A stretch of DNA of 64,000 nucleotides, from the NCBI GenBank assembly GCA_023657425.1, contig JAGTJW010000002.1, forward strand, positions 300,431-364,430. Reading direction: 5' to 3'. This document shows, piece by piece, positions 1 to 64,000 of the stretch (positions are counted from its first letter, which is position 1; each line of letters starts with the position of its first letter). Made by a program: the position numbers and the translations under genes. The notes beneath the pieces are model-generated. The model worked only from the letters and a program-made list of their open reading frames with translations. It did not search any database and was not told where the DNA came from. The DNA is from Ideonella sp. WA131b (lineage in GTDB: Bacteria; Pseudomonadota; Gammaproteobacteria; Burkholderiales; Burkholderiaceae_C).

Positions 1-478
1 AGGTCACGCCGGTGGCGCCGGTGTGTACCTTCCACTGGCTGTTCAGGGCCTGCGTCATCTGGATCATGCGCCGCGCCACGACCTTTGTGTACTTCGAGTC
101 GTCGGCGAAGTTGGCGCCGATGTGGCAGTGGTTGCAGCCCTGCTCAGGCGACACCCACTGCGTGATGGCGTTCATGTGGCGGTTGAACTCGGCCACGGAC
201 AGATCGCCCAGCACCTTGACGTTCTGGTAGACCTGCCCCGCCTTCGGTCCATCGGCGCTGGCCGGCGGCGCATCCTCGGGGGGAGTGGCCCGAGCCGCGG
301 CTTCCTGGGCGGCCAGGCGCGGGTTCACGGTGTGCTGCATCGCCGTGCCGCGGAAGCCCTGCTGGGCGGTTTCCACCGGCGGGCGTTCACAGCCCGCGAG
401 CAGCAGGGCGGCGGCGAGGGCGGCCAACGTACCCAGCCTGGCGGGCCAGGAGGCGGGGGAGTGGGTGCGCGCGGTCAT
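1..478 (-). CDS. pufC: Photosynthetic reaction-centre tetrahaem cytochrome c subunit (PufC), C-terminus beyond window
   Basis: Only the first 159 codons are present. Residues 14-30 form a lipoprotein signal ending in the lipobox LLAGC (Cys30), so the mature protein should be lipid-anchored on the periplasmic side. A haem motif, CNHCH, is at residues 115-119; it is the first of the four expected in this family. The protein re-reduces the photo-oxidised special pair of the reaction centre. The ATG overlaps the pufM stop by one base (TGATG), implying translational coupling at the end of the puf operon. Family membership is clear from position and motif; the other three haem sites lie outside the window. 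Confidence 0.95.
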   Translation of the reverse strand, partial: MTARTHSPASWPARLGTLAALAAALLLAGCERPPVETAQQGFRGTAMQHTVNPRLAAQEAAARATPPEDAPPASADGPKAGQVYQNVKVLGDLSVAEFNRHMNAITQWVSPEQGCNHCHIGANFADDSKYTKVVARRMIQMTQALNSQWKVHTGATGVT

Positions 479-1464
479 CACTTGGCTCCCGTCGTCAGCG
501 TTGAGGGGTCGATGGCCGTGCCCAGGACTGCCGGGTAGCTCGGCGCCACGCCGTGCTTGACCGCCCACAGGTACCAGTTGTCGACCACCGTGCCCGACAG
601 CAGGATGCCGATGCCGCCGGTGATGGGCGTGAGCACCGCGAACCACCAGGCCCAGCGGTGGATGGACTCCATCGTGGCGTTCCAGCCCATCGTCCAGCGC
701 CAGAACAGGGCCGCGCGTTCGCTGGCCGTGCCACGATCGACGATCTGGTCGATCTCGCGGTCACCGCCATAGCGCGTGACGGCCAGGATGGTGGCGCCGT
801 GCATCGCGAACAGCAGCGTGCTGCCGTAAAGGAAGACGATGCTCAGCGCGTGGAAGGGGTTGTAGAACAGGTTGCCGTAGCGCAGCGAAAACGCCGCGGT
901 CCAGTCCAGGTGCGGAAAGATCCCGTAGGGAACCCCCTCGCTCCAGCTGCCCATCAGCAGCGGCCTGAACAGGCCGAGCACCAGGAACAGCCAGATGGCC
1001 GCCGCGAACGCCCAGGCGATGTGGGTGCCCATGCCGAGCTGGCGGGCGCGGTTGTAGGTGCGCATCCACCAGGTCAGCACGCTCACGAGCAACAGCGCTG
1101 AAGCCAGAAGCCACCATCCGCCTTCGTTCATCGGCGGGATGGACAGACCGTACTTGGGGTGCGGCGGCTCAAGCGCCAGCCACGGCAGCTGGCGGATGAA
1201 TTCGATGGGGTTCCAGTTCACCGAGGCGAGCTGGTTCAAGCCCATGATGTTGATCGCGAGCGTGCCCGTGATGAGCGAGATCAGGCCCAGCGACCCCAGG
1301 TACAGCGGCCCGATCTGGGCATTGCCCAGGCGGCCGAACAGGTGCACGAGGAAGGGCTGGCCAACGCGCGTGTCGTTCTTGGGCGGCAACTCGACGCCGT
1401 CGTGCGCGGGCCCGACGGGTTGCACGCGGGTGAAGAGATTCTGGTAGGGAATCTGGCTCAGCAT
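478..1464 (-). CDS. pufM: Photosynthetic reaction-centre M subunit
   Basis: A 328-residue integral membrane protein with five hydrophobic spans. It binds the special-pair bacteriochlorophylls and QA with PufL. The C-terminal half carries the family signature [20 protein letters not shown] followed by [18 protein letters not shown], which includes the region of the iron and QA ligands. An upstream in-frame ATG at 1566 would lie inside pufL. The start at 1464 is preceded by AGGAG and gives the normal N-terminus ([11 protein letters not shown]). It follows pufL after 10 bases and overlaps pufC by one base. Confidence 0.97.
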
Positions 1465-1474
1465 GATCGGCTCC

Positions 1475-2299
1475 TCACTTCCAGATCGGCAGCTGCAGCC
1501 ACCAGTTCCACCACTCGGGCCATCCGCGGGTCCAGAACGGGCCGCTGATGACGATGCAAACCGCACTGAAGAATCCTGCCGCCATGGCCAGGAACAGGCC
1601 CAGGCGGTGGATGCCCAGCGTGCCCACCGAGTAGCCGATGAGATCTCGGAAGAAGGTGTCCTCGTAGTCCGGCGTCTTCACCCGCTCGCCCTTCGGCGGG
1701 TTGGTGGCGCTCAGCACCAGGGCACCGTGCATGGCCAGGGCGAGCGTCGTCGTGAAAAAGAACGTGATCGCCAGCATGTGCGCCGGGTTGTAGTGGAAGT
1801 GCAGGTACTGGTAGCCGATGTTCGACACCCAGTCGAGGTGGCTCCAGATTCCATACGGGAAGCCGTGCCCCCAGGCACCCATCAGCACGGGGCGGATCAC
1901 CACCAGCGTCACGTAGGCCAGGATGGCCATGCCGAAGGCTGCCGGCACGTGATAGCCCATGCCCAGTTTTCGGCAGATCTCCACCTCGCGCAGCGCCCAG
2001 CTCACGAAGGCGCCGATCGCGCACACGGTGACGATCTGCCAGATGCCGCCTTCCTTGAGCGGCGCCAGGGCCAGGCCGTACTTCAGGTCGGGCGGAGCGA
2101 TGTTGATGGTCCACGGGTTGAAGGTGCCCTGCACCGCCGCGCCGTAGAAGATCATTGCCGTTCCCAGGAACGTGAAGAAGATGGTGGTGACGCCGAAGAA
2201 TCCGACGTAGAAGGGACCGACCCAGAAGTCGAACAGGTCACCGCCAACGAGGGTGCCGCCCCGCACCCGGTACTTGCGCTCGAAACTCAGCATGGCCAT
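1475..2299 (-). CDS. pufL: Photosynthetic reaction-centre L subunit
   Basis: A 274-residue five-span membrane protein that forms the photochemical core with PufM and holds QB. The N-terminus [15 protein letters not shown] and the segment [19 protein letters not shown] are typical of PufL, and the length is normal. It lies 205 bases after pufA. That spacer carries a hairpin directly after the pufA stop and a short tandem repeat, as expected where puf mRNA is processed to give more LH1 than reaction-centre message. Five bases farther in, the in-frame Met3 is an alternative start. Confidence 0.97.
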
Positions 2300-2432
2300 G
2301 GCTATGGGTCCTCCGCGCCCCGCGCCGCGCGCAGCCTGACTGCCAGGTGCCGCGGCCCGGAGGCCTTGTGTTCGGGTGGCAGGGGGTCACGGCGAGGCTT
2401 GAGGGCTGCCGCGCCACCTGCCGGTTACTGCT

Positions 2433-2465
2433 GGTACTGCGGGGGTACTGCGGGGGTACTGCGTT
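2433..2465. repeat. Three tandem copies of an 11-bp unit in the pufA-pufL spacer
   Basis: The unit GGTACTGCGGG occurs at 2433-2443 and 2444-2454. A third copy, 2455-2465, ends in TT instead of GG. The array lies between the post-pufA hairpin and the pufL start, in a transcribed untranslated leader. Slippage could vary the copy number and the spacer length. No function is shown by the sequence. Confidence 0.7.
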
Positions 2466-2483
2466 GACTGCGGATACGGTGCA

Positions 2484-2501
2484 GGCGGGCGCTGGCCCGC
2501 C
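2484..2501 (-). promoter_or_regulatory. Stem-loop directly after pufA, candidate mRNA stabiliser/processing hairpin
   Basis: A perfect 7-bp stem (GGCGGGC / GCCCGCC) with a 4-base loop begins three bases after the pufA stop on the transcribed strand. No T-run follows, so it is unlikely to be a simple intrinsic terminator. In Rhodobacter, hairpins in the pufA-pufL spacer protect the pufBA segment from 3' decay and raise the LH1:reaction-centre ratio. The same role here is inference from position and structure. Confidence 0.65.
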
Positions 2502-2504
2502 GGG

Positions 2505-2678
2505 TCACTTCTTCGCGGCCGTCTTGTCGACCACGGCCCGCGCGTTCGGACCGTCGAACCAGTTGTAGGTCGCGGTGCTGAGCAGGATGAGGTGGATCAT
2601 CGCCGCCAGGCCAAAGAGGAAGATCCCCTGCACGACCATCGCGCGCAGCGGGTCGTAGAGCTTCCAGATACGCCACAT
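2505..2678 (-). CDS. pufA: LH1 antenna alpha polypeptide
   Basis: A 57-residue single-span antenna protein. It begins MWRIWKLYDPLRAM and has the span VVQGIFLFGLAAMIHLILLS. The His of MIHLILL is the bacteriochlorophyll ligand, and the following TATYNWF motif is typical of LH1 alpha. The start at 2678 has AGGAGA upstream; a longer in-frame reading from 2789 would run back over the previous gene. The C-terminal tail (GPNARAVVDKTAAKK) is hydrophilic. It comes 11 bases after an unusual extra gene that separates it from pufB. Confidence 0.95.
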   Translation of the reverse strand: MWRIWKLYDPLRAMVVQGIFLFGLAAMIHLILLSTATYNWFDGPNARAVVDKTAAKK

Positions 2679-2689
2679 AGAGAGTTCTC

Positions 2690-2914
2690 CTATTGAAGGT
2701 GGGACATGAAGGTGTAGACCGCGGACTTGACGCCACCGGTCATCGACTTCACGCCTTCCGCGCCGGGCAACCAGGAACGCCACTGGCAACCGAACAACTG
2801 CCCGATCACCGCGATCAGCCCGAAGAGCACGAAGCCCAACAGAAAGATCGTCGAAGTCGAGACCGAGTCGGCCTGTCCCTCGTGCCGATGAGAAAGGTGT
2901 CGTGCGTCAGCCAT
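2690..2914 (-). CDS. Unrecognised 74-residue single-span membrane protein encoded between pufB and pufA
   Basis: Starts at 2914 with AGGAGA eight bases upstream and ends 11 bases before pufA, so it looks translated as part of the puf operon. Residues 1-20 are hydrophilic with a His cluster (HLSHRH). Residues 21-42 form one membrane span (TIFLLGFVLFGLIAVIGQLF), followed by Cys43 and a Trp/Arg edge. Residues 53-74 could be an amphipathic tail (VKSMTGGVKSAVYTFMSHLQ). There is no His inside the span, so it is not an ordinary bacteriochlorophyll-binding antenna. Size and topology recall PufX or other LH1 accessory peptides, but I see no sequence match. pufB and pufA are normally adjacent. Function unknown; a role in RC-LH1 architecture or quinone access is only a guess from its place. 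Confidence 0.8.
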   Translation of the reverse strand: MADARHLSHRHEGQADSVSTSTIFLLGFVLFGLIAVIGQLFGCQWRSWLPGAEGVKSMTGGVKSAVYTFMSHLQ

Positions 2915-2945
2915 TGCCGTCTCCTTCAGTCGCTTCGGGGGTCGG

Positions 2946-3092
2946 TCAGAGCCAGGGTCGCCAGATCCAGACCAGCAGGTGTGCGACCACGGCAACAGCC
3001 GTGAACCCCACGAACCCCTGGACCCAGAACCGGTGGAACTCCTGGGCCTCGTCGTCAGTCAGGCCCGAGATCGAGCCCTTGCGTTCAGCCAT
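2946..3092 (-). CDS. pufB: LH1 antenna beta polypeptide
   Basis: A 48-residue single-span antenna protein: [20 protein letters not shown] then the span ending [14 protein letters not shown]. The His in VVAHLLVW is the bacteriochlorophyll ligand; the EAQEFH His and the WRPWL end are family hallmarks. AGGAGT lies upstream of the chosen ATG at 3092; an earlier in-frame ATG at 3137 adds residues not found in beta polypeptides. It is the first puf gene, 147 bases after bchZ. No pufQ is found in that gap. Confidence 0.95.
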
Positions 3093-3239
3093 TGGAATGA
3101 CTCCTTTGCTTCGGCCTCGCGGCCGCCTTTGCGCCAAGCCCGCGCAATGGGGCAGCCGTGGCCCAACGCCACGACATCGGGTGGGGAGCGTGCGAAAAGC
3201 CGGCTCCTGGATTCAGCCCGAAGACCGTCGCGTGCTGCG

Positions 3240-4736
3240 TCATGCCGGCACCCCGCGCGTCTCGGGAAGGTGATCGACGGTCACGGCAGCGGCCCCGGCA
3301 CGGCGTGCGACGGCCTCGGCGGCGTCGCGCCACTGCTTGGCCGCCGAGATGCGCACCAGAACCGGTTCCTTCTCGACGCGCTCGGCGAGCTGCGCCTGAG
3401 CCTCGTCGTCCCAGGGCAGCGGCGCTTCTTGCCCGGCGCCGCCGCGGACCGGCGTGGCCTCGATGCGGTCGAGCTCGGTGCCCAGCGGCAGGATGTGGAA
3501 CAACGCGTCGAACAGTGCGTTGCAGAACTCCTGCACCAGGTAGGTGGCGCCGGCATATCCCATGAACGGTGTGCCCGTGGCGCGGCGGATCAGTGCGCCC
3601 GGAAAACTGGCCGGAATCCAGCACGGCCTGGGCCCAGGGCCGCTGCTGGCCTCGGCCAGGTACATGCGTTCGTTGTACGAGCCGTAGAGAACGAGCGGCG
3701 TCTTGTCGTGCACGAGGCGACGCACCGTCTCGTTGTCGGTCTTGGCCCCGGCCTTGCGCGGCACTGCAAAGTGGCAAGGCAGTCCCAGCTCGTCTTCGAA
3801 GAAGTGGCGGATGCCGCGCGTGTAGGTTTCGTTCGCCACCACCGCAAAACTGGCGGTGCCAAAAAAGTCTTGCGTGACGCTGCGCCAGAGGTCCCAGATC
3901 GGCTTGATCGTGGTGTGCTTCTCGCGCTCGATGAAGGGCTCGGGATCCAGCTGCAGCAGCGCACCCAGCTCGCGCAGGAACGCGGTCGTGCTGAACAGGC
4001 CGATGGGTGCTTGCAGGTAGGGGCGTTCCAGCGCCTCGCAGAGCATGCGGCCGTATTCGCGGTACAGGCACACGTTCACGTCGGCGTTGGCGAGGTTGGC
4101 CACGTCGGCCAGATGGCTGCCGAGCGGAAACACCATGTTCACGTCGGCACCTATGCCCTCCACCAGGCGACGGATCTCGGCCACGTCGCTGGGCATGTTG
4201 AAGGTGCCGTAGCAGGGGCCGATGAGGTTGACGCGCGGCTTTTCTCCAGCAGGCCGCTCGGCGAACGGCGTGCGGGCAGGCACCTTGCGCGGGCCGTACT
4301 GCTGCCACAGCCAGTACATCGCTCGGTTGGCGCACTGCCACTGGTCCTCGTCGATGGTGCGTGGCAGGAAGCGCTGGATCGTCGTGCCCTCGGGCGTGAC
4401 GCCGCCGCCGATCATCTCGGCGATCGAGCCCGTCACCACCACCGCGGGCAAGTCTGGGTCGAGTGCGGCGTGCGCCTTCTTCATCGCGCCTTCGGTGCCT
4501 TCGCGGCCGAGCTGCTCTTCGGCCAGGCCCGTCACCACGATAGGCAGCTCGTGCGGCGGCAACGCGTCGGTGTAGTGCAGCACGCTGGTCACCGGGAGGT
4601 TCTCGCAGCCCACTGGGCCGTCGATCACCACCTGCAGGCCCTTGATGGCCGTGAACACGTAGACCGCGCCCCAGTAACCGCCAGCCCGGTCGTGGTCGAT
4701 CACGTAGTTGAGCTTCGGTGATCCGGACCGGTCCAT
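3240..4736 (-). CDS. bchZ: Chlorophyllide a reductase subunit Z
   Basis: A 498-residue NifK-like subunit of chlorophyllide a oxidoreductase (BchXYZ), which reduces ring B of chlorophyllide a on the route to bacteriochlorophyll a. The N-terminal segment [20 protein letters not shown] holds a cluster-binding Cys. [20 protein letters not shown] and [19 protein letters not shown] are typical of BchZ. The ATG overlaps the bchY stop by one base (TGATG), so Y and Z should be translated together in the stoichiometry of an alpha2beta2 complex. Only 147 bases separate it from pufB, so transcription can continue into puf. Confidence 0.96.
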
Positions 4737-6241
4737 CAGATCATCTCCTCGGCCTTGCGCTTCTTCATCAGCTTGATGACCTGACGCTGGGTCTCGGCAC
4801 GGAACTCGGGGCGAAGCACGGGCTTTTCGCTCCAGACACCAGCCTGGTCGCCCTCGCCCACCTCGCCGAAGAACTCACGCATCTGCTCGAAACGCGCCTT
4901 GTTCGCGATGGCCGCGTTCACCACCTGCGCCAGACTGCCGGCACCCGCGGGGCCCATGAGCGGACGGGCGCTGATGAGGTTGGTGAAGTACAGGCCCGGG
5001 ATCGTGGCCGCCTTGGCGGCCTGCACCACGGGTGTCGTGCCGATGGCCAGATCGGGGCGGAACTCGCGCACCGCGGCAATGTCCTGCTCCAGGCTGGCGC
5101 GGAACTGAACGTGCACGCCGCGGGCCTGCAGCCAGGCCAGATCGGGCGCGCTCCAGGGCGTCTGCGGGCAGGCCGTACCCACGTAGGGCACCTCGGCGCC
5201 GCTCTCGATGAGCAGACGGGCCACGAGCAGCTCACTGCCTTCATAGCCGCTCACGGTGATGCGGCCTCGGATGGGTGTCTTGGTCAGCACCGCCCGGATG
5301 GCAGGCAGAAAGCGGTTCTTGGCCGCGTCGATCTGCGCCTGCGGCACATTGCAGGCCGCGCCCACGGCCTGCAGCCAGGCCTCGGTGCCGTCGTGGCCCA
5401 CCGGGGCCGACGGCAACACGGTGCGACCGGCGGCCTCGAACTCGCGCACGCTGGCGGTGTAGAAGGGGTGGATGGCGGCCACGGCCGCGCAGTCGAGCGC
5501 GGCGTAGAGCTCGCGCCACTCTCGCGTAGGGACCACGGGGCCCGCGGCCAGGCCCAGGGGCTCGAGCAGCGCGCCGATCACCAAAGGGTCGGCCGGGAAC
5601 ATCTCGCCCAGCAGCGTGATCGTGGGTTTGCTGCTGACGCCCTGGCGAGGTGCCATCACCGGGCCGGCCTCGGCCTCGGCACGGGCGTAGCGCAGCATGG
5701 CGCCGGCCAGCACATCCTTGGCCTCGGCGTGAGTGGGCACGCCAAAGCCAGGCACGTCGATGCCGATGATGCGCACGCCGTCGATCGCCTTGGGCAGCAG
5801 CTGCAGCGGCACACCGCTGGCCGTGGGTACACAGAGGTTGATGATGACGATGGCGTCGAGGTTTTCGCCCTTGGCCTGCGCGTGCACGGCGTCGCGGATG
5901 TCCTCGAACAACTTGCCCGTCACCAGCGTCTCGCTGTTGAAGGGCACGTAACCGACGCTGCGGCGCGCGCCGTAGAAGTGGCTGGTGAACGTGAGGCCGT
6001 AGACGCAGCAGGCGCTGCCGGAGAGGATGGTGGCCGTGCGCCGCATGCGCAGCCCCACGCGCAGCGAGCCGAAGGCCGGGCACATGCTTTGCGGCTGCTC
6101 GTGCGGGCCCCGACCTTCTTCAGGTCCGGCCACCGGGTAGTCACGGGCGTACTGCGCCAGGACCTCGCTCTTGCCCGCGGCCTGGGCCGCGGCGAGCATG
6201 CCGTCGCGGTCGCTGCAACTCAGGGCGTCAGGCTGCGTCAT
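4736..6241 (-). CDS. bchY: Chlorophyllide a reductase subunit Y
   Basis: A 501-residue NifD-like subunit that forms the catalytic heterotetramer with BchZ. The N-terminal part has the Cys-containing stretch [19 protein letters not shown] followed by [20 protein letters not shown], consistent with binding of a 4Fe-4S cluster at the Y/Z interface. The start ATG at 6241 (MTQPDALSC) lies within the last codons of bchX, an overlap of 14 bases. Longer in-frame readings would run through bchX and are rejected. It ends in a one-base overlap with bchZ. Confidence 0.96.
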
Positions 6242-7232
6242 AGACGACCTCGAGGGTCGGCTTGACCAACTCGGTCTTGCCGACCATGTCGAACAGCGTC
6301 GCCGGCTCCATCTTGAAGTCGCGACCCGTGACCTCGGCGCTGAAGAGGCCCAGCAGTTCGTCCTGCGTCTGCGGCTTCGGGCGCACCGGGGGCGCTTCGG
6401 CGACGTTGCGCGCCAGCTCGGCGAACAGCGGGCCCCAGGCGCCATCGGGCTTGCCGATGATCTCGTAGCTGGCACTCTTGCGGCGGATGTCCTCGTGCGC
6501 GGGAATGGCCGCGAGCACCGGGATACCGGCATTGGCCGCGAACTTCTGCGCCTCGCCCGTGCCGTCGTCCTTGTTGATCACCATGCCGGCCACGCCGACA
6601 TTGCCGCCGAGCTTGCGGAAGTACTCGACCGCGCTGCACACATTGTTGGCCACGTACAGGCTCTGCAGGTCGTTGCTGCCGACGACGATGACCTTCTGGC
6701 ACATGTCGCGCGCAATCGGCAGGCCGAAGCCGCCGCAGACCACATCGCCCAGGAAGTCGAGCAGCACGTAGTCGAAGCCCCAATCGTGGAAGCCGAGCTT
6801 CTCAAGCGTCTCGAAGCCGTGGATGATCCCGCGCCCGCCGCAGCCGCGGCCAACCTCGGGGCCGCCGAGCTCCATCGCGTAGACACCATCGCGCTTGAAG
6901 CAGACATCGCCGATGGCGACGGCCTCGCCGGCCAGCTTCTTCTTGCTGCTGGTCTCGATGATGGTGGGCGTGGCCTTGCCGCCGAACAGCAGGCTGGTGG
7001 TGTCGCTCTTCGGATCGCAGCCGATCAGCAGCACCTTCTTGCCTTGCTGGGCCATCATGTAGCTGAGGTTGGCCAGCGTGAAACTCTTGCCGATGCCGCC
7101 CTTGCCATAGATGGCAATGATCTGGGTCGTCTTGGTCGCCGCACTGGTGGGCACCGGATCGGGCTCGATGGCCGCTTCGGCCTTCAGGCGCTCGTCGCGC
7201 AGGAAGATGACGGGGGACGCAGTACCGCTCAT
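6228..7232 (-). CDS. bchX: Chlorophyllide a reductase iron protein subunit X
   Basis: A 334-residue NifH/BchL-type ATPase that passes electrons to BchYZ at the cost of ATP. Its P-loop is YGKGGIGKS, and the switch region has GCDPKSDTT. The two Cys that bridge the 4Fe-4S cluster across the homodimer are in [10 protein letters not shown] and [12 protein letters not shown]. The ATG at 7232 ([11 protein letters not shown]) overlaps the end of bchC by four bases (ATGA); longer forms would run inside bchC. The N-terminal extension of about 35 residues before the nucleotide-binding core is normal for BchX. Confidence 0.96.
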
Positions 7233-8182
7233 TGGCAACCCTTCCAGTCGAGAACCATCTTCAGGCAGTGCATGTCGCTGAAGGCCGTTCGGTAGGCGCC
7301 CGCGGCATGCTCGGCACGCTCGCGGTGCGTGATGAGGCCCGACAAGTCGAGCCGGCCTTCCTCGGCCAGCTGCCGCACAGCCAGCATGTCGGCGCGCTGC
7401 CACTCGGCGGCGGCGCGGATGTGAGCCTCGCGCATGAAGGCGGGCGCAAAGTTGAAGGCCACCGGCTCGGCATAAAAGCCCGCGAGCACGATCTCACCGC
7501 CCTTGGTCAGATGTGGCATGGCCTTGTCGATGATGCGCACATCGCCGCTCACGTCGTAAACAGCGCGGTAGTCGCGGCGCTTGTCGGCCTCGGGGCGGAT
7601 GACCTCGTAGCCGGACGCGCCCTCGCTGCGCGTGGCGTCGAGTTCCCAGACCGTGGGCGGCGGCAGGCCGGCGGCCACCGTCAGACGCGCCAGCAGCCGG
7701 CCAAGGACGCCGTGGCCGATGATGAGTTCGGGCGCATTCACCGGGTGCTTCTTGCCGCCGCAGGAGACCGCGTGGTAGGCCGTGGCGGCCAGCGCCAGCA
7801 GCACCGCCTGCTCGCCCAGGCCGGGGTCGACGCCATAGACACGCTCGTCGCCCACCACCAGCCGCGCCGCCGCGCCGCCGAACAGGCCGCGAACGGGCCC
7901 GAAACAGCGCGCGCCCGGCACAAAAACGGTCGAGCCCACCTTGTGCTGCGCCTTGGGGCCGGCCTGCACGACCCGGCCAACCGATTCGTAGCCCGGCACG
8001 AGCGGGTAACCCATGCCAGGAAACATGGGCATGCGGCCGGTCCACAGGAGCTTCTCGGTGCCGGTGCTGATGCCCGACCATTCGATGTCGACGACGAGGT
8101 CGGCCTCCCCGGCGGCGTCGAGCTTGAGTTCATCCAGCGACAGCGCTTCTGGCGCCTGCATCACGACAGCGGCGGTCTTCAT
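7229..8182 (-). CDS. bchC: 3-hydroxyethyl bacteriochlorophyllide a dehydrogenase
   Basis: A 317-residue medium-chain dehydrogenase/reductase that oxidises the C3 hydroxyethyl group to acetyl, a late step of bacteriochlorophyllide a synthesis. It has the GroES-like N-terminal half ([31 protein letters not shown]) and a nucleotide-binding half ([16 protein letters not shown]). GGGAG stands just upstream of the ATG. A sigma70-like promoter overlapped by two PpsR/CrtJ-type palindromes lies about 85 bases upstream. bchC can therefore start its own transcript for bchCXYZ-puf as well as being read from crtE. Confidence 0.95.
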
Positions 8183-8262
8183 GCGGGCTCCCGGTTGACG
8201 GCCGATCCAGGCCGGCCGGGACCGGAGAGCCTGAAGGAGGTGTGGAATCGAGACATCGCGGG

Positions 8263-8306
8263 TGTCATCCTAGCCTGACACTTACCCATGTCAATAGGTC
8301 TTTACT
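8263..8306. promoter_or_regulatory. Paired PpsR/CrtJ-type operators upstream of bchC
   Basis: A perfect TGT-N12-ACA palindrome is at 8263-8280. A second site, TGT-N12-ACT (one mismatch), is at 8289-8306. The gap between them is exactly 8 bp. CrtJ of Rhodobacter capsulatus binds cooperatively to two such palindromes with 8-bp spacing in its bchC promoter, so this is the same architecture. The second site runs into the last codons of crtF. Expected effect: aerobic or light repression of bchC. Confidence 0.85.
8267..8294 (-). promoter_or_regulatory. Sigma70-like promoter of bchC
   Basis: On the minus strand TTGACA (8294-8289) is followed after 16 bases by TAGGAT (8272-8267). The -35 lies in the downstream-coordinate palindrome and the -10 in the perfect palindrome, so repressor and RNA polymerase would exclude each other. 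The predicted leader is about 80 bases. Confidence 0.75.
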
Positions 8307-9567
8307 TGGTTTGGTCGCGAAACGATCGGTCCGGGGCTGCCGCTGCCCCGGTCACACCCGCCCCGCGCCGGGCCACCAGCACGCCGGCCTGCAGCGGCAT
8401 TCGGGTGCGACGGGCGCGCACGTCGGTGAACCCGGCCTGCTGCAAAAGCAGAGCCAGCGCCTGCGCAGTGCGCGGCTGGCCGCGCCCCATGGCCAGCAGG
8501 TACAGACCGAAGTAGGCGTCGCCCATCGCATGCGCACCGGGCGCGTCGGCCATCGGCTCGGCCACCACCAGGGTGCCGCCGGGCGGCAACACCCGCGCCA
8601 CCGCGCGCAGGATCGACAGCGCGTGCTCGTCGTCGTGGTCGAACAGCACGCGCACCAGGGTCGCCAGGTCGGCACCGGTGGGCAGCGGGTCGTCGAAGAA
8701 GCTGCCCCCATGCACCTCGACGCGCCCACTCAGGCCCTGGCTCCCCAGGCGCGTGCGTGCCAGCTCGGCCACCGGAGGCAGGTCGAACAGCATCGCGCGC
8801 AGGCGGGGTGCTGCGGCCAGCGCCGCAGAGACGAAGCGACCCTCGCCGCCGCCCACGTCGAGCAGCACGCGGTGCCGCCCCAAGGGGTAGGCGTCGAGCA
8901 GTTCCTCGATGACCATCGACTGAGACGCCGTCATGAGCGCGGAGTACTCGGCCACCTGGCGCATGGGCAGCGCTTCGGCGCCCTGGTCGGAGTCGCCCTG
9001 GCGAGCCGGGTAACTGGCGTAGGGCCAGTAGGCGGCCATTGCGCTGCCGGCGCCTTCGTCGCGGAGAAGCGCCACGGGGTCGCGCAGGTCGGCGTACAGC
9101 GTGGCATGGTGCTCCACCATCGCCGTCAGCGCGCTGTTGCCGACCATCGGCGCGCCCAGAGCGCCCAGCCCGTAGCGACTGCTGCCGTGCCGGCGCAACA
9201 GTCGCAAGGCCACGCCGGCATCGAGCAGGCGCTGCATCGAGCGCAGCGGCAAGCCGTGTCGCTGCGCCATGCGCACCGCGGTGTCGGGGCCAGAAGCCAG
9301 GTGCTCGAACAGTCCCAGCCGCACGCAGGCGAGCAGCACCTGGGTATAGACAAAGCCGGCGACGATGTCGAACAGTTCGCCCGCTCGCCGCTGCACCAGC
9401 GGCCGCGTCAGCCAGAACCCGCTGGCCCAGCGCCGAAACCCGGGGCGGACGACGAGACCGTCGAAGAAGCCGTGCCAGCGCTCGCGCCAGCCCGCCACCG
9501 GCTCAGTCGCCGAGGCCGACCACTTCAGGACCTCGCTGTCGCGCGGCTCGGTGCGGCCGATCATCAT
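8302..9567 (-). CDS. crtF: Demethylspheroidene O-methyltransferase
   Basis: A 421-residue SAM-dependent methyltransferase that methylates the 1-hydroxyl of acyclic carotenoids (hydroxyneurosporene/demethylspheroidene) in the spheroidene pathway. SAM motif I is VLLDVGGGEGRFVSAAL. A dimerisation/winged-helix region (HGLPLRSMQRLLDAGVALRLLRR) precedes it, as in plant-type O-methyltransferases. The ATG at 9567 follows the crtE stop by 10 bases; a second ATG is the next codon, and no strong ribosome site is seen. The stop (TAA) overlaps an operator of the bchC promoter. Confidence 0.93.
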   Translation of the reverse strand: MMIGRTEPRDSEVLKWSASATEPVAGWRERWHGFFDGLVVRPGFRRWASGFWLTRPLVQRRAGELFDIVAGFVYTQVLLACVRLGLFEHLASGPDTAVRMAQRHGLPLRSMQRLLDAGVALRLLRRHGSSRYGLGALGAPMVGNSALTAMVEHHATLYADLRDPVALLRDEGAGSAMAAYWPYASYPARQGDSDQGAEALPMRQVAEYSALMTASQSMVIEELLDAYPLGRHRVLLDVGGGEGRFVSAALAAAPRLRAMLFDLPPVAELARTRLGSQGLSGRVEVHGGSFFDDPLPTGADLATLVRVLFDHDDEHALSILRAVARVLPPGGTLVVAEPMADAPGAHAMGDAYFGLYLLAMGRGQPRTAQALALLLQQAGFTDVRARRTRMPLQAGVLVARRGAGVTGAAAAPDRSFRDQTK

Positions 9568-9577
9568 CAGGCGGCGC

Positions 9578-10462
9578 TCAGGCCACTGCACGGAGCTTCG
9601 GCCCGGCGCGCAAGGACGGCGGAACCAGCCGTTCGGACTCGGCCCGCACCAGTGCGCGCAGAAAAGGTGCGCCGCGGCACGCGGGCACGGCGTCAATGGC
9701 GGCCTGCACGAGGCCCTCGAACTGCGCCAATGCGGCGTCCATGCCCTTCTCAAGCGCCACACTCGGACGGCCGAGCGCGAGGTCCTGACCGATGGGCTTG
9801 CCCAGCCACTCGGGCTGCGCGGCGACGTCGCGGATGTCGTCGGCCACCTGGTAGGCCTCGCCGAGGCAGTCGCCCAACGGCGCCCAGGCCTCGGAATCGC
9901 CTCCGGCAGCCAGCGCGCCGGCCCGCGTGGCCGCGGTGAACAGTGCGCCGGTCTTCAGTCGCTGGTACTCGCGCAACGGTACCCGTGGCTCGCACTCCCA
10001 GGCCTGTCCAGCAACGATGCCGCCCGGCATGCCCACACCGGCGGCCACCGTGTGCAGGAGCGGAGACAGGCGTGTGGGCTGCAGCGCGCCGGCTCGCGCC
10101 AGCACACCAAAGGCGGTGACGATCAGCGCGTCGCCCGTCAGCACCGCCAGCCGCTCGCCATAGGCACTGTGCACCGACGCCTGGCCGCGGCGGATGGGTG
10201 CGTCGTCGAAGCACGGCAGGTCGTCGTGCACCAGCGAAGCGCAGTGCAGCAGCTCCACCGACACCGCCGCGGCATCGGACAGCGCAGGCGCATCGTCACC
10301 GCAGGCCCGGGCCACCGCCAGCGCCAACTGCGGCCGGATGCGGGCGCCACCCGGGAACACCGCATGCTGCACCGCCGCCTGCAGCCGCGGCGGGCAGCCC
10401 GCGCCCGTGGCGGTGTCGAGCGCAGCGCGCAGAGCAAGTTCGATCCGGGTAAGTGTCGGCAT
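9578..10462 (-). CDS. crtE: Geranylgeranyl diphosphate synthase (carotenoid/bacteriochlorophyll branch)
   Basis: A 294-residue trans-isoprenyl diphosphate synthase making GGPP for carotenoids and for the phytyl tail of bacteriochlorophyll. The first Asp-rich motif is DDLPCFDD (near residue 80) and the second is DDIRD (near 208); GGARIRPQL and GQASVHSAYGE are also family motifs. An in-frame ATG at 10513 would add 17 residues, but it abuts a PpsR-type operator. The ATG at 10462 has GGGAG eight bases upstream and starts MPTLTRIELALR, so I prefer the shorter form. It is the first gene of the crtEF-bchCXYZ-puf superoperon. Confidence 0.93.
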   Translation of the reverse strand: MPTLTRIELALRAALDTATGAGCPPRLQAAVQHAVFPGGARIRPQLALAVARACGDDAPALSDAAAVSVELLHCASLVHDDLPCFDDAPIRRGQASVHSAYGERLAVLTGDALIVTAFGVLARAGALQPTRLSPLLHTVAAGVGMPGGIVAGQAWECEPRVPLREYQRLKTGALFTAATRAGALAAGGDSEAWAPLGDCLGEAYQVADDIRDVAAQPEWLGKPIGQDLALGRPSVALEKGMDAALAQFEGLVQAAIDAVPACRGAPFLRALVRAESERLVPPSLRAGPKLRAVA

Positions 10463-10514
10463 GGTGGCAAGCTCCCGGGATGCCGGCGCGTCAAATGCGC
10501 ATGTCGCATCCATA

Positions 10515-10532
10515 TGTCAATTGGACTGGACA
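10515..10532. promoter_or_regulatory. PpsR/CrtJ-type operator upstream of crtE
   Basis: A perfect TGT-N12-ACA palindrome lies 53 bases before the preferred crtE start, in the 179-base gap after bchO. A TTGACA overlaps it on the minus strand (10520-10515), but no good -10 is seen at the usual distance. No second site is found at 8-bp spacing. Confidence 0.75.
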
Positions 10533-10641
10533 CAGCATAGGCATCGAGCAGGCCGCCGTCAATGCGCGCGAACGTTGAAGCTGGCGCCGCTGTCCGGAGG
10601 GCGCGGCGACTTCCGTCGCGAATCGCGCAGGGGCCCGGCGT

Positions 10642-11526
10642 TCAGTTCGTCAGGAGCAGGCGCTCGATCAGCGCCGATGCCGCAGCCGGCGATTCCTCGT
10701 GCGCCAGGTGCCCGAGCCCCGGCAACCGGTGCACCGACGCATCCGGCACGCGAGCCGCCAGGGCTTCGGCCTGGGCAGGAGGCACGGCGGCATCGTTCTC
10801 CGCAGCCACCAGCCGCAGCCGCGTGCCGAGGGCCGGCAGGCGCGGCAGATCGCGCAGCAGCGGCGCAAGGTCCCAGGCGGCCATCATGGCGATGACGGCA
10901 CCAACGTGCCTGGTGTCGCCGGCCAGCCGCGCGTAGTGCGCACGACTGCCGGCATTGAGCGAGGAGCCCGTGCCGCGCAGCAGCCGATCCAGGGCGGCCG
11001 GGCGGGCAGCGTGCCAGGAGAACAGGGCCGGCGCCAGAGGATTCAGTGCCAACAGACGCGCCAATGGCGCGTACCACCATCCGGCACTGCCGCCGGGCGG
11101 GAACCACGCGCCGTTGAGGCTGACCAGTGTCCGGGGGCGAGCCAGCCCGTCCAGAACCAGGCGGGCGCCGACGGCGGCCCCGGCGCTGTGGCCTACGACC
11201 GCTTCGGGTGCCACGTCCAGCGCCTTCAGCAGCGCTCCCAGGCGCGCCGCCATGCCAGGCAGCGACAAACCCTCGACGCGGGGACGCTGCGTGAAGGCGT
11301 GGCCGGGCAGGTCAGGGACGATGAGGCCATGGCGCTGCGACAGGTGCTCCACCAGGCCGGCGTAGGAGTGTGTCGACGCGCCCGTGCCGTGCAGCAGCAG
11401 CAGCCACGACGCGCCTGGATGGGGTGGGGCCCAACGCTGCACATGCCAACGCAGGCCGCCTGCGTCGACCTGCATGCTGTGGCCCGCATGGGGCCAGTCA
11501 ACGGGCAGGCGGGGGCGTGCGCCCAT
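10642..11526 (-). CDS. bchO: BchO, alpha/beta-hydrolase of the Mg-chelatase operon
   Basis: A 294-residue alpha/beta-hydrolase that sits with bchID in purple bacteria and is thought to assist magnesium chelation; its exact reaction is unsettled. Visible features are the oxyanion region LLLLHGTGASTHSY, the nucleophile elbow VGHSAGAAVGARL, and the C-terminal GLGHLAHEE with the catalytic His. It is 12 bases after bchD and is the last gene of the bchIDO operon. Its start needs no trimming. Confidence 0.93.
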   Translation of the reverse strand: MGARPRLPVDWPHAGHSMQVDAGGLRWHVQRWAPPHPGASWLLLLHGTGASTHSYAGLVEHLSQRHGLIVPDLPGHAFTQRPRVEGLSLPGMAARLGALLKALDVAPEAVVGHSAGAAVGARLVLDGLARPRTLVSLNGAWFPPGGSAGWWYAPLARLLALNPLAPALFSWHAARPAALDRLLRGTGSSLNAGSRAHYARLAGDTRHVGAVIAMMAAWDLAPLLRDLPRLPALGTRLRLVAAENDAAVPPAQAEALAARVPDASVHRLPGLGHLAHEESPAAASALIERLLLTN

Positions 11527-11538
11527 GTGGTGGGCCCC

Positions 11539-13347
11539 TCAGGGCGCCTGCGGCGCTCGCAGCACCGCCTGCACAGCGCCGCTCAGTGCGTGCGCATCGG
11601 CCTGTGGCAGCGCCAGGTAGCGGGCACCCATGGCCAAGGCCAGCGCCGCCGCTGCCGGCTCAGGCCGCACCGAGGTGTCCACGAGCAGGCTGCGCACGCG
11701 CAGGGCGCGCAGCCGGTGGGCCGCGGCCAGTGCGTCTTCGGCCGCCTGAGTGCGCCCGCCCTGCCCTCCCAGCGTCACGTTGGCGCGGCCGTCGGTGAGC
11801 AGCACCACGAGCGGCGACGCGCCTTCACGCTGCACCTGCGAGACCACGCGAAGCGCCATCTCGATGCCCGCGGCCAGCGGCGTGCCGCCGCCACCGGGCA
11901 GGCCGGCCAGGGAACGCCGCGCGCGCACCAGCGAGCGTGTGGGCGGCAGCAGCAACTCGGCACCGCGCCCGCGGAAGGCCAGCACGGCCACTTCGTCGCG
12001 CCGCACATAACACTCGGCCAACAGCAGCTCGACGGCCCCTTTGGCCTCGGCGAGACGGTGCAATGCGGCCGAGCCGGACGCGTCGACCGCGAACACCGTG
12101 GTCGTACCGCGCCTTTCGGCGTAGCGACGCACGTGGAAATCGTCGGGCCGGACGTGCACGCGCGGGCCTTGAGCGCGGTCCGGCTGCGCGGTCCAGGCCC
12201 TGCGGCGCAGTGGCTGCCAGGGCGCGGCGGCGCGCAGCGTGGCCACCAGGTGCAGCCGCGCGCCCTGCGATGGCGGGCCGCGGCGCGCGCCCAGCGGCCG
12301 CCCACGGCTGCGCGAGACCTGCGTGGCGCCGGCCTTGCCCCCGCGCGCCGAGCGCGCACGCGCGGCATCGCCGTGCAGCAGCTGCGCCAACAGGCCGGGC
12401 GGGATGGCGGCGGTGGCGGCATCGAGCACGCGGTCCTGAAGCGGCGTCGTTTCTTCGTGCGGTGACGCGGGGGTTTCGCCCGGCGGTGGTGATGCGGCTT
12501 CGTCGGGCGGCGGGGTCGGTGGCGGAGTCTGCTCGGCAGTCTCCTCAGCCCGGTCCGGCGGCAGGCGCGTCGCGCGCGGCGCAAGCACCAGAGCCGCGGC
12601 GCGGTCGGCGTCCCCGGCGTCTGCCATGCCCCGGCCGAACAGCGCCGCAGAGGCTCGCGCAAGCCGCACCGCGGCCCAGGCAGCGCGCGGCGAATCGACG
12701 CCCAGCACGAGCGTGGCCGCGACCAGCGCGGCCACCAGTTCGTCGGGCACCTGCACCGTGGCAACGCGGCGCCGCGCCTCGGCCACGGCTTCGGCCCAAG
12801 CGGCCACGTCGGCGGCTTGCGGCGCGTCGCGCCAGCCCAGGCCGCGCAAGGGCAGCCACAAGGCCAGTCGGTCGGCCAAGGCCGCCGCCAGCGGGCTGTC
12901 GTCGCCCTCGGCCTCGTCGAGGGCGAGCAGCGCAAAGCCGGCGGGCACCACGGCGCTCAGACCGTCGCGCTCGACGCGCAGCGTGCCGCTGTCCAGCGCC
13001 GCGGCCACTTGCGCTGCGGTGCCGGGTGTCAACCGCTCGGCCATCGCAGCCACCACGATGCCACCGTCGGCGGCAGCCAGCAGCCCCTGCTGCAGAACTG
13101 CGCGGCCCGTGGCCAGCGTCGCCTGCAGATCCAGCCCCCCGGACAGGCGGTCTTCACTGGCGTGCTGCGGCAGCCGCCGCCAAGGTGTGCCCGTAGGCAG
13201 CAGCGCGCGCAGGGCCTCGAGCCAGGCGTCGCGCACCGGGCCGGCAGGGCCCATCAGGCGAGCGCCCCCAAGGCCGCGTGGATCGACGGCCAGCAGCGCC
13301 GCAGCCAGGGCCAGATCCCGGCCGGCGGACTCGCTGGCGTCGGCCAT
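11539..13347 (-). CDS. bchD: Magnesium chelatase subunit D
   Basis: A 602-residue protein with three parts: an N-terminal AAA-like domain without a good P-loop (residues 1-260), a Pro/Glu-rich linker (about 268-302) and a C-terminal von Willebrand A domain. The VWA domain has the MIDAS motif DASGS near residue 422 and [10 protein letters not shown] farther on. With BchI and BchH it inserts Mg into protoporphyrin IX. The chosen ATG at 13347 avoids the long overlap with bchI that the full open frame would imply. It is 28 bases after bchI. Confidence 0.94.
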
Positions 13348-13375
13348 CGTCGGCTGGCGGCTGCAGGCGGCCCGC

Positions 13376-14413
13376 TCAGGCAGCCGCGGCCTGCGGAGCG
13401 CCGAAGGCCTCGGCCAACACACGCTCAACACGCACGCCGGCATCGGTGTCGTCCAGGGGGTCGCGGCGCAGGCGGTGGCGCAGCGCGGGCCGGGCGATGG
13501 CGTGGACATGCGCGTCGGAAACCGCCGCATCGCCCTGCAGCGCTGCAAAGGCCCGTGCTGCGCGCATGAGCGTCAACTCGCCGCGCAGGCCATCGGTGCC
13601 CAGCGCCGTGCAGAGGCTGGCGATGCGCACCAGTGCGGCATCCCCCAGGCTCACCTTGGCGAGCCGCTCGCGGGCGCGCACGACACGGCGGCGCGTGGCG
13701 TCCTCGTCCTTCTTCCAGCGTGCGGCGAAGGCCTCGGGATCGCGCTCGAAGGCGTCGCGGCGCTTGATGACCTCGATGCGCGTGGGCAGGTCCTGCGGTG
13801 TGCGCACGTCGACCGCGAGGCCGAAGCGGTCGAGCAGCTGCGGGCGCAGTTCGCCCTCCTCGGGGTTGCCGCTGCCCACGAGCACAAAGCGCGCGGGGTG
13901 GCGCACCGACAGGCCCTCGCGCTCGACAACGTTCTCGCCCGAGGCGGCGACGTCGATCAGAAGGTCCACGAGGTGGTCCTCCAGCAGGTTGACCTCGTCG
14001 ATGTACAGGAAGCCGCGGTTGGCACGGGCCAGCAGCCCGGGCTCGAAGTGCTTCGTGCCTTCGGTGAGGGCGCGCTCGATGTCGAGCGCGCCGACGACAC
14101 GGTCTTCGGTGGCGCCCAGCGGCAGGTCAACGACCGCCACGCCCACCGGCGCGCTCTTGCCGCCGGCTCGGCCAGCGCAGGGCTCGGCCTTGCTGCAGAA
14201 CGGACGTACGGGGTCGCAGGCATAACGGCAGCCGACGACGGCCTTCATCCTGGGCAGCAGCGCCGCCAGTGCGCGCACCGCGGTGCTCTTGCCGGTGCCG
14301 CGATCGCCGAAGATGAGCACGCCGCCGACGGCGGGATCGACCGCGGCGACCAGGATCGCGAGCTTCATCTCGTCCTGACCGACGATGGCGCTGAAGGGGA
14401 AGGCGTGGTTCAT
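13376..14413 (-). CDS. bchI: Magnesium chelatase ATPase subunit I
   Basis: A 345-residue AAA+ ATPase that forms the hexameric motor of Mg-chelatase. It has Walker [10 protein letters not shown] at about residues 36-44, the Cys-bearing insertion CRYACDP...PFC found in BchI, Walker B/sensor region [14 protein letters not shown], and [17 protein letters not shown]. It leads the bchIDO operon. A PpsR-type palindrome containing a TATATT -10 lies 14-31 bases upstream of the ATG. Confidence 0.96.
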
Positions 14414-14426
14414 CGCTGCCTGAGAG

Positions 14427-14444
14427 TGTCAACTTCAATATACA
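14427..14444 (-). promoter_or_regulatory. PpsR/CrtJ-type operator and likely promoter of bchI
   Basis: A perfect TGT-N12-ACA palindrome covers a TATATT (-10 match 5/6, minus strand, at 14442-14437), 24 bases before the bchI ATG. No clear -35 is seen at 16-18 bases. The gap to the stop of the upstream gene is only 70 bases, so this is the natural promoter of bchIDO. Confidence 0.75.
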
Positions 14445-14483
14445 CGACGACAGGTCTGCGCATCTGACGAAGAGCCTGCGCCG

Positions 14484-16505
14484 TCAGGAATCCAGGTCCA
14501 ACGGAGGGCGCCACTGCGATGTCGGCACTTCGCGCGAGCGACCTGTCAGCAGCCCCAGCGCCAGGGCTGCCACGCCAATGGCAGCCACGGTGCCCAGCGG
14601 CGCCGCCAATTCGCCCTCGAAGGCGCCAAACAGGCTGACACGGAACGCCCGCACCACCCACGACAATGGCAGATAGGGGTGGATGGCCTGGAACTCGGCA
14701 TCGGACAGCTCAATGGGCAACAGCGCGCCGGCTGCCGACACCTGCACCACCAGCAGCAGCACGGCGATCACCTTGCCCAGGTCGCCGAGCAGGCGCACCA
14801 GCGCGAACACCAATGCCAGGAAGGTGGCCGACGCCACAAACAGCGTCGCCGCAAAGGCCGCCGGTGCGGCCACCGGCACCTGCAGCACGCCGCGCAACAG
14901 CGCCAGCATCAACAAGGCCTGCAGCAGCACCGCCGCCAACGGCAGCGTCAGCTTGGCCGCGCCCACCTGCCAGGTGGGCGCCGTGCCCAGCGGCTCGGGT
15001 ACGCGGCGCCAGTGCACCAGAAAGGCCGCCATCACTGCGCCCACCCACAGCGCCAGCGGCACGAAGTTCGGAGTCAGCGCCGTTCCGTGATTGGGCACCG
15101 GCGCAGCCACCTCGATGCGCGGCTCCACCGACAGCGCCAGGCCCTGCGCACTGCCACCTGGCGCATCGACGCCGCCCGGCAGGCTGCCGCGCACGAGGCC
15201 GATGCCAGCGGCGAGGCGGTCGGCGCCGTCGGCCAGTTGGACCAGGCCGGAATGCAGCACCTGCTGGCCCGAAGCCAGCTGGCGCAGGCCGCCGTTCAAG
15301 GACTCCTGGCCCCGCACGAGCTCACGGGCGCCGTCGACGAAGCTGTCGAGTCGGGCATCGTCAGGGAGGCGCCCCAGCACCGGCGCAAGCGCCGCACCGG
15401 CACGCTGAGTGCCCTCGGCCAACGCGGTGACGCCATCCTCCAGACGCTCCGCACCGCCAAGCAGGCGGGCTTGGCCGGCCACGGCCTGATCGAGGCCGCT
15501 GACGAGTTGGCCGGCGCCGTCCTCCAAGGGCACGATGCCTTCCACCAGACGGGAACCGAACAGAGGCACTTCGTCGGCCGCGGTCTTGAGCGAGCCGAGG
15601 CCGGCCTCGACGCGCCGCGCCCCGGCAGCGAGCCCGCCAAGCCCCCGCCCGAGTTCCTGTTGCCCGTCGACCAGGGCCCGCGCCCCACCGCGCAGCGCCA
15701 GCAGATCGACGTCGGAGGGCCGTGTGCGGTCGATGCCCTTCAGCACCGGTCCGAGCTGGCGCAGGCCGGCTGCGAGCTGTTGCGCGCCCTCGTTGAGCTG
15801 CGTGGCCCCGGCTCGCAAGCCCTGCGATCCATCGGCCGCCGCTGCCGCGCCATCGGACAGCCGCGCCCCGCCTTCGCGCACGCGCGCCATGCCCGCGGCG
15901 AGCTCGGCACTGCCGCCGTGCAGGTCGACCAGCGCACCGCGCAGCGCCTCCAGGCTGCGCTGCGAGCCGGCGGCGGTCGACAGCACCAGCTCCCAGCGGG
16001 CCTCGCCGAGCATGGTATTGACGCGCTGCGCCACCTCAGGGGCGAAGCGCCTTGCGAACCCGGCGCTTGCGTAGTGGTTGCCTTCGCTGGTGTAGATCGT
16101 GAGCTTGGCGGCGCCGGGCTGCTCGGCCGGCAGCGCGCTGCGGCTGAAGTCCCTGGGCAGCTCGAGGCTGAAGGCGAGCAGACCGCGGCGCACGTCGCGG
16201 CGGGCCTGCTCGGCATCGTCGTAACGCAGGTAGCGGAACTGGCCGTGCCGTCGGATGGCCTCGATGACCTCGGTGCCGAGGTTCAACGAGCGGTCGCGGT
16301 AATGGGCGCCTTCGTCCAGGTTCACCAGCGCGGCAGGCAGCTCGCGCGTGTGCGAGGCGGGGTCCCACATCGCCTTCAGGTAGATGAAGGCGTAAAGCGC
16401 CGGCACCAGCAGCACACCCGCGAAGGCGATCGCCAGCCGCCGGTGGCGGCGCATCAATCGCCACTCGGCATGCAGGACTTGCAGGAAGGGGGAGGCGTTC
16501 GACAA
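14484..16505 (-). CDS. YhgE/Pip-domain membrane protein (ABC-2-like)
   Basis: A 673-residue protein. One N-terminal span (LAIAFAGVLLVPALYAFIYL) is followed by a periplasmic region of about 440 residues and then about five C-terminal spans. The middle is rich in repeats of the type L.DGA..L..G (for example QLNEGAQQLAAGLRQLG), which should form long coiled coils, as in YhgE/Pip (phage infection protein) families. The start codon is TTG (16505-16503), with GGAG close upstream; the next in-frame ATG is residue 18. It is co-directional with bchI, 70 bases away, but has no known link to photosynthesis. Possible roles include export or cell-surface assembly; not determined. Confidence 0.8.
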   Translation of the reverse strand: MSNASPFLQVLHAEWRLMRRHRRLAIAFAGVLLVPALYAFIYLKAMWDPASHTRELPAALVNLDEGAHYRDRSLNLGTEVIEAIRRHGQFRYLRYDDAEQARRDVRRGLLAFSLELPRDFSRSALPAEQPGAAKLTIYTSEGNHYASAGFARRFAPEVAQRVNTMLGEARWELVLSTAAGSQRSLEALRGALVDLHGGSAELAAGMARVREGGARLSDGAAAAADGSQGLRAGATQLNEGAQQLAAGLRQLGPVLKGIDRTRPSDVDLLALRGGARALVDGQQELGRGLGGLAAGARRVEAGLGSLKTAADEVPLFGSRLVEGIVPLEDGAGQLVSGLDQAVAGQARLLGGAERLEDGVTALAEGTQRAGAALAPVLGRLPDDARLDSFVDGARELVRGQESLNGGLRQLASGQQVLHSGLVQLADGADRLAAGIGLVRGSLPGGVDAPGGSAQGLALSVEPRIEVAAPVPNHGTALTPNFVPLALWVGAVMAAFLVHWRRVPEPLGTAPTWQVGAAKLTLPLAAVLLQALLMLALLRGVLQVPVAAPAAFAATLFVASATFLALVFALVRLLGDLGKVIAVLLLVVQVSAAGALLPIELSDAEFQAIHPYLPLSWVVRAFRVSLFGAFEGELAAPLGTVAAIGVAALALGLLTGRSREVPTSQWRPPLDLDS

Positions 16506-16589
16506 GGCTCCACCTTAGCCGCATCGGCTCAGAAAGACCAACGGCACACGAAGGTGCCGCTTGATGCCTGCGCAGCCGCAGGCCGATGC

Positions 16590-16664
16590 TGGTGGGCGGT
16601 GCAGGGTTCGAACCTGCGACCCCTGCCGTGTGAAGGCAGTGCTCTACCGCTGAGCTAACCGCCC
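16590..16664 (-). tRNA. tRNA-Val(CAC)
   Basis: A complete cloverleaf on the minus strand. The acceptor stem is GGGCGGT/ACCGCCC, the anticodon stem is CTGCC/GGCAG with loop TTCACAC (anticodon CAC, reading GTG), and the T loop is GGTTCGAACC. The 3' CCA is encoded. It lies between dnaQ and the YhgE-like gene. Confidence 0.95.
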
Positions 16665-16702
16665 GGAATCTGCGAACAAAACGTGTTCCGGGTAGCCCGG
16701 CA

Positions 16703-17434
16703 TTATGCCACGGCCGAGGGCAGCTCGTTCGGACGCCAGACCGCGCCCTGCTTGCAGGCCTTGTCCAGCTCGCGCAGCAACTCGTCATGTGCCTTCCGTT
16801 CAGGGCCGCTCGCCTCGAGCAGCGGCAGCACGAGGGCGCGCAGGTCGGACGAAACCTCCTCGCTGCGCGCGCCCCCCAAGGGCGATGCCCCTTCCGCGGA
16901 ATCGACAACCAGCGAGTCCTGTCCACGCGTCATCGCCAGGTACGCCTGGGCCAGCAGGTCGGCGTCGATCAGCGCTCCGTGAAGGTCGCGCCCGGAGGTG
17001 TCGACCCCCAGCCGTCGGCACAGCGCATCCAGAGAATTGCTCTTGCCTGGGTACTGCTCGCGGGCCATGAGCAGGCTGTCGGTGACCTGCGCGCAGTGCT
17101 CCGAGAAACGCGGGCGACCCAGCCGGTAGAGCTCGGCATCGAGAAAGGCGAGGTCGAAAGCGGCGTTGTGGATGATCACCTCGGCGCCGTTCACGAAGGC
17201 CAGCAGTTCGTCGACCACGACCGCAAACGCCGGTTTGTCGGCCAGGAAGTCGTCAGTGATGCCGTGCACCCGCACCGCGTCGGGGTGGCTGCTGCGCCCG
17301 GGGTTCACATAGTGGTGAAAGCGGCGGTCGCTGAAACGGCGGTTGTCGAGCTCGATGCAGGCGACTTCGATGATGCGGTCTCCCTGCTCGGCCGACAGGC
17401 CGGTGGTTTCGGTATCAAGAAAAATCTGGCGCAT
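16703..17434 (-). CDS. dnaQ: DNA polymerase III epsilon subunit (3'-5' proofreading exonuclease)
   Basis: A 243-residue DEDDh exonuclease. Exo I is FLDTETTGL (Asp7, Glu9), Exo II is IIHNAAFDLAFLD, and Exo III is HGALIDADLLAQAYL. VHGITDDFL is also typical. It proofreads during replication as part of the Pol III core. The start lies nine bases from the left end of a 275-bp inverted-repeat element. No clear ribosome-binding site is visible there, so the element end supplies its leader. Confidence 0.94.
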   Translation of the reverse strand: MRQIFLDTETTGLSAEQGDRIIEVACIELDNRRFSDRRFHHYVNPGRSSHPDAVRVHGITDDFLADKPAFAVVVDELLAFVNGAEVIIHNAAFDLAFLDAELYRLGRPRFSEHCAQVTDSLLMAREQYPGKSNSLDALCRRLGVDTSGRDLHGALIDADLLAQAYLAMTRGQDSLVVDSAEGASPLGGARSEEVSSDLRALVLPLLEASGPERKAHDELLRELDKACKQGAVWRPNELPSAVA

Positions 17435-17443
17435 GGCGGCATG

Positions 17444-17718
17444 CTAGGAGCGTGGGCGGCAGAAATCCAGCCCCGCGTTGGGCCGACTTCGGGGCCCAGG
17501 CCAGGCGCCGCGCGCAGCCCGGGCTGTGCGCCCGGGCCAGCGTGGCAACGCCGCATGGGCCCCGAAATCGGCCCAACCCGAGGGGCCGGGGCGGCCAAAG
17601 CCGCTGGCGGGTGTTGCGCCGCTGGCGCGGGCGTCAAGCCCGCGCTGCGCGACGCGCCTACGCCAGTGGCTTTGGCCGCCCCGGCGCGGGGCTGGATTTC
17701 TGCCGCCCACGCTCCTAG
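17444..17718. mobile_element. 275-bp nested inverted-repeat element, full copy 1
   Basis: Perfect 34-bp terminal inverted repeats begin and end with CTAG (17444-17447 and 17715-17718). Inside are two long hairpin arms. The left arm has a 21-bp stem (TTGGGCCGACTTCGGGGCCC against its mate, one mismatch). The right arm has a 25-bp stem (GCCGGGGCGGCCAAAGCCGC against its mate, one mismatch). Each arm has GC-rich inner hairpins. It differs from copy 2 by only two bases. It encodes no plausible protein. It fills the junction from the lgt stop codon to just before dnaQ. It resembles MITE-type or REP/Correia-like repeats, but I recognise no named family. Confidence 0.85.
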
Positions 17719-18527
17719 GAGCGTGGGCGGCTGGCGGGCTGCCGGCCGCACCAAAGCCACAGCGCCACGCCGCCCCCGATCATGGGCAGGCACAGCCACT
17801 GGCCCATGCTCATGCCCAGGGCCAGGATGCCCAGGAAGCTGTCGGGCTCGCGGAAGAACTCGGCCACAAAACGCAGCACACCGTAGCCCACGAGGAAGGC
17901 AGCCGCCACCTGGCCGCGGGCACGCTCGCGCTGGCCATACCACCACAGCAGCGCGAACAGCAGCAGGCCCTCGAGCAGGAACTGGTAGATCTGCGAGGGG
18001 TGCCGCGGCAGCGCGCCGCCACTCTGCGGGAACACCATCGCCCAGGGCAGCGCGGGGTCGGCGGCGCGGCCCCAGAGCTCGCCGTTGATGAAGTTGCCGA
18101 TGCGGCCCGAGGCCAGGCCGGTGGGCACGCAGGGCGCCACGACGTCCATCATCTCGAGAAAGGGCCGCCCGCGCGAGCGCGCCCACAGCGCCAGCGAGAC
18201 GATCACGCCCAGCATGCCGCCGTGGAAGCTCATGCCCCCCTTCCAGAGCATGAAGATCTCCACCGGGTTGGCGAGGTACTGGCCGGGCTTGTAGAAAAGC
18301 GCATAGCCCACGCGGCCGCCCACGACGCCGCCGATCACCCCCCAGAAGAGCAGGTCCTCGACGTCACGGCGCGTCCAGCCGCGCGCGGCGAACTGCGGCA
18401 GCGCCACGCGGCGCGTACCCAGCCACCAGAACAGGCCGAATGCCACGAGGTAGGTGAGGCCGTACCAGTGCACGGCCAACGGGCCGATCGCGATGGCGAC
18501 GGGGTCGAACTGCGGGTGCTGGAGCAT
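17715..18527 (-). CDS. lgt: Phosphatidylglycerol-prolipoprotein diacylglyceryl transferase
   Basis: A 270-residue inner-membrane enzyme with about seven spans that adds diacylglycerol to the lipobox Cys of prolipoproteins. The Lgt signature [14 protein letters not shown] is present, with [10 protein letters not shown] and [13 protein letters not shown]. Its last codons (RPRS, stop TAG) are spelled by sequence identical to the end of the inverted-repeat element: 17702-17731 is a perfect 30-bp palindrome centred on the element boundary. The C-terminus thus seems shaped by element-derived sequence, which should be harmless because this end is variable in the family. Confidence 0.95.
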
Positions 18528-18610
18528 GTGCTCGGGCGCCAGGCGGCGCCAGGGGCGGCAACGGGATCCCGATTCTCACCCGGCGGGGCGACGGCACGCC
18601 ATGCGACGCT

Positions 18611-19342
18611 CTACTCGCCCAGGTAAGCGGCCCGCACCTTGGGATCGGCCAGCAGCGCCTTGGCCTCACCCGACATGGTGACCTCGCCGGACTCCATCAC
18701 GTAGCCGCGGTCCGCCAGACCCAGCGCGCGGCTGGCGTTCTGCTCCACGAGCAGAACCGTGGTGCCGCGGCTGTGGATGTCGGCGACGACCTCGAAGATC
18801 TTGTCCACCATGATGGGCGAAAGGCCCATGCTGGGCTCGTCGAGCAACAGCACCTTGGGCTGCGCCATGAGCGCGCGACCCATGGCCAGCATCTGCTGCT
18901 CGCCGCCGCTCATCGTGCCGGCCAGCTGCGTGGCGCGCTCTTTCAGCCGCGGGAAGATGCCGAAGACGCGCTCGATGTCGGCGGCGATGCCGTCCTTGTC
19001 GTTGCGCACGAAAGCGCCCATCTGAAGGTTCTCGACGATGGTCATGCGCGTGAACACGCCCCGACCCTCCGGCACCATCACCAGGCCCTGCTTGACAAGA
19101 TCCCAGGCGCCCTGCCCCTTGATGGACTTGCCGAGGTAGTGGATCTCGCCGTCGGCCACCGGCAGCGTGCCGGTCACGGCCTTCAGCGTGGTGGTCTTGC
19201 CGGCGCCGTTGGCGCCAATCAGGCTGACGAGTTCGCCCTGCCGGACCTCGAAGCTCACGCCCTTGACGGCCTGGATGCCACCGTAGGCGACCTTCAGGCC
19301 GCTGACCTTGAGCAGGGCCGCGCCCTTGTCGCTGGACGTCAT
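18611..19342 (-). CDS. livF: Branched-chain amino-acid ABC transporter ATPase LivF
   Basis: A 243-residue ATPase with Walker A GANGAGKTT, signature SGGEQQMLAMGRAL and Walker B VLLLDEPSMGL; the motif VPEGRGVFTRMTIVENL is characteristic of LivF. It energises uptake of branched-chain amino acids or related compounds with LivG and the permeases LivHM. It is the last gene of livHMGF, seven bases after livG. Confidence 0.93.
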   Translation of the reverse strand: MTSSDKGAALLKVSGLKVAYGGIQAVKGVSFEVRQGELVSLIGANGAGKTTTLKAVTGTLPVADGEIHYLGKSIKGQGAWDLVKQGLVMVPEGRGVFTRMTIVENLQMGAFVRNDKDGIAADIERVFGIFPRLKERATQLAGTMSGGEQQMLAMGRALMAQPKVLLLDEPSMGLSPIMVDKIFEVVADIHSRGTTVLLVEQNASRALGLADRGYVMESGEVTMSGEAKALLADPKVRAAYLGE

Positions 19343-19349
19343 CGAATCC

Positions 19350-20150
19350 TCAATGCGCTGCGTGACCGGCGCCCAGGTAGGCCTCGATCACCTTCTCGTT
19401 CTTCTGCACCTCGGCGGGCGTGCCTTCGGCGATCTGTTTGCCGTAGTCGAGCACGGTGACGCGGTCACACAGGCCCATCACCAGCTTCACATCGTGCTCG
19501 ATGAGCAGGATGGTGCGGCCGTCCTTGCGGATGCGGTCGATCAGCTCGCGCAGCACCACCTTCTCGGTGGCGTTCATGCCGGCGGCGGGCTCGTCAAGGG
19601 CCATCAGCTTGGGCTCGGTGGCCAGCGCGCGGGCGATCTCCAGGCGCCGCTGGTCGCCGTAGCTCAGTGTGCGCGCACGGTACTCGGCATAGCGCCCGAT
19701 GCCGACGTAATCGAGCAGTTCCTGAGCCCGTTGCGTAATCGCAGCCTCTTCGGCCTTGAATCCGGCGGTGCGGAAGATGGCGCCCGCCAGACCCGACTTC
19801 GTGCGCACGTGGCGGCCGACCATCACGTTCTCGAGCGCCGTCATCTCGGGGAAGAGGCGGATGTTCTGGAAGGTGCGCGCGATACCCTGGCGCGCCACTT
19901 CATGCACCGCCGAGGGCTCATAAGGGGCGCCGCCAAGCTCGAAACTGCCGCCGTCGGGGGTGTACAGCCCGGTGATGACGTTGAAGAAAGTCGTCTTGCC
20001 CGCGCCGTTGGGGCCGATCAGGCCATACACCTGGCCGGCGCGGATGGTGACGCCGACATCGGACAACGCCTGCAGGCCGCCGAAGCGCTTGCTCACGCCG
20101 GCGACCTTGAGGACGACCTCGCCCGTGAGGGTGCTGTGCGGGGTGCTCAT
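19350..20150 (-). CDS. livG: Branched-chain amino-acid ABC transporter ATPase LivG
   Basis: A 266-residue ATPase with Walker A GPNGAGKTT, signature LSYGDQRRLEIARAL and Walker B LMALDEPAAGM, followed by the LivG-type C-terminal GKQIAEGTPAEV. Its ATG overlaps the livM stop by four bases, so the two should be translationally coupled. It pairs with LivF to form the ATPase dimer. Confidence 0.93.
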   Translation of the reverse strand: MSTPHSTLTGEVVLKVAGVSKRFGGLQALSDVGVTIRAGQVYGLIGPNGAGKTTFFNVITGLYTPDGGSFELGGAPYEPSAVHEVARQGIARTFQNIRLFPEMTALENVMVGRHVRTKSGLAGAIFRTAGFKAEEAAITQRAQELLDYVGIGRYAEYRARTLSYGDQRRLEIARALATEPKLMALDEPAAGMNATEKVVLRELIDRIRKDGRTILLIEHDVKLVMGLCDRVTVLDYGKQIAEGTPAEVQKNEKVIEAYLGAGHAAH

Positions 20151-21274
20151 GCCTTGGTCGTTCCGACAGGTCCGGGTTGCGCCGCCGCCTTGCCATGCTC
20201 ACGCGCCGGCCACAGACCTCGCGGCCGCAGCAACATGATGGAGATCATGGCCAGCGCAATGAGAAGTTGGCGCAGGATGGATGCATCGAGACGCCCTCCC
20301 GTCATCTGCTGGAGTGGGCCCGACACCGCGCGCAGCACCTCGGGCAGCGCTGCCAGCAGAAGAGCCCCGAGCACCACGCCGGGCAGGTGGCCCATGCCGC
20401 CGAGCACGACCATGGCCACGATCATCACGCTCTCCATGAGGCTGAAGCTTTCGGGGCTGACGAAGCCCTGGAAGGCCGCGAACATGCTGCCGCTGACCCC
20501 ACCGAAGGTGGCACCCATGCCGAAGGCCAGCAGCTTCATGTTGCGGGTGTTGATGCCCATGGCCTTGGCGGCGATCTCGTCTTCGCGGATCGCCATCCAG
20601 GCGCGGCCGATGCGGCTGGTCTCGAGACGGTGACAGATGACGACGCTCACCACCACCAGGGTCAGGAACAGGTAGTAGTACAGCGTGACGGACGGGATCG
20701 AAAAGCCGCCCACGACCAGCGGCTTGCCGAAGTTGACCCATGGGTCGGCAGCCGGTCCGATGGTCATCGGGTCGATGCGGTCCAACCCCCGCGGCCCATT
20801 GGTGATGTTCACCGGGTGCTCGAGGTTGTTCAGGAACACGCGGATGATCTCGCCGAAGCCCAAGGTGACGATGGCCAGGTAGTCGCCCCGCAACTTGAGC
20901 ACCGGCGTGCCCAGCAGAACACCGGCGATGGCCGCCAGCCCCGCGGCGAGCGGGATCACCATCCAGATTGGCGTGTGCAGCCCGTTCGGGAACATCGCGG
21001 CGATGGCCGGGAAGGTCTCGAAGAGGTGCGGGCTGGCCAGCAACGCGTACATGTACGCGCCCACCGCGTAAAACGCGACGAAGCCCAGGTCCAGCAGACC
21101 GGCGTAGCCAACGACGATGTTCAGGCCCAGCGCGAGCAGCACGTACAGCAGCGCCGTGGCCAGGATGCGGATCCAGAAATTGCCCATGCCCACGGACTGC
21201 ATCAGCAGCGGCAGCGCCAACAGCGCCAGTGCGCACAGCACGAAGACCACGATCTTGGTGTGCATCGACTGCAT
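20147..21274 (-). CDS. livM: Branched-chain amino-acid ABC transporter permease LivM
   Basis: A 375-residue permease with about ten spans. LGLNIVVGYAGLLDLGFVAFYAVGAY (given here in part) and the cytoplasmic loop motif AIREDEIAAKAMGINTRNMK are typical of LivM. It follows livH by 12 bases and overlaps livG by four bases. Confidence 0.92.
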   Translation of the reverse strand: MQSMHTKIVVFVLCALALLALPLLMQSVGMGNFWIRILATALLYVLLALGLNIVVGYAGLLDLGFVAFYAVGAYMYALLASPHLFETFPAIAAMFPNGLHTPIWMVIPLAAGLAAIAGVLLGTPVLKLRGDYLAIVTLGFGEIIRVFLNNLEHPVNITNGPRGLDRIDPMTIGPAADPWVNFGKPLVVGGFSIPSVTLYYYLFLTLVVVSVVICHRLETSRIGRAWMAIREDEIAAKAMGINTRNMKLLAFGMGATFGGVSGSMFAAFQGFVSPESFSLMESVMIVAMVVLGGMGHLPGVVLGALLLAALPEVLRAVSGPLQQMTGGRLDASILRQLLIALAMISIMLLRPRGLWPAREHGKAAAQPGPVGTTKA

Positions 21275-21286
21275 CGCGGCTCTCCC

Positions 21287-22210
21287 TCAGGCGCGGTCGG
21301 CCACGCGCTCGCCGAGCAGGCCCTGCGGCCTGAGCGTGAGCACGAGGATCAGCGCCACGAAGGCGAAGATGTCGGCGTAGTGGCTGCCGAGCACGCCGCC
21401 GGTGAGCGCGCCCAGATAACCGGCACCCAGAGCCTCCACCAGACCCAGCAGCAGGCCGCCCACCACGGCGCCGGCCAGGTTACCGATGCCCCCCAGCACC
21501 GCGGCCGTGAAGGCCTTGAGGCCCGGCAGGAAGCCCATGGTGTGCTGCACCGTGCCGTAGTTGGCCGCCCACATGATGCCGGCTACCGCGGCGAGCACCG
21601 CACCGATCACGAAGGTGGCCGAGATCACGAGGTCGGGCTTGACCCCCATGAGCGCCGCCACGCGCGGGTTCTCTGCCGTGGCGCGCATGGCGCGGCCGAG
21701 CTTGGTCCGGTTGACGATGTACATCAGCACCGCCAGCACGATGGCCGTGACGCCCAGGATGAGGATCTGCGTCACCGTGATCACCGGGCCGCCCAGGTTG
21801 ATCGGCTCGGTGGGCAGCAGCTGCGGATAGGGCTTGGGGTTGGGCTTCCAGAGGATCATGGCGATGGTCTGCAGCAGCAGGCTGATGCCCATGGCGGTGA
21901 TCAGCGGCGCCAGCCGCGGCGCGTTGCGCAAGGGGCGGTAGGCCAGCTTCTCGATCGAGAAGTTGAGCGCCGCGCACACCACCACGGCACAGCCCATCGA
22001 CATCAGCATCAGCGCCCACCCCGGCAGCCCGGTGTCCACCAGCAGCGTCACCACCGTCCAGCTGGTGAGGGCGCCGAACATCAGCACCTCTCCGTGCGCG
22101 AAGTTGATGAGGTTGATGATGCCGTACACCATGGTGTAGCCCAGGGCCACGAGGGCGTACATGCTGCCCAGGACCAGACCGTTGATGATCTGCTGGAGGA
22201 ATGTTTCCAT
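21287..22210 (-). CDS. livH: Branched-chain amino-acid ABC transporter permease LivH
   Basis: A 307-residue permease with about eight spans. It opens METFLQQIINGLVLGSMYAL and has GYTMVYGIINLINFAHGEV, the classical LivH start. The loop RAMRATAENPRVAALMGV is the ATPase contact region. It is the first gene of livHMGF. No substrate-binding gene is next to it; the nearest candidate is at 29184-30374 on the same strand. Confidence 0.93.
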   Translation of the reverse strand: METFLQQIINGLVLGSMYALVALGYTMVYGIINLINFAHGEVLMFGALTSWTVVTLLVDTGLPGWALMLMSMGCAVVVCAALNFSIEKLAYRPLRNAPRLAPLITAMGISLLLQTIAMILWKPNPKPYPQLLPTEPINLGGPVITVTQILILGVTAIVLAVLMYIVNRTKLGRAMRATAENPRVAALMGVKPDLVISATFVIGAVLAAVAGIMWAANYGTVQHTMGFLPGLKAFTAAVLGGIGNLAGAVVGGLLLGLVEALGAGYLGALTGGVLGSHYADIFAFVALILVLTLRPQGLLGERVADRA

Positions 22211-22275
22211 GCGTGGGGATCTCCGTTGACCGGGGAGTCATGCAAGAACCCGGCCCGGGGTAGACGGCGCGGATT

Positions 22276-23631
22276 CTAGGTGTCGGTCGCGGGGTCCTCG
22301 GCCGGGGGTTTGCGAGCGGCTTCCGCGTCGCGGCGGCGGAGTTCGGCGAGCTTGTCGGCGATGCGCAGCTCCAGGCCCCGGGGCAGCGGCTCATAGTAGC
22401 GGCGGCCGGCCAGGTGTGGCGGCAGATAGGTCTCGCCGGCTGCGTAGCCTTCCTCCTCGTCGTGGGCGTAGCGATAACCCGTGCCGACGCCGAGAGACTT
22501 CATCAGCGCCGTGGGCGCGTTGCGCAGGTGCATGGGCACCGGGTGGGTGCCGTCGCGGCCCACCTGCTCGCGCAGCGCGCCCCAGGCCTTGTAGACGGCG
22601 TTGGACTTGGGCGCCACGGCCAGGTAGGCTGCAGCCTGCGCCAGGGCCAATTCGCCCTCGGGCGAGCCCAGGCGCTCGAATGCTGCCGCGGCATCGAGGC
22701 ACATCGCGAGCGCGCGTGGGTCGGCCAGGCCGATGTCCTCGCTGGCCATGCGCACCAGGCGGCGCGCGGCATAACGCGGATCCATGCCGGCGTCAAGCAT
22801 GCGTGCCAGCCAGTACAACGCCGCATCGGGGTCGGAGCCACGCACACTCTTGTGCAGGGCCGAGATGAGGTCGTAGAAGACGTCGCCACCCTTGTCGCCG
22901 CGCCGCAGCAGCTTGCCCAGGGCGGCCTCCAGTTGCACCGGGCCCAGCGTGGTGGCGCCAGGGTGGGCGGCCACGGCGCTCTCGTAGGCGTTGAGCAGGC
23001 GGCGGCCGTCGCCATCGGCAAAGGCGATGAGCTGCGCGCTCGCAGTCTCGTCGGGTTGCGGGCCCTGGATGGCGGCCTGCGCGCGCGTGAGCAGTTCGCC
23101 GAGCTCGGTCTCATCCAGCGGTTCGAGCACAAACACCGCCGCGCGCGACAGCAGCGCGGCGTTGACCTCGAAGCTCGGGTTTTCGGTGGTGGCGCCGATG
23201 AAGCTGAACAGCCCGGCCTCGACGTGCGGCAGGAAGGCATCCTGCTGCGACTTGTTGAAACGGTGCACCTCATCAACGAACAGAACCGTCGCCCTGCCCT
23301 GGCGCGCCAGGCGCTGGGCCTGCTCAACGGCCTCGCGGATCTCCTTCACGCCCGAGAGCACGGCCGACAGCACGATGAAATGCGCGCCCGTGGCGCCGGC
23401 CAACAGCCGCGCCAGTGTCGTCTTGCCCACACCCGGCGGGCCCCACAGGATCATCGACGGCAGCCGTGCGGCATCGAAGGCCACGCGCAGCGGCTTGCCC
23501 GGCGCGAGCAGATGGCGCTGGCCCACCACCTCGTCCAGCGTGCGCGGTCGCAGGCGCTCGGCCAGCGGCACCGTGACCGAGGACGGCGTGCCGGCCGCCA
23601 GCGTCTCGTCGAAAAGGCCGTCCTGCGCCAT
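22276..23631 (-). CDS. rarA: Replication-associated recombination protein A (RarA/MgsA)
   Basis: A 451-residue AAA+ ATPase related to clamp loaders that acts at stalled replication forks. Walker A is WGPPGVGKTTLARLL and Walker B is LFVDEVHRF; FSFIGATTENPSFEVNAALLSR and the C-terminal GTGYRYAHDEE are RarA signatures. The ATG at 23631 (MAQDGLFDE) is 14 bases after the lolA stop; the longer open frame would overlap lolA. The lolA-rarA pairing downstream of ftsK is common in proteobacteria. Confidence 0.94.
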   Translation of the reverse strand: MAQDGLFDETLAAGTPSSVTVPLAERLRPRTLDEVVGQRHLLAPGKPLRVAFDAARLPSMILWGPPGVGKTTLARLLAGATGAHFIVLSAVLSGVKEIREAVEQAQRLARQGRATVLFVDEVHRFNKSQQDAFLPHVEAGLFSFIGATTENPSFEVNAALLSRAAVFVLEPLDETELGELLTRAQAAIQGPQPDETASAQLIAFADGDGRRLLNAYESAVAAHPGATTLGPVQLEAALGKLLRRGDKGGDVFYDLISALHKSVRGSDPDAALYWLARMLDAGMDPRYAARRLVRMASEDIGLADPRALAMCLDAAAAFERLGSPEGELALAQAAAYLAVAPKSNAVYKAWGALREQVGRDGTHPVPMHLRNAPTALMKSLGVGTGYRYAHDEEEGYAAGETYLPPHLAGRRYYEPLPRGLELRIADKLAELRRRDAEAARKPPAEDPATDT

Positions 23632-23645
23632 GCGCCTGGCCCCAG

Positions 23646-24275
23646 TTACTGCTCGACGAGTTCGGCGCCCGGCGGCACGGCGAAGCGGAAGCGCTCCGCC
23701 GGCAGCGCCACGTTGGCCTCGAAGCGCGAAAACACCAGCCGCGACCGTTGGCCGAAGCCGTCCTGCACCTCGATGACGGCGAGCTCGTTGCCGCGGAAGC
23801 CCACGCGCATCCACTCGAAGGCGCCGTCGCGCGCCTGTGGCGTGGCGCGCACCCAGTCCAGGCCCTCGGCCGAGGGCTCGGCGCGCAGGCCGAAAGCCGG
23901 CTCCAGCGCGCCGCCGGCCAGAAGTGCGGCCGGAGTGGATGCCAGCGCCTGCCCGAGCGGGCGAGAGCTCACCTGATTGAGGTCGGGATCGTGCATCCAG
24001 ACCTTCTGGCCGTCGGACACCAGCGTCTGCTCGAAAGGCTTGCGGTAGACGAAACGGAAACGATCCGGCCGCGCGAAGGCGAACTCGCCGCTGCTGCTGC
24101 GGCGGCGCTGGCCATCGGGCGAGGTGACGGTCTGCGTGAACAGCGCCTGGCCCGAGCGCGTGTCGCGCACGAAGGCGCGCAGCCGCTCGGCGGCGTCCTG
24201 CGCACGGGCGGCCGGCGCCAGCGCCAGGCCGGCAGCCAGCAGCAGCGCGCGGCGGGAGACCGGGTGGCGCTTCAT
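23646..24275 (-). CDS. lolA: Outer-membrane lipoprotein carrier protein LolA
   Basis: A 209-residue periplasmic chaperone that ferries lipoproteins from LolCDE to the outer membrane. A signal peptide ends near ARAQD (residues 1-25). The body has [44 protein letters not shown], all characteristic of LolA. Its start overlaps the ftsK stop by four bases. Together with lgt in this window it belongs to the lipoprotein pathway. Confidence 0.94.
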
Positions 24276-26602
24276 TCGTCGCGTTTGGGCACCAGGATGT
24301 CGCGGTTGCCGTTGTGGCCCATGGGCGACACGAGACCGGCCTGCTCCATCTGCTCGAGCAGCCGCGCGGCGCGGTTGTAGCCGATGCGCAGGTGGCGCTG
24401 CACCAGCGAGATGCTGGCGCGCTTGTGCTGCAGCACCACGGCCACGGCCTGGTCGTACATCGAGTCGCCTTCGCCGCCGCCCGTGGCCGCTCCGCCGCCG
24501 CCCTGGGCCGCGTCGCCTTCGCCGTCGAGCACGCCGCCTTCGAGGATGCCCTCCACGTAGTTGGGCTCGCCCTGCTGCTTGAGGTAGTCCACCACGCGGT
24601 GCACTTCGTCGTCGGACACGAAGGCGCCGTGCACGCGCACCGGCAGCCCGGTGCCGCTGGCCATGTAGAGCATGTCGCCCATGCCCAGCAGCGCCTCCGC
24701 GCCCATCTGGTCCAGGATCGTCCGGCTGTCGATCTTGCTGCTGACCTGAAAGCTCATGCGCGTGGGGATGTTGGCCTTGATGAGGCCCGTGATCACGTCC
24801 ACGCTCGGCCGCTGGGTTGCCAGGATCAGGTGGATGCCGGCGGCACGTGCCTTCTGCGCCAGCCGCGCGATCAGCTCCTCGATCTTCTTGCCGACCACCA
24901 TCATCAGATCGGCCAACTCGTCGATCACCACCACCACGTGCGGCAGGCGCTCCAAGGGCTCAGGTTCGTCGGGCGTCAGACTGAACGGGTTGCCGAGCTT
25001 CTCACCGCGCTCGGCGGCCTCGGCGATCTTCTTGTTGTAGCCGGCAAGGTTGCGCACGCCCAGCTTGCTCATCAGCTTGTAGCGGCGCTCCATCTCGCCC
25101 ACGCACCAGTTCAGCGCGTTGGCGGCCTGCTTCATGTCCGTCACCACCGGGGCCAGCAGGTGCGGGATGCCCTCATAGACGCTCATCTCGAGCATCTTGG
25201 GGTCGATGAGGATCAAGCGCACGTCGCGAGCCTCGGCCTTGTAGAGCAGGCTCAGGATCATCGCGTTGATGCCGACCGACTTGCCCGATCCCGTGGTGCC
25301 TGCCACCAGGCAATGCGGCATCTTCGCCAGGTCCGCCACCACCGGGTGGCCGACGATGTCCTTGCCCAGGCCCATGGTCAGCATCGAGGCGCTGGCGTTG
25401 TAGACCTCGCTGCCCAGGATCTCCGAGAGTCGGATGGTCTGCCGGCGCGCGTTGGGCAGCTCCAGCGCCATGTAGTTCTTGCCCGGGATGACCTCGACGA
25501 CGCGGATGCTCACCAGGCTCAGGCTGCGCGCCAGGTCCTTGGCAAGGTTGACGATCTGCGCGCCCTTCACACCCGTGGCAGGCTCGATCTCGTAGCGCGT
25601 GATGACCGGGCCGGGGCTGGCCGCCACCACGCGCACCTCGACACCAAAGTCCTTGAGCTTCTTCTCGATGAGCCGGCTGGTCATCTCCAGCGACTCGGGC
25701 GTGACGGTCTCCTGGCGGTTGCCCGCCACGTCGAGCAGGTCCACTTGCGGCAGCCTGGTGTCGGTGAGTTCGGCGAAGAGCGGCTGCTGGCGTTCCTTGG
25801 CCACGCGGGCCGAGGGCACCGGCGGCGCAGCCGGCGGCGTGACGACCAGCGGCGGGTGTTCGTCGATCGCATCGCGTTCCTCGACGACGCCGAGCTCGCG
25901 CTCGCGCGCCGCGAGCTCGCCCAGGCGCAGGTCCTCTGCGCGCTCGCGATTCTCGGCCCTTCGCTCGCGAAGGTGATCGACCCAAGCGCCCAGCGACTCC
26001 ATCACCGCCAGCCACGAGAAACGCAGGGCCAGCGAGGCTCCACCCAACAGCGCCACGATCCACAGCACGCCCGAACCGGCGAAGCCGAGCCACTGCATCG
26101 ACAGCGGGCCCAGCCACCAGCCCAGCACGCCGCCGGCATGCCCCGGAAGAGCAAGCTCGAAGCGGTACAAGCGGGTCCACTCCAGCGCGCAGCTGGCCGC
26201 CAGCAACAGCAGCATGCCCGCCAGCACCCGCAGGTGCCCGGGTCCGGGCGGCCTCGGCTGCCTGCGCAGACTGCGCGCCAGCGCCCACAGCCAGGCACGC
26301 AAACCCACCGGCACCAACCACCAGGCCGACCAGCCGAAAAGGAACAGCGCCAGGTCGGCTGCCCTCGCACCCACGAGGCCGACCGCGTTGCTCACCGGCT
26401 CGCCGCTGCCAGAGGTGGAGAACGCCGCGTCGCCAGCATGGCGGGTTGCCATCGCCAACAAGAACAACAGCCACGCCAGGCCACCAAGCGTCAACGCGAC
26501 CTTGCGACGCCAGGGCAGCGCCACGCCGGATTCCGGCGCGTCACCGTCGTCGTGCCCGAGGTCGCCCTGAAGCGAGCCGAGTGGAAAGCTCATGGGCGGC
26601 AT
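24272..26602 (-). CDS. ftsK: DNA translocase FtsK
   Basis: A 776-residue septal DNA pump that coordinates chromosome dimer resolution with division. Four or five N-terminal spans (residues about 30-220) are followed by a charged linker of only about 70 residues, short for the family. The RecA-like motor has Walker [19 protein letters not shown]. The C-terminal gamma winged helix ([20 protein letters not shown] and [20 protein letters not shown]) reads KOPS sites. An in-frame ATG three codons later (26593, [11 protein letters not shown]) is an equally likely start; no clear ribosome site decides. Confidence 0.95.
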
Positions 26603-26639
26603 TCTGGCCGATGCCGCGGCCAGCCCAGCGACGCCAGCT

Positions 26640-27302
26640 TCAATCGTTCGTCAGCCGTTCCTTGATGACAACCGAACCGCTCTCCTGCGTCTCGATCACG
26701 CCGCGCTCCTCGAGATCCTTCATCACGCGGCTGACCATCTCGCGTGAGGCGCCCACCACCTTGGCCATGTCCTGACGGCTGACTTTGTGGCGCACGATCC
26801 TGAGGCCATCGATGTCCTCGGCCATGTCAAGAAGCGTGCGCGCGACGCGCCCGTAAACGTCCAGCAGTGCCAGGCTCTCGATCTGCCGGTCGGCGTTGCG
26901 CAGCCGCTTCACCAAGCCGCGCAGCACGCCATAGGCAAGCGTGCTGTTCTCGGGGAGGCAGCGCACGAAGTCGGCGCGGGCGAGCACCAGCATGTCGGTC
27001 TGTATCTCGGCACGCACGGTCGCGCTATGCGGCTCGTTGTCGATCAGGCTCATCTCGCCGACGTAGTCGCCCGACTGCAGCACTGCCAGGATGACTTCGC
27101 GGCCGCGGTTGTCGGCCGTGAGCACACGGGCACGGCCGTTGAGCAATATGAACAGGGCGTTGCTCTTGCATCCCATCTCGACGACCAGTTCGCCCCGTCG
27201 GAAACGCCTCTTCCCGACGCTGTCGGCGATCGCCCGGGCCTGATCGGCCGTCAGCATCGAGAACAGCGGGACTCGCCGGATCAGATCCAGGTTGGACAAC
27301 AT
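26640..27302 (-). CDS. Crp/Fnr-family transcriptional regulator
   Basis: A 220-residue regulator: an N-terminal cyclic-nucleotide-binding fold (residues about 15-120, with [24 protein letters not shown] and [20 protein letters not shown]) and a C-terminal winged helix ([20 protein letters not shown]). There is no Fnr-type Cys cluster at the N-terminus, so it is not an oxygen-sensing Fnr. The effector is unknown. The ATG at 27302 has GGGAG 13 bases upstream; the longer frame to 27422 has a low-complexity extension. It is divergent from trxB, with about 190 bases between. Confidence 0.85.
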
Positions 27303-27444
27303 CGACACGCAGGGCTCCCATTTTCTGTAGCAGGCCGCACCCCCCGCAGGACAAGCATGCGGTCTGCAAGAATCGGTCTTGAACGTCACTCTATTGTGCC
27401 CATGGCAGGGCGTGCAACCCACGGGTGCGCACCCAAGCTCATGA

Positions 27445-28455
<1,011 letters not shown>

Positions 28456-28614
28456 GCGCCCGCTCGCGCTATACTTGCAGGCTTTGCCGGCCTTTGGTAG
28501 CCCGGCTCGGGAAACCGCCACCCGCTCATGGCGAGGTCAAGCCGCAACACACCACCGTCGGGCTGGTTCAGTCCTTCAGGCCCCGGGGTGCCGGCTGTTC
28601 GTGGAGATGTGACG

Positions 28615-28848
28615 ATGTCACGCGTCTGCCAAGTCACGGGCAAGGGCCCGATGGTGGGGAACAATGTGTCCCATGCCAACAACAAGACCAAGCGCCGGTT
28701 CCTGCCGAACCTGCAGTACCGCCGCTTCTGGGTCGAGAGCGAGAACCGTTTCGTGCGCCTTCGGGTCACGAATGCCGCCCTGCGTCTGATCGACAAGAAG
28801 GGCATCGACGTCGTCCTGGCCGACCTGCGCGCGCGCGGCGAAGCCTGA
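28615..28848 (+). CDS. rpmB: 50S ribosomal protein L28
   Basis: A 77-residue ribosomal protein: [20 protein letters not shown] then [17 protein letters not shown]. The start at 28615 gives the normal N-terminus; the longer open frame from 28528 is leader sequence. A TATACT at 28470-28475 in the upstream gap could be a -10, but no good -35 is seen. rpmG follows after 19 bases with AAGGAG in the gap. Confidence 0.96.
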
Positions 28849-28867
28849 TCAGCGAAGGAGCATCACC

Positions 28868-29038
28868 ATGGCCAGCAAAGGCGGACGCGAGAAGATCAAG
28901 CTGGAGTCGACGGCCGGCACCGGGCACTTCTACACCACGAGCAAGAACAAGAAGACCACGCCCGAGAAGCTCGAGTTCCTGAAGTTCGACCCCAAAGCGC
29001 GCAAACACGTGCTTTACAAGGAAGTGAAGCTGAAGTAA
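28868..29038 (+). CDS. rpmG: 50S ribosomal protein L33
   Basis: A 56-residue ribosomal protein beginning [20 protein letters not shown] and ending [17 protein letters not shown]. It lacks the zinc-binding Cys pairs, so it is the zinc-independent form. Strong AAGGAG lies upstream. It is co-transcribed with rpmB, and an intrinsic terminator follows 25 bases after its stop. Confidence 0.96.
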
Positions 29039-29063
29039 GTCGCTTCGGCGGTTTCCCCTGCAG

Positions 29064-29095
29064 ACCCGCCCGGATGCCCTGTCCCGGCGGGTTTT
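29064..29095 (+). terminator. Intrinsic terminator after rpmBG
   Basis: The stem ACCCGCC (29064-29070) pairs with GGCGGGT (29086-29092) around a 15-base loop and is followed by TTTT. It lies 25 bases after the rpmG stop. Confidence 0.75.
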
Positions 29096-29134
29096 CAGTT
29101 GCCCGGCGACACCCGCAGACGGGTGGGCGCCATG

Positions 29135-29156
29135 AAAAAAGCTCCCCGCAGGGAGC
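29135..29156 (-). terminator. Intrinsic terminator after the liv-type binding protein gene
   Basis: On the minus strand GCTCCC (29156-29151) pairs with GGGAGC (29146-29141), closed by a short loop and followed by six T residues (29140-29135). It begins 28 bases after the stop of the gene ending at 29184 and separates it from the converging rpmBG. Confidence 0.88.
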
Positions 29157-29183
29157 CCTCTTCAGCACGGCGTTCGTTGCTGG

Positions 29184-30374
29184 TCAGCGCACGATGCCCA
29201 GCGACTCCTTCTTGCCACCCTTGTAGGTGTAGAGCGTCAGGGCGCCGTTCTTGATGTCGCCCTTCTCATCGAAAGCGATCTTGCCCGTCACGCCCTGGTA
29301 CTCGATGGCCTTCAGCGCCGGCAGATACTTCTTGGGGTCGGCCGAGTCGGCCTTCTGCATCGCGGAAACCATGGTCATCACGGCGTCGTACACGTACGGC
29401 GCGTAGATCTGCACGTCGGCGTTGAACTTGGCCTTGAAGTCAGCCTCGAACTTCTCCATCGCGGGCTTGCCGGCCTCGTCGATGCCACCGGCTTCGGCGC
29501 ACACGACCTGGCCGTCGCGCATGGCGCCAGCCGCCAGCTTGGGCAGCTCGCCCGAGCAGATGCCGTCACCGCCCATGAACTTGGCGTTGATGCCCAGCTG
29601 CTTCATCTGGCGCATCATCGGGCCGGCCACGGCGTCCATGCCACCGAAAAACACGACGTCGGGCTTCTTGGCCTTGAGGCTGGTCAGAATGCCGGTGAAA
29701 TCGGTGGCCTTGTCGCTGGTGAACTCACGGCCCACCACGCTGCCACCCGCGGCAGCGACGCCCTTCTCGAACTCGTCGGCGACACCCTGGCCGTAGGCCG
29801 TGCGGTCATCGATGACGGCGATGCTCTTGCCCTTGAGTTCGGTGACGGCGTACTTGCCCAGCGTGCCGCCGAGGTGCACGTCGTCAGCCACCACGCGAAA
29901 CGCCGTGGCGTAGCCCTGGCGGGTGTACTTGGGGTTGGTGGCGGAGGGGCTGATCTGCGGAATGCCGGCGTCGCTGTAGATCTTGGAAGCCGGGATCGTG
30001 GTGCCGCTGTTCAGGTGCCCAATGACGCCGTGGACCTTGGCATCGGCCAGCTTCTGCGCCACGGCCGTCCCCTGCTTCGGGTCGGCGGCATCATCTTCGG
30101 CCAACAGCTCGAAGCTGACCTTCACGCCCTGGATCGTCAACCCCTTGGCATTGAGCTCGTCGATCGCCATGCGGGCGCCGTTCTCGTTGTCCTTGCCCAG
30201 GTGCGCGATGGCGCCGCTGGTGGGAGCGACATGGCCGATCTTGATGGTGGTGGCCGCCGGTGCGGGCGCGGCAGCGGGGGTGGCGGCCGGCGCAGGCGTC
30301 GCATCTTCCTTTTTGCCGCAAGCGGCAAGCAGCGCGACGGTCATCGCCGAGGCGGCGACAAGCTTGAGATTCAT
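29184..30374 (-). CDS. livK: Branched-chain amino-acid-type ABC substrate-binding lipoprotein
   Basis: A 396-residue binding protein of the Leu/Ile/Val family. A lipoprotein signal ends at LLAACGKKED, then an Ala/Pro-rich spacer precedes the binding fold (IKIGHVAPTSGAIAHLGKDN; GHLNSGTTIPASKIYSDAGI; AVIDDRTAYGQGVADEF). AGGAGG stands before the ATG at 30374. The livHMGF permease/ATPase genes are 7 kb away on the same strand, so this is a plausible but unproven partner. The true ligand cannot be read from the sequence. A strong terminator follows it. Confidence 0.88.
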   Translation of the reverse strand: MNLKLVAASAMTVALLAACGKKEDATPAPAATPAAAPAPAATTIKIGHVAPTSGAIAHLGKDNENGARMAIDELNAKGLTIQGVKVSFELLAEDDAADPKQGTAVAQKLADAKVHGVIGHLNSGTTIPASKIYSDAGIPQISPSATNPKYTRQGYATAFRVVADDVHLGGTLGKYAVTELKGKSIAVIDDRTAYGQGVADEFEKGVAAAGGSVVGREFTSDKATDFTGILTSLKAKKPDVVFFGGMDAVAGPMMRQMKQLGINAKFMGGDGICSGELPKLAAGAMRDGQVVCAEAGGIDEAGKPAMEKFEADFKAKFNADVQIYAPYVYDAVMTMVSAMQKADSADPKKYLPALKAIEYQGVTGKIAFDEKGDIKNGALTLYTYKGGKKESLGIVR

Positions 30375-30449
30375 CAAGGGATCCTCCTGGGGGGACGAAA
30401 AAACGTTCGGATTGTAGGCGCGCCGCGCGCCGCGCCATCCGGACAAGCT

Positions 30450-30929
30450 CTAGCCGCTGCGCGGACCCGGCGCCGTTGCGCGCCCGTCGAAGCGCACCAC
30501 CGGCCTCAGCCCTCGCTCCTTGTAGGCCCGCCAGCGCAGTCGCCCGCCGTCGACTTCGTCAGGCTGCTGCGACACCAACTCGATCAGGCGCTCGCAACCG
30601 TCCAGGAGCCCAGGCGCATCGGCGCCAAGATTGACCCACACGCCGGGACATGGCGCGGCGTCGCAGGCTGCGCGGGTCTCGGCAAAGCCGGACACGACCC
30701 ACAGTGGGCTGCGCCGCCACACGGTGTCAGCCACGCCGAGCCTGGCGTGCGCCAGGAACTCGCGGGCTTCGAAGCTCCAGAACTGGCGCGACATTGCCTC
30801 CCAGCGGGGCGAGACGACGCAAACCCGGCTGCCCGCACGCAGCGCCTTCCGCACCAGGCGCATGGCGTGGTCCAGCGGCTCGGCCAGCCCGGTGTGGAAC
30901 TCCACCTCCACGCCACGCGCTCCCGGCAC
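30450..30929 (-). CDS. holC: DNA polymerase III chi subunit
   Basis: A 159-residue subunit that links the clamp loader to SSB. The segment VEVEFHTGLAEPLDHAMRLVRKAL and CVVSPRWEAMSRQFWSFEAREFLAH match HolC, with the C-terminal YKERGLRPVVR. The start codon is GTG at 30929. It follows pepA by 13 bases; the pepA-holC pair is a conserved arrangement in proteobacteria. Confidence 0.88.
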   Translation of the reverse strand: MPGARGVEVEFHTGLAEPLDHAMRLVRKALRAGSRVCVVSPRWEAMSRQFWSFEAREFLAHARLGVADTVWRRSPLWVVSGFAETRAACDAAPCPGVWVNLGADAPGLLDGCERLIELVSQQPDEVDGGRLRWRAYKERGLRPVVRFDGRATAPGPRSG

Positions 30930-30942
30930 AGGGTAGCGACGC

Positions 30943-32400
30943 TCAGCGCACGCGGCCGAGCACGAAGTGCGTCAACAGCGGCACCGGGCGGCCGGTCGCG
31001 CCCTTGGCTGCGCCGCTCTTCCAGGCGGTGCCGGCGATGTCGAGGTGCGCCCAGCACAGCTTGCCGGCGAAGCGCTTGAGGAACATCGCTGCGGTCACGG
31101 CGCCGCCGGCGCGGCCGCCGACGTTGCCCATGTCGGCGAAGTGGCTCTTCAGGGCCTCGTCGTACTCGTCGTCCAGCGGCAAGCGCCAGGCGGGATCGAA
31201 GGCCGCGTCGCCGGCGGCCTGCAGCTCGGCGGCCAGGGCGTCGTCGGGGCTGAACAGCCCGCTGCGGTGGTGCCCTAGCGCGATCACGCAGGCTCCGGTG
31301 AGGGTGGCAATGTCCACCACCGCGGCTGGCTTGAAGCGCTCGGCGTAGGTGAGTGCGTCGCAAAGGATCAATCGGCCCTCGGCGTCGGTGTTCAGGATCT
31401 CGATGGTCTGGCCGCTCATGCTGGTGACAACATCGCCGGGCTTGACGGCGCGACCGCCGGGCATGTTTTCGGTGGCCACGACGATACCCACGAGGTTGAC
31501 CTTGGCCTTGAGTCGAGCCACTGCCGCCATCGTGCCGAGCACGCTGGCCGCGCCACCCATGTCGAACTTCATCTCGTCCATCTCGGCCGCAGGCTTGAGG
31601 CTGATGCCGCCGGTGTCGAAGGTGACGCCCTTGCCGACCAGCACCAACGGCGCGTCGGCCTTGGCCCCGCCCATCCAGCGCATGACGATGAACTTGGGCG
31701 GCTGCTCCGAGCCCTGGGCCACCGCCAGGAAGGAGCCCATGCCGAGCTTCTGGCAGTCCTTGCGCTCCAGCACCTCGACCTTCAGACCGTGGCTGCGCGC
31801 CAGCGCCAGCGCCTGCTCGGCCAGGTGGGTGGGGGTGCAGTGGTTGCCGGGGCGATTGGCCCACTCGCGGGCCAGGGTCACGCCCTCTGCCAGGGCCTCG
31901 CCGGTGCGCAGGCCCGCGGCCACAGCGGCGGCCTCGGCCTTGTCGGCGCACAGCAGGCTGATCGTCTTCAGGCGCGAGGATGCCGGGGCACTGGGCTTGG
32001 TTTCGCGATAAAGGTACGTGGACTCGGAGGCCACCACCGCCAGTGCCTCGCCGTGACTGGCGTCGAGCGATCCGAATCCAGCCGTGCAAACGGCCAGCGT
32101 ACGTGCGCCGCCGCCCTTGAGCACGCCCAGGCCAGCCACCAAAGCCCGCCGGAACGCACGCGTCGTACCCGCACCGGCGAAGGCGAAAGCCACGCGCGCG
32201 GCCTTCACGCCGGCCAGCCGGTGCGCATACAAGACCTGCCCGGGCTTGGCGTCGAGGTCGCCTTCGCGCAGAGCGCGCGCGAACTCGTCAGCCAGGGGAA
32301 GATCGAGCGCCGCAGCGGCTTCGGCCGACGCCACGATGACCAGCAGGGCATCGGCGGTGGCCGTCGAGGCCGAGCCGGCCGTCGTTGTCTTGAAGTCCAT
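30943..32400 (-). CDS. pepA: Leucyl aminopeptidase
   Basis: A 485-residue M17 zinc/manganese aminopeptidase. It has the metal/active-site stretch [18 protein letters not shown] and the M17 signature NTDAEGRL; the N-terminal third is the Xer/DNA-binding-type domain of PepA. The ATG at 32400 gives MDFKTTTAG; the very long upstream frame would overlap lptF. Its start is only 27 bases from the divergent lptF start, so its promoter must lie inside lptF. Confidence 0.95.
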
Positions 32401-32427
32401 AATGGAACGAGTCAGGTAAAGCCGCAA

Positions 32428-33528
32428 ATGATATTCGATTCGACCATCCGCAAGGAGTTGGCCCGGGGCTTCGGAGCCACCCTCGTGGTCATCCTGACCA
32501 TCGTGCTTACCAACGCGCTGATCCGCTCGGTGGGCCAGGCCGCCAGTGGCAACGTGGCACCGCAGGACGTCGTGCTGCTGCTGGGCTACGTCACACTCGG
32601 GCAGTTGCCCACGCTGCTGTCGTTGTCGCTGTTCGTTGCCGTGGTGGTGGCGCTGTCTCGCATGTACCGCGACAGCGAGATGATCATCTGGTTCGCCAGC
32701 GGAGTCGGCATAGGCCGCTTCGTGCAGCCCGTGCTGCGCACGGCTTGGCCGGTGTTGCTGGTCGTGGCGCTCCTGGCGCTGTTCGTCTGGCCCTGGGGCA
32801 ACCGCGCGAGCCTGGAACTGCGCGAGCGGTACCAGCAGCGCAGCGATCTCGCCCGCGTCACGCCTGGCGTGTTCCAGACCTCTTCGGACGGCAACCGCGT
32901 GTTCTTCGTTGAACGCGAAAGCCTGGACGGCGTGAACGCGCGCAACGTGTTCATCCTGACGCGCAGCGGCGCCACGGAGTCGGTCACCACGGCCCGTGCC
33001 GGGCGGCTCGAGCGTGACGGCAACGACCGCTTCCTGGTGCTCGAACGCGGCCAGCGAAACAGCGTCGACCTCGACCGCGGCGGGCGAGCGCTGGCCCGCT
33101 TCGAGAGCTACCGGCTGCTGACCGGCGAGCGCGCCGCGCACTCGGCGGAACAGCGCAGCCCGCGCACCGTACCGACGGCCGCGCTGCTGGCGCAACCCTC
33201 CCCACGCCACCAGGCCGAGCTCGCATGGCGCCTCGGCCTCGTGCTGGGTGCAGGCAACCTGATGCTGCTGGGCATCGCGCTGGCGGCTGCCCAGCCTCGG
33301 CGGGCCAGCAACTGGAATCTGCTGTTCGCGCTGCTGGCCTTCGTCGTGTACTACAACCTGATCAATCTCACCCAGTCCTGGGTGGCCAGCGACCGCGTCA
33401 GTCTCGGCGCCGCGCTGGCCGGCCTGCACGGCGGCGTGTTCGCGCTGGCGCTGGCGATGCTGTGGTGGCGCGACCATGCCAGCGTGACGCGCTGGCCCGG
33501 GCGGCGCCGCACGGTGACCGCACCATGA
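32428..33528 (+). CDS. lptF: LPS export ABC transporter permease LptF
   Basis: A 366-residue inner-membrane permease with six spans and a large periplasmic jelly-roll domain between spans 3 and 4 (residues about 120-270). It starts [15 protein letters not shown], typical of LptF, and together with LptG and LptB extracts lipopolysaccharide from the inner membrane. Its stop overlaps the lptG start (ATGA). It is divergent from pepA. Confidence 0.94.
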
Positions 33529-34649
33529 AGACCATACGCGCGCTGCTGTACCGCGACATCGTGGCCTCTGTGCTGTTCGTGGCGCTGGCCTTCCTGTCTC
33601 TGTTCTTCTTCGTCGACTTCGTCGACGAGCTCGAGAGCGTGGGCCAGCGCGGCCGGACGGCCTGGCACGCCGGGCAGGCGGCGCTTCTCGAGCTGCCCGG
33701 GCACCTGTACGAGCTGCTGCCGATTGCGGTGCTGATCGGCAGCATCTACACGCTGTCGCGACTGGCCCAGACTTCGGAGTTCACGATCCTGCGCACAGGC
33801 GGACTCGGGCCTGGGCGGGCCTTGCAACTGCTGGCGGTGCTCGGCGTGGCTTTCGGCATCGTCACCTTCGTCGTCGGGGACTTCATCGCGCCATGGGCGG
33901 AACGCCAGGGCGTGCAACTCAAGGCGCGATTCGCAGGCGGGCTGGCGATCGGTGGCGCCGGCGCCTGGCTCAAGGAACGGCGCGACGCCGCGGCCGGAAC
34001 GACCGCCCAGGGGCGCAACGTCTCGGTCAACGTCGCGGCCACCGGCAGCGGCGGTACGCTGATGGGGGTGCGCATCTTCGAGTTCGACGACGACGGTGCG
34101 CTGGTCCGGCGCATCTCCGCGCCGCAGGCCCGCGTGGGGAACAACGGCAGCTGGACGCTGGACGACGCCGAACTCACGCGATGGCCGAGCGCGCGCGAGC
34201 CCGGCCCGCTGCATCTGACGCTCACCCGCCACACCACCCTGACCTGGCCCAGCACCCTCGACGAACGCGTTGTGGCTGCTGCTGTGATGCCGGTGGCGAC
34301 GATGAGCACACTGGAGCTGTGGCGCTACAGCCAGCATCTGAGCGACCAGGAGCAGGCCAGCCAGAACCAGCGCATCCGTTTTTGGCGCAAGGCGCTGTAC
34401 CCGCTGTCTTGCCTGGTGATGATTGCATTGGCGTTGCCCTTCGCCTACCTGCATGCGCGCGCCGGAGGCGTGAGCCTGAAGGTCTTCGGCGGCATCATGC
34501 TGGGGATCAGCTTTGTCCTGCTGAACAATCTCACTGGCCACGTGGGCAACCTCCAGGACTGGACGCCCTGGGTGGCCGCTGCCGTGCCCAGCCTCGCGTA
34601 CTTGTTGCTGTCGATGGCCGCGTTCGCGTGGCTGGTTCGTTACCGCTGA
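33525..34649 (+). CDS. lptG: LPS export ABC transporter permease LptG
   Basis: A 374-residue permease paired with LptF. It begins [20 protein letters not shown] and has the coupling region [20 protein letters not shown] plus a six-span layout with a central periplasmic domain. The four-base overlap with lptF predicts equal synthesis of the two halves. Confidence 0.94.
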
Positions 34650-34673
34650 TCCCGCCGCCCGCCCACCCAGCCC

Positions 34674-35060
34674 ATGCACCCCGGATTGATTCTCTGTGCC
34701 CACGGCGCGCGGGACCCGCGTTGGGCCTCGCCGTTCGAGGCCGTGGCCGCCGCCGTGCGTGCGGCGCGGCCGGGGCTGCCGGTCCGCCTGGCCTTCCTGG
34801 AGTTCATGGCGCCCACGCTCCCCGAAGCGGGCGCCGAGCTGGCCGCGGCCGGCTGCACGCAGCTGACGGTGCTGCCGATGTTCCTCGGCGCCGGTGGCCA
34901 CGTGCGCAAGGACCTGCCGCTGCTGATGAGCACGTTGAGCGCCGCGCACCCGGACCTGCAGGTGAGCCTGCTGCCCGCGGTGGGCGAGATCGACAGCGTC
35001 GTCGCAGCGATGGCCGCCGCCGCGTTGGCGCAGCTCCCACAGACGGGGGTGCGTCGATGA
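34674..35060 (+). CDS. cbiX: CbiX/SirB-family sirohydrochlorin chelatase
   Basis: A 128-residue small chelatase of the CbiX-S/SirB type. It has the N-terminal LILCAHGARDPRWASPFE with the active-site His, and a second motif LTVLPMFLGAGGHVRKDLP. Because it overlaps cysB by four bases, iron insertion into sirohydrochlorin for sulfite reductase is more likely than cobalt insertion, but the fold does both. It follows lptG by 24 bases. Confidence 0.85.
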   Translation: MHPGLILCAHGARDPRWASPFEAVAAAVRAARPGLPVRLAFLEFMAPTLPEAGAELAAAGCTQLTVLPMFLGAGGHVRKDLPLLMSTLSAAHPDLQVSLLPAVGEIDSVVAAMAAAALAQLPQTGVRR

Positions 35061-36013
35061 ACCTGCAGCAGTTCCGCTTCGTCCAGGAGGCGGTGCGCCG
35101 CAACCTCAACCTCACTGAGACAGCCAAGGCACTGCACACCTCGCAGCCCGGCGTCAGCAAGGCCATCATTGAGCTCGAAGAGGAGCTCGGCGTCGAGATC
35201 TTCGCGCGCCACGGCAAACGCATCCGTCGCGTCACCGAGCCCGGCCTGCAGGTGCTGCGCTCGGTGGACATCATCCTGCGTGAGGTCGCCAACCTCAAGC
35301 GCATCGGGGAGGATTTCTCCAAGCAGGACGTCGGGCTGCTGTCGATCGCCACCACGCACACACAGGCACGCTACTTCCTGCCCGGCCCGGTGACCGAGCT
35401 TCGCCGTCGCTTCCCCAAGGTGCAGGTCCAGCTGCACCAGGGCATGCCCGAGCAGGTGGCGAGCATGCTGCTCGATGACGTGGCCGTGATGGGCATCGCC
35501 ACCGAGGCGCTGGCCGGGCACGAAGGCCTGGTCACGCTTCCCTGCTACGAGTGGCAGCATGTGATGGTGGTGCCTGCGACGCACCCCTTGGCTGCCGTTG
35601 AACAACCCACGCTGGATCAGCTGGCGGCCGAGCCGCTGGTGCTGTACCACCCCACGGTGACCGGACGCACCCGCATCGACCAGGCCTTCGCGCGCCATCA
35701 GCTGAGCCCGCGGGTGGCCCTGGAGGCCATCGACTCCGACGTCATCATCACCTACGTGCGCCTGGGCCTGGGCGTCGGCATCGTGGCCGAAAGCGCCGTG
35801 GCCGCAACCTTGCCCAACGAACGGGCCGACCCCGGACTCGTGGTACGCCCTCTGGGCCACCTGTTCGGCAGCAACCTCGCGCGCGTGGCCTTCAAGCGCG
35901 GCGCCTGGCTGCGACGCTACGTCATCGCCTTCGCCGAGCTGCTGTCGCCGCGGCTGTCGCAAGCGCTGATCGAGCGTGCCATGCGGGGCGATGGCACCGA
36001 CTACAAGCTCTAG
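35057..36013 (+). CDS. cysB: LysR-type regulator CysB
   Basis: A 318-residue LysR-type regulator of sulfur assimilation. The winged helix covers residues 1-60 (LNLTETAKALHTSQPGVSKA). The effector domain has ATTHTQARYFLPGPV, which forms the sulfate/O-acetylserine site in CysB. Its ATG overlaps the chelatase stop. Its own stop (TAG, 36011-36013) is the second to fourth base of the left CTAG of the inverted-repeat element, so the last codons directly abut the repeat. Confidence 0.93.
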   Translation: MNLQQFRFVQEAVRRNLNLTETAKALHTSQPGVSKAIIELEEELGVEIFARHGKRIRRVTEPGLQVLRSVDIILREVANLKRIGEDFSKQDVGLLSIATTHTQARYFLPGPVTELRRRFPKVQVQLHQGMPEQVASMLLDDVAVMGIATEALAGHEGLVTLPCYEWQHVMVVPATHPLAAVEQPTLDQLAAEPLVLYHPTVTGRTRIDQAFARHQLSPRVALEAIDSDVIITYVRLGLGVGIVAESAVAATLPNERADPGLVVRPLGHLFGSNLARVAFKRGAWLRRYVIAFAELLSPRLSQALIERAMRGDGTDYKL

Positions 36014-36284
36014 GAGCGTGGGCGGCAGAAATCCAGCCCCGCGTTGGGCCGACTTCGGGGCCCAGGCCAGGCGCCGCGCGCAGCCCGGGCTGTGCGCCCG
36101 GGCCAGCGTGGCAACGCCGCATGGGCCCCGAAATCGGCCCAACCCGAAGGGCCGGGGCGGCCAAAGCCGCTGGCGGGTGTTGCGCCGCTGGCGCGGGCGT
36201 CAAGCCCGCGCTGCGCGACGCGCCTACGCCAGTGGCTTTGGCCGCCCCGGCGCGGGGCTGGATATCTGCCGCCCACGCTCCTAG
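36010..36284. mobile_element. 275-bp nested inverted-repeat element, full copy 2
   Basis: Same length and structure as the copy at 17444-17718, with two base differences (36149-36150 region, A for G; and A for T in the right terminal repeat, leaving one mismatch in the 34-bp termini). The ends are CTAG. The left CTAG holds the cysB stop. The right end is 10 bases before the aminotransferase ATG. Relative to transcription, this copy is read left arm first, whereas copy 1 is read right arm first. Confidence 0.85.
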
Positions 36285-36294
36285 GTCCGAACCC

Positions 36295-37461
36295 ATGCCC
36301 GACAACGCCGTCCGCACGCCAGCCCTCGCCAGCCGCCTGCCGCAGGTGGGCACTACCATCTTCACCGTCATGTCGGCTCTGGCCGCCGAGCGTGGTGCCG
36401 TCAACCTGGGCCAGGGTTTCCCCGATTTCGACTGCGACCCGGCGCTGCTCGACGCCGTTCACGCGGCCATGCGCGAAGGGCTGAACCAGTACCCGCCCAT
36501 GGCGGGTGTGCCGCTGCTGCGGCAGCGCGTGGCCGACAAGATCGCGGCACTGTACGACCGCCGGTATGACGCCGACAGCGAGATCACCATCACCGCCGGT
36601 GCCACGCAGGCCATCCTGACGGCCATCCTCGCCGTGGTCCACCCGGGCGACGAGGTGATCGTGCTCGAGCCCTGCTACGACAGCTACGCGCCGAACATCG
36701 AGCTCGCCGGCGGCCGGGTCGTGCGCGTACCGCTCACCCCGGGCAGCTTCCGCCCCGATTTCCAGCGGATCAGCGCAGCGCTCACGCCCCGCACTCGCCT
36801 GTTGATCGTAAACAGTCCACACAACCCCAGCGCCACGGTCTGGACGCAGGCCGACTGGCTGCAGCTGGCGGCGCTGCTCGCACCCACCGAGGCGCTGCTC
36901 GTCAGCGACGAGGTCTACGAGCACATGGTGTTCGACGCCCGGCCGCACATCAGCGCCAGCAGCGTGCCGGCCCTGGCCGCGCGCGCTTTCGTGGTGTCCA
37001 GCTTCGGCAAGACCTTCCACGTCACCGGCTGGAAGGTCGGCACTGTGGCCGCGCCGGCCGCGTTGACGACGGAGTTCCGCAAGGTCCACCAGTTCAACGT
37101 CTTCACCGTCAACACCCCAGTTCAGCACGGGCTGGCACGTTACCTGGCCGACCCGGCGCCCTACGCCACGCTTGCGGCCTTCTACCAGCGCAAGCGCGAC
37201 CTCTTCCGGGACGGTCTGGCGGCGACGCGGCTGCGGCTTCTGCCCTGCGAAGGGAGCTACTTCCAGCTTGTGGACTACTCGGCGGTGAGCGATCTCGATG
37301 AACTCGGCTTCTGCCGCTGGCTCACCGCCGAGATCGGTGTCGCAGCGATCCCGCTGTCGGTGTTCTACGACGGCGGCCTGGATCAGAAGCTCGCGCGCCT
37401 GTGCTTCGCGAAGCGGGACGACACGCTGGCGCGTGCGCTGGAGCGGCTGGCGAGCTTGTAG
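36295..37461 (+). CDS. PLP-dependent aminotransferase (methionine aminotransferase-like)
   Basis: A 388-residue fold-type I aminotransferase. It has NLGQGFPDFDCDPALLDA, NQYPPMAGVPLLRQ, the PLP-site NSPHNPSATVW and SSFGKTFHVTGWKVG with the Schiff-base Lys. The combination is closest to YbdL/methionine aminotransferase and kynurenine aminotransferase II-like enzymes. The position after cysB agrees with sulfur amino-acid metabolism, but the substrate is inferred. The ATG is 10 bases past the repeat element, and no clear ribosome-binding site is visible. Confidence 0.85.
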   Translation: MPDNAVRTPALASRLPQVGTTIFTVMSALAAERGAVNLGQGFPDFDCDPALLDAVHAAMREGLNQYPPMAGVPLLRQRVADKIAALYDRRYDADSEITITAGATQAILTAILAVVHPGDEVIVLEPCYDSYAPNIELAGGRVVRVPLTPGSFRPDFQRISAALTPRTRLLIVNSPHNPSATVWTQADWLQLAALLAPTEALLVSDEVYEHMVFDARPHISASSVPALAARAFVVSSFGKTFHVTGWKVGTVAAPAALTTEFRKVHQFNVFTVNTPVQHGLARYLADPAPYATLAAFYQRKRDLFRDGLAATRLRLLPCEGSYFQLVDYSAVSDLDELGFCRWLTAEIGVAAIPLSVFYDGGLDQKLARLCFAKRDDTLARALERLASL

Positions 37462-37472
37462 CGGCGTGGTGG

Positions 37473-37500
37473 GTGGGCGGCAGAAATCCAGCCCACGCTA
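37473..37500. repeat. Mini-copy of the inverted-repeat element terminus
   Basis: 21 bases (37474-37494) are identical to the inner part of the 34-bp terminal repeat, starting TGGGCGGCAG. The stretch ends ACGCTAG, like a shortened element end. GTGGGC (37473-37478) and GCCCAC (37491-37496) can pair as a hairpin. It lies between two converging genes and its CTAG contains the stop codon of the FimV-like gene. Confidence 0.75.
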
Positions 37501-39600
37501 GGGTCGAAGACGCGACTTCTCTTCGAGCAGATCGGAAAGGCTCGTGTCCCGGTCGCCGCCGGTGAGGACGAAGTCCACGGGCGCATTGGTCAGACTGTCA
37601 TCGGGCCGCATCGTGTCCTTGAAGGCGTCGTGGCCCAGCCGTCGAAGCGAGGCTGGAGCGGTGATGTCGTTGGCGCCGACGTCGGACATGGGCAGCAGCA
37701 GATCGACGCTGCCGGCATCCGCAACGTCGAGGTCGAGCAGGTCGCGCGCCAAGGCGTACAGGATCAGCACCTCGCGGTAGGCAGGCAGGTCGAACAGCTC
37801 GCCGCGGCTCTTGCGGTACAGCAATGCTTCAAGCTCTGCCACAGCGTCCAGCGGCCGCCCCCAGACCTGCTGCAGACGCGGGACGATGCCGGGGTAGTCT
37901 TCCAGCAAGCGGCCGCTGGTGAGATCGACACCCCACTGCGGCGCGTAGGCGTTGAAGCGCTGGTTGAAGCGCTGGCGCATGCGCTCATAGGCCGCGTGGT
38001 CGTCTCTGCGGTGGTGGATCTCCAGCAGCTTCAGGTAGGGCAGCGGACTGCCGCCACCGGTGCTGCGCAGATGCTCGGCCAGCAAGTTGACCGCGGCCTC
38101 GTCCTGACCCAGCACCATGAAGAACTCGGCCTGCTGCTCAAGGTCAAGCAGTTCCTCTATCGACACGTCGCGAGGCGACGCCTCGTTGCCACGTCCACCC
38201 CCCGGCTGCGTGTCGGCGCGGTTCAACGGTCTATCGGGCAAGCCGCCTGGCTCGAACAAGGCCACGGCCGGCGGTTGGCCAAGGAGATTCACATCAGCGT
38301 CTTGGCCAGGCAGTGTCTCGCTGCGCATGCCAGGAGGCAGCGTGGTCGGGGGCGGCGGCCAGGCCAGGGGTGGGGCCGCTGGCGGCCACCCGCGCTGAGC
38401 ACCAGCGCTGGCTGCGGCCAGCTTGCGCCCGGCTTCCGTCACGGTGCCGCTCTCGGGGCTGCTGCTGACGGGGGAGCTGCCACCCTCCCGCGACATGAAG
38501 GCCACCGGCGCCGCCGGCATCCGGGACGACGGCGTTGCGTCGAGACCGCCCTGACCCGACAGCGATGTGTCGGGCCCGGCGCCGCCGAAGGCGTCGGCCT
38601 GCTGTTGCCACTGCTCGCGCTGTGCTGCCTGCACGCGGCCCAGGCGCCACGCCAGCCACGCCGCCACCGCGGCCAGCAGCAGCCAGGACAGCATCAGGGG
38701 CATCGTCCAGCGTGACGACGATTGGGCCTCGAGCAGCTGCCCGCTCAGCGAGGCAATCAGGTCGCGGCTGGCCGCACCCTCGCTGCGCAGCTGGGCCAAC
38801 TCCAACTCAAGCGCCTCCACGCGCTGTGCCGAAGCCGAGGCGGCGTAAGCAGCCGCTTGCGCGGCACTGGCGGCCTGGGCGACGGCCGCCATGGCCTGCG
38901 CTACGGCATTGGGCTGCGATTTGCCGCTGCCGCGTCGGGGTGCGACCTCGGTCAGGTCAAGCTGCAGCCGCGGTGCCGCGCCGGCACGCTCCGCTTCGGC
39001 GCGCTGCCGGGTCTCGCGGGCAGCACGCTGTCGGGCCAGCCGCTCCTCGCTCAGCCGAGCCCGACGTGCCTCACGTGCAAGGTCCTGCTCCGCGGACAAC
39101 GCAGCCGAGGGCGCGGTCCGCGGTGGTTCGGCAGGCGCTGCCGGCATCGCATCAACACCCCGCCCGGCTGACACGGCCGCCGAAACGACAGGCGGGCTGA
39201 CTGCCAGGGCCTGAGTCGGCGACGGCGACGACATGCCCATGTCGGGGGGGTCGGCGAACACCACGTAGCTGCGGGCCATGCGGTTGCTGCAGATCACGAC
39301 CAGTTGCACCTGCACGACGGGTTCGTCCACGTTGCCCTGGGTCTGCACCCGCACGCGTGCCGCCGTCGCGCTCGTCATGTCCACGAGAGTGCGCACCAGC
39401 GGCGGTGGAACGCGACGGTCGCCGATGACGACATCGGCCGACACGCACTCGGAGCTGAGGACCTCGCCCGGGTCGAGCCGGGCGGCCACTCCGAAGTTCA
39501 GGGGCTGGCCCAGCGTGGCGCCAGATTCAGCAGGACCAAGGCTCGCGGCGCCAGCCCCGCCTGCCATGGCCAGCAGACAGGCGGTCGCGTACCGGATCAT
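37498..39600 (-). CDS. FimV-like membrane protein
   Basis: 700 residues from the ATG at 39600, which gives a clean signal peptide (MIRYATACLLAMAGGAGAAS). An ATG 45 bases earlier (39645) is possible. An N-terminal domain (residues about 20-120) resembles the FimV N-terminal domain (a C-terminal hint is SYVVFADPP). Then come a Glu/Arg/Ala-rich coiled coil, one span (LMLSWLLLAAVAAWLAWRLG), a Pro-rich linker and a C-terminal TPR-like part (DLEQQAEFFMVLGQDEAAVN). FimV-like proteins support type IV pili and polar organisation. No LysM motif was spotted. The stop is in an element-like CTAG. Confidence 0.7.
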   Translation of the reverse strand: MIRYATACLLAMAGGAGAASLGPAESGATLGQPLNFGVAARLDPGEVLSSECVSADVVIGDRRVPPPLVRTLVDMTSATAARVRVQTQGNVDEPVVQVQLVVICSNRMARSYVVFADPPDMGMSSPSPTQALAVSPPVVSAAVSAGRGVDAMPAAPAEPPRTAPSAALSAEQDLAREARRARLSEERLARQRAARETRQRAEAERAGAAPRLQLDLTEVAPRRGSGKSQPNAVAQAMAAVAQAASAAQAAAYAASASAQRVEALELELAQLRSEGAASRDLIASLSGQLLEAQSSSRWTMPLMLSWLLLAAVAAWLAWRLGRVQAAQREQWQQQADAFGGAGPDTSLSGQGGLDATPSSRMPAAPVAFMSREGGSSPVSSSPESGTVTEAGRKLAAASAGAQRGWPPAAPPLAWPPPPTTLPPGMRSETLPGQDADVNLLGQPPAVALFEPGGLPDRPLNRADTQPGGGRGNEASPRDVSIEELLDLEQQAEFFMVLGQDEAAVNLLAEHLRSTGGGSPLPYLKLLEIHHRRDDHAAYERMRQRFNQRFNAYAPQWGVDLTSGRLLEDYPGIVPRLQQVWGRPLDAVAELEALLYRKSRGELFDLPAYREVLILYALARDLLDLDVADAGSVDLLLPMSDVGANDITAPASLRRLGHDAFKDTMRPDDSLTNAPVDFVLTGGDRDTSLSDLLEEKSRLRP

Positions 39601-39789
39601 GGCCCCGCCGGTGTTCCGTGCGAACCAGGGCCAGCGGCGATGCATCAGGTAAGTCTTGTGTCGAGTTACTTCAGCGAATTCACTCTAGCAGAAGGGTGCA
39701 CGGAGCGCCGCAGGGGGCGAGGCCCTGCCTGGCAGCAGGAGCAGGATCGTGTCATCTTTCGTGGCCGGGCAGCCTGCGGCGTTCGGCAC

Positions 39790-40575
39790 TCAGCGATCCC
39801 ATCCCGGGTGATGGCATGCCAAACGCCGGAGCAGGCCCGGCCAAGCAATTTGTGCGCCAAGGCCGCGCGTGCCGGCGGCAGCCTGCTCTCGCGCGGTGGC
39901 CACGATGCCCGGATCGATGCCGATGAGCGCGCCGCCACCGGCCTGCGCACGCAACTGGATGCTGCACGAGGTCTCGAAGAAGTACATCGCCAGGAAGGCC
40001 TCGGCCACGCTGCGGCCCACCGCGAGCAGACCGTGGTTGCGCAGCATGAGGTGGGTGTTGGTGCCGAGGTCGGCCACGAGGCGCGGCTTCTCGTCATCGC
40101 GCAGTGCCACGCCTTCGTAGTTGTGATAACCGAGCGACGACAGCACGAAGATCGAGTGCTGCGAGATCGGCAGCAGCCCGCCCTTCTGCGCCGAGACCGC
40201 CACGCCGTTGATGGTGTGCGTGTGCAGCACACAGCCGGCGTCGTGGCGTGCGCCGTGCACGGCGCTGTGGATGACGAAGCCCGCGGGGTTCACGGCATGC
40301 GGCGTGTCGTCGAGCTTGACGCCGTGCGCATCGACCTTGACCAGGCTGGACGCCGTCATCTCCTCGAACATCAGGCCGTAGGGATTGATGAGGAAGGCGC
40401 CCGTGGGTTCACCGCGATCGTCGTCGACGCGGGCGCTGATGTGCGTGAAGACCAGGTCGTCCCATCCGAACAGCGCCACCAAGCGGTAGGCCGCGGCGAG
40501 GTCGCAGCGCAGCCGCCACTCCGCGTCGGCGATGTGGGTGGGGCGGACCGCGGCGGGCTCGGCGCTCGTGCTCAT
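39790..40575 (-). CDS. Class II aldolase/adducin-family protein
   Basis: A 261-residue protein of the zinc-dependent class II aldolase/adducin fold. The metal-binding His residues are in FTHISARVDD, CVLHTHTINGVAV and LRNHGLLAVG. Such enzymes include fuculose-phosphate aldolase, but many members, like this one with C-terminal ...PGLLRRLACHHPGWDR, are of unknown substrate. CCGGAG precedes the ATG at 40575. It is divergent from a Crp/Fnr regulator with 23 bases between the starts. Confidence 0.82.
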   Translation of the reverse strand: MSTSAEPAAVRPTHIADAEWRLRCDLAAAYRLVALFGWDDLVFTHISARVDDDRGEPTGAFLINPYGLMFEEMTASSLVKVDAHGVKLDDTPHAVNPAGFVIHSAVHGARHDAGCVLHTHTINGVAVSAQKGGLLPISQHSIFVLSSLGYHNYEGVALRDDEKPRLVADLGTNTHLMLRNHGLLAVGRSVAEAFLAMYFFETSCSIQLRAQAGGGALIGIDPGIVATAREQAAAGTRGLGAQIAWPGLLRRLACHHPGWDR

Positions 40576-40598
40576 GGGCGACTCCGGAGAGGGCGACA

Positions 40599-41348
40599 AT
40601 GCATGTTCCGCCCCTGTCGCTCGCACGACAAGCCATGAATACCCCGGTCCTTACACTCGACGAACAGCACAACATCGACAGCGGCGCGTGGTTCAGCAAG
40701 CTCTCGACCCCCTTACGAGCAGACATCTTGTCACGCGCCCGGGTGCGGCGCTTGGCCGACGCCGAACCCTTGGCCAGCCGTGGCGCGCCGGCCGAGGAGT
40801 GGTGCGCGGTGGCACGCGGCGCAGTGCGCATCAGCTCGGTGTCGCTGTCGGGCAAGCAGGTGACGCTCACCTACGCCGAGCCAGGCAGCTGGTTCGGCGA
40901 CATCGCACTCTTCGACGGCCTGCCGCGCACGCACGATGCCGATGCGCACGGCCCGACGACGCTGCTCACCGTGCGCAAGACCGATTTCCGCGCGCTGCTG
41001 CAGCACCACGTGGAGCTGTACGACGCGCTGCTGCGACTGAACTGCCGCCGCCTGCGCCTGATGTTCGACAGCTTCGAGGACCTGAACACGCGCCCGCTGC
41101 AGGCGCGGCTGGCCAAGCAGCTGTTGCTGCTGGCGCGCAGCTACGGCGTCGCACATGGGTCCGACGGCAGCGAGATCCGCATCGGCCTGGCGCTGGCGCA
41201 GGAAGATCTGGCGCAACTGCTCGGTGCCTCGCGCCAGCGCGTCAATCAGGAGCTGAAGGGCTTCGAGCGCGAGGGCGCCCTGCGCGTGGAGCCGACGCGG
41301 CTGGTGGTGACCTCGCGCGAGAAGCTGATGGCTGCGGCCGAGCGTTGA
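40599..41348 (+). CDS. Crp/Fnr-family transcriptional regulator (second)
   Basis: A 249-residue regulator: a cyclic-nucleotide-binding fold (residues about 30-140, with GSWFGDIALFDGLPRTHDA) followed by a winged helix (LAQEDLAQLLGASRQRVNQEL). No Cys cluster of the Fnr type. The ATG at 40599 has GGAGAGGG upstream; Met13 is an alternative. It may control the divergent aldolase or the following phosphotransferase/acyl-CoA dehydrogenase genes; this is inferred from position only. Confidence 0.83.
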   Translation: MHVPPLSLARQAMNTPVLTLDEQHNIDSGAWFSKLSTPLRADILSRARVRRLADAEPLASRGAPAEEWCAVARGAVRISSVSLSGKQVTLTYAEPGSWFGDIALFDGLPRTHDADAHGPTTLLTVRKTDFRALLQHHVELYDALLRLNCRRLRLMFDSFEDLNTRPLQARLAKQLLLLARSYGVAHGSDGSEIRIGLALAQEDLAQLLGASRQRVNQELKGFEREGALRVEPTRLVVTSREKLMAAAER

Positions 41349-41395
41349 AGACGCGCCCGCCACGCTTGAACGACTAGACCGGAGACCCGCCCCAC

Positions 41396-42481
41396 ATGGA
41401 CCGCTACACCGGCACCAGGCCGATGGCCGAGAGCCACGCCTTCGACGTCGCCGCGCTCGAGCGCCACCTCGTGCAGCACCTGCCCGGCTTCGACGGCACG
41501 CTGACCGTGACGCAGTTCAAGGGCGGCCAGAGCAACCCCACCTACCTGCTGGCCACGCCCACCCGGCGCTGGGCTTTGCGCAGCAAGCCGGGGCCGGTGG
41601 CGAAGCTGCTGCCATCGGCGCACGCCATCGAGCGCGAATACCGCGTGATGAAGGCGCTGGCCGGCCGCGGCGTTCCGGTGCCGGCGATGGGCCTGCTGTG
41701 CGAGGACGAGTCCGTCATCGGCCGCGCGTTCTACGTCATGGAGTTCGTCGAGGGCCGTGTGCTGTGGGAGCAATCTCTGCCCGGCATGAGCACGGCCGAG
41801 CGCGGCGCGGTCTACGACGAGATGAACCGTGTCATTGCGGCGCTGCACACGGTGGACGTGGCCGCCGCGGGCCTGGCCGACTACGGCAAGCCCGGCAGTT
41901 ACTTCGAGCGCCAGATCGGCCGCTGGAGCAAGCAGTACCTGGCCTCACGCACCGAGGACATCCCCGAGATGGAGCGCCTGATCGATTGGCTGCCCGCGCG
42001 CCTGCCGGCCAGCGCGCGCGACGAGCGGCAGGCCTCGGTGGTCCACGGCGACTTCCGCCTGGACAACCTGGTGTTCCACGCCACCGAGCCGCGGGTCTTG
42101 GCGGTGCTCGACTGGGAGCTGTCGACGCTGGGCCACCCGCTGGCGGACTTCAGCTACCACTGCATGGCCTGGCATATCCCGCCGGGCGTGTTCCGCGGCA
42201 TCGGCGGGCTTGATCTCGCAGCGCTGGGCATTCCCACCGAGGCCGAGTACGTGCGGCGTTACGCCGAGCGCACCGGGCTTGGCGGCGCATCCACCGGGGC
42301 GCTGATGGCCGACTGGAACTTCTACCTCGCCTACAACCTGTTCCGCCTGGGCAGCATCACCCAGGGCATCGCCAAGCGCGTGGTCGACGGCATCGCGTCG
42401 AGCGCCGAGGCACGCGCCACGGGCGCCGCCACGCGCACGCTGGCCGAGCTGGCCTGGCACTTTGCCCGCCAGGCGGCCTGA
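41396..42481 (+). CDS. Phosphotransferase-family protein (ACAD10/11 N-terminal-like)
   Basis: A 361-residue aminoglycoside-phosphotransferase-fold kinase. It has the nucleotide region [12 protein letters not shown] and the catalytic loop [14 protein letters not shown] followed by [19 protein letters not shown]. This family often sits beside an acyl-CoA dehydrogenase. In mammalian ACAD10/11 the two activities are fused and convert 4-hydroxy acids for beta-oxidation. The next gene, 34 bases on, is such a dehydrogenase, so the same role is a good inference. Confidence 0.85.
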
Positions 42482-42515
42482 GCGCGGCCACCCCGCATCA
42501 ACCGGAGACGACACG

Positions 42516-43775
<1,260 letters not shown>

Positions 43776-43940
43776 GGCTGTCCGAGCTCTTGGGCCGAAG
43801 GCGCTTCGACCAAGGCGAAATCCCTCGGCTGCTTCGGCTGCTGCGAGTTGCCGTGGTTCCGGCAGTCGGTCGTGGCAACAAGCGCTTGATCCCGAATCCT
43901 TTGGCCGCGCAAGGAGAGCGGTCAACTGCCGGATCCAGGC

Positions 43941-44675
43941 TTACCTGCTGCGCTCGTCGCCGGGCAGAGCGCTGGTGCTCGACAACCCGGGCAGCAGGCT
44001 CGGCGAATTCGCGTCGCGGCTCCCGGCGGCCACGCGCTGCGCCTCGCGCATCGCGGTCTCGAACAGGCGCAGCCAAGCCTGGAGCGCCGGCAGCTCGGGA
44101 TCGGCCAGCGCAGTGCGCAGCATGAGGCGACCGCGGCCGATCATCAGCACCATCGGCACCGCGGCCTCGACACGCAGCGCTGCCAGCGACTGCGCCAGAG
44201 GTCCGGCCAGCCACTGCAGCAGCCAGGGCTTGAGGCTGGACAGCGCGACGTAGCGGTCGGCGAGCTGGCCCAGGTCCTTGCTGTCGAGCCTGGGGAACAT
44301 CACCAGCCAGCGCATCTCGGGCGGCGTCTGGTTGTCGATGCGCGTCTGCACGCCCTCGACGTACTGTTCGAAGACGTCCTTTTCCATCTGCTCCTGCAGT
44401 GGAACGTTCATCACCACCACCTGCAGCTCGGCGCTCAGGCCCAACTCGGCTCGGATGCGCAGTTCGTGCCCGGCGATGTACGGCCGCTGTGAAGGCCCCC
44501 ACTCGAGCCTCCAGGGCGATGCACCGAGTCGGCCGTCAACCACGAAGCCTTCGTCGGGCACAGGGCGGAAACCGTATTGACGCTGATGTGCCCAGGGCAC
44601 GAGGTCTTCCCAGTCATGACTCTCCTGAGCGGTGCCACCGGCGCCGGAGAACAGCCGCTTCAGTACGCCCAGCAT
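43941..44675 (-). CDS. Conserved hypothetical protein, function not recognised
   Basis: 244 residues, no signal peptide and no clear membrane span. It starts MLGVLKRLFSGAGGTAQESH and has patches such as WEDLVPWAHQRQYGFRPVPD and FVVDGRLGASPWRLEWGPSQ that look like an ordered soluble protein. I cannot name a family. It converges with the acyl-CoA dehydrogenase (165 bases of empty sequence between) and diverges from a GST gene with 37 bases between starts. Codon use looks like that of its neighbours. Confidence 0.7.
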   Translation of the reverse strand: MLGVLKRLFSGAGGTAQESHDWEDLVPWAHQRQYGFRPVPDEGFVVDGRLGASPWRLEWGPSQRPYIAGHELRIRAELGLSAELQVVVMNVPLQEQMEKDVFEQYVEGVQTRIDNQTPPEMRWLVMFPRLDSKDLGQLADRYVALSSLKPWLLQWLAGPLAQSLAALRVEAAVPMVLMIGRGRLMLRTALADPELPALQAWLRLFETAMREAQRVAAGSRDANSPSLLPGLSSTSALPGDERSR

Positions 44676-44712
44676 GGTTCAGAATCCCTCGGGTCCGCCA
44701 GGAGACGACACG

Positions 44713-45405
44713 ATGATCGAAGTGTATTCGTGGGCCACCCCCAACGGCCACAAGGTCCACATCATGCTCGAGGAGTGCGGCCTGCCCTACCGTGTGCACG
44801 CGGTGGACATCGGCGCGGGCGACCAGTTCAAGCCCGAGTTCCTGGCCATCAGCCCCAACAACAAGATCCCGGCCATCACCGACCCCGACGGGCCCGACGG
44901 CCAGCCGATCTCGCTGTTCGAGAGCGGCGCGATCCTGCTCTACCTGGCCGGCAAGACCGGCCGCTTCCTTCCCGAGGGCACAGCCGCGAAGTACGAGGTG
45001 CTGCAGTGGCTGATGTTCCAGATGGGCGGCGTCGGCCCGATGCTGGGCCAGGCCCACCACTTCCGCATCTACGCGCCCGAGAAGATTGCGTACGCCATCG
45101 ACCGCTACACCAACGAGGCCCGCCGCCTTTACGGTGTGATGAACAAACGGCTGGCGCGAAGCAAGTACCTGGGCGGGCCCGAGTACTCGATCGCCGACAT
45201 CGCGGTCTACCCCTGGCTGCGCAGCTGGAAGAACCAGGGCATCGACTGGAACGACTATCCGAACCTGCGCCGCTGGTTCGACGAGATCGGCGCCCGGCCC
45301 GCGGTGCAGCGCGGCTGCGAGGTGCTGGCTGCGGCGCGCAAGCCCCTCACCGACGACAAGGCGCGCGAGTTGCTGTTTGGCCAGGGGCAGTATCGGCAGC
45401 GCTGA
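44713..45405 (+). CDS. Glutathione S-transferase (YfcG/nu-class-like)
   Basis: A 230-residue GST. The N-terminal thioredoxin fold has [34 protein letters not shown] and [16 protein letters not shown]. The C-terminal helical domain has the N-capping region [15 protein letters not shown]. The TPNG motif with Asn in the active-site loop is typical of YfcG-type disulfide-bond reductases. GGAGACGAC lies directly upstream. Confidence 0.9.
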
Positions 45406-45432
45406 CGCGGGCTGCCCGACAATCGGGCCCTG

Positions 45433-45509
45433 CTGCCCGTAGCTCAACTGGATAGAGCAGCGGCCTTCTAAGCCGCAGGTCGGGGGTTCGAGTCCCTCCG
45501 GGCAGGCCA
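45433..45509 (+). tRNA. tRNA-Arg(TCT)
   Basis: A full cloverleaf: acceptor stem CTGCCCG/CGGGCAG, anticodon stem GCGGC/GCCGC with loop CTTCTAA (anticodon TCT, reading AGA), T arm GGGGG-TTCGAGT-CCCTC, with encoded CCA. It lies between the GST gene and the helicase gene. Confidence 0.95.
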
Positions 45510-45554
45510 GCCGTCGGCTTTTCTGGCCTGGATGCCTATACAGTCCGCGCCATC

Positions 45555-47648
45555 GTGACGATGGCCGATCTCTCCACCGTGGCGCGCACCGGCGAGCTGA
45601 GCGCCGAGCAGCACGCCGCCGTGCACCACGGCGACGGGCCGCTGCTCGTGGTGGCCGGCGCCGGCAGCGGCAAGACCACCACGCTGGCTGCCCGCCTGGC
45701 AGCGCTGGTGCAGCGTGGGGCCGACCCCAGACGCGTCCTGCTGCTCAGCTTCTCGCGCCGCGCGGCCATCGAGCTGGCCGAACGCGCCGCTGCGCGGCTG
45801 CACGCCATGCTCGGACTGCCCGCCAGCACGCCGGCGCCGCGGCTGCCCTGGTGCGGCACCTTCCACGGCATCGCGGCCAGGTTGCTGCGTGCCGAGGCCG
45901 TGGCACTGGGGCTGGATCCTGGCTTCTCGGTGCTCGATGGCGCCGACGCCGAGGAGCTGATGGCCCAGCAGCGCCTGGCCCTCGGCCTGGCCGGCCGTTC
46001 AGTGGCCGCCCACCGCGTGCCCACAGCCGCCGTCTGCCTGGCGATCCACGCGCGCGGCGTGGCCACCGGCCTGCCCTTGGCCGAGGTGCTGCGGCTGCAC
46101 TTCCCCTGGTGCCAGCTGCCAGGCGACGACGACAGCCGCACACTCGCGTCGCTGTTCGCGGCCTATGGCAACGCCAAGCTGCAGCAGCGCCTGCTCGACT
46201 ACGACGACCTGCTCGACGCCTGGCAGCTGGCGCTGCAGCAAGGGCCGGTGGCCGAGCGGCTGCGCGCGCGCTTCGATCACGTCCTCGTCGACGAGGTGCA
46301 GGACCTCAACCCGCTGCAGTGGCGCATCGTCGAGTTGCTGCGCCCGGGCGGCCGGGGGCTGACCGCGGTCGGCGACGACGCGCAAGCCATCTACGGCTTC
46401 CGAGGTGCGGCCGTGGCCGGCATGCTGGGTTTCCCGGCGCGCTGCTCGCCACCGGCGCGCGTGCTCGTGCTGACCATCAACCACCGCAGCACGCCCCAGA
46501 TCGTGGCCAGCAGCAACGCCGTGATCGCACAGGCCACCGAGCGCTTCGCCAAGACGCTGACGAGCCCGCGGCCGCCGGGCGCGCGCCCGACACTGCACCT
46601 GGCCGCCGACGAGGCCGCCGAGGCCCGCGGCGTGGCCGGCGCCGTGCTCGAGGCGCGAGAGGGCGGCCTGGCCTTGCGGCGCCAGGCCGTGCTGTTCCGC
46701 ACCGCCACGCACAGCCAGGCGCTGGAGCTGGAGCTCCTGCGCCGCCGCGTGCCCTACGTCAAGTTCGGCGGCCTGCGCTTTATGGAGGCGGCGCACGTCA
46801 AGGACGTGCTGGCCGTGCTGCGCTGGGCCGATAACCCGGCGGCCACGCTGGCCGCGCAGCGCGTGGCGAGGCTGGTGCCCGGCATCGGGCCGGCGGCGCT
46901 GCAGCGCCTGGCGGCGGTGGGGTACGACCCGGATCGCTTCGAGCCGCCCCGCGCCGCTGCCACCCCCTGGGCGGCATTGCGTGCGCTGATGCAGACCCTG
47001 CGCGGCCCGCAGGCGCGCTGGCCCGACGACATGGCCCGCGTGCTCGATTGGTACCGCCCGCACCTGGAGAGGCTGCACGCCGACGCCACGCCGCGCGCCA
47101 CCGAGCTGCAGCAGCTGGCCACCAGCGCAGCACGCCACCGCGACCGCCTGGCCTTCGTCACCGAGCTGGTGCTCGAGCCGCCCTCGGGTCATGGCGCCGA
47201 GGCGGGCCCGCCACTGCGCGACGACGACTGGCTCACGCTGTCGACGCTCCACTCGGCCAAGGGCCAGGAGTGGAGCGCTGTGCACATCCTGCGCGTGGTC
47301 GACGGCGCCATCCCGTCCGACCTGGCCACGGGTCGCGCCACCGAGATCGAGGAGGAACGCCGCCTGCTCTACGTGGGCATGACGCGTGCACGCGACACGC
47401 TGGCGCTGTGGGCGCCGCAGGCCTTCCACGTCACGCAGCAGCGCGCGTGGGGCGGGCGTCACGTCACGGCGCTGCGCTCGCGCTTCGTCGACGAAGCGGT
47501 GCTGGCGACGCTCGACATGGCGGTCGAGACCACCGACCAGGTCCCGGCCCCCGAGGGCGCGGGGCGGTCCGCCTCGGCCGTGCCCTCCGATTCCGGGGGC
47601 CTGCTCGCCGAACTCGCGCGTCGGCGCCACCGCGGCTGGGCACCTTGA
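45555..47648 (+). CDS. UvrD/Rep-like ATP-dependent helicase
   Basis: A 697-residue SF1A helicase. Q-motif region LSAEQHAAVHHG, Walker A VVAGAGSGKTTTLAARL, motif II VLVDEVQDLNPLQ, motif III GDDAQAIYGFRGA, motif IV INHRSTPQIV, motif V STLHSAKGQEW, motif VI EEERRLLYVGMTRARDTL. All motifs are complete, so it should be active in unwinding DNA for repair or replication restart. The C-terminus lacks the long tail of UvrD. It marks the end of the core-like region; decayed genes follow directly. Confidence 0.9.
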   Translation: MTMADLSTVARTGELSAEQHAAVHHGDGPLLVVAGAGSGKTTTLAARLAALVQRGADPRRVLLLSFSRRAAIELAERAAARLHAMLGLPASTPAPRLPWCGTFHGIAARLLRAEAVALGLDPGFSVLDGADAEELMAQQRLALGLAGRSVAAHRVPTAAVCLAIHARGVATGLPLAEVLRLHFPWCQLPGDDDSRTLASLFAAYGNAKLQQRLLDYDDLLDAWQLALQQGPVAERLRARFDHVLVDEVQDLNPLQWRIVELLRPGGRGLTAVGDDAQAIYGFRGAAVAGMLGFPARCSPPARVLVLTINHRSTPQIVASSNAVIAQATERFAKTLTSPRPPGARPTLHLAADEAAEARGVAGAVLEAREGGLALRRQAVLFRTATHSQALELELLRRRVPYVKFGGLRFMEAAHVKDVLAVLRWADNPAATLAAQRVARLVPGIGPAALQRLAAVGYDPDRFEPPRAAATPWAALRALMQTLRGPQARWPDDMARVLDWYRPHLERLHADATPRATELQQLATSAARHRDRLAFVTELVLEPPSGHGAEAGPPLRDDDWLTLSTLHSAKGQEWSAVHILRVVDGAIPSDLATGRATEIEEERRLLYVGMTRARDTLALWAPQAFHVTQQRAWGGRHVTALRSRFVDEAVLATLDMAVETTDQVPAPEGAGRSASAVPSDSGGLLAELARRRHRGWAP

Positions 47649-47649
47649 C

Positions 47650-48320
47650 CGGCCTCGTTGAGGACATCGGCCGTGGTTGCGCGCAGCGCCTTGACCACGT
47701 CGGCCGGCAGCCCCTCCCCCCGATCTTTCGCTGGATGACGATCTCCGAGACCGTGCTGGGCTCGTGCCAACCGCTGGCGTAATTGTTCTTCCCCGCGTTC
47801 GGCAGTCCCGGGCGCGCGTCGAGGAACGGGACGACGAACTCGGCTGCATCGATCACGCCGCGCTCCAGTGCCGGGAAGTTCTCGCCGCCGGGCAACTGGC
47901 GCACTTCCACGCCGAGCGCCGAGCAGATGCGCCCCGCCAGCCCCGGAATCCGCATCTTCACGCCCTTCCGGTCCGCCAGGCTGCGGATCTCCTTCTTGAA
48001 CCAGCCCGTCGTCTGCACGCCCGAGCAGCCGGCCGCAAACGGCACCACCTTCAGCGGGCGGTAGGTCTCCTCCCACAGCGCATTGCCGCCGCCGAACGGC
48101 AGCCACGCGCAGTGGCCCAGGAAGCTCATGCCGACGGGCACGGTGGCAACGTACTGCGCCGCGAAGGCCGGCAGCAGTTCGCCGGCGGCGAACACCTGGA
48201 TCTTGATGCGGCTGTTGGACCTCTTGTCCACGCGCTCGGCAAAGGTGGCCGCACTGCCGGGGCCCACCTGGTAGAAGGGCAGACCGGCCGGCCAGGTGGT
48301 GGTCATGCGCCAGCGGAAGT
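47650..48320 (-). pseudogene. Broken TRAP-transporter binding protein (DctP-type)
   Basis: The minus-strand frame reads TTTWPAGLPFYQVGPGSA, VQTTGWFKKEIRSLADRKGV and KMRIPGLAGR, then LPGGENFPALERGVIDAAE and NYASGWHEP, all of which match the DctP family of TRAP solute receptors. Damage is clear. There is no signal peptide. About 50 residues seem missing between GELLPAF and VATVPVGM. After QRKIGG the reading frame shifts at a G-run, and the C-terminus (LPADVVKALRATTADVLNEA) continues in another frame. No DctQM permease genes are seen. The product cannot function. Confidence 0.75.
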
Positions 48321-48530
48321 TCACCAGGTGCCGAACCCGATCAGCAAGAGCGCCAGCGGCACCGACACCACGAACACCAGCGCGGCCCACAGCGGCGCGG
48401 ACCAAAAAGGTGCGAATCTGCCAGTTGTAGTGGGACACGAGCCAGGTGCCGCGGGCGTCGCTGCCCTTCACGCAGTTGATGACCACCGCGATGATCGAGG
48501 GCCAGCCGAAGATGAAGGCGCCGATGAACC
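48321..48530 (-). pseudogene. Frameshifted small membrane protein (DUF4870-like)
   Basis: The frame FIGAFIFGWPSIIAVVINCV continues with KGSDARGTWLVSHYNWQIRTF, a pattern I associate with small DUF4870-type membrane proteins. At a run of five A (48404-48408, five T on the coding strand) the frame shifts. Removing one T restores WSAPLWAALVFVVSVPLALL up to a TGA at 48323-48321. The N-terminus is also lost in rearranged sequence near 48530. Confidence 0.6.
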
Positions 48531-48589
48531 TTGGGTGATCGCCTGGTTGATCACGGGGTCGTCACAAGTCGATCCCGAGGGCGTTTGCT

Positions 48590-48776
48590 CGTCCCAAGGA
48601 AGGCCAGTGCGAAGGTCGGCCGCCGCTTCAGGCGACTGCATGCGCAAGGCCCGATCGCCAAGATCCCGCGCACCCGACGCTGGCGCGTCAGCGACCACGG
48701 GCGCAAGGTCATGGGGTCCACCATGTACCTGCGCGAGCGCCACTTCCCGAATGTCTACGCCGGCGTCATGCACTGA
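48590..48776 (+). pseudogene. C-terminal winged-helix-like fragment
   Basis: The plus-strand frame KVGRRFRRLHAQGPIAKIPR, TRRWRVSDHGRKVM, LRERHFPNVYAGVMH ends in TGA. It has the look of a winged helix near the C-terminus of a larger protein, of a kind often found beside mobile DNA. No N-terminal part is present upstream, where unrelated remnants lie. The 237 bases between here and the next gene are noticeably A/T-richer and hold no gene I can support. Confidence 0.45.
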
Positions 48777-49013
48777 TCTTCCTTGCAGAGAACAAGGAAG
48801 CCGCAGCAAGAAAATCCATCCACCTCGACGATCTCCACCGCCTTCTGCACTTTCTCTTGCACGGTGTCGACGACTTGGTCCAGTGCCCACTCTTTCGTTT
48901 TTGATTTGGCCTTTCGACCTGAAAAACCACTTCTTTTTGCTGCATGCGGGCAGTAACCCAGGTTCCATCTATCGCTAGCATCCGAGTCTATCGGTCTGTC
49001 CCAGGATGCCGTC

Positions 49014-50810
49014 ATGGACAACACCCTCCTCGGCGCGGCGCAATGGCTCTGGCCGGCTGTAAGCCTTGCCCTGGCCTCCGGCTCGGCCGCGCTGCTGGCG
49101 CTTTGGATTCGCGCCCGCCGCAACGCCGCGCGCGAGCGCGACATAACCGCCGTCCTGACACAGTCGATCGAGCTGCTGCCGTGCCAGTTCGCCGCCTTCG
49201 CCCCCGATGGCCGCCTGCTGCTGCACAACGACACCTACCAGGACCTCCACAAGGTCAGCTTCGCCAGCCTGCCACGGCCGCTGACTTACGAGGCGATCAT
49301 GCGCGTGGCCGTGCAGGCGACCCACCCGCACGAGGTCGAGGCCGAGCTTGCCCGCCGGCTGGCCGCGCACGAGGCCGCCGACGGCACCCCGTTCGAGCGC
49401 CTCTATCCCGACGGCCGCTGGATGCACGTGGTCAAGAAGCGCCTGCCCAGCGGCTGCGTCGCCGGCTTCGCGCTCGACATCAGCGCGACCAAGGCGGCCC
49501 AGGCGCAGATCACGCACCTGGCCCGGCACGACCCACTGACCGGCCTCGGCAACCGCGCCGCGTTCCAGGCCGCCCTGGCCGAGGCCGCGTCTGACCCTGC
49601 CGGCGCGACGCTGGCTCTGGCCGACCTCGACCACTTCAAGCAGGTCAACGACCTGCACGGCCACGCGGTGGGCGATGCACTGCTGGCCGAGGTGGCAGGC
49701 CGCATGCGCGCCGCCGTGCGCCCGGCCGACACGGTCTGCCGCCTGGGCGGTGACGAGTTCGCGATCGTGCTGCGCGGCGTCGGCGGCGACACCGCCTTCG
49801 GGCTCGCCCGGCGGCTGCACGGCGCGATCACCGCCCCCTGCACGATTGAGGGCAGCGCGCTCGACTTCGGCTGCAGCATGGGGCTGGCCTCCACCTGCGC
49901 CGGCGTCCCCGGGCCCGCGCAGCTGCTGCGCCACGCCGACCTCGCGCTCTACCAGGCCAAGCGCAGCGGCCGCAGCGCCGTGCTGGCCTACTCGGAGGAG
50001 CTTGGCGCGGCCGAATTCCGCGCCGAGCAGCTGCGCGTCGAGCTGCGCGAGGCGCTGCTCGACCCCGACAGCGCGGGTGCTCGCCTGCATCTGGCCTGGC
50101 AGCCGCAATTCGAGATCCGCACCCGCGCGCTGGCCGGCGCCGAAGCGCTGCTGCGCTTCGATAGCCCGCGCCTGGGCCGCGTCTCGCCGATGGAAGTGGT
50201 GGGTGCGGCGGTCGCCATGGGCCACGCCCGCGCGCTCGACGATCGGGTGATCGCGCTCGCGCTGGACCAGGCAGCCGCGTGGCTGGGCCGGCCCCGCCTG
50301 CCGCCGGTGATCGCCATCAACGTCACCGCGGAATCGTTGACCGACCCGACCTTCCCGGGCCGGCTGGGCGTCGCCCTGGTCGCGCGTGGACTGGAATCCG
50401 CGAGGATCGAGATCGAGATCCCCGAGGCGATCGCGATCCGCGACCTCCATGCGGTGGGACCGCAGCTTGCGGCCCTGCGCGCCTTGGGCGTGCGCCTGGC
50501 GCTGGACGATTTCGGCGCCGGCCATTCCAGCCTGGCGCACGCGCTGCGCTTGCCGGTGCAGCGGCTGAAACTCGACCGCAGCATCGTGTCGGAGTTGCCG
50601 CAGGGCGTACGGTCGCGGGCGATGCTGCGGGCGATCACGGCACTGGCCCGCAGCATGGAGATCGAGCTGCTGGCCGAGGGCGTGGAGACCGAGGCGCAGG
50701 CCTATGCGCTGCGGCGCGAGGGCGTGACGCTGGTGCAGGGCTACCTGTACGGCGTGCCGCAGCCGGCCTCGGCGCTGATCGCCGCGCCAGCACTGGCCGC
50801 GGCCGGGTAG
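49014..50810 (+). CDS. Membrane-anchored GGDEF-EAL protein (c-di-GMP turnover)
   Basis: A 598-residue protein with one N-terminal span (residues about 12-34), a PAS-like region (40-160), GGDEF (about 165-330) and EAL (about 340-590). The cyclase site is intact: RLGGDEFAIV. The phosphodiesterase residues also look intact: AEALLRF, INVTAESL, EIEIPEAI, LALDDFGAGHSSL, LKLDRS, AEGVET and QGYLYG. So it could do both reactions, with direction set by signals or partners. It stands alone among decayed genes. Confidence 0.88.
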   Translation: MDNTLLGAAQWLWPAVSLALASGSAALLALWIRARRNAARERDITAVLTQSIELLPCQFAAFAPDGRLLLHNDTYQDLHKVSFASLPRPLTYEAIMRVAVQATHPHEVEAELARRLAAHEAADGTPFERLYPDGRWMHVVKKRLPSGCVAGFALDISATKAAQAQITHLARHDPLTGLGNRAAFQAALAEAASDPAGATLALADLDHFKQVNDLHGHAVGDALLAEVAGRMRAAVRPADTVCRLGGDEFAIVLRGVGGDTAFGLARRLHGAITAPCTIEGSALDFGCSMGLASTCAGVPGPAQLLRHADLALYQAKRSGRSAVLAYSEELGAAEFRAEQLRVELREALLDPDSAGARLHLAWQPQFEIRTRALAGAEALLRFDSPRLGRVSPMEVVGAAVAMGHARALDDRVIALALDQAAAWLGRPRLPPVIAINVTAESLTDPTFPGRLGVALVARGLESARIEIEIPEAIAIRDLHAVGPQLAALRALGVRLALDDFGAGHSSLAHALRLPVQRLKLDRSIVSELPQGVRSRAMLRAITALARSMEIELLAEGVETEAQAYALRREGVTLVQGYLYGVPQPASALIAAPALAAAG

Positions 50811-51154
50811 CGGCCGGGCCGTCGGCGCTTGCGCCGCGGGGTCAAGACAGGTCTTGCTGGTCCATGATTGGCGAACCCACCCCGGGTCTGCGGCGCTCGG
50901 GCCAGCCCGCCCGCAACCGCCCCGCCCGCAACCGTGCGCACGTGGCCAAACCGCTGAAAGGAGCTGTTGTCGCAAGGGCCTGCACTGGCGGCTTGACTCC
51001 GGCAGCCGCAACTGCCCGAACCGCTTCAGCAGATTGCGATCGCACGCACAACAATAGGCGTCGGCCGACGACCTCGGCGGCCCGTCGGGCCCCCTCGCAC
51101 CCCGCCACCCCGATGCCCAGCCCGTCATCCACCAAAACAACCGGAGAGCCCGTC
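50811..51154. other. Gene-free stretch with a short tandem repeat
   Basis: No gene is supported. A 15-bp unit beginning CCCGCCCGCAACCG occurs twice in tandem (50906-50919 and 50921-50934). The stretch separates the GGDEF-EAL gene from a transposase relic and may itself be mobile-element debris. Confidence 0.5.
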
Positions 51155-51283
51155 ATGACCCGGCCCATCAAGATGCTCAGGCGCCGGGGTGTGCTGGTCG
51201 AGGACGAGGCGATCTTGACCCACCCGGGGCTGGACCCGCAGCCCCCGCCCAGGGTCAGAGCGCGCGAGGCGGGGCAGGACTGA
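51155..51283 (+). pseudogene. Internally deleted relic of an IS91-like transposase
   Basis: A 42-codon reading frame joins two pieces. The first, TRPIKMLRRRGVLVEDE, resembles an internal helix of IS91/IS801-like transposases. The second, AILTHPGLDPQPPPRVRAR, resembles their extreme C-terminus (usually KILTHLGL.PQPPP). Several hundred residues are missing between them. The assignment rests on remembered family patterns and not on a search. Confidence 0.5.
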
Positions 51284-51619
51284 AGCCGCCTGATCCGCGC
51301 CGGCCGTCACATGCCCGTCGCCCCCGGCTGCAACGCAAGACCGCAGCTGCGGCGGCGTCGACCGACGCGTGAGTGCGGCACTGTCGGAGTCAGGGTCAAC
51401 GACGAAGACGCGATCACCAGCGAGCGCTTGTGAGCTCTGAAGAGCCGCTGAAGAGCCCGCCGAAGCCGTATCGCGCGACGTCATGGTCGCCAAATCCAAG
51501 CACCCCAGACCGCCGCAGGATCGGCACAGGTCGACGCCGAAAGCGTTGAAATTCCTACGCACTTCGTCGCACCCGGCTGGCACAATCTGACGCGCTCTGC
51601 CCGACTCCGAGGTCTCGTC
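51284..51619. other. Gene-free stretch before the Bug-type receptor gene
   Basis: Neither strand offers a convincing protein. It probably contains the promoter of the gene at 51620, but I cannot point to boxes with confidence. Confidence 0.4.
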
Positions 51620-52615
51620 ATGCCCAGCTTCCGCTCGCGCCGCCGCCTCATCCTCGCCTGCCTCGGTTCAGCACTTGCGACGAACGGCGTTCGTCCGGCC
51701 TGGGCGCAGGCCTCCGCTGCCTATCCCTCGCGACCGATCCGCCTGATCGTCCCGTTTCCCCCGGCCGGCGCCACCGACATCCTCGCGCGTGAACTGGCGC
51801 GGCAGCTGTCGGACCGGCTCAAGCAGCAAGTGGTCGTCGACAACCGCCCTGGCGCGGGCGGAACGCTGGGCAGTGACCTTACCGCCAAGGCGCAGCCCGA
51901 CGGCTACACGATCCAGATGGCCACCAGCTCGACCCACGCCATCGGTCCGCTGCTCAACCCGAACATCCCGTACAACCCCAAGACCGACTTCACGCCAGTG
52001 GCGCACGTGGCCGATTCGGCCAACGTGCTTCTGGTCGCACCGAACGTGAAGGCCGCCGACGTGCGCGAGCTGTTGGCCCTGCTGAAGTCGCAGCCGGGCA
52101 AGTTCAACTACGGCTCGAGCGGCAACGGAACGATCGTTCACCTGACAGGCGAGCTCTTCAAGTCGATGACGGGCACCTTCGTCGTGCACATCCCGTACCG
52201 CGGCACGGCGCTCGTGATCCCCGACATGATCGCGGGCCAGATCCACCTGCTGTTCGACAACGTGGCCTCGGCCCTGCCGCACCTGAAGGATGGCCGCGTG
52301 CGGGCACTGGCCGTCACCTCGCGCACACGTTCCCAGGTGTTGCCCGACCTGCCAACGGTGGCTGACACCGTGCCCGGCTTCGAGTCCTCGACCTGGTTCG
52401 GCGTGTTTGGGCCCAGGAACATGCCGGCCGAAGCCACCCAGCGCCTGAACGGCGAGATCAATGCGGTCCTGAAATCACGCGAGTTCATTGATCGGCTGAA
52501 GACGCTTGGCTACGAGGCAGCCGGCGGCAGCCCGGCTGACTTCGCACGGGTGGTGCAACGGGACACCGACAAATGGGCGCGCCTGATCAAGGAGCGGAAG
52601 ATCACGGGTGAGTGA
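51620..52615 (+). CDS. Bug-type tripartite tricarboxylate transporter substrate-binding protein
   Basis: A 331-residue periplasmic receptor. A signal peptide with SRRRL and cleavage after PAWAQA (residues 1-32) is followed by YPSRPIRLIVPFPPAGATDI, VVVDNRPGAGGTLGSD and AKAQPDGYTIQMATSSTHAI, all Bug/TctC hallmarks. No TctA/TctB permease genes are in the window; orphan Bug genes are very common in Burkholderiales. The ligand is unknown. The next intact gene is a SAF-domain oxidoreductase that might act on the same compound. Confidence 0.88.
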   Translation: MPSFRSRRRLILACLGSALATNGVRPAWAQASAAYPSRPIRLIVPFPPAGATDILARELARQLSDRLKQQVVVDNRPGAGGTLGSDLTAKAQPDGYTIQMATSSTHAIGPLLNPNIPYNPKTDFTPVAHVADSANVLLVAPNVKAADVRELLALLKSQPGKFNYGSSGNGTIVHLTGELFKSMTGTFVVHIPYRGTALVIPDMIAGQIHLLFDNVASALPHLKDGRVRALAVTSRTRSQVLPDLPTVADTVPGFESSTWFGVFGPRNMPAEATQRLNGEINAVLKSREFIDRLKTLGYEAAGGSPADFARVVQRDTDKWARLIKERKITGE

Positions 52616-52958
52616 GATCGACGCCGGCCCCGACCCCTTCTTGCGCGAGCTCAGACCCGACTCTGACAGTTGCGGGGCACATGGACCTTGTTCTGGCTCG
52701 TCGCGCCTTCGTAAGTTATTGATTTGACGAACCTCGGAGTGGCCGATTTGCGCCAAGCGCCCAGAGGCAGGGATTGGCGTAGAACCCTTGCTTGTCCGAC
52801 GTAGAGCTGCCTACGCTTGGGCACATAGGCCTACGCGAGTCCAAGCCAGCGCGAGCTGATGTCACGCTGGTGTCGTATCTGCAGTTGGCCGAGAACGTGT
52901 GGTCGCGCGAGCGACGCCGCTCCGAGACCCACGGGGTCTACAACTGGAGGTGGTCGTG
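52616..52958. other. Gene-free stretch between the Bug gene and the half repeat
   Basis: No gene or RNA is supported. It has scattered A/T-rich bits (around 52715-52740) but no clear terminator. It ends abruptly at the broken edge of the repeat at 52959. Confidence 0.4.
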
Positions 52959-53098
52959 CTTCGGGTTGGGCCGATTTCGGGGCCCATGCGGCGTTGCCAC
53001 GCTGGCCCGGGCGCACAGCCCGGGCTGCGCGCGGCGCCTGGCCTGGGCCCCGAAGTCGGCCCAACGCGGGGCTGGATTTCTGCCGCCCACGCTCCTAG
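52959..53098 (-). mobile_element. Half copy (left arm and one terminus) of the 275-bp element
   Basis: 140 bases are identical to the reverse complement of 36010-36149: the left hairpin arm plus one 34-bp terminus ending in CTAG (53095-53098). The break falls at the junction between the two hairpin arms, so the right arm and the second terminus are missing. At the one base in this part that differs between the full copies, it agrees with copy 2. Confidence 0.85.
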
Positions 53099-53307
53099 AC
53101 CGGCTGTTCCTCGGCGAAAACCGGTCGGCTCCACTCGGCCATGAGCTGACAGCGATGGCGGGCAGCCGCCTGGCTGTTCGCCCCTCTGCCGCCCATCAGC
53201 AGGGCCGTTCCCGTCCACGCGCTGGGGTAAACCTCGAACCGGCGAGGAATTCCTCGGGATAGGCTGCTGAGGGTCGTCCATCCTCTTCATCCAGGAGTGA
53301 CCATCGC

Positions 53308-54648
53308 GTGAGTCTCTACAGCAAGTTGCAGCAGCGTCACGCCGAGGGCCGGCCGGTACGCATCGGCCTCATCGGTGCAGGCAAGTTCGGATCGATGTAC
53401 CTGGCCCAGATTCCGCGCACACCCGGTGTGCATCTGGTCGGCGTTGCCGACCTCTCGCCCGAAGCTGCCAGCCGGAACCTGGCGCGGGTGGGCTGGGATC
53501 CGCGACGCATACAGGCGGATTCGCTGGACGCCGCTGTCAAGGCTGGCACCACCCATGTCGGCGACGATTGGCAGGCGTTGGTATCGCACCCGGCCATCGA
53601 CGTCATCGTGGAATGCACCGGCCACCCGATCGCGGCGGTGGACCACTGCCTGGGAGCCTTCGCGCACGGCAAGCACGTCGTCAACGTCACAGTCGAGGCT
53701 GACGCTTTCTGCGGCCCGCTGCTGGCGCGGAAGGCGGCGCAGGCGGGCGTTGTCTACTCCATGGCCTTCGGCGACCAACCCGCACTGATCTGCGACCTGG
53801 TCGACTGGGCACGCACCTGCGGCTTCCCGGTGGTCGCTGCCGGCCGCGGGCACAAGTGGCTGCCACACTTCTGCGAATCGACGCCCGACACTGTGTGGGG
53901 CCACTATGGCCTGACGCCCGAGCAAGCCGACCGCGGCGGACTCAACCCGAAGATGTTCAACAGCTTTCTGGACGGCAGCAAGCCGTCGATCGAGTGCACG
54001 GCGGTGTCCAACGCCACGGGCCTTGCGGTGCCCAGCAACGGGTTGCGGTATCCACCGGCCAGCGTGGAGGACATCCCCTTCGTCACGCGACCGACAAGCG
54101 AAGGCGGCGTGCTTGAGCACAAGGGCATGGTCGAAGTGATCTCGTCGTTGGAGACCGATGGCCGCGTCATCCCCTACGACATCCGCATGGGCGTGTGGGT
54201 GACAGTCGAGGCTGAGAGCGACTACATCAAGCACTGCTTCGAGGAATACAACGCCCATACCGACCCCAGCGGGCGCTACTTCACGCTGTACAAGCGCTGG
54301 CATCTCATCGGGCTCGAGGTCGGCGTGTCGGTGGCCAGCGTGGCCTTGCGTGGCGAGCCCACGGGCGTGCCGACCGCTTGGAACGCCGATGTGGTGGCCA
54401 CCGCAAAGCGCGACTTGAAGCCCGGTGACATGCTCGACGGTGAGGGCGGCTTCACGGTATGGGGAAAGCTGCAACCGGCCAAGTCGTCGATGGCCATGGG
54501 TGGGCTGCCCTTGGGTCTGGCGCACAACGTGCGCGTGATGCGCCCCGTGAGCAAAGGGCAGTGCCTCTGTTGGGCCGACGTGGCGGTCGACACCGGCACC
54601 CATGCCTGGCGGATGCGCAAGGAAATGGAGCAGGCGTTCGTCCCTTGA
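53308..54648 (+). CDS. NAD(P)-dependent oxidoreductase with SAF domain (homoserine dehydrogenase-like)
   Basis: A 446-residue protein. The N-terminal Rossmann fold is RIGLIGAGKFGSMYLAQI; AIDVIVECTGHPIAAVDHCL and HVVNVTVEADAFCGPLLARK follow as in homoserine-dehydrogenase-like enzymes. The C-terminal part (TAKRDLKPGDMLDGEGGFTV) is an SAF domain. Start is GTG at 53308 with AGGAGTGA upstream. Members of this family are often next to Bug receptors or sugar-acid genes, but the substrate is not known. It stands between a half repeat and about 1 kb of debris. Confidence 0.8.
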   Translation: MSLYSKLQQRHAEGRPVRIGLIGAGKFGSMYLAQIPRTPGVHLVGVADLSPEAASRNLARVGWDPRRIQADSLDAAVKAGTTHVGDDWQALVSHPAIDVIVECTGHPIAAVDHCLGAFAHGKHVVNVTVEADAFCGPLLARKAAQAGVVYSMAFGDQPALICDLVDWARTCGFPVVAAGRGHKWLPHFCESTPDTVWGHYGLTPEQADRGGLNPKMFNSFLDGSKPSIECTAVSNATGLAVPSNGLRYPPASVEDIPFVTRPTSEGGVLEHKGMVEVISSLETDGRVIPYDIRMGVWVTVEAESDYIKHCFEEYNAHTDPSGRYFTLYKRWHLIGLEVGVSVASVALRGEPTGVPTAWNADVVATAKRDLKPGDMLDGEGGFTVWGKLQPAKSSMAMGGLPLGLAHNVRVMRPVSKGQCLCWADVAVDTGTHAWRMRKEMEQAFVP

Positions 54649-55612
54649 CGCGTCATGAGGTGCCCTGATGCCGTGCGTGCGGAGTTGGGGGCCGCTCCGT
54701 GGCTGCCGGTAGGTGCACCAGTTGACCCCAAACGCTTCGTCGACGGCATGGAGGCTGCGTTCGGCCGGATCGAGCGCTTCGGTCGCTCCACTGCCAGGGG
54801 CATCTGCGCCACGGGCGACCTCGTGGTCAGTGCCGACGGTCGATTTCGGGCAGCCAACTCGACGAACAGTCTGCCGCAGACCGGTCATTGAGCTCCGGCC
54901 CTGCGCCCGCCGCGACGTGAGCAACGTTGGTTCGAAGCGAACTCATCGCCCAAGATCGCGGCGAGGTCCTGGCGCTCGCCCAGCAGCCGGACCATATCCA
55001 GGTGGTCTCCGCGTTCGAAGCAGCACCACAGCAGCGGGAACTTTGCGACCCGCCGGGTCCGAAGCCCTGCAATGCCAAGAAGCTCGCGGGCGAAGAAGAC
55101 CGCGTCACGCAGGCGCCGGGCGACGGATCCTCAGCGAGCCGCGCAGGCACGCGCACAAACGCTCCGAGGCAGACCCGCCTGCGGCAGCCCGGCCTGGCGG
55201 AAGGGGTTGGCACTCGGGCGAGCCTGTCGCCGACTGATCAAGGGACGCCAGTCAGCGACGATGGCTGCCCAGTCGCGCCAGCAAGGGGTGGACGGCTCGC
55301 AAGCGCACCCAGCGCGCGCAGACCCGCGTGTGGATTGCGCCTGAACCTTCAGTTTCGACCGCCTCGACGCCAGCCGCTTCAAGTTTGCGCGCGGTGCCCG
55401 ACAGGAGGCATGCAGGCACGACTTCTTCAGGCAAGGCTGGCACGGAACGCATGCCCAAGACCAAACGGTGCCGCTCAGGCGCGATCGATGGAGAAGCGGG
55501 CGATCAGCCCTTCTCACAAACGGATCGTTCGACCGCTGCCGGCTGCTGCTACCCCGGCGCTACCCCGCCAACCAAACTCACCCGCTGCGCGCAGGCCAGT
55601 TCTTGAATTGCA
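54649..55612. other. About 960 bases of unassigned, probably decayed sequence
   Basis: No intact gene is supported. Two minus-strand stretches look like former coding sequence. One (about 55125-54890) reads RLRDAVFFARELLGIAGLRT and LLGERQDLAAILGDEFASN with no start codon. The other (about 55464-55252) reads MRSVPALPEEVVPACLLSGT followed by ARKLEAAGVEAVETEGSGA. I cannot place either in a family. The block ends at tRNA-Pro. Confidence 0.45.
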
Positions 55613-55689
55613 TGGTCGGGGTGACACGATTCGAACGTGCGACCCACTGGTCCCAAACCAGTTGCGCTACCAGGCTGCGCTACACCCCG
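55613..55689 (-). tRNA. tRNA-Pro(TGG)
   Basis: A full cloverleaf on the minus strand: acceptor CGGGGTG/CACCCCG, anticodon stem ACTGG/CCAGT with loop TTTGGGA (anticodon TGG, reading CCA), T loop with TTCGAAT, and encoded CCA. It borders the decayed block and could have served as an integration site, although no attachment repeat was spotted. Confidence 0.95.
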
Positions 55690-55703
55690 ACGAATGCCGC
55701 ATT

Positions 55704-56213
55704 CTAGTCAGCCGCCGTCCCGTGCAGCGGCCGTTCGCCGAGGACGATGCCATCGGCGTCGGCGTACAGCCAGTCGCCCGGGCGCACCGCCACGCCCTGC
55801 AGCCGCACCGGGCCTCCCTCGTGGCCGCCGCCGCCGCGCTTGGCCGGCGGCATGGGGCACAGCGCCAGCGCGCGCACGCCCACGGCGGTGGCGCGCAACT
55901 CGGCCGCATCGCGCACCGCGCCGTCGATAACGATGCCGGCCCAGCCGTTGCGCGCCGCTGCCGCCGCCAGGTTGCCGCCCACCAGCGCGGTGCGCAGGCT
56001 GCCGCCGCCGTCCACCACCAGCACGCGGCCCTGGCCGGGGCTGTCGAGCAGGCTCTTCACGAGCACGTTGTCCTCGAAGCAGCGCACGGTGGCCACCGGG
56101 CCGGCAAAGCGCGGTTGGCCGCCGTAGTCGTGCCAGCGCGGCGGCAGCACGCGCAGCGCCGTAGGCTCGTCGCGGAAGGGGTCGCAGAGGTCGCAGGTCG
56201 AGAAGTCGATCAT
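55704..56213 (-). CDS. rraA: RraA-family protein (HMG/CHA aldolase-like)
   Basis: A 169-residue RraA-fold protein. It has TCDLCDP near the N-terminus, FAGPVATVRCFEDNVLVK, VVDGGGSLRTALVGGNLA and IVIDGAVRDAAELRAT. The Gly-rich loop and the R-D pair are the sites that bind divalent metal and oxaloacetate/HMG in the aldolase members. It may inhibit RNase E or act as a 4-hydroxy-4-methyl-2-oxoglutarate/oxaloacetate-cleaving enzyme; both are known in the family. It is divergent from an EamA exporter with 56 bases between. Confidence 0.88.
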   Translation of the reverse strand: MIDFSTCDLCDPFRDEPTALRVLPPRWHDYGGQPRFAGPVATVRCFEDNVLVKSLLDSPGQGRVLVVDGGGSLRTALVGGNLAAAAARNGWAGIVIDGAVRDAAELRATAVGVRALALCPMPPAKRGGGGHEGGPVRLQGVAVRPGDWLYADADGIVLGERPLHGTAAD

Positions 56214-56269
56214 GGCGTGGCGCAGGGGGCCCGGGCTGGGCGTCTCGCCGAGCCTAACATCGCACCTTC

Positions 56270-57202
56270 ATGCCGAGTTCAGCCCCGCCCCCACCAGCGC
56301 CGGCACCGGCCGCACCCGGCACCGCGCTGGTGGCCGCCTGCCTGGCGGCCACCTGGCTGATCTGGGGCTCGACTTACCTCGCCATCAAGTGGGCGCTGGT
56401 GAGCTTTCCGCCGTTTTTCCAGATGGGCACGCGCTTCCTGGCGGCCGGCGGCCTGCTGATGGCCTGGATGCTGCTGCAGGGGGCGCGGCTGCCCACGCGG
56501 GCCGAATGGATCAGCGCCCTCGTGCTGGGCGCGCTGATGTTGGGCGGCGGCTACGGAGCCACCGCCGTGGCGCAGACCACGGTGAGCTCGGGCCTCGTGG
56601 TGGCCTTCATCGCCGTGGTGCCGGCGCTGGTGGCGCTGGCCGAGTGGCCCTACGGCGTGCGGCCGAGCCGGCGCGAGGCCGCCGGCATCGTGTTGGGCCT
56701 GGTGGGGGTGGTGCTGCTGGCGCGGGGCGCGGGCTTCGGCGCGTCGTTGCCCGGCCTGTTGTGGCTGGTCCTCGCCTGCGTCACCTGGAGCGTGGGCAGC
56801 GTGTGGGCACGCCATGGCCTGCCGCGGGCCCTGGGGGGTGGCGCGCTGGCGCTGGCGCACGGCGCCACCGGCTATGCCAGCCAGATGCTGGCCGGCGGCG
56901 CCTTGCTCGCACTGTCTGCGCTGGCCGCCGGCGAGCAGCCAGCCTGGCCGCCCGAGGGCCGCGCGCTGTTGTCCTGGGTGTATCTCGTGCTGGCCGGCAG
57001 CCTGGTGGCTTTCTCGGCCTACATGGTGCTGCTGCAGCGCACCAGCGCAGCGCTGGCGTCGAGCTACACCTTCGTCAACCCGGTGATCGGCCTGCTGCTG
57101 GGCGTCACGCTGGGCGGCGAGGCGGTGACGGCCGGCGAGTGGCTGGCCGCGGGCGTGGTCTGTGCGGGGGTGGTGCTGCTGCTGATCAGGCCGCGCCCTT
57201 GA
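56270..57202 (+). CDS. EamA-family drug/metabolite exporter (YedA-like)
   Basis: A 310-residue inner-membrane protein with ten predicted spans in two EamA repeats. WLIWGSTYLAIKWAL and FFQMGTRFLAAGGLLMAW are typical of the YedA/RhaT branch. The second repeat ends TSAALASSYTFVNPVIGLLL and GGEAVTAGEWLAAGVVCAGV. A Pro/Ala-rich N-terminus precedes the first span. Its last 17 bases overlap the converging ThDP-enzyme gene. Confidence 0.87.
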   Translation: MPSSAPPPPAPAPAAPGTALVAACLAATWLIWGSTYLAIKWALVSFPPFFQMGTRFLAAGGLLMAWMLLQGARLPTRAEWISALVLGALMLGGGYGATAVAQTTVSSGLVVAFIAVVPALVALAEWPYGVRPSRREAAGIVLGLVGVVLLARGAGFGASLPGLLWLVLACVTWSVGSVWARHGLPRALGGGALALAHGATGYASQMLAGGALLALSALAAGEQPAWPPEGRALLSWVYLVLAGSLVAFSAYMVLLQRTSAALASSYTFVNPVIGLLLGVTLGGEAVTAGEWLAAGVVCAGVVLLLIRPRP

Positions 57203-58910
57203 GCGCCGCCGCGCGCACCGCCGTGAGCGTGGTGCGCGAGGTGATCACGTCGGTCGGCAACTCCAGGTGCAGCAGCGCCGGGCGGCCCTGGGCCTCGATG
57301 GCGGCGATGCAACGGTCGATCCCTGCCACTGCGTCGGCCGTGGTGGCGGCGAACTCGCCGTGCCAGCCATAGGCGCGCGCCAGCGCCGCGAAGTCGGGGT
57401 TGAAGAGGTCGGAGCCGCTCACGCGCGCCGGGTACTCGCGCTCCTGGTGCATGCGGATGGTGCCGTAGCTGCGGTTGTCGACGACGATGCTGAGCAGCCG
57501 CTTCGCGCCGTAGGCGGTGGCCGTGGCCAGCTCCTGCCCGTTCATCAGGAAGTCGCCGTCGCCGGCGAGGTTGACGGCCCAGCGTCCGGGCTGCAGCAGG
57601 CTCGCCGCCACCGCCGCCGGCAGGCCGTAGCCCATGGCGCCGCTGGTGGGCGCCAGCTGCGTGCGGCCGTGGTGCTGCAGGCCCGGCAGAACGCCGTAGC
57701 GGTGCAGCCAGCCGGCATAGTTGCCGGCGCCGTTGGTGTAGACGGTGCTCTCGGGCAGGCGCTGCTGCAGCGTCTTCACCACCACCGCCAGGTCCATCGG
57801 CTCCACCGCCGCTGCCACGAGGTTGGCCTCGTAGTCGGCGCGAGCGGCCTCGGCGTGGGCGCGCCAGCGCAGCTCGGGCGGCGCGGTGAGCGCCTCCAGC
57901 GACTTGGCCGCGGCCGGCGTCGCGGCCTGGATCAGCAGGTCGGCGGCGTAGACGCGGCCCAGCTCCTCGGGCCCGGGGTGGATGTGCACCAGCGCCTGCG
58001 CCGGCCGCGGCGCGGCCAGCAGCGTGTAGCCGCTGGTCGTCATCTCGCCGAGTCGCACGCCCAGGGCAATGACGAGGTCGGCGTTGCGGATGCGCGCCGC
58101 GAGCCGCGGGTTGATGCCGATGCCCACGTCGCCGGCATACAGCGGGTGGCGGTTGTCAAAGGTGTCCTGGAAGCGCCAGCCGCAGGCCACTGGCAGCTGC
58201 CAGTTCTCTGCAAAGCGCTGCAGCGCTGCGGCGGCCCCGGCGTCCCAGCCCGGGCCGCCAGCGATGACGATGGGCCGCTCGGCGACCAGCAGCCGCGCGC
58301 GCAGTTCGCGCAGCGCGCCCGGCGCCGGCCAGGCGCGCGCCGGCTCCGCGCGCGGCAGCACCCGCGCAGCCGTAGGCGTGGCAAGCATGTCCTCGGGCAG
58401 CGCCAGCACCACCGGGCCCGGGCGGCCCTGCTGCGCGGTGTGAAAGGCGCGCGCCACGTACTCGGGAAGGCGGTCGGCGCTGTCGCACTGCGCCGCCCAC
58501 TTGGCCATGCCCAGCGTGCCGGGGCCGAACACCTGGCGGTAGTCGAGCTCCTGGAAGGCCTCGCGGTCGCGCTGGTCGCTGGCAACCTGGCCGACGAACA
58601 GCACCATCGGCGTGGAGTCTTGAAGGGCCGTGTGCACGCCGATGCTGGCGTTGGTGGCGCCGGGGCCGCGCGTCACGAAGCACACCCCGGGCCGGCCCGT
58701 GAGCTTGCCCTGGGCCTCGGCCATGAAGGCGGCGCCGCCTTCCTGCCGGCAGGCGATGAAGCGGATGCGGTCGCGGTGTTCGTGGAAACCGTCGAGCACG
58801 GCGAGGTAGCTCTCGCCAGGCACGCCAAAACAGGTGCTGATGCCCTGTTCGATCAGCGTCTCGACGAGCGCATGGCCGGCCAGGCGCGAGGGGGTGGGCG
58901 GGTTGGACAT
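57186..58910 (-). CDS. ThDP-dependent enzyme, acetolactate synthase-like
   Basis: A 574-residue enzyme with the three-domain layout of the decarboxylase/acetolactate synthase family. The catalytic Glu is in ACRQEGGAAFMAEAQGKLTG. The ThDP/Mg motif is LAGDGDFLMNGQELATA, continuing to VVDNRSYGTI. FVTRGPGATNASIGVHTALQ is also typical. No small regulatory subunit gene is nearby, so it is not a standard biosynthetic ilvB. It follows an MFS transporter by 10 bases and probably shares its transcript, pointing to catabolism of an imported keto or hydroxy acid. Substrate unknown. Confidence 0.87.
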   Translation of the reverse strand: MSNPPTPSRLAGHALVETLIEQGISTCFGVPGESYLAVLDGFHEHRDRIRFIACRQEGGAAFMAEAQGKLTGRPGVCFVTRGPGATNASIGVHTALQDSTPMVLFVGQVASDQRDREAFQELDYRQVFGPGTLGMAKWAAQCDSADRLPEYVARAFHTAQQGRPGPVVLALPEDMLATPTAARVLPRAEPARAWPAPGALRELRARLLVAERPIVIAGGPGWDAGAAAALQRFAENWQLPVACGWRFQDTFDNRHPLYAGDVGIGINPRLAARIRNADLVIALGVRLGEMTTSGYTLLAAPRPAQALVHIHPGPEELGRVYAADLLIQAATPAAAKSLEALTAPPELRWRAHAEAARADYEANLVAAAVEPMDLAVVVKTLQQRLPESTVYTNGAGNYAGWLHRYGVLPGLQHHGRTQLAPTSGAMGYGLPAAVAASLLQPGRWAVNLAGDGDFLMNGQELATATAYGAKRLLSIVVDNRSYGTIRMHQEREYPARVSGSDLFNPDFAALARAYGWHGEFAATTADAVAGIDRCIAAIEAQGRPALLHLELPTDVITSRTTLTAVRAAALKGAA

Positions 58911-58920
58911 GGCAGCCACC

Positions 58921-60177
58921 CTAAGCGGCTGCCGGGCGCAGTGCGCGCAAGCGCAGCGCCACCAGCGAGGCTGAGCCCACGCCCAGGAGCAGCGCCAGCG
59001 CCGAGCCGCCGAACACGCCGCCGGCGTGGCCGTGGTCGAGCAGCCAGCCAAACACCGGCGCCGCGAGCGCGAAGCCGACGTCCAGGCCCGAGTACACCGT
59101 GCCGTAGACCCGGCCCGTGGCCCCGGGCGGCGCGGCGCGCTTGATGAGCATGTCGCGCGAGGGTCCGGCCAGCCCGGTGCCGAAGCCTGCCAGCGCCGTC
59201 ACTGCCGCGGCCGCCAGCGGCGGCAGCATGCCGCTGGCCACCAGCAGCAGCAGCGCCGCGCCGGCGGCCATGGCCATCCCGATGATGAGCTCCAGCCGCT
59301 GCACGCGCGCGACCACGAAGCCGCCCATCACCATCCCGGCCGCGCCACACAGCATGTAGCCGGTGACGACGAAGGCCGTGGCCGACAAGGGCAGGCCGTA
59401 CAGCATGGCCAGCGCCGGGCTGGCGAAGCTTTGGATGGCCGCCAGCGCGGCCGTGCTCCAGAAGAAGAAGCTGAAGCACAACCACACCGAGGGCAGGCGC
59501 AGGAAGGCCAGCGGGTGCTCAGTGGCGGCGGCAGCCGCACCGGCGCGTGGCGCAGCAACGGCATCGGGGCGGCGGTCGTTGATGTCCTCGCGGCGCAGCG
59601 CCAGCAGCAAGAGCACCGCCAGCGCCCAGAGCGCCGCGGCCAGGTAGGCGGCACGCCAATGGCCGAAGAGCTCGGCCACACCGATCAGCAGCACCGGCGC
59701 CACCGCCCAGCCCAGGTTGCCCGAGATGCCGTGCACCGAGAACGCATGGCCCAGGCGCGGCGACGACACGCGCTTGTTGAGTATGGTGAAGTCGGCCGGG
59801 TGAAAGGGTGCGTTGCCGATGCCGGCGAGGACCGCCGCCAGCACCAGCCCGCCCGGGCCGCGTGCGGAGGCCGCCGCGAGTGCCGCCGCGACGAAGCAGC
59901 CCAGCGCCGCCAACAGCACCGGCCGCGCGCCGACGCGGTCAACCAGGAAGCCCGCCATCGCTTGTCCAACGCCGCTGATCACGAAGAACGCCGACACCAG
60001 CAGCCCGAGTTCGGAGTAGCTCAGGCCGAATTCGCGCATGAACACCGGGAACATCGGGGGCAGCAGCAGGTGGAAGAAGTGCGAGGTGCCGTGTGCGACG
60101 CCGACCAGTCCGATCACGGTGAAGTCGGCACGGGCTGCAGCCACCGGCACCAGGGGCTTGGGGGCGAGGGACGTCAT
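58921..60177 (-). CDS. MFS transporter
   Basis: A 418-residue protein with twelve predicted spans. It has [20 protein letters not shown], a pattern seen in fosmidomycin-resistance-like MFS members, and the loop-2 motif [33 protein letters not shown] lies in span 10-11. It is the first gene of a two-gene unit with the ThDP enzyme and is divergent from an AraC-type regulator, with 69 bases between the starts. Import of the ThDP-enzyme substrate is an inference. Confidence 0.87.
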
Positions 60178-60246
60178 GCCGGCAGCCTAGCGACGCGCGC
60201 AGCGACCGGGTTACGATAGTCGGCCAGATTCTGTCGCGATTGCGCC

Positions 60247-61131
60247 ATGGCCCGCCCTGTCTTCAACTGTCCCTCGGCGCCGCGACCGGCGCGCCGCAGT
60301 GCCCCAGCGGTGCCACGGGTCCACGCCCACGTGCCGGCCCCCGGACCGACCGACTTCGCGCCCACGCCCGAACACCCCCTGCGGGTGCGCGCGCGCCGCA
60401 TGACGGCGGCCTCGCGCATCGCGCCGCACCGCCATGCCTGGGCGCAGGTGGCGTGGTCGGCCACGGGGGTGCTGCGCGTCAGCGCCGGCAGCCACACCTA
60501 CATCGTGCCGCCGTCCCGCGCGGTGTGGATTCCTCCAGGCGTGGAGCATGTGGTGACGGTGGTGGAGGACGCCGAGTTGCGCACGCTGTACCTGCTGCAG
60601 CCCGGCGGCCGCTGCGGACCGGCCGCGCTGGATGCGGGCGTGGCGCGCGTCGGCTGGCAGCAGTGCCGGGTGCTGGAGGTGTCCCCCTTGCTGCGCGAGC
60701 TGGTGGAGCAGCTGGTGGAGCCACCCGACGACGCCGCGCGCGGGGCCTGCCTGGTGGCGCTGGTCCAGGACGAGCTGGCGCGTGCCCGCCCGGTGCCGCT
60801 GGGCGTGGGCCTGCCGGCCGACAAGCGGCTGCGCGCGCTGTGCGAGGCGGTGCTCGACGACCCCGCGCGCCACGCCACGCTCCAGGACTGGGCCGCTGGC
60901 TGCGGCGCCAGCGTGCGCACGATCGCACGTTTGTTCCGCCAGGAGCTGGGCACCACCTTCGCCGAGTGGCGCCAGCAGGTGCTGCTGGCCAAGGCGCTGT
61001 CGATGGCCGCGCGCAAGCGGCCGATGGCGCACATCGCCGCCGAGCTGGGCTACGCCAGCGCCAGCGCCTTCACGGCCATGGTGCGGCGCTCGGTGGGCAT
61101 GCCGCCCAGCCGCTTTTTCGCGTCGGCCTGA
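60247..61131 (+). CDS. AraC-family transcriptional regulator
   Basis: A 294-residue regulator: an N-terminal cupin sensor (residues about 45-140, with [20 protein letters not shown] and [19 protein letters not shown]) and a C-terminal double helix-turn-helix ([20 protein letters not shown] and [20 protein letters not shown]). It likely controls the divergent MFS/ThDP unit, as is usual for this arrangement. The ligand is unknown. Confidence 0.9.
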
Positions 61132-61193
61132 CCCAGCCCTGCTTGACGGGCGCGCCACGCACCCCACATCCCCATTCTGTTGCCGAGGATCCC

Positions 61194-62321
61194 ATGAACG
61201 AGACCGTGCAGGTCAACTACACCCGTCAGGACGCAGGCGGCGCCTGCAGCACCCAGCAGGCCTGGGCCCGGGTACCCGCAGCGCTGCCGCCGCCCGAGCG
61301 CCAGGCGGCCCTGGCACGCGCTGCCGCGTTGCTCAAGGCCCGAGGTGCCGTGCTGGTGGCCCACTATTACGTCGACGGCGACCTTCAGGATCTGGCGCTT
61401 GCAACCGGCGGCATCGTGGCCGACTCGTTGGAGATGGCGCGCTTCGGCCGCGAACACCCGGCCCGCACGCTGGTGGTGGCCGGGGTGCGCTTCATGGGCG
61501 AGACGGCCAAGATCCTGAGCCCGGACAAACGGGTGCTGATGCCGGACCTCGAGGCCACCTGTTCACTCGATCTTGGCTGCCCGCCCGAGGCCTTCGCCGC
61601 CTTTTGCGACGCCCACCCCGACCGCGAGGTCGTGGTCTACGCCAACACCAGCGCCGCCGTGAAGGCGCGTGCCGACTGGATGGTGACGAGCTCGTGCGCG
61701 CTGGCCATCGTGCAACACCTCAAGGCCCAGGGCAGGAAGATCCTTTGGGCACCCGACCGCCACCTCGGCCGCTACATCCAGGAGCAGACCGGCGCCGACA
61801 TGCTGCTGTGGAACGGCGCCTGCATCGTGCACGACGAGTTCAAGGGCCTGGAGCTCGAACTGCTGAAGGCCGAGCACCCGGGTGCGCAGGTCCTGGTGCA
61901 CCCCGAGTCGCCGGCGCCCGTGGTGGCGCTGGCCGACGTCGTGGGCAGCACTTCGCAGCTGCTGAAGACCGTCGTCGACGGCACGGCCCGCGAGTACATC
62001 GTGGCCACCGACAACGGCATCCTGCACCGCATGCGCCAGCTCGCTCCGGGCAAGACGCTGATCGAAGCACCCACGGCGGGCGCCAGCGCAACCTGCAAGA
62101 GCTGCGCGCACTGCCCCTGGATGGCCATGAACGCGGTGCAGGGCGTGCTGGCCTGCCTGGAACGCGGAACCGGCGAGATCCAGGTGCCCGAGCCAGTGCG
62201 CAGCCGGGCCGCCGGCTGCATCGAACGCATGCTGGACTTCGTCAAGGCCCACCCGGCCGCGCTGGCCATCCCGCAGCGCGGCGCGCCGAGCGGCCTGACG
62301 CCAGACCTTGGCGCCGCCTGA
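61194..62321 (+). CDS. nadA: Quinolinate synthase
   Basis: A 375-residue 4Fe-4S enzyme that condenses iminoaspartate with dihydroxyacetone phosphate in NAD synthesis. It has [27 protein letters not shown], the Cys in [21 protein letters not shown] and [13 protein letters not shown]. These include the three cluster Cys. The ATG at 61194 avoids overlap with the upstream AraC gene. Partner genes nadB and nadC are not in the window. Confidence 0.95.
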
Positions 62322-62407
62322 CGGCTGCCTTTTCGCTTCAGACCGGCAACGGCGCGCCGATAAGCCCATCTCAACCCGAAGCGCCGTCGCTGGGGGGAGG
62401 AGACGCC

Positions 62408-62698
62408 ATGAGCGCCGATTTCACGACCGTCCGCAACCACAACGAGCGCGCCGTGTTCGACACTGTGCGGCGTCTGGCTCCGCAGTACCCGGGCCTGGAC
62501 CACGACCTTGAGCTGCTGGCCGACGTGGCCTGCGTGGCCCTTAACCGACTCGCCCCGCGATACATCCGTCACGAGGTCGACTTCGTCTTCTACCTGAGCG
62601 AGCGCGAACGCAGCGACAGCGACCGCCAGCTCATAGAGGCCATCGAGTACGCCTTCGGCTTCGTGCAGGCCCGCACCGCCATGCGCGCCCGTGGCTGA
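62408..62698 (+). CDS. ComFB-domain protein
   Basis: A 96-residue protein whose whole length resembles the ComFB (late competence) domain: AVFDTVRRLAPQYPGLDHDL, ADVACVALNRLAPRYIRHEV, DFVFYLSERERSDSDRQLIE. ComFB-type proteins have recently been reported as cyclic-dinucleotide receptors. The next gene encodes a GGDEF protein and overlaps by eight bases, so a c-di-GMP receptor role fits well, as inference. GGGGGAGGAG lies upstream of the ATG. The usual pair of metal-binding Cys is not seen. Confidence 0.75.
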   Translation: MSADFTTVRNHNERAVFDTVRRLAPQYPGLDHDLELLADVACVALNRLAPRYIRHEVDFVFYLSERERSDSDRQLIEAIEYAFGFVQARTAMRARG

Positions 62699-64000
62699 GC
62701 ACAGCAAGGACGTCGCCGCGGCACGCCAGCGGCTCCGCGAACTCTGCTACCTGCAGCCCGAGGCGGCCGCCGAGCTCGGGCGCCTTCTCGTGCCACTCGG
62801 TGGCGCCCTGGCGGCCGAGGGCTGGCTGCACATCGCGCTGGCCGAATTGCGCACCGGGACTGCTGCCGACACCGGCCGTCAAGCTGACGCGGCACTGGCC
62901 GAGGCCCGCCAAGTCTTCGAGGCGCTGGGCGACGGAAGCGGCACCGCCTGGTGCGACGAGGTGCGCGCGATGGCGCTGCGGCGCCAGGGCGACTTTGCCG
63001 GCTCGGCGCGGCTGCAGACCGAGATCGACGGCCGGCCCGGCGTCGAACGCGACGCGATGTTCCGATTCCTCGCGCACAACTCGCGCGCCCTCACGCACAA
63101 GCTCAACGGGCACGTCGACGAGACCTTGCACCACTTCTACGCCGCCCGGGAGGCCGCCTTCGAAACCGGCCTGGACGGGCCGCGCATCACCGTCGTCGCC
63201 AACCTCGGCGGCTTCCACCAGGCGCTGTACAACCTGGACGACGCCCGTCAGCTCAGCGAGCAGGCACTGGCCGAGGCCCGGCGCTGCGGCATGCGGCTGC
63301 TGGTGACGGCCTCGTGTGCCAACCTGGTGCTGGTTCATTACGCGGCGGGCAACCCCCCTGCCGCGCGGGCCATGGCGGGGTTCTTGCTCGAGCATCCGGC
63401 CGAGACGGTGGACGACCTGCCCCGCCACCATCCTTTGCCGCTGGCCCTGGGCTTTCTGGCCAGCGGCGAGATCGACCAGGCCCTGCGCTACCTGGCGACC
63501 GGTGCCGTGAGTGGCATCGCCGACGGCGATGGCCATTGCGAGTGGGCCTGGATCAAGTCGCGCTGCCTGCTGGCCCAGGGCAACGCCAAAGGCGCACGCG
63601 AACTCGCCGAGCGCACGTTGGCGCAGCGGGTGGATCGCCAGCGGTCAGACCCGCCCTATGCCTCGATGCAGCTTCGTCAGGCGCTCGCCGACGCCTGCGA
63701 GCACCTGGGGGATCACGCGGCGGCCCTGCGCTGGCAGCGTGAGGCCCATCAACGCTACACACACCTCGTGGGCCGCAGCGCGCGGGCGCGCATCATTGCG
63801 CTGGAGGTTGGCCATCGGCTGGCGGCCACCCAACGCGAACGTGACCTTGCGGTGCTGGGCCACCGGGAGGCCGACGACGACCGCCGCCGCCTGGCCGAGC
63901 TCAATGCCCAGCTCGAGGCCAAGGTGGCCGAGACCGAACGGCTGCACCAGGCCTTGCGCGAGCAGGCCCTGCGAGACCCGCTGACCGGGCTGCACAACCG
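62691..64000 (+). CDS. TPR-repeat diguanylate cyclase, truncated by window end
   Basis: Starts at GTG 62691, inside the last codons of the ComFB gene (GTGGCTGA overlap). About 390 residues of helical tetratricopeptide-like repeats (for example LDDARQLSEQALAEARRCGM and AKGARELAERTLAQRVDRQ) are followed by a coiled coil (LAELNAQLEAKVAETERLHQ) and then LRDPLTGLHNR, the opening of a GGDEF domain. The rest lies beyond the window. The domain order is that of soluble TPR-GGDEF diguanylate cyclases. The cyclase site itself is not visible. Confidence 0.82.
   Translation, partial: MAEHSKDVAAARQRLRELCYLQPEAAAELGRLLVPLGGALAAEGWLHIALAELRTGTAADTGRQADAALAEARQVFEALGDGSGTAWCDEVRAMALRRQGDFAGSARLQTEIDGRPGVERDAMFRFLAHNSRALTHKLNGHVDETLHHFYAAREAAFETGLDGPRITVVANLGGFHQALYNLDDARQLSEQALAEARRCGMRLLVTASCANLVLVHYAAGNPPAARAMAGFLLEHPAETVDDLPRHHPLPLALGFLASGEIDQALRYLATGAVSGIADGDGHCEWAWIKSRCLLAQGNAKGARELAERTLAQRVDRQRSDPPYASMQLRQALADACEHLGDHAAALRWQREAHQRYTHLVGRSARARIIALEVGHRLAATQRERDLAVLGHREADDDRRRLAELNAQLEAKVAETERLHQALREQALRDPLTGLHN

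Follow-up and report, generated by a model that had tools for sequence, protein, structure and literature searches.

Many phototrophic Burkholderiales carry, between the LH1 antenna genes pufB and pufA, a small gene here called X. Homology searches identify its product as a paralogue of LH1 beta (PufB), closest to the long, tailed form of PufB. We tentatively propose, with a probability of about 45%, that X is a pigment-free, beta-derived biogenesis factor which fills the niche of PufQ.

Gene X in the window and its distribution

The window, which is the whole 64,000-nucleotide stretch analysed here, contains on its minus strand, in this order, a bchZ-like frame, pufB, X, pufA, pufL and pufM (Table 1). 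X is a real gene. The predicted 74-residue frame between pufB and pufA stands, with flanks assigned by NCBIfam models, and so does its good ribosome site. The name bchZ is annotated at the same place in database records, including those of four Rhodobacterales plasmids and Thiodictyon. A search for a stable hairpin after pufA gave no support for one, the region folding about as shuffled sequences do (z -0.69).

Table 1 Features of the puf locus in the window
Feature	Position	Strand	Description
X (ORF74 type)	2914..2690	minus	74 aa + TAG; His-less LH1-beta paralogue with C-terminal tail, by translation and homology searches
Shine-Dalgarno GAAGGAGA of X	2920..2927	minus	ends 5 nt before ATG
TAGGAGA, X stop codon overlapping pufA ribosome site	2686..2692	minus	
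pufB, short form	3092..2946	minus	48 aa, RPWL end, no tail, both His; NCBIfam pufB 2.6e-24
pufA (LH1 alpha)	2678..2505	minus	NCBIfam pufA 1.7e-17
pufL	1475..2299	minus	
pufM	478..1464	minus	start by eye from sequence
pufC-like frame downstream of pufM	1..478	minus	cut by window edge; name from position
Gap between bchZ-like frame and pufB	3093..3239	minus	147 nt; site of PufQ or PufQ-like genes in other lineages; none found here
bchZ-like frame upstream of pufB	3240..4736	minus	named from gene order

The profile search and synteny survey of Burkholderiales suggested with the original prediction show that homologues between pufB and pufA are widespread, and the idea of an extra conserved membrane protein encoded in puf operons is borne out. 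In a sample of 399 genomes from the window's GTDB family, X (matched at E <= 0.01) and pufM were each found in 64 genomes and together in 61 of them. The X matches without pufM (G169, G205 and G250) are all weak, with E > 0.002. The pufM genomes without X are G115, with an intact pufB-pufA (locus L129), G209, whose contig ends at pufL, and G374, in which pufL is truncated and adjoins unrelated genes. Of 203 pattern matches obtained from the GTDB species collection, 178 encode a relative, and the best 80 of these 178 include Rubrivivax gelatinosus DSM 1709, R. benzoatilyticus, Roseateles puraquae, Piscinibacter, Aquincola and several Limnohabitans. The order pufB-X-pufA-pufL was observed in 109 of 110 loci read (L001 and L005-L113, some from the same genome), and the odd one, L044, starts inside the operon. 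We note that the X loci include duplicates, where the same genome came from two collections.

In the rest of the order, outside the family, pufM is present in 19 of 160 genomes (G399-G558). X was found in 16 of these 19, of which 14 were read as loci and two (G457 and G500) have a profile match only; the other three are G427 with a long PufB, G466 with a PufQ-like gene, and G542, whose contig ends at pufM. In a wider draw from the order, the X profile matched 33 of 250 genomes, some of them only via PufB or PufQ-like frames. The profile also matched 6 of 369 genomes in a class sample (two in the family) and 17 of 398 in a phylum sample (four in the family). No X was found outside the order in these two samples, which hold few likely phototrophs, and the matches there come from PufB (long forms and a single short form), PufQ-like ORFs and one odd beta-like frame. 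A plasmid search with X gave no match. Three Burkholderiales loci (L133, L137 and L138) keep X between a PufB (MAxxVNPSGLTDxECQEFH) and a PufA (MWRYWRIVDPRK) that both differ greatly in type from those of the other loci.

The AlphaFold2 model of X (mean pLDDT 64) contains one long helix (residues 13-47) and a low-confidence tail helix (59-73). As predicted, the membrane span has no His. The Cys predicted at the membrane edge is present (C43) but is not conserved, with Cys in none of 15 other alignment rows, and the tail, predicted to be possibly amphipathic, is only moderately so (moment 0.27-0.48 in 11-residue windows). An alignment of 92 X proteins shows no variation at W45, P50, G51 and V62 and almost none at residues that include R46, A52, E53 and A65-S71 (AVYTFMS); the membrane edge and the tail are the most invariant parts of X. 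The summed pN/pS over 22 hand-picked pairs is 0.224 for X, 0.105 for PufB and 0.168 for PufA. The value for X, together with homologues in 61 of 64 pufM genomes, argues that X is more than a chance ORF.

Of 134 X loci, some of which share a genome, 114 have the stop codon of X overlapping a ribosome-site motif of pufA. This would fit X being mainly a translational device that couples pufB to pufA, with an unimportant peptide. The peptide is strongly conserved, above all at the edge and in the tail, and its pN/pS is low (0.22); this conservation largely refutes such a role; moreover, in the operons without X that were read, pufA follows pufB and no such frame was found. We consider a purely translational role highly improbable.

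Kinship of X with LH1 beta

When X was compared with PDB sequences by phmmer, LH1 beta chains were retrieved (8z81_B, 8e-8; 7xxf_B, 8e-7; 9m8m_B, 2e-6; 6z5s, 2.5e-5), and a profile of 16 X proteins reached 5e-16 on 8z81_B by hmmsearch. In hhalign, X matches long PufB at 2.2e-22 over 66 columns of the long-PufB profile, with a score of 109 compared with a maximum of 34 among 60 block shuffles. X therefore does have relatives.

Long, tailed PufB (PF00556; Rhodopila 7xxf, Rhodopseudomonas palustris 6z5s, and 8z81) shares with X the membrane helix, the WR-W edge, the PG and the tail; in X the helix is kept, the edge reads WRxWLPGAE and the tail (GVKAAVYTFMSHL) is strongly conserved. Unlike long PufB, X is a separate gene beside a normal PufB, and it lacks the ligand His and the N-terminal SGLTxxEAxEFH motif, which is present in the PufB rows and absent from the X rows read. 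X also falls below the Pfam cut-off: no family model of Pfam or NCBIfam matched it, and the LHC model PF00556 gives weak matches to 4 of 16 X-family members (best E 0.002) and none to the window protein.

In the phmmer alignment with a PDB beta chain, beta VAHFLAWAWRPWIPGAEG is aligned to X IGQLFGCQWRSWLPGAEG, which places a Gln of X opposite the ligand His. The PufB His at this position, taken as six residues before the WR motif, is the bacteriochlorophyll ligand. None of 108 unique X sequences has His there. The 107 sequences read by motif have Q (73), K (12), S (7), T (5), A (4), E (2), N (2), G (1) or L (1), and in the 108th (L100), which lacks the search motif, the residue is Q by eye. 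We infer that X is probably pigment-free.

A weak tree of 74 columns, with unsettled bootstrap, places X with three Burkholderiales long PufBs, between a PufQ-like clade and the other PufBs. A direct derivation of X from PufQ-like genes instead of PufB is less likely, because long PufB is closest to X.

Tail and PufB length

In X operons, every PufB that could be classified is tail-less. By a motif rule, it ends directly after WRPWL in 131 of 134 X loci and is long in none; in the remaining three, two PufB proteins end in WRSWL and the end is altered in L055. At this last locus (Piscinibacter aquaticus, near 5820-5942), PufB is altered after VLVW, probably by a draft frameshift. As judged from the loci read, the tail is found on X where PufB is short.

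Three other Burkholderiales loci (L132, L135 and L136) have no X, and their PufB carries both His residues and a tail such as GVKAAVNSFMPYVFMA. The profile of these PufB tails gives a probability of 98 with the X tail and of 93 with that of PufQ-like proteins. For the remaining long PufB tails, the match to the X tail is weaker (91) and there is none to the PufQ-like tail (2), and the direct comparison of X and PufQ-like tails gives 6.5. A fresh fusion of pufB and X as the source of long PufB was also considered; the GYTSM stretch and the ends (FMA, FMG, MMS) of long PufB would speak against it. Within one genus, G427 has a long PufB, and G514 and G552 have a short PufB and X. The pufL sequences of these genomes are far apart in the tree, so an operon replacement is possible.

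In each of the Burkholderiales operons read, a single protein bears the putative helper tail: X, a PufQ-like protein or a long PufB. This one-carrier rule covers the X loci and 7 of 7 assessable Burkholderiales loci without X (L130, L131/L170 and L169 were left out), and it is limited to the Burkholderiales loci read, because alpha- and gammaproteobacterial loci combine long PufB with PufQ-like genes.

PufQ-like genes and their mutual exclusion with X

In many other purple bacteria read, an ORF of ~65-90 residues, here called PufQ-like, lies upstream of pufB. The examples scanned (six against Pfam and five against NCBIfam) fall below every cut-off, and the ORF of Thiodictyon is annotated as a hypothetical protein. 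They make up an unnamed family in several proteobacterial lineages (L146, L147, L154, L155, L157, L158, L160, L161, L163, L164, L166, L179, L125-L127 and L129), distantly related to PufQ and LH1 beta.

PufQ (PF05398) and PufQ-like ORFs resemble X in their size of ~65-90 residues, single membrane helix, conserved C-terminus, place in the puf operon and distant profile similarity. They differ in position, as the PufQ or PufQ-like gene lies between bchZ and pufB and X lies between pufB and pufA. PF05398 matched none of the X proteins scanned. In a search of 20 genomes it gave nothing above the cut-off and only scattered weak matches, and in the window's genome it gave no match at E <= 10.

A profile built from nine PufQ-like ORFs matches annotated PufQ from four Rhodobacterales plasmids (probability 90, E 1.6e-6) and X (9e-17), reversed profiles giving 0.06-0.2, and the direct match between X and PufQ is weak (probability 56, 1e-4). 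Since single-helix proteins can match by hydrophobicity, we ran a shuffle control for seven comparisons, with columns permuted within the N-part, helix and C-part (60 shuffles). Real scores exceed all 60 shuffles in 7 of 7 comparisons, with a wide margin for X and PufQ-like (84 against a maximum of 23) and a narrow one for X and PufQ (26.4 against 21.6). The E-values are too optimistic, as shuffled ones reach 2e-6. A PufA profile, used as a control, matches none of the compared profiles (probability 4 or less).

X and PufQ-like genes were not found together in the loci read. Among the X loci, 129 have 500 nt or more of sequence before pufB (five others are too short), and none of the 129 carries a PufQ-like ORF there. 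The set includes near relatives and duplicates; this zero is unaffected by how the loci without X were found. Among the 27 loci without X (24 distinct PufB), 18 have a PufQ-like ORF upstream of pufB and PufB is long in 21 and short in 6, counts which are biased because these loci were partly found via the X profile matching long PufB or a PufQ-like ORF, and which include the same places more than once (L146/L150, L147/L151 and L164/L167). Eleven of the 18 contributed sequences to the PufQ-like profile, and seven (L129, L155, L157, L158, L160, L161 and L163) are independent of it. At L148, a PufQ-like candidate seen by eye was missed by the profile.

G115, the sole genome of the family sample with an intact pufB-pufA and no X, has a PufQ-like gene before pufB. 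This 90-residue ORF, which was absent from profile building, reaches 37 bits in the comparison with the PufQ-like profile, against 15 bits for the X profile. In a quick tree, the pufL of G115 groups with those of the window and two more X-bearing operons (SH-aLRT 97), suggesting either an exchange of X for a PufQ-like gene, or a PufQ-like gene retained and X lost, within an X-bearing lineage. Three Burkholderiales long-PufB operons carry neither X nor a detected PufQ-like ORF, which indicates that the PufQ niche is not obligatory.

Expression and covariation

Where the original prediction considered an unrecognised subunit, the gene itself already appears in the literature, under the name ORF74 in Roseateles depolymerans (PMC10037100). 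In the parts of that report available to us, the locus tags give the order RS05150 (pufB), RS05155 (ORF74) and RS05160 (pufA); these genes are the top three loci, share a co-transcribed 1-kb message, for which Suyama 2002 is cited for the ORF74 transcript, and pufA, pufB and ORF74 retain 0.71, 1.09 and 2.34% in a sigma-factor mutant. ORF74 and pufBA are induced together, and those parts of the account give ORF74 no function. ORF74 (RD2015_RS05155) presumably corresponds to X, to which it was matched by place and name; like X, it lies between pufB and pufA by locus-tag order and is co-transcribed. In the related Roseateles puraquae (L093), X was read between pufB and pufA. In the same excerpts, the unnamed ORF77 of Roseateles depolymerans (RD2015_RS05175), which comes next after pufM by the order of locus tags, decreases along with the photosynthesis genes when the sigma factor is mutated.

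Among open-access PMC papers, to which our search was confined, no work on the X protein itself was found, and no title on a betaproteobacterial RC-LH1 structure was among the matches listed. A term search in the main text of the RC-LH1 review PMC10214105 found no Rubrivivax, gelatinosus, Roseateles or betaproteobacteria. Although the phototrophy of Rubrivivax gelatinosus and its relatives has been studied for a long time, we found no function for this gene in the middle of their antenna operon.

Covariation was assessed over 75 operons as partial r corrected for PufL and PufM. The values are 0.60 for PufA-PufB, 0.28 for X-PufB, which may be inflated by paralogy, and 0.05 for X-PufA. For the X tail alone, the covariation with PufA is 0.23 (p 0.003) and drops to -0.06 once three divergent operons are left out. 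Between X and PufM, given PufL, the value is 0.29, and between X and PufL, given PufM, it is 0.24.

A possible role of X in biogenesis

In the proposed mechanism, X would no longer carry pigment; produced along with pufBA, it would serve as a biogenesis factor in the membrane. In the PufQ niche, it would help to steer tetrapyrrole supply and/or nascent LH1 assembly, and its tail may be a contact site. If X fills this niche, the lack of PufQ-like genes before pufB in X-bearing operons would be explained. In Rhodobacter sphaeroides, according to the parts of PMC5725709 available, PufQ was retrieved with ferrochelatase and is needed for a normal bacteriochlorophyll level, and its loss lowers bacteriochlorophyll and core complex. 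The conserved edge and tail of X may be set beside the well-conserved C-terminus of PufQ (PMC5725709). We place this reading first on the strength of the beta homology, the loss of His, the profile chain from X over PufQ-like proteins to PufQ, the mutual exclusion, G115, the conserved edge and tail, the lack of overall covariation with PufA, and the induction of ORF74 with pufBA.

Several observations speak against the PufQ niche. The direct match of X to PufQ is weak, PF05398 does not match, the gene place differs, and the closest relative of X is long PufB, an antenna subunit. The C-terminus of PufQ is predicted to be cytoplasmic (PMC5725709, as excerpted), and a periplasmic tail would be expected of a beta-like X. 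In addition, the niche is not obligatory, X covaries moderately with PufB and reaction-centre subunits and its tail with PufA in the full set, and the tail profiles of X and PufQ-like proteins hardly match.

It is worth noting that PufQ is not present in all purple bacteria, and PMC5725709, in the parts seen, asks how those without it regulate the branch point of haem and bacteriochlorophyll. If X fills the role of PufQ, it would answer this question, and antenna proteins could become assembly factors. A further and rather doubtful extension is that the PufQ family itself descends from antenna betas that lost their pigment, and that purple bacteria repeatedly made a beta duplicate into a pigment-free helper linking pigment supply to LH1 assembly. 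If so, X would be how the 'PufQ-less' purple bacteria run the branch point.

X compared with small RC-LH1 proteins

A close rival, only a little behind in our estimate and in line with the ring-opening idea of the original prediction, is that X is a pigment-free, beta-type subunit of RC-LH1, located at the end of or in the LH1 ring and leaving a quinone gap like PufX or protein W. The beta homology, including the WRxWLPG edge, is consistent with it, as are the related tail, which some operons have on PufB and others on X, the place of X on the pufBA segment and its induction with pufBA (PMC10037100, as excerpted). No X-type chain is present among the PDB matches, so such a complex would be one not yet seen, and betaproteobacterial RC-LH1 would have an unseen component. 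The covariation points both ways: that with PufB and the reaction-centre subunits is moderate, and the tail covaries with PufA in the full set, but X as a whole does not follow PufA, as would be expected of a ring subunit replacing beta, although this is not decisive. A ring subunit also leaves the exclusion with PufQ-like genes unexplained. Because of this exclusion and the lack of overall covariation with PufA, we prefer biogenesis over ring opening, although both observations would be compatible with a place of X in the core complex.

PufX, protein W and the gamma polypeptides are small extra membrane proteins of RC-LH1, and X would resemble them in this. X has no match in Pfam to the families of PufX, for which a Pfam model exists, protein W or gamma. 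The pufX gene directly follows pufM, with the reaction-centre genes (PMC9640540, in part), whereas X precedes pufA, with the LH1 genes. Protein W is described with three membrane helices (PMC7806223, in the part seen) or, in the available part of another paper, with one; X has one predicted helix, with low confidence outside it. PufX-like ring opening by X has no direct support.

X could also be a gamma-like packing subunit, present in many copies outside LH1 between the betas, stabilising the ring and sealing some quinone pores. Multi-copy gamma polypeptides are known in Blastochloris and Rhodopila, according to partial accounts, and X is encoded and co-transcribed with LH1 (PMC10037100, as excerpted). 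In these accounts, however, the gammas are helices of 22-36 residues between betas, with described lengths of 22 and 36, and the Rhodopila one runs antiparallel to beta, whereas X has 74 residues, is beta-related and carries a tail; we regard a gamma-like role as improbable.

As a separate observation, chain 4 of PDB 8k5o, a single-copy 105-residue chain named 'antenna complex alpha/beta subunit domain', matches the X profile at 5e-4 and may be a further beta-like chain added to a photosystem.
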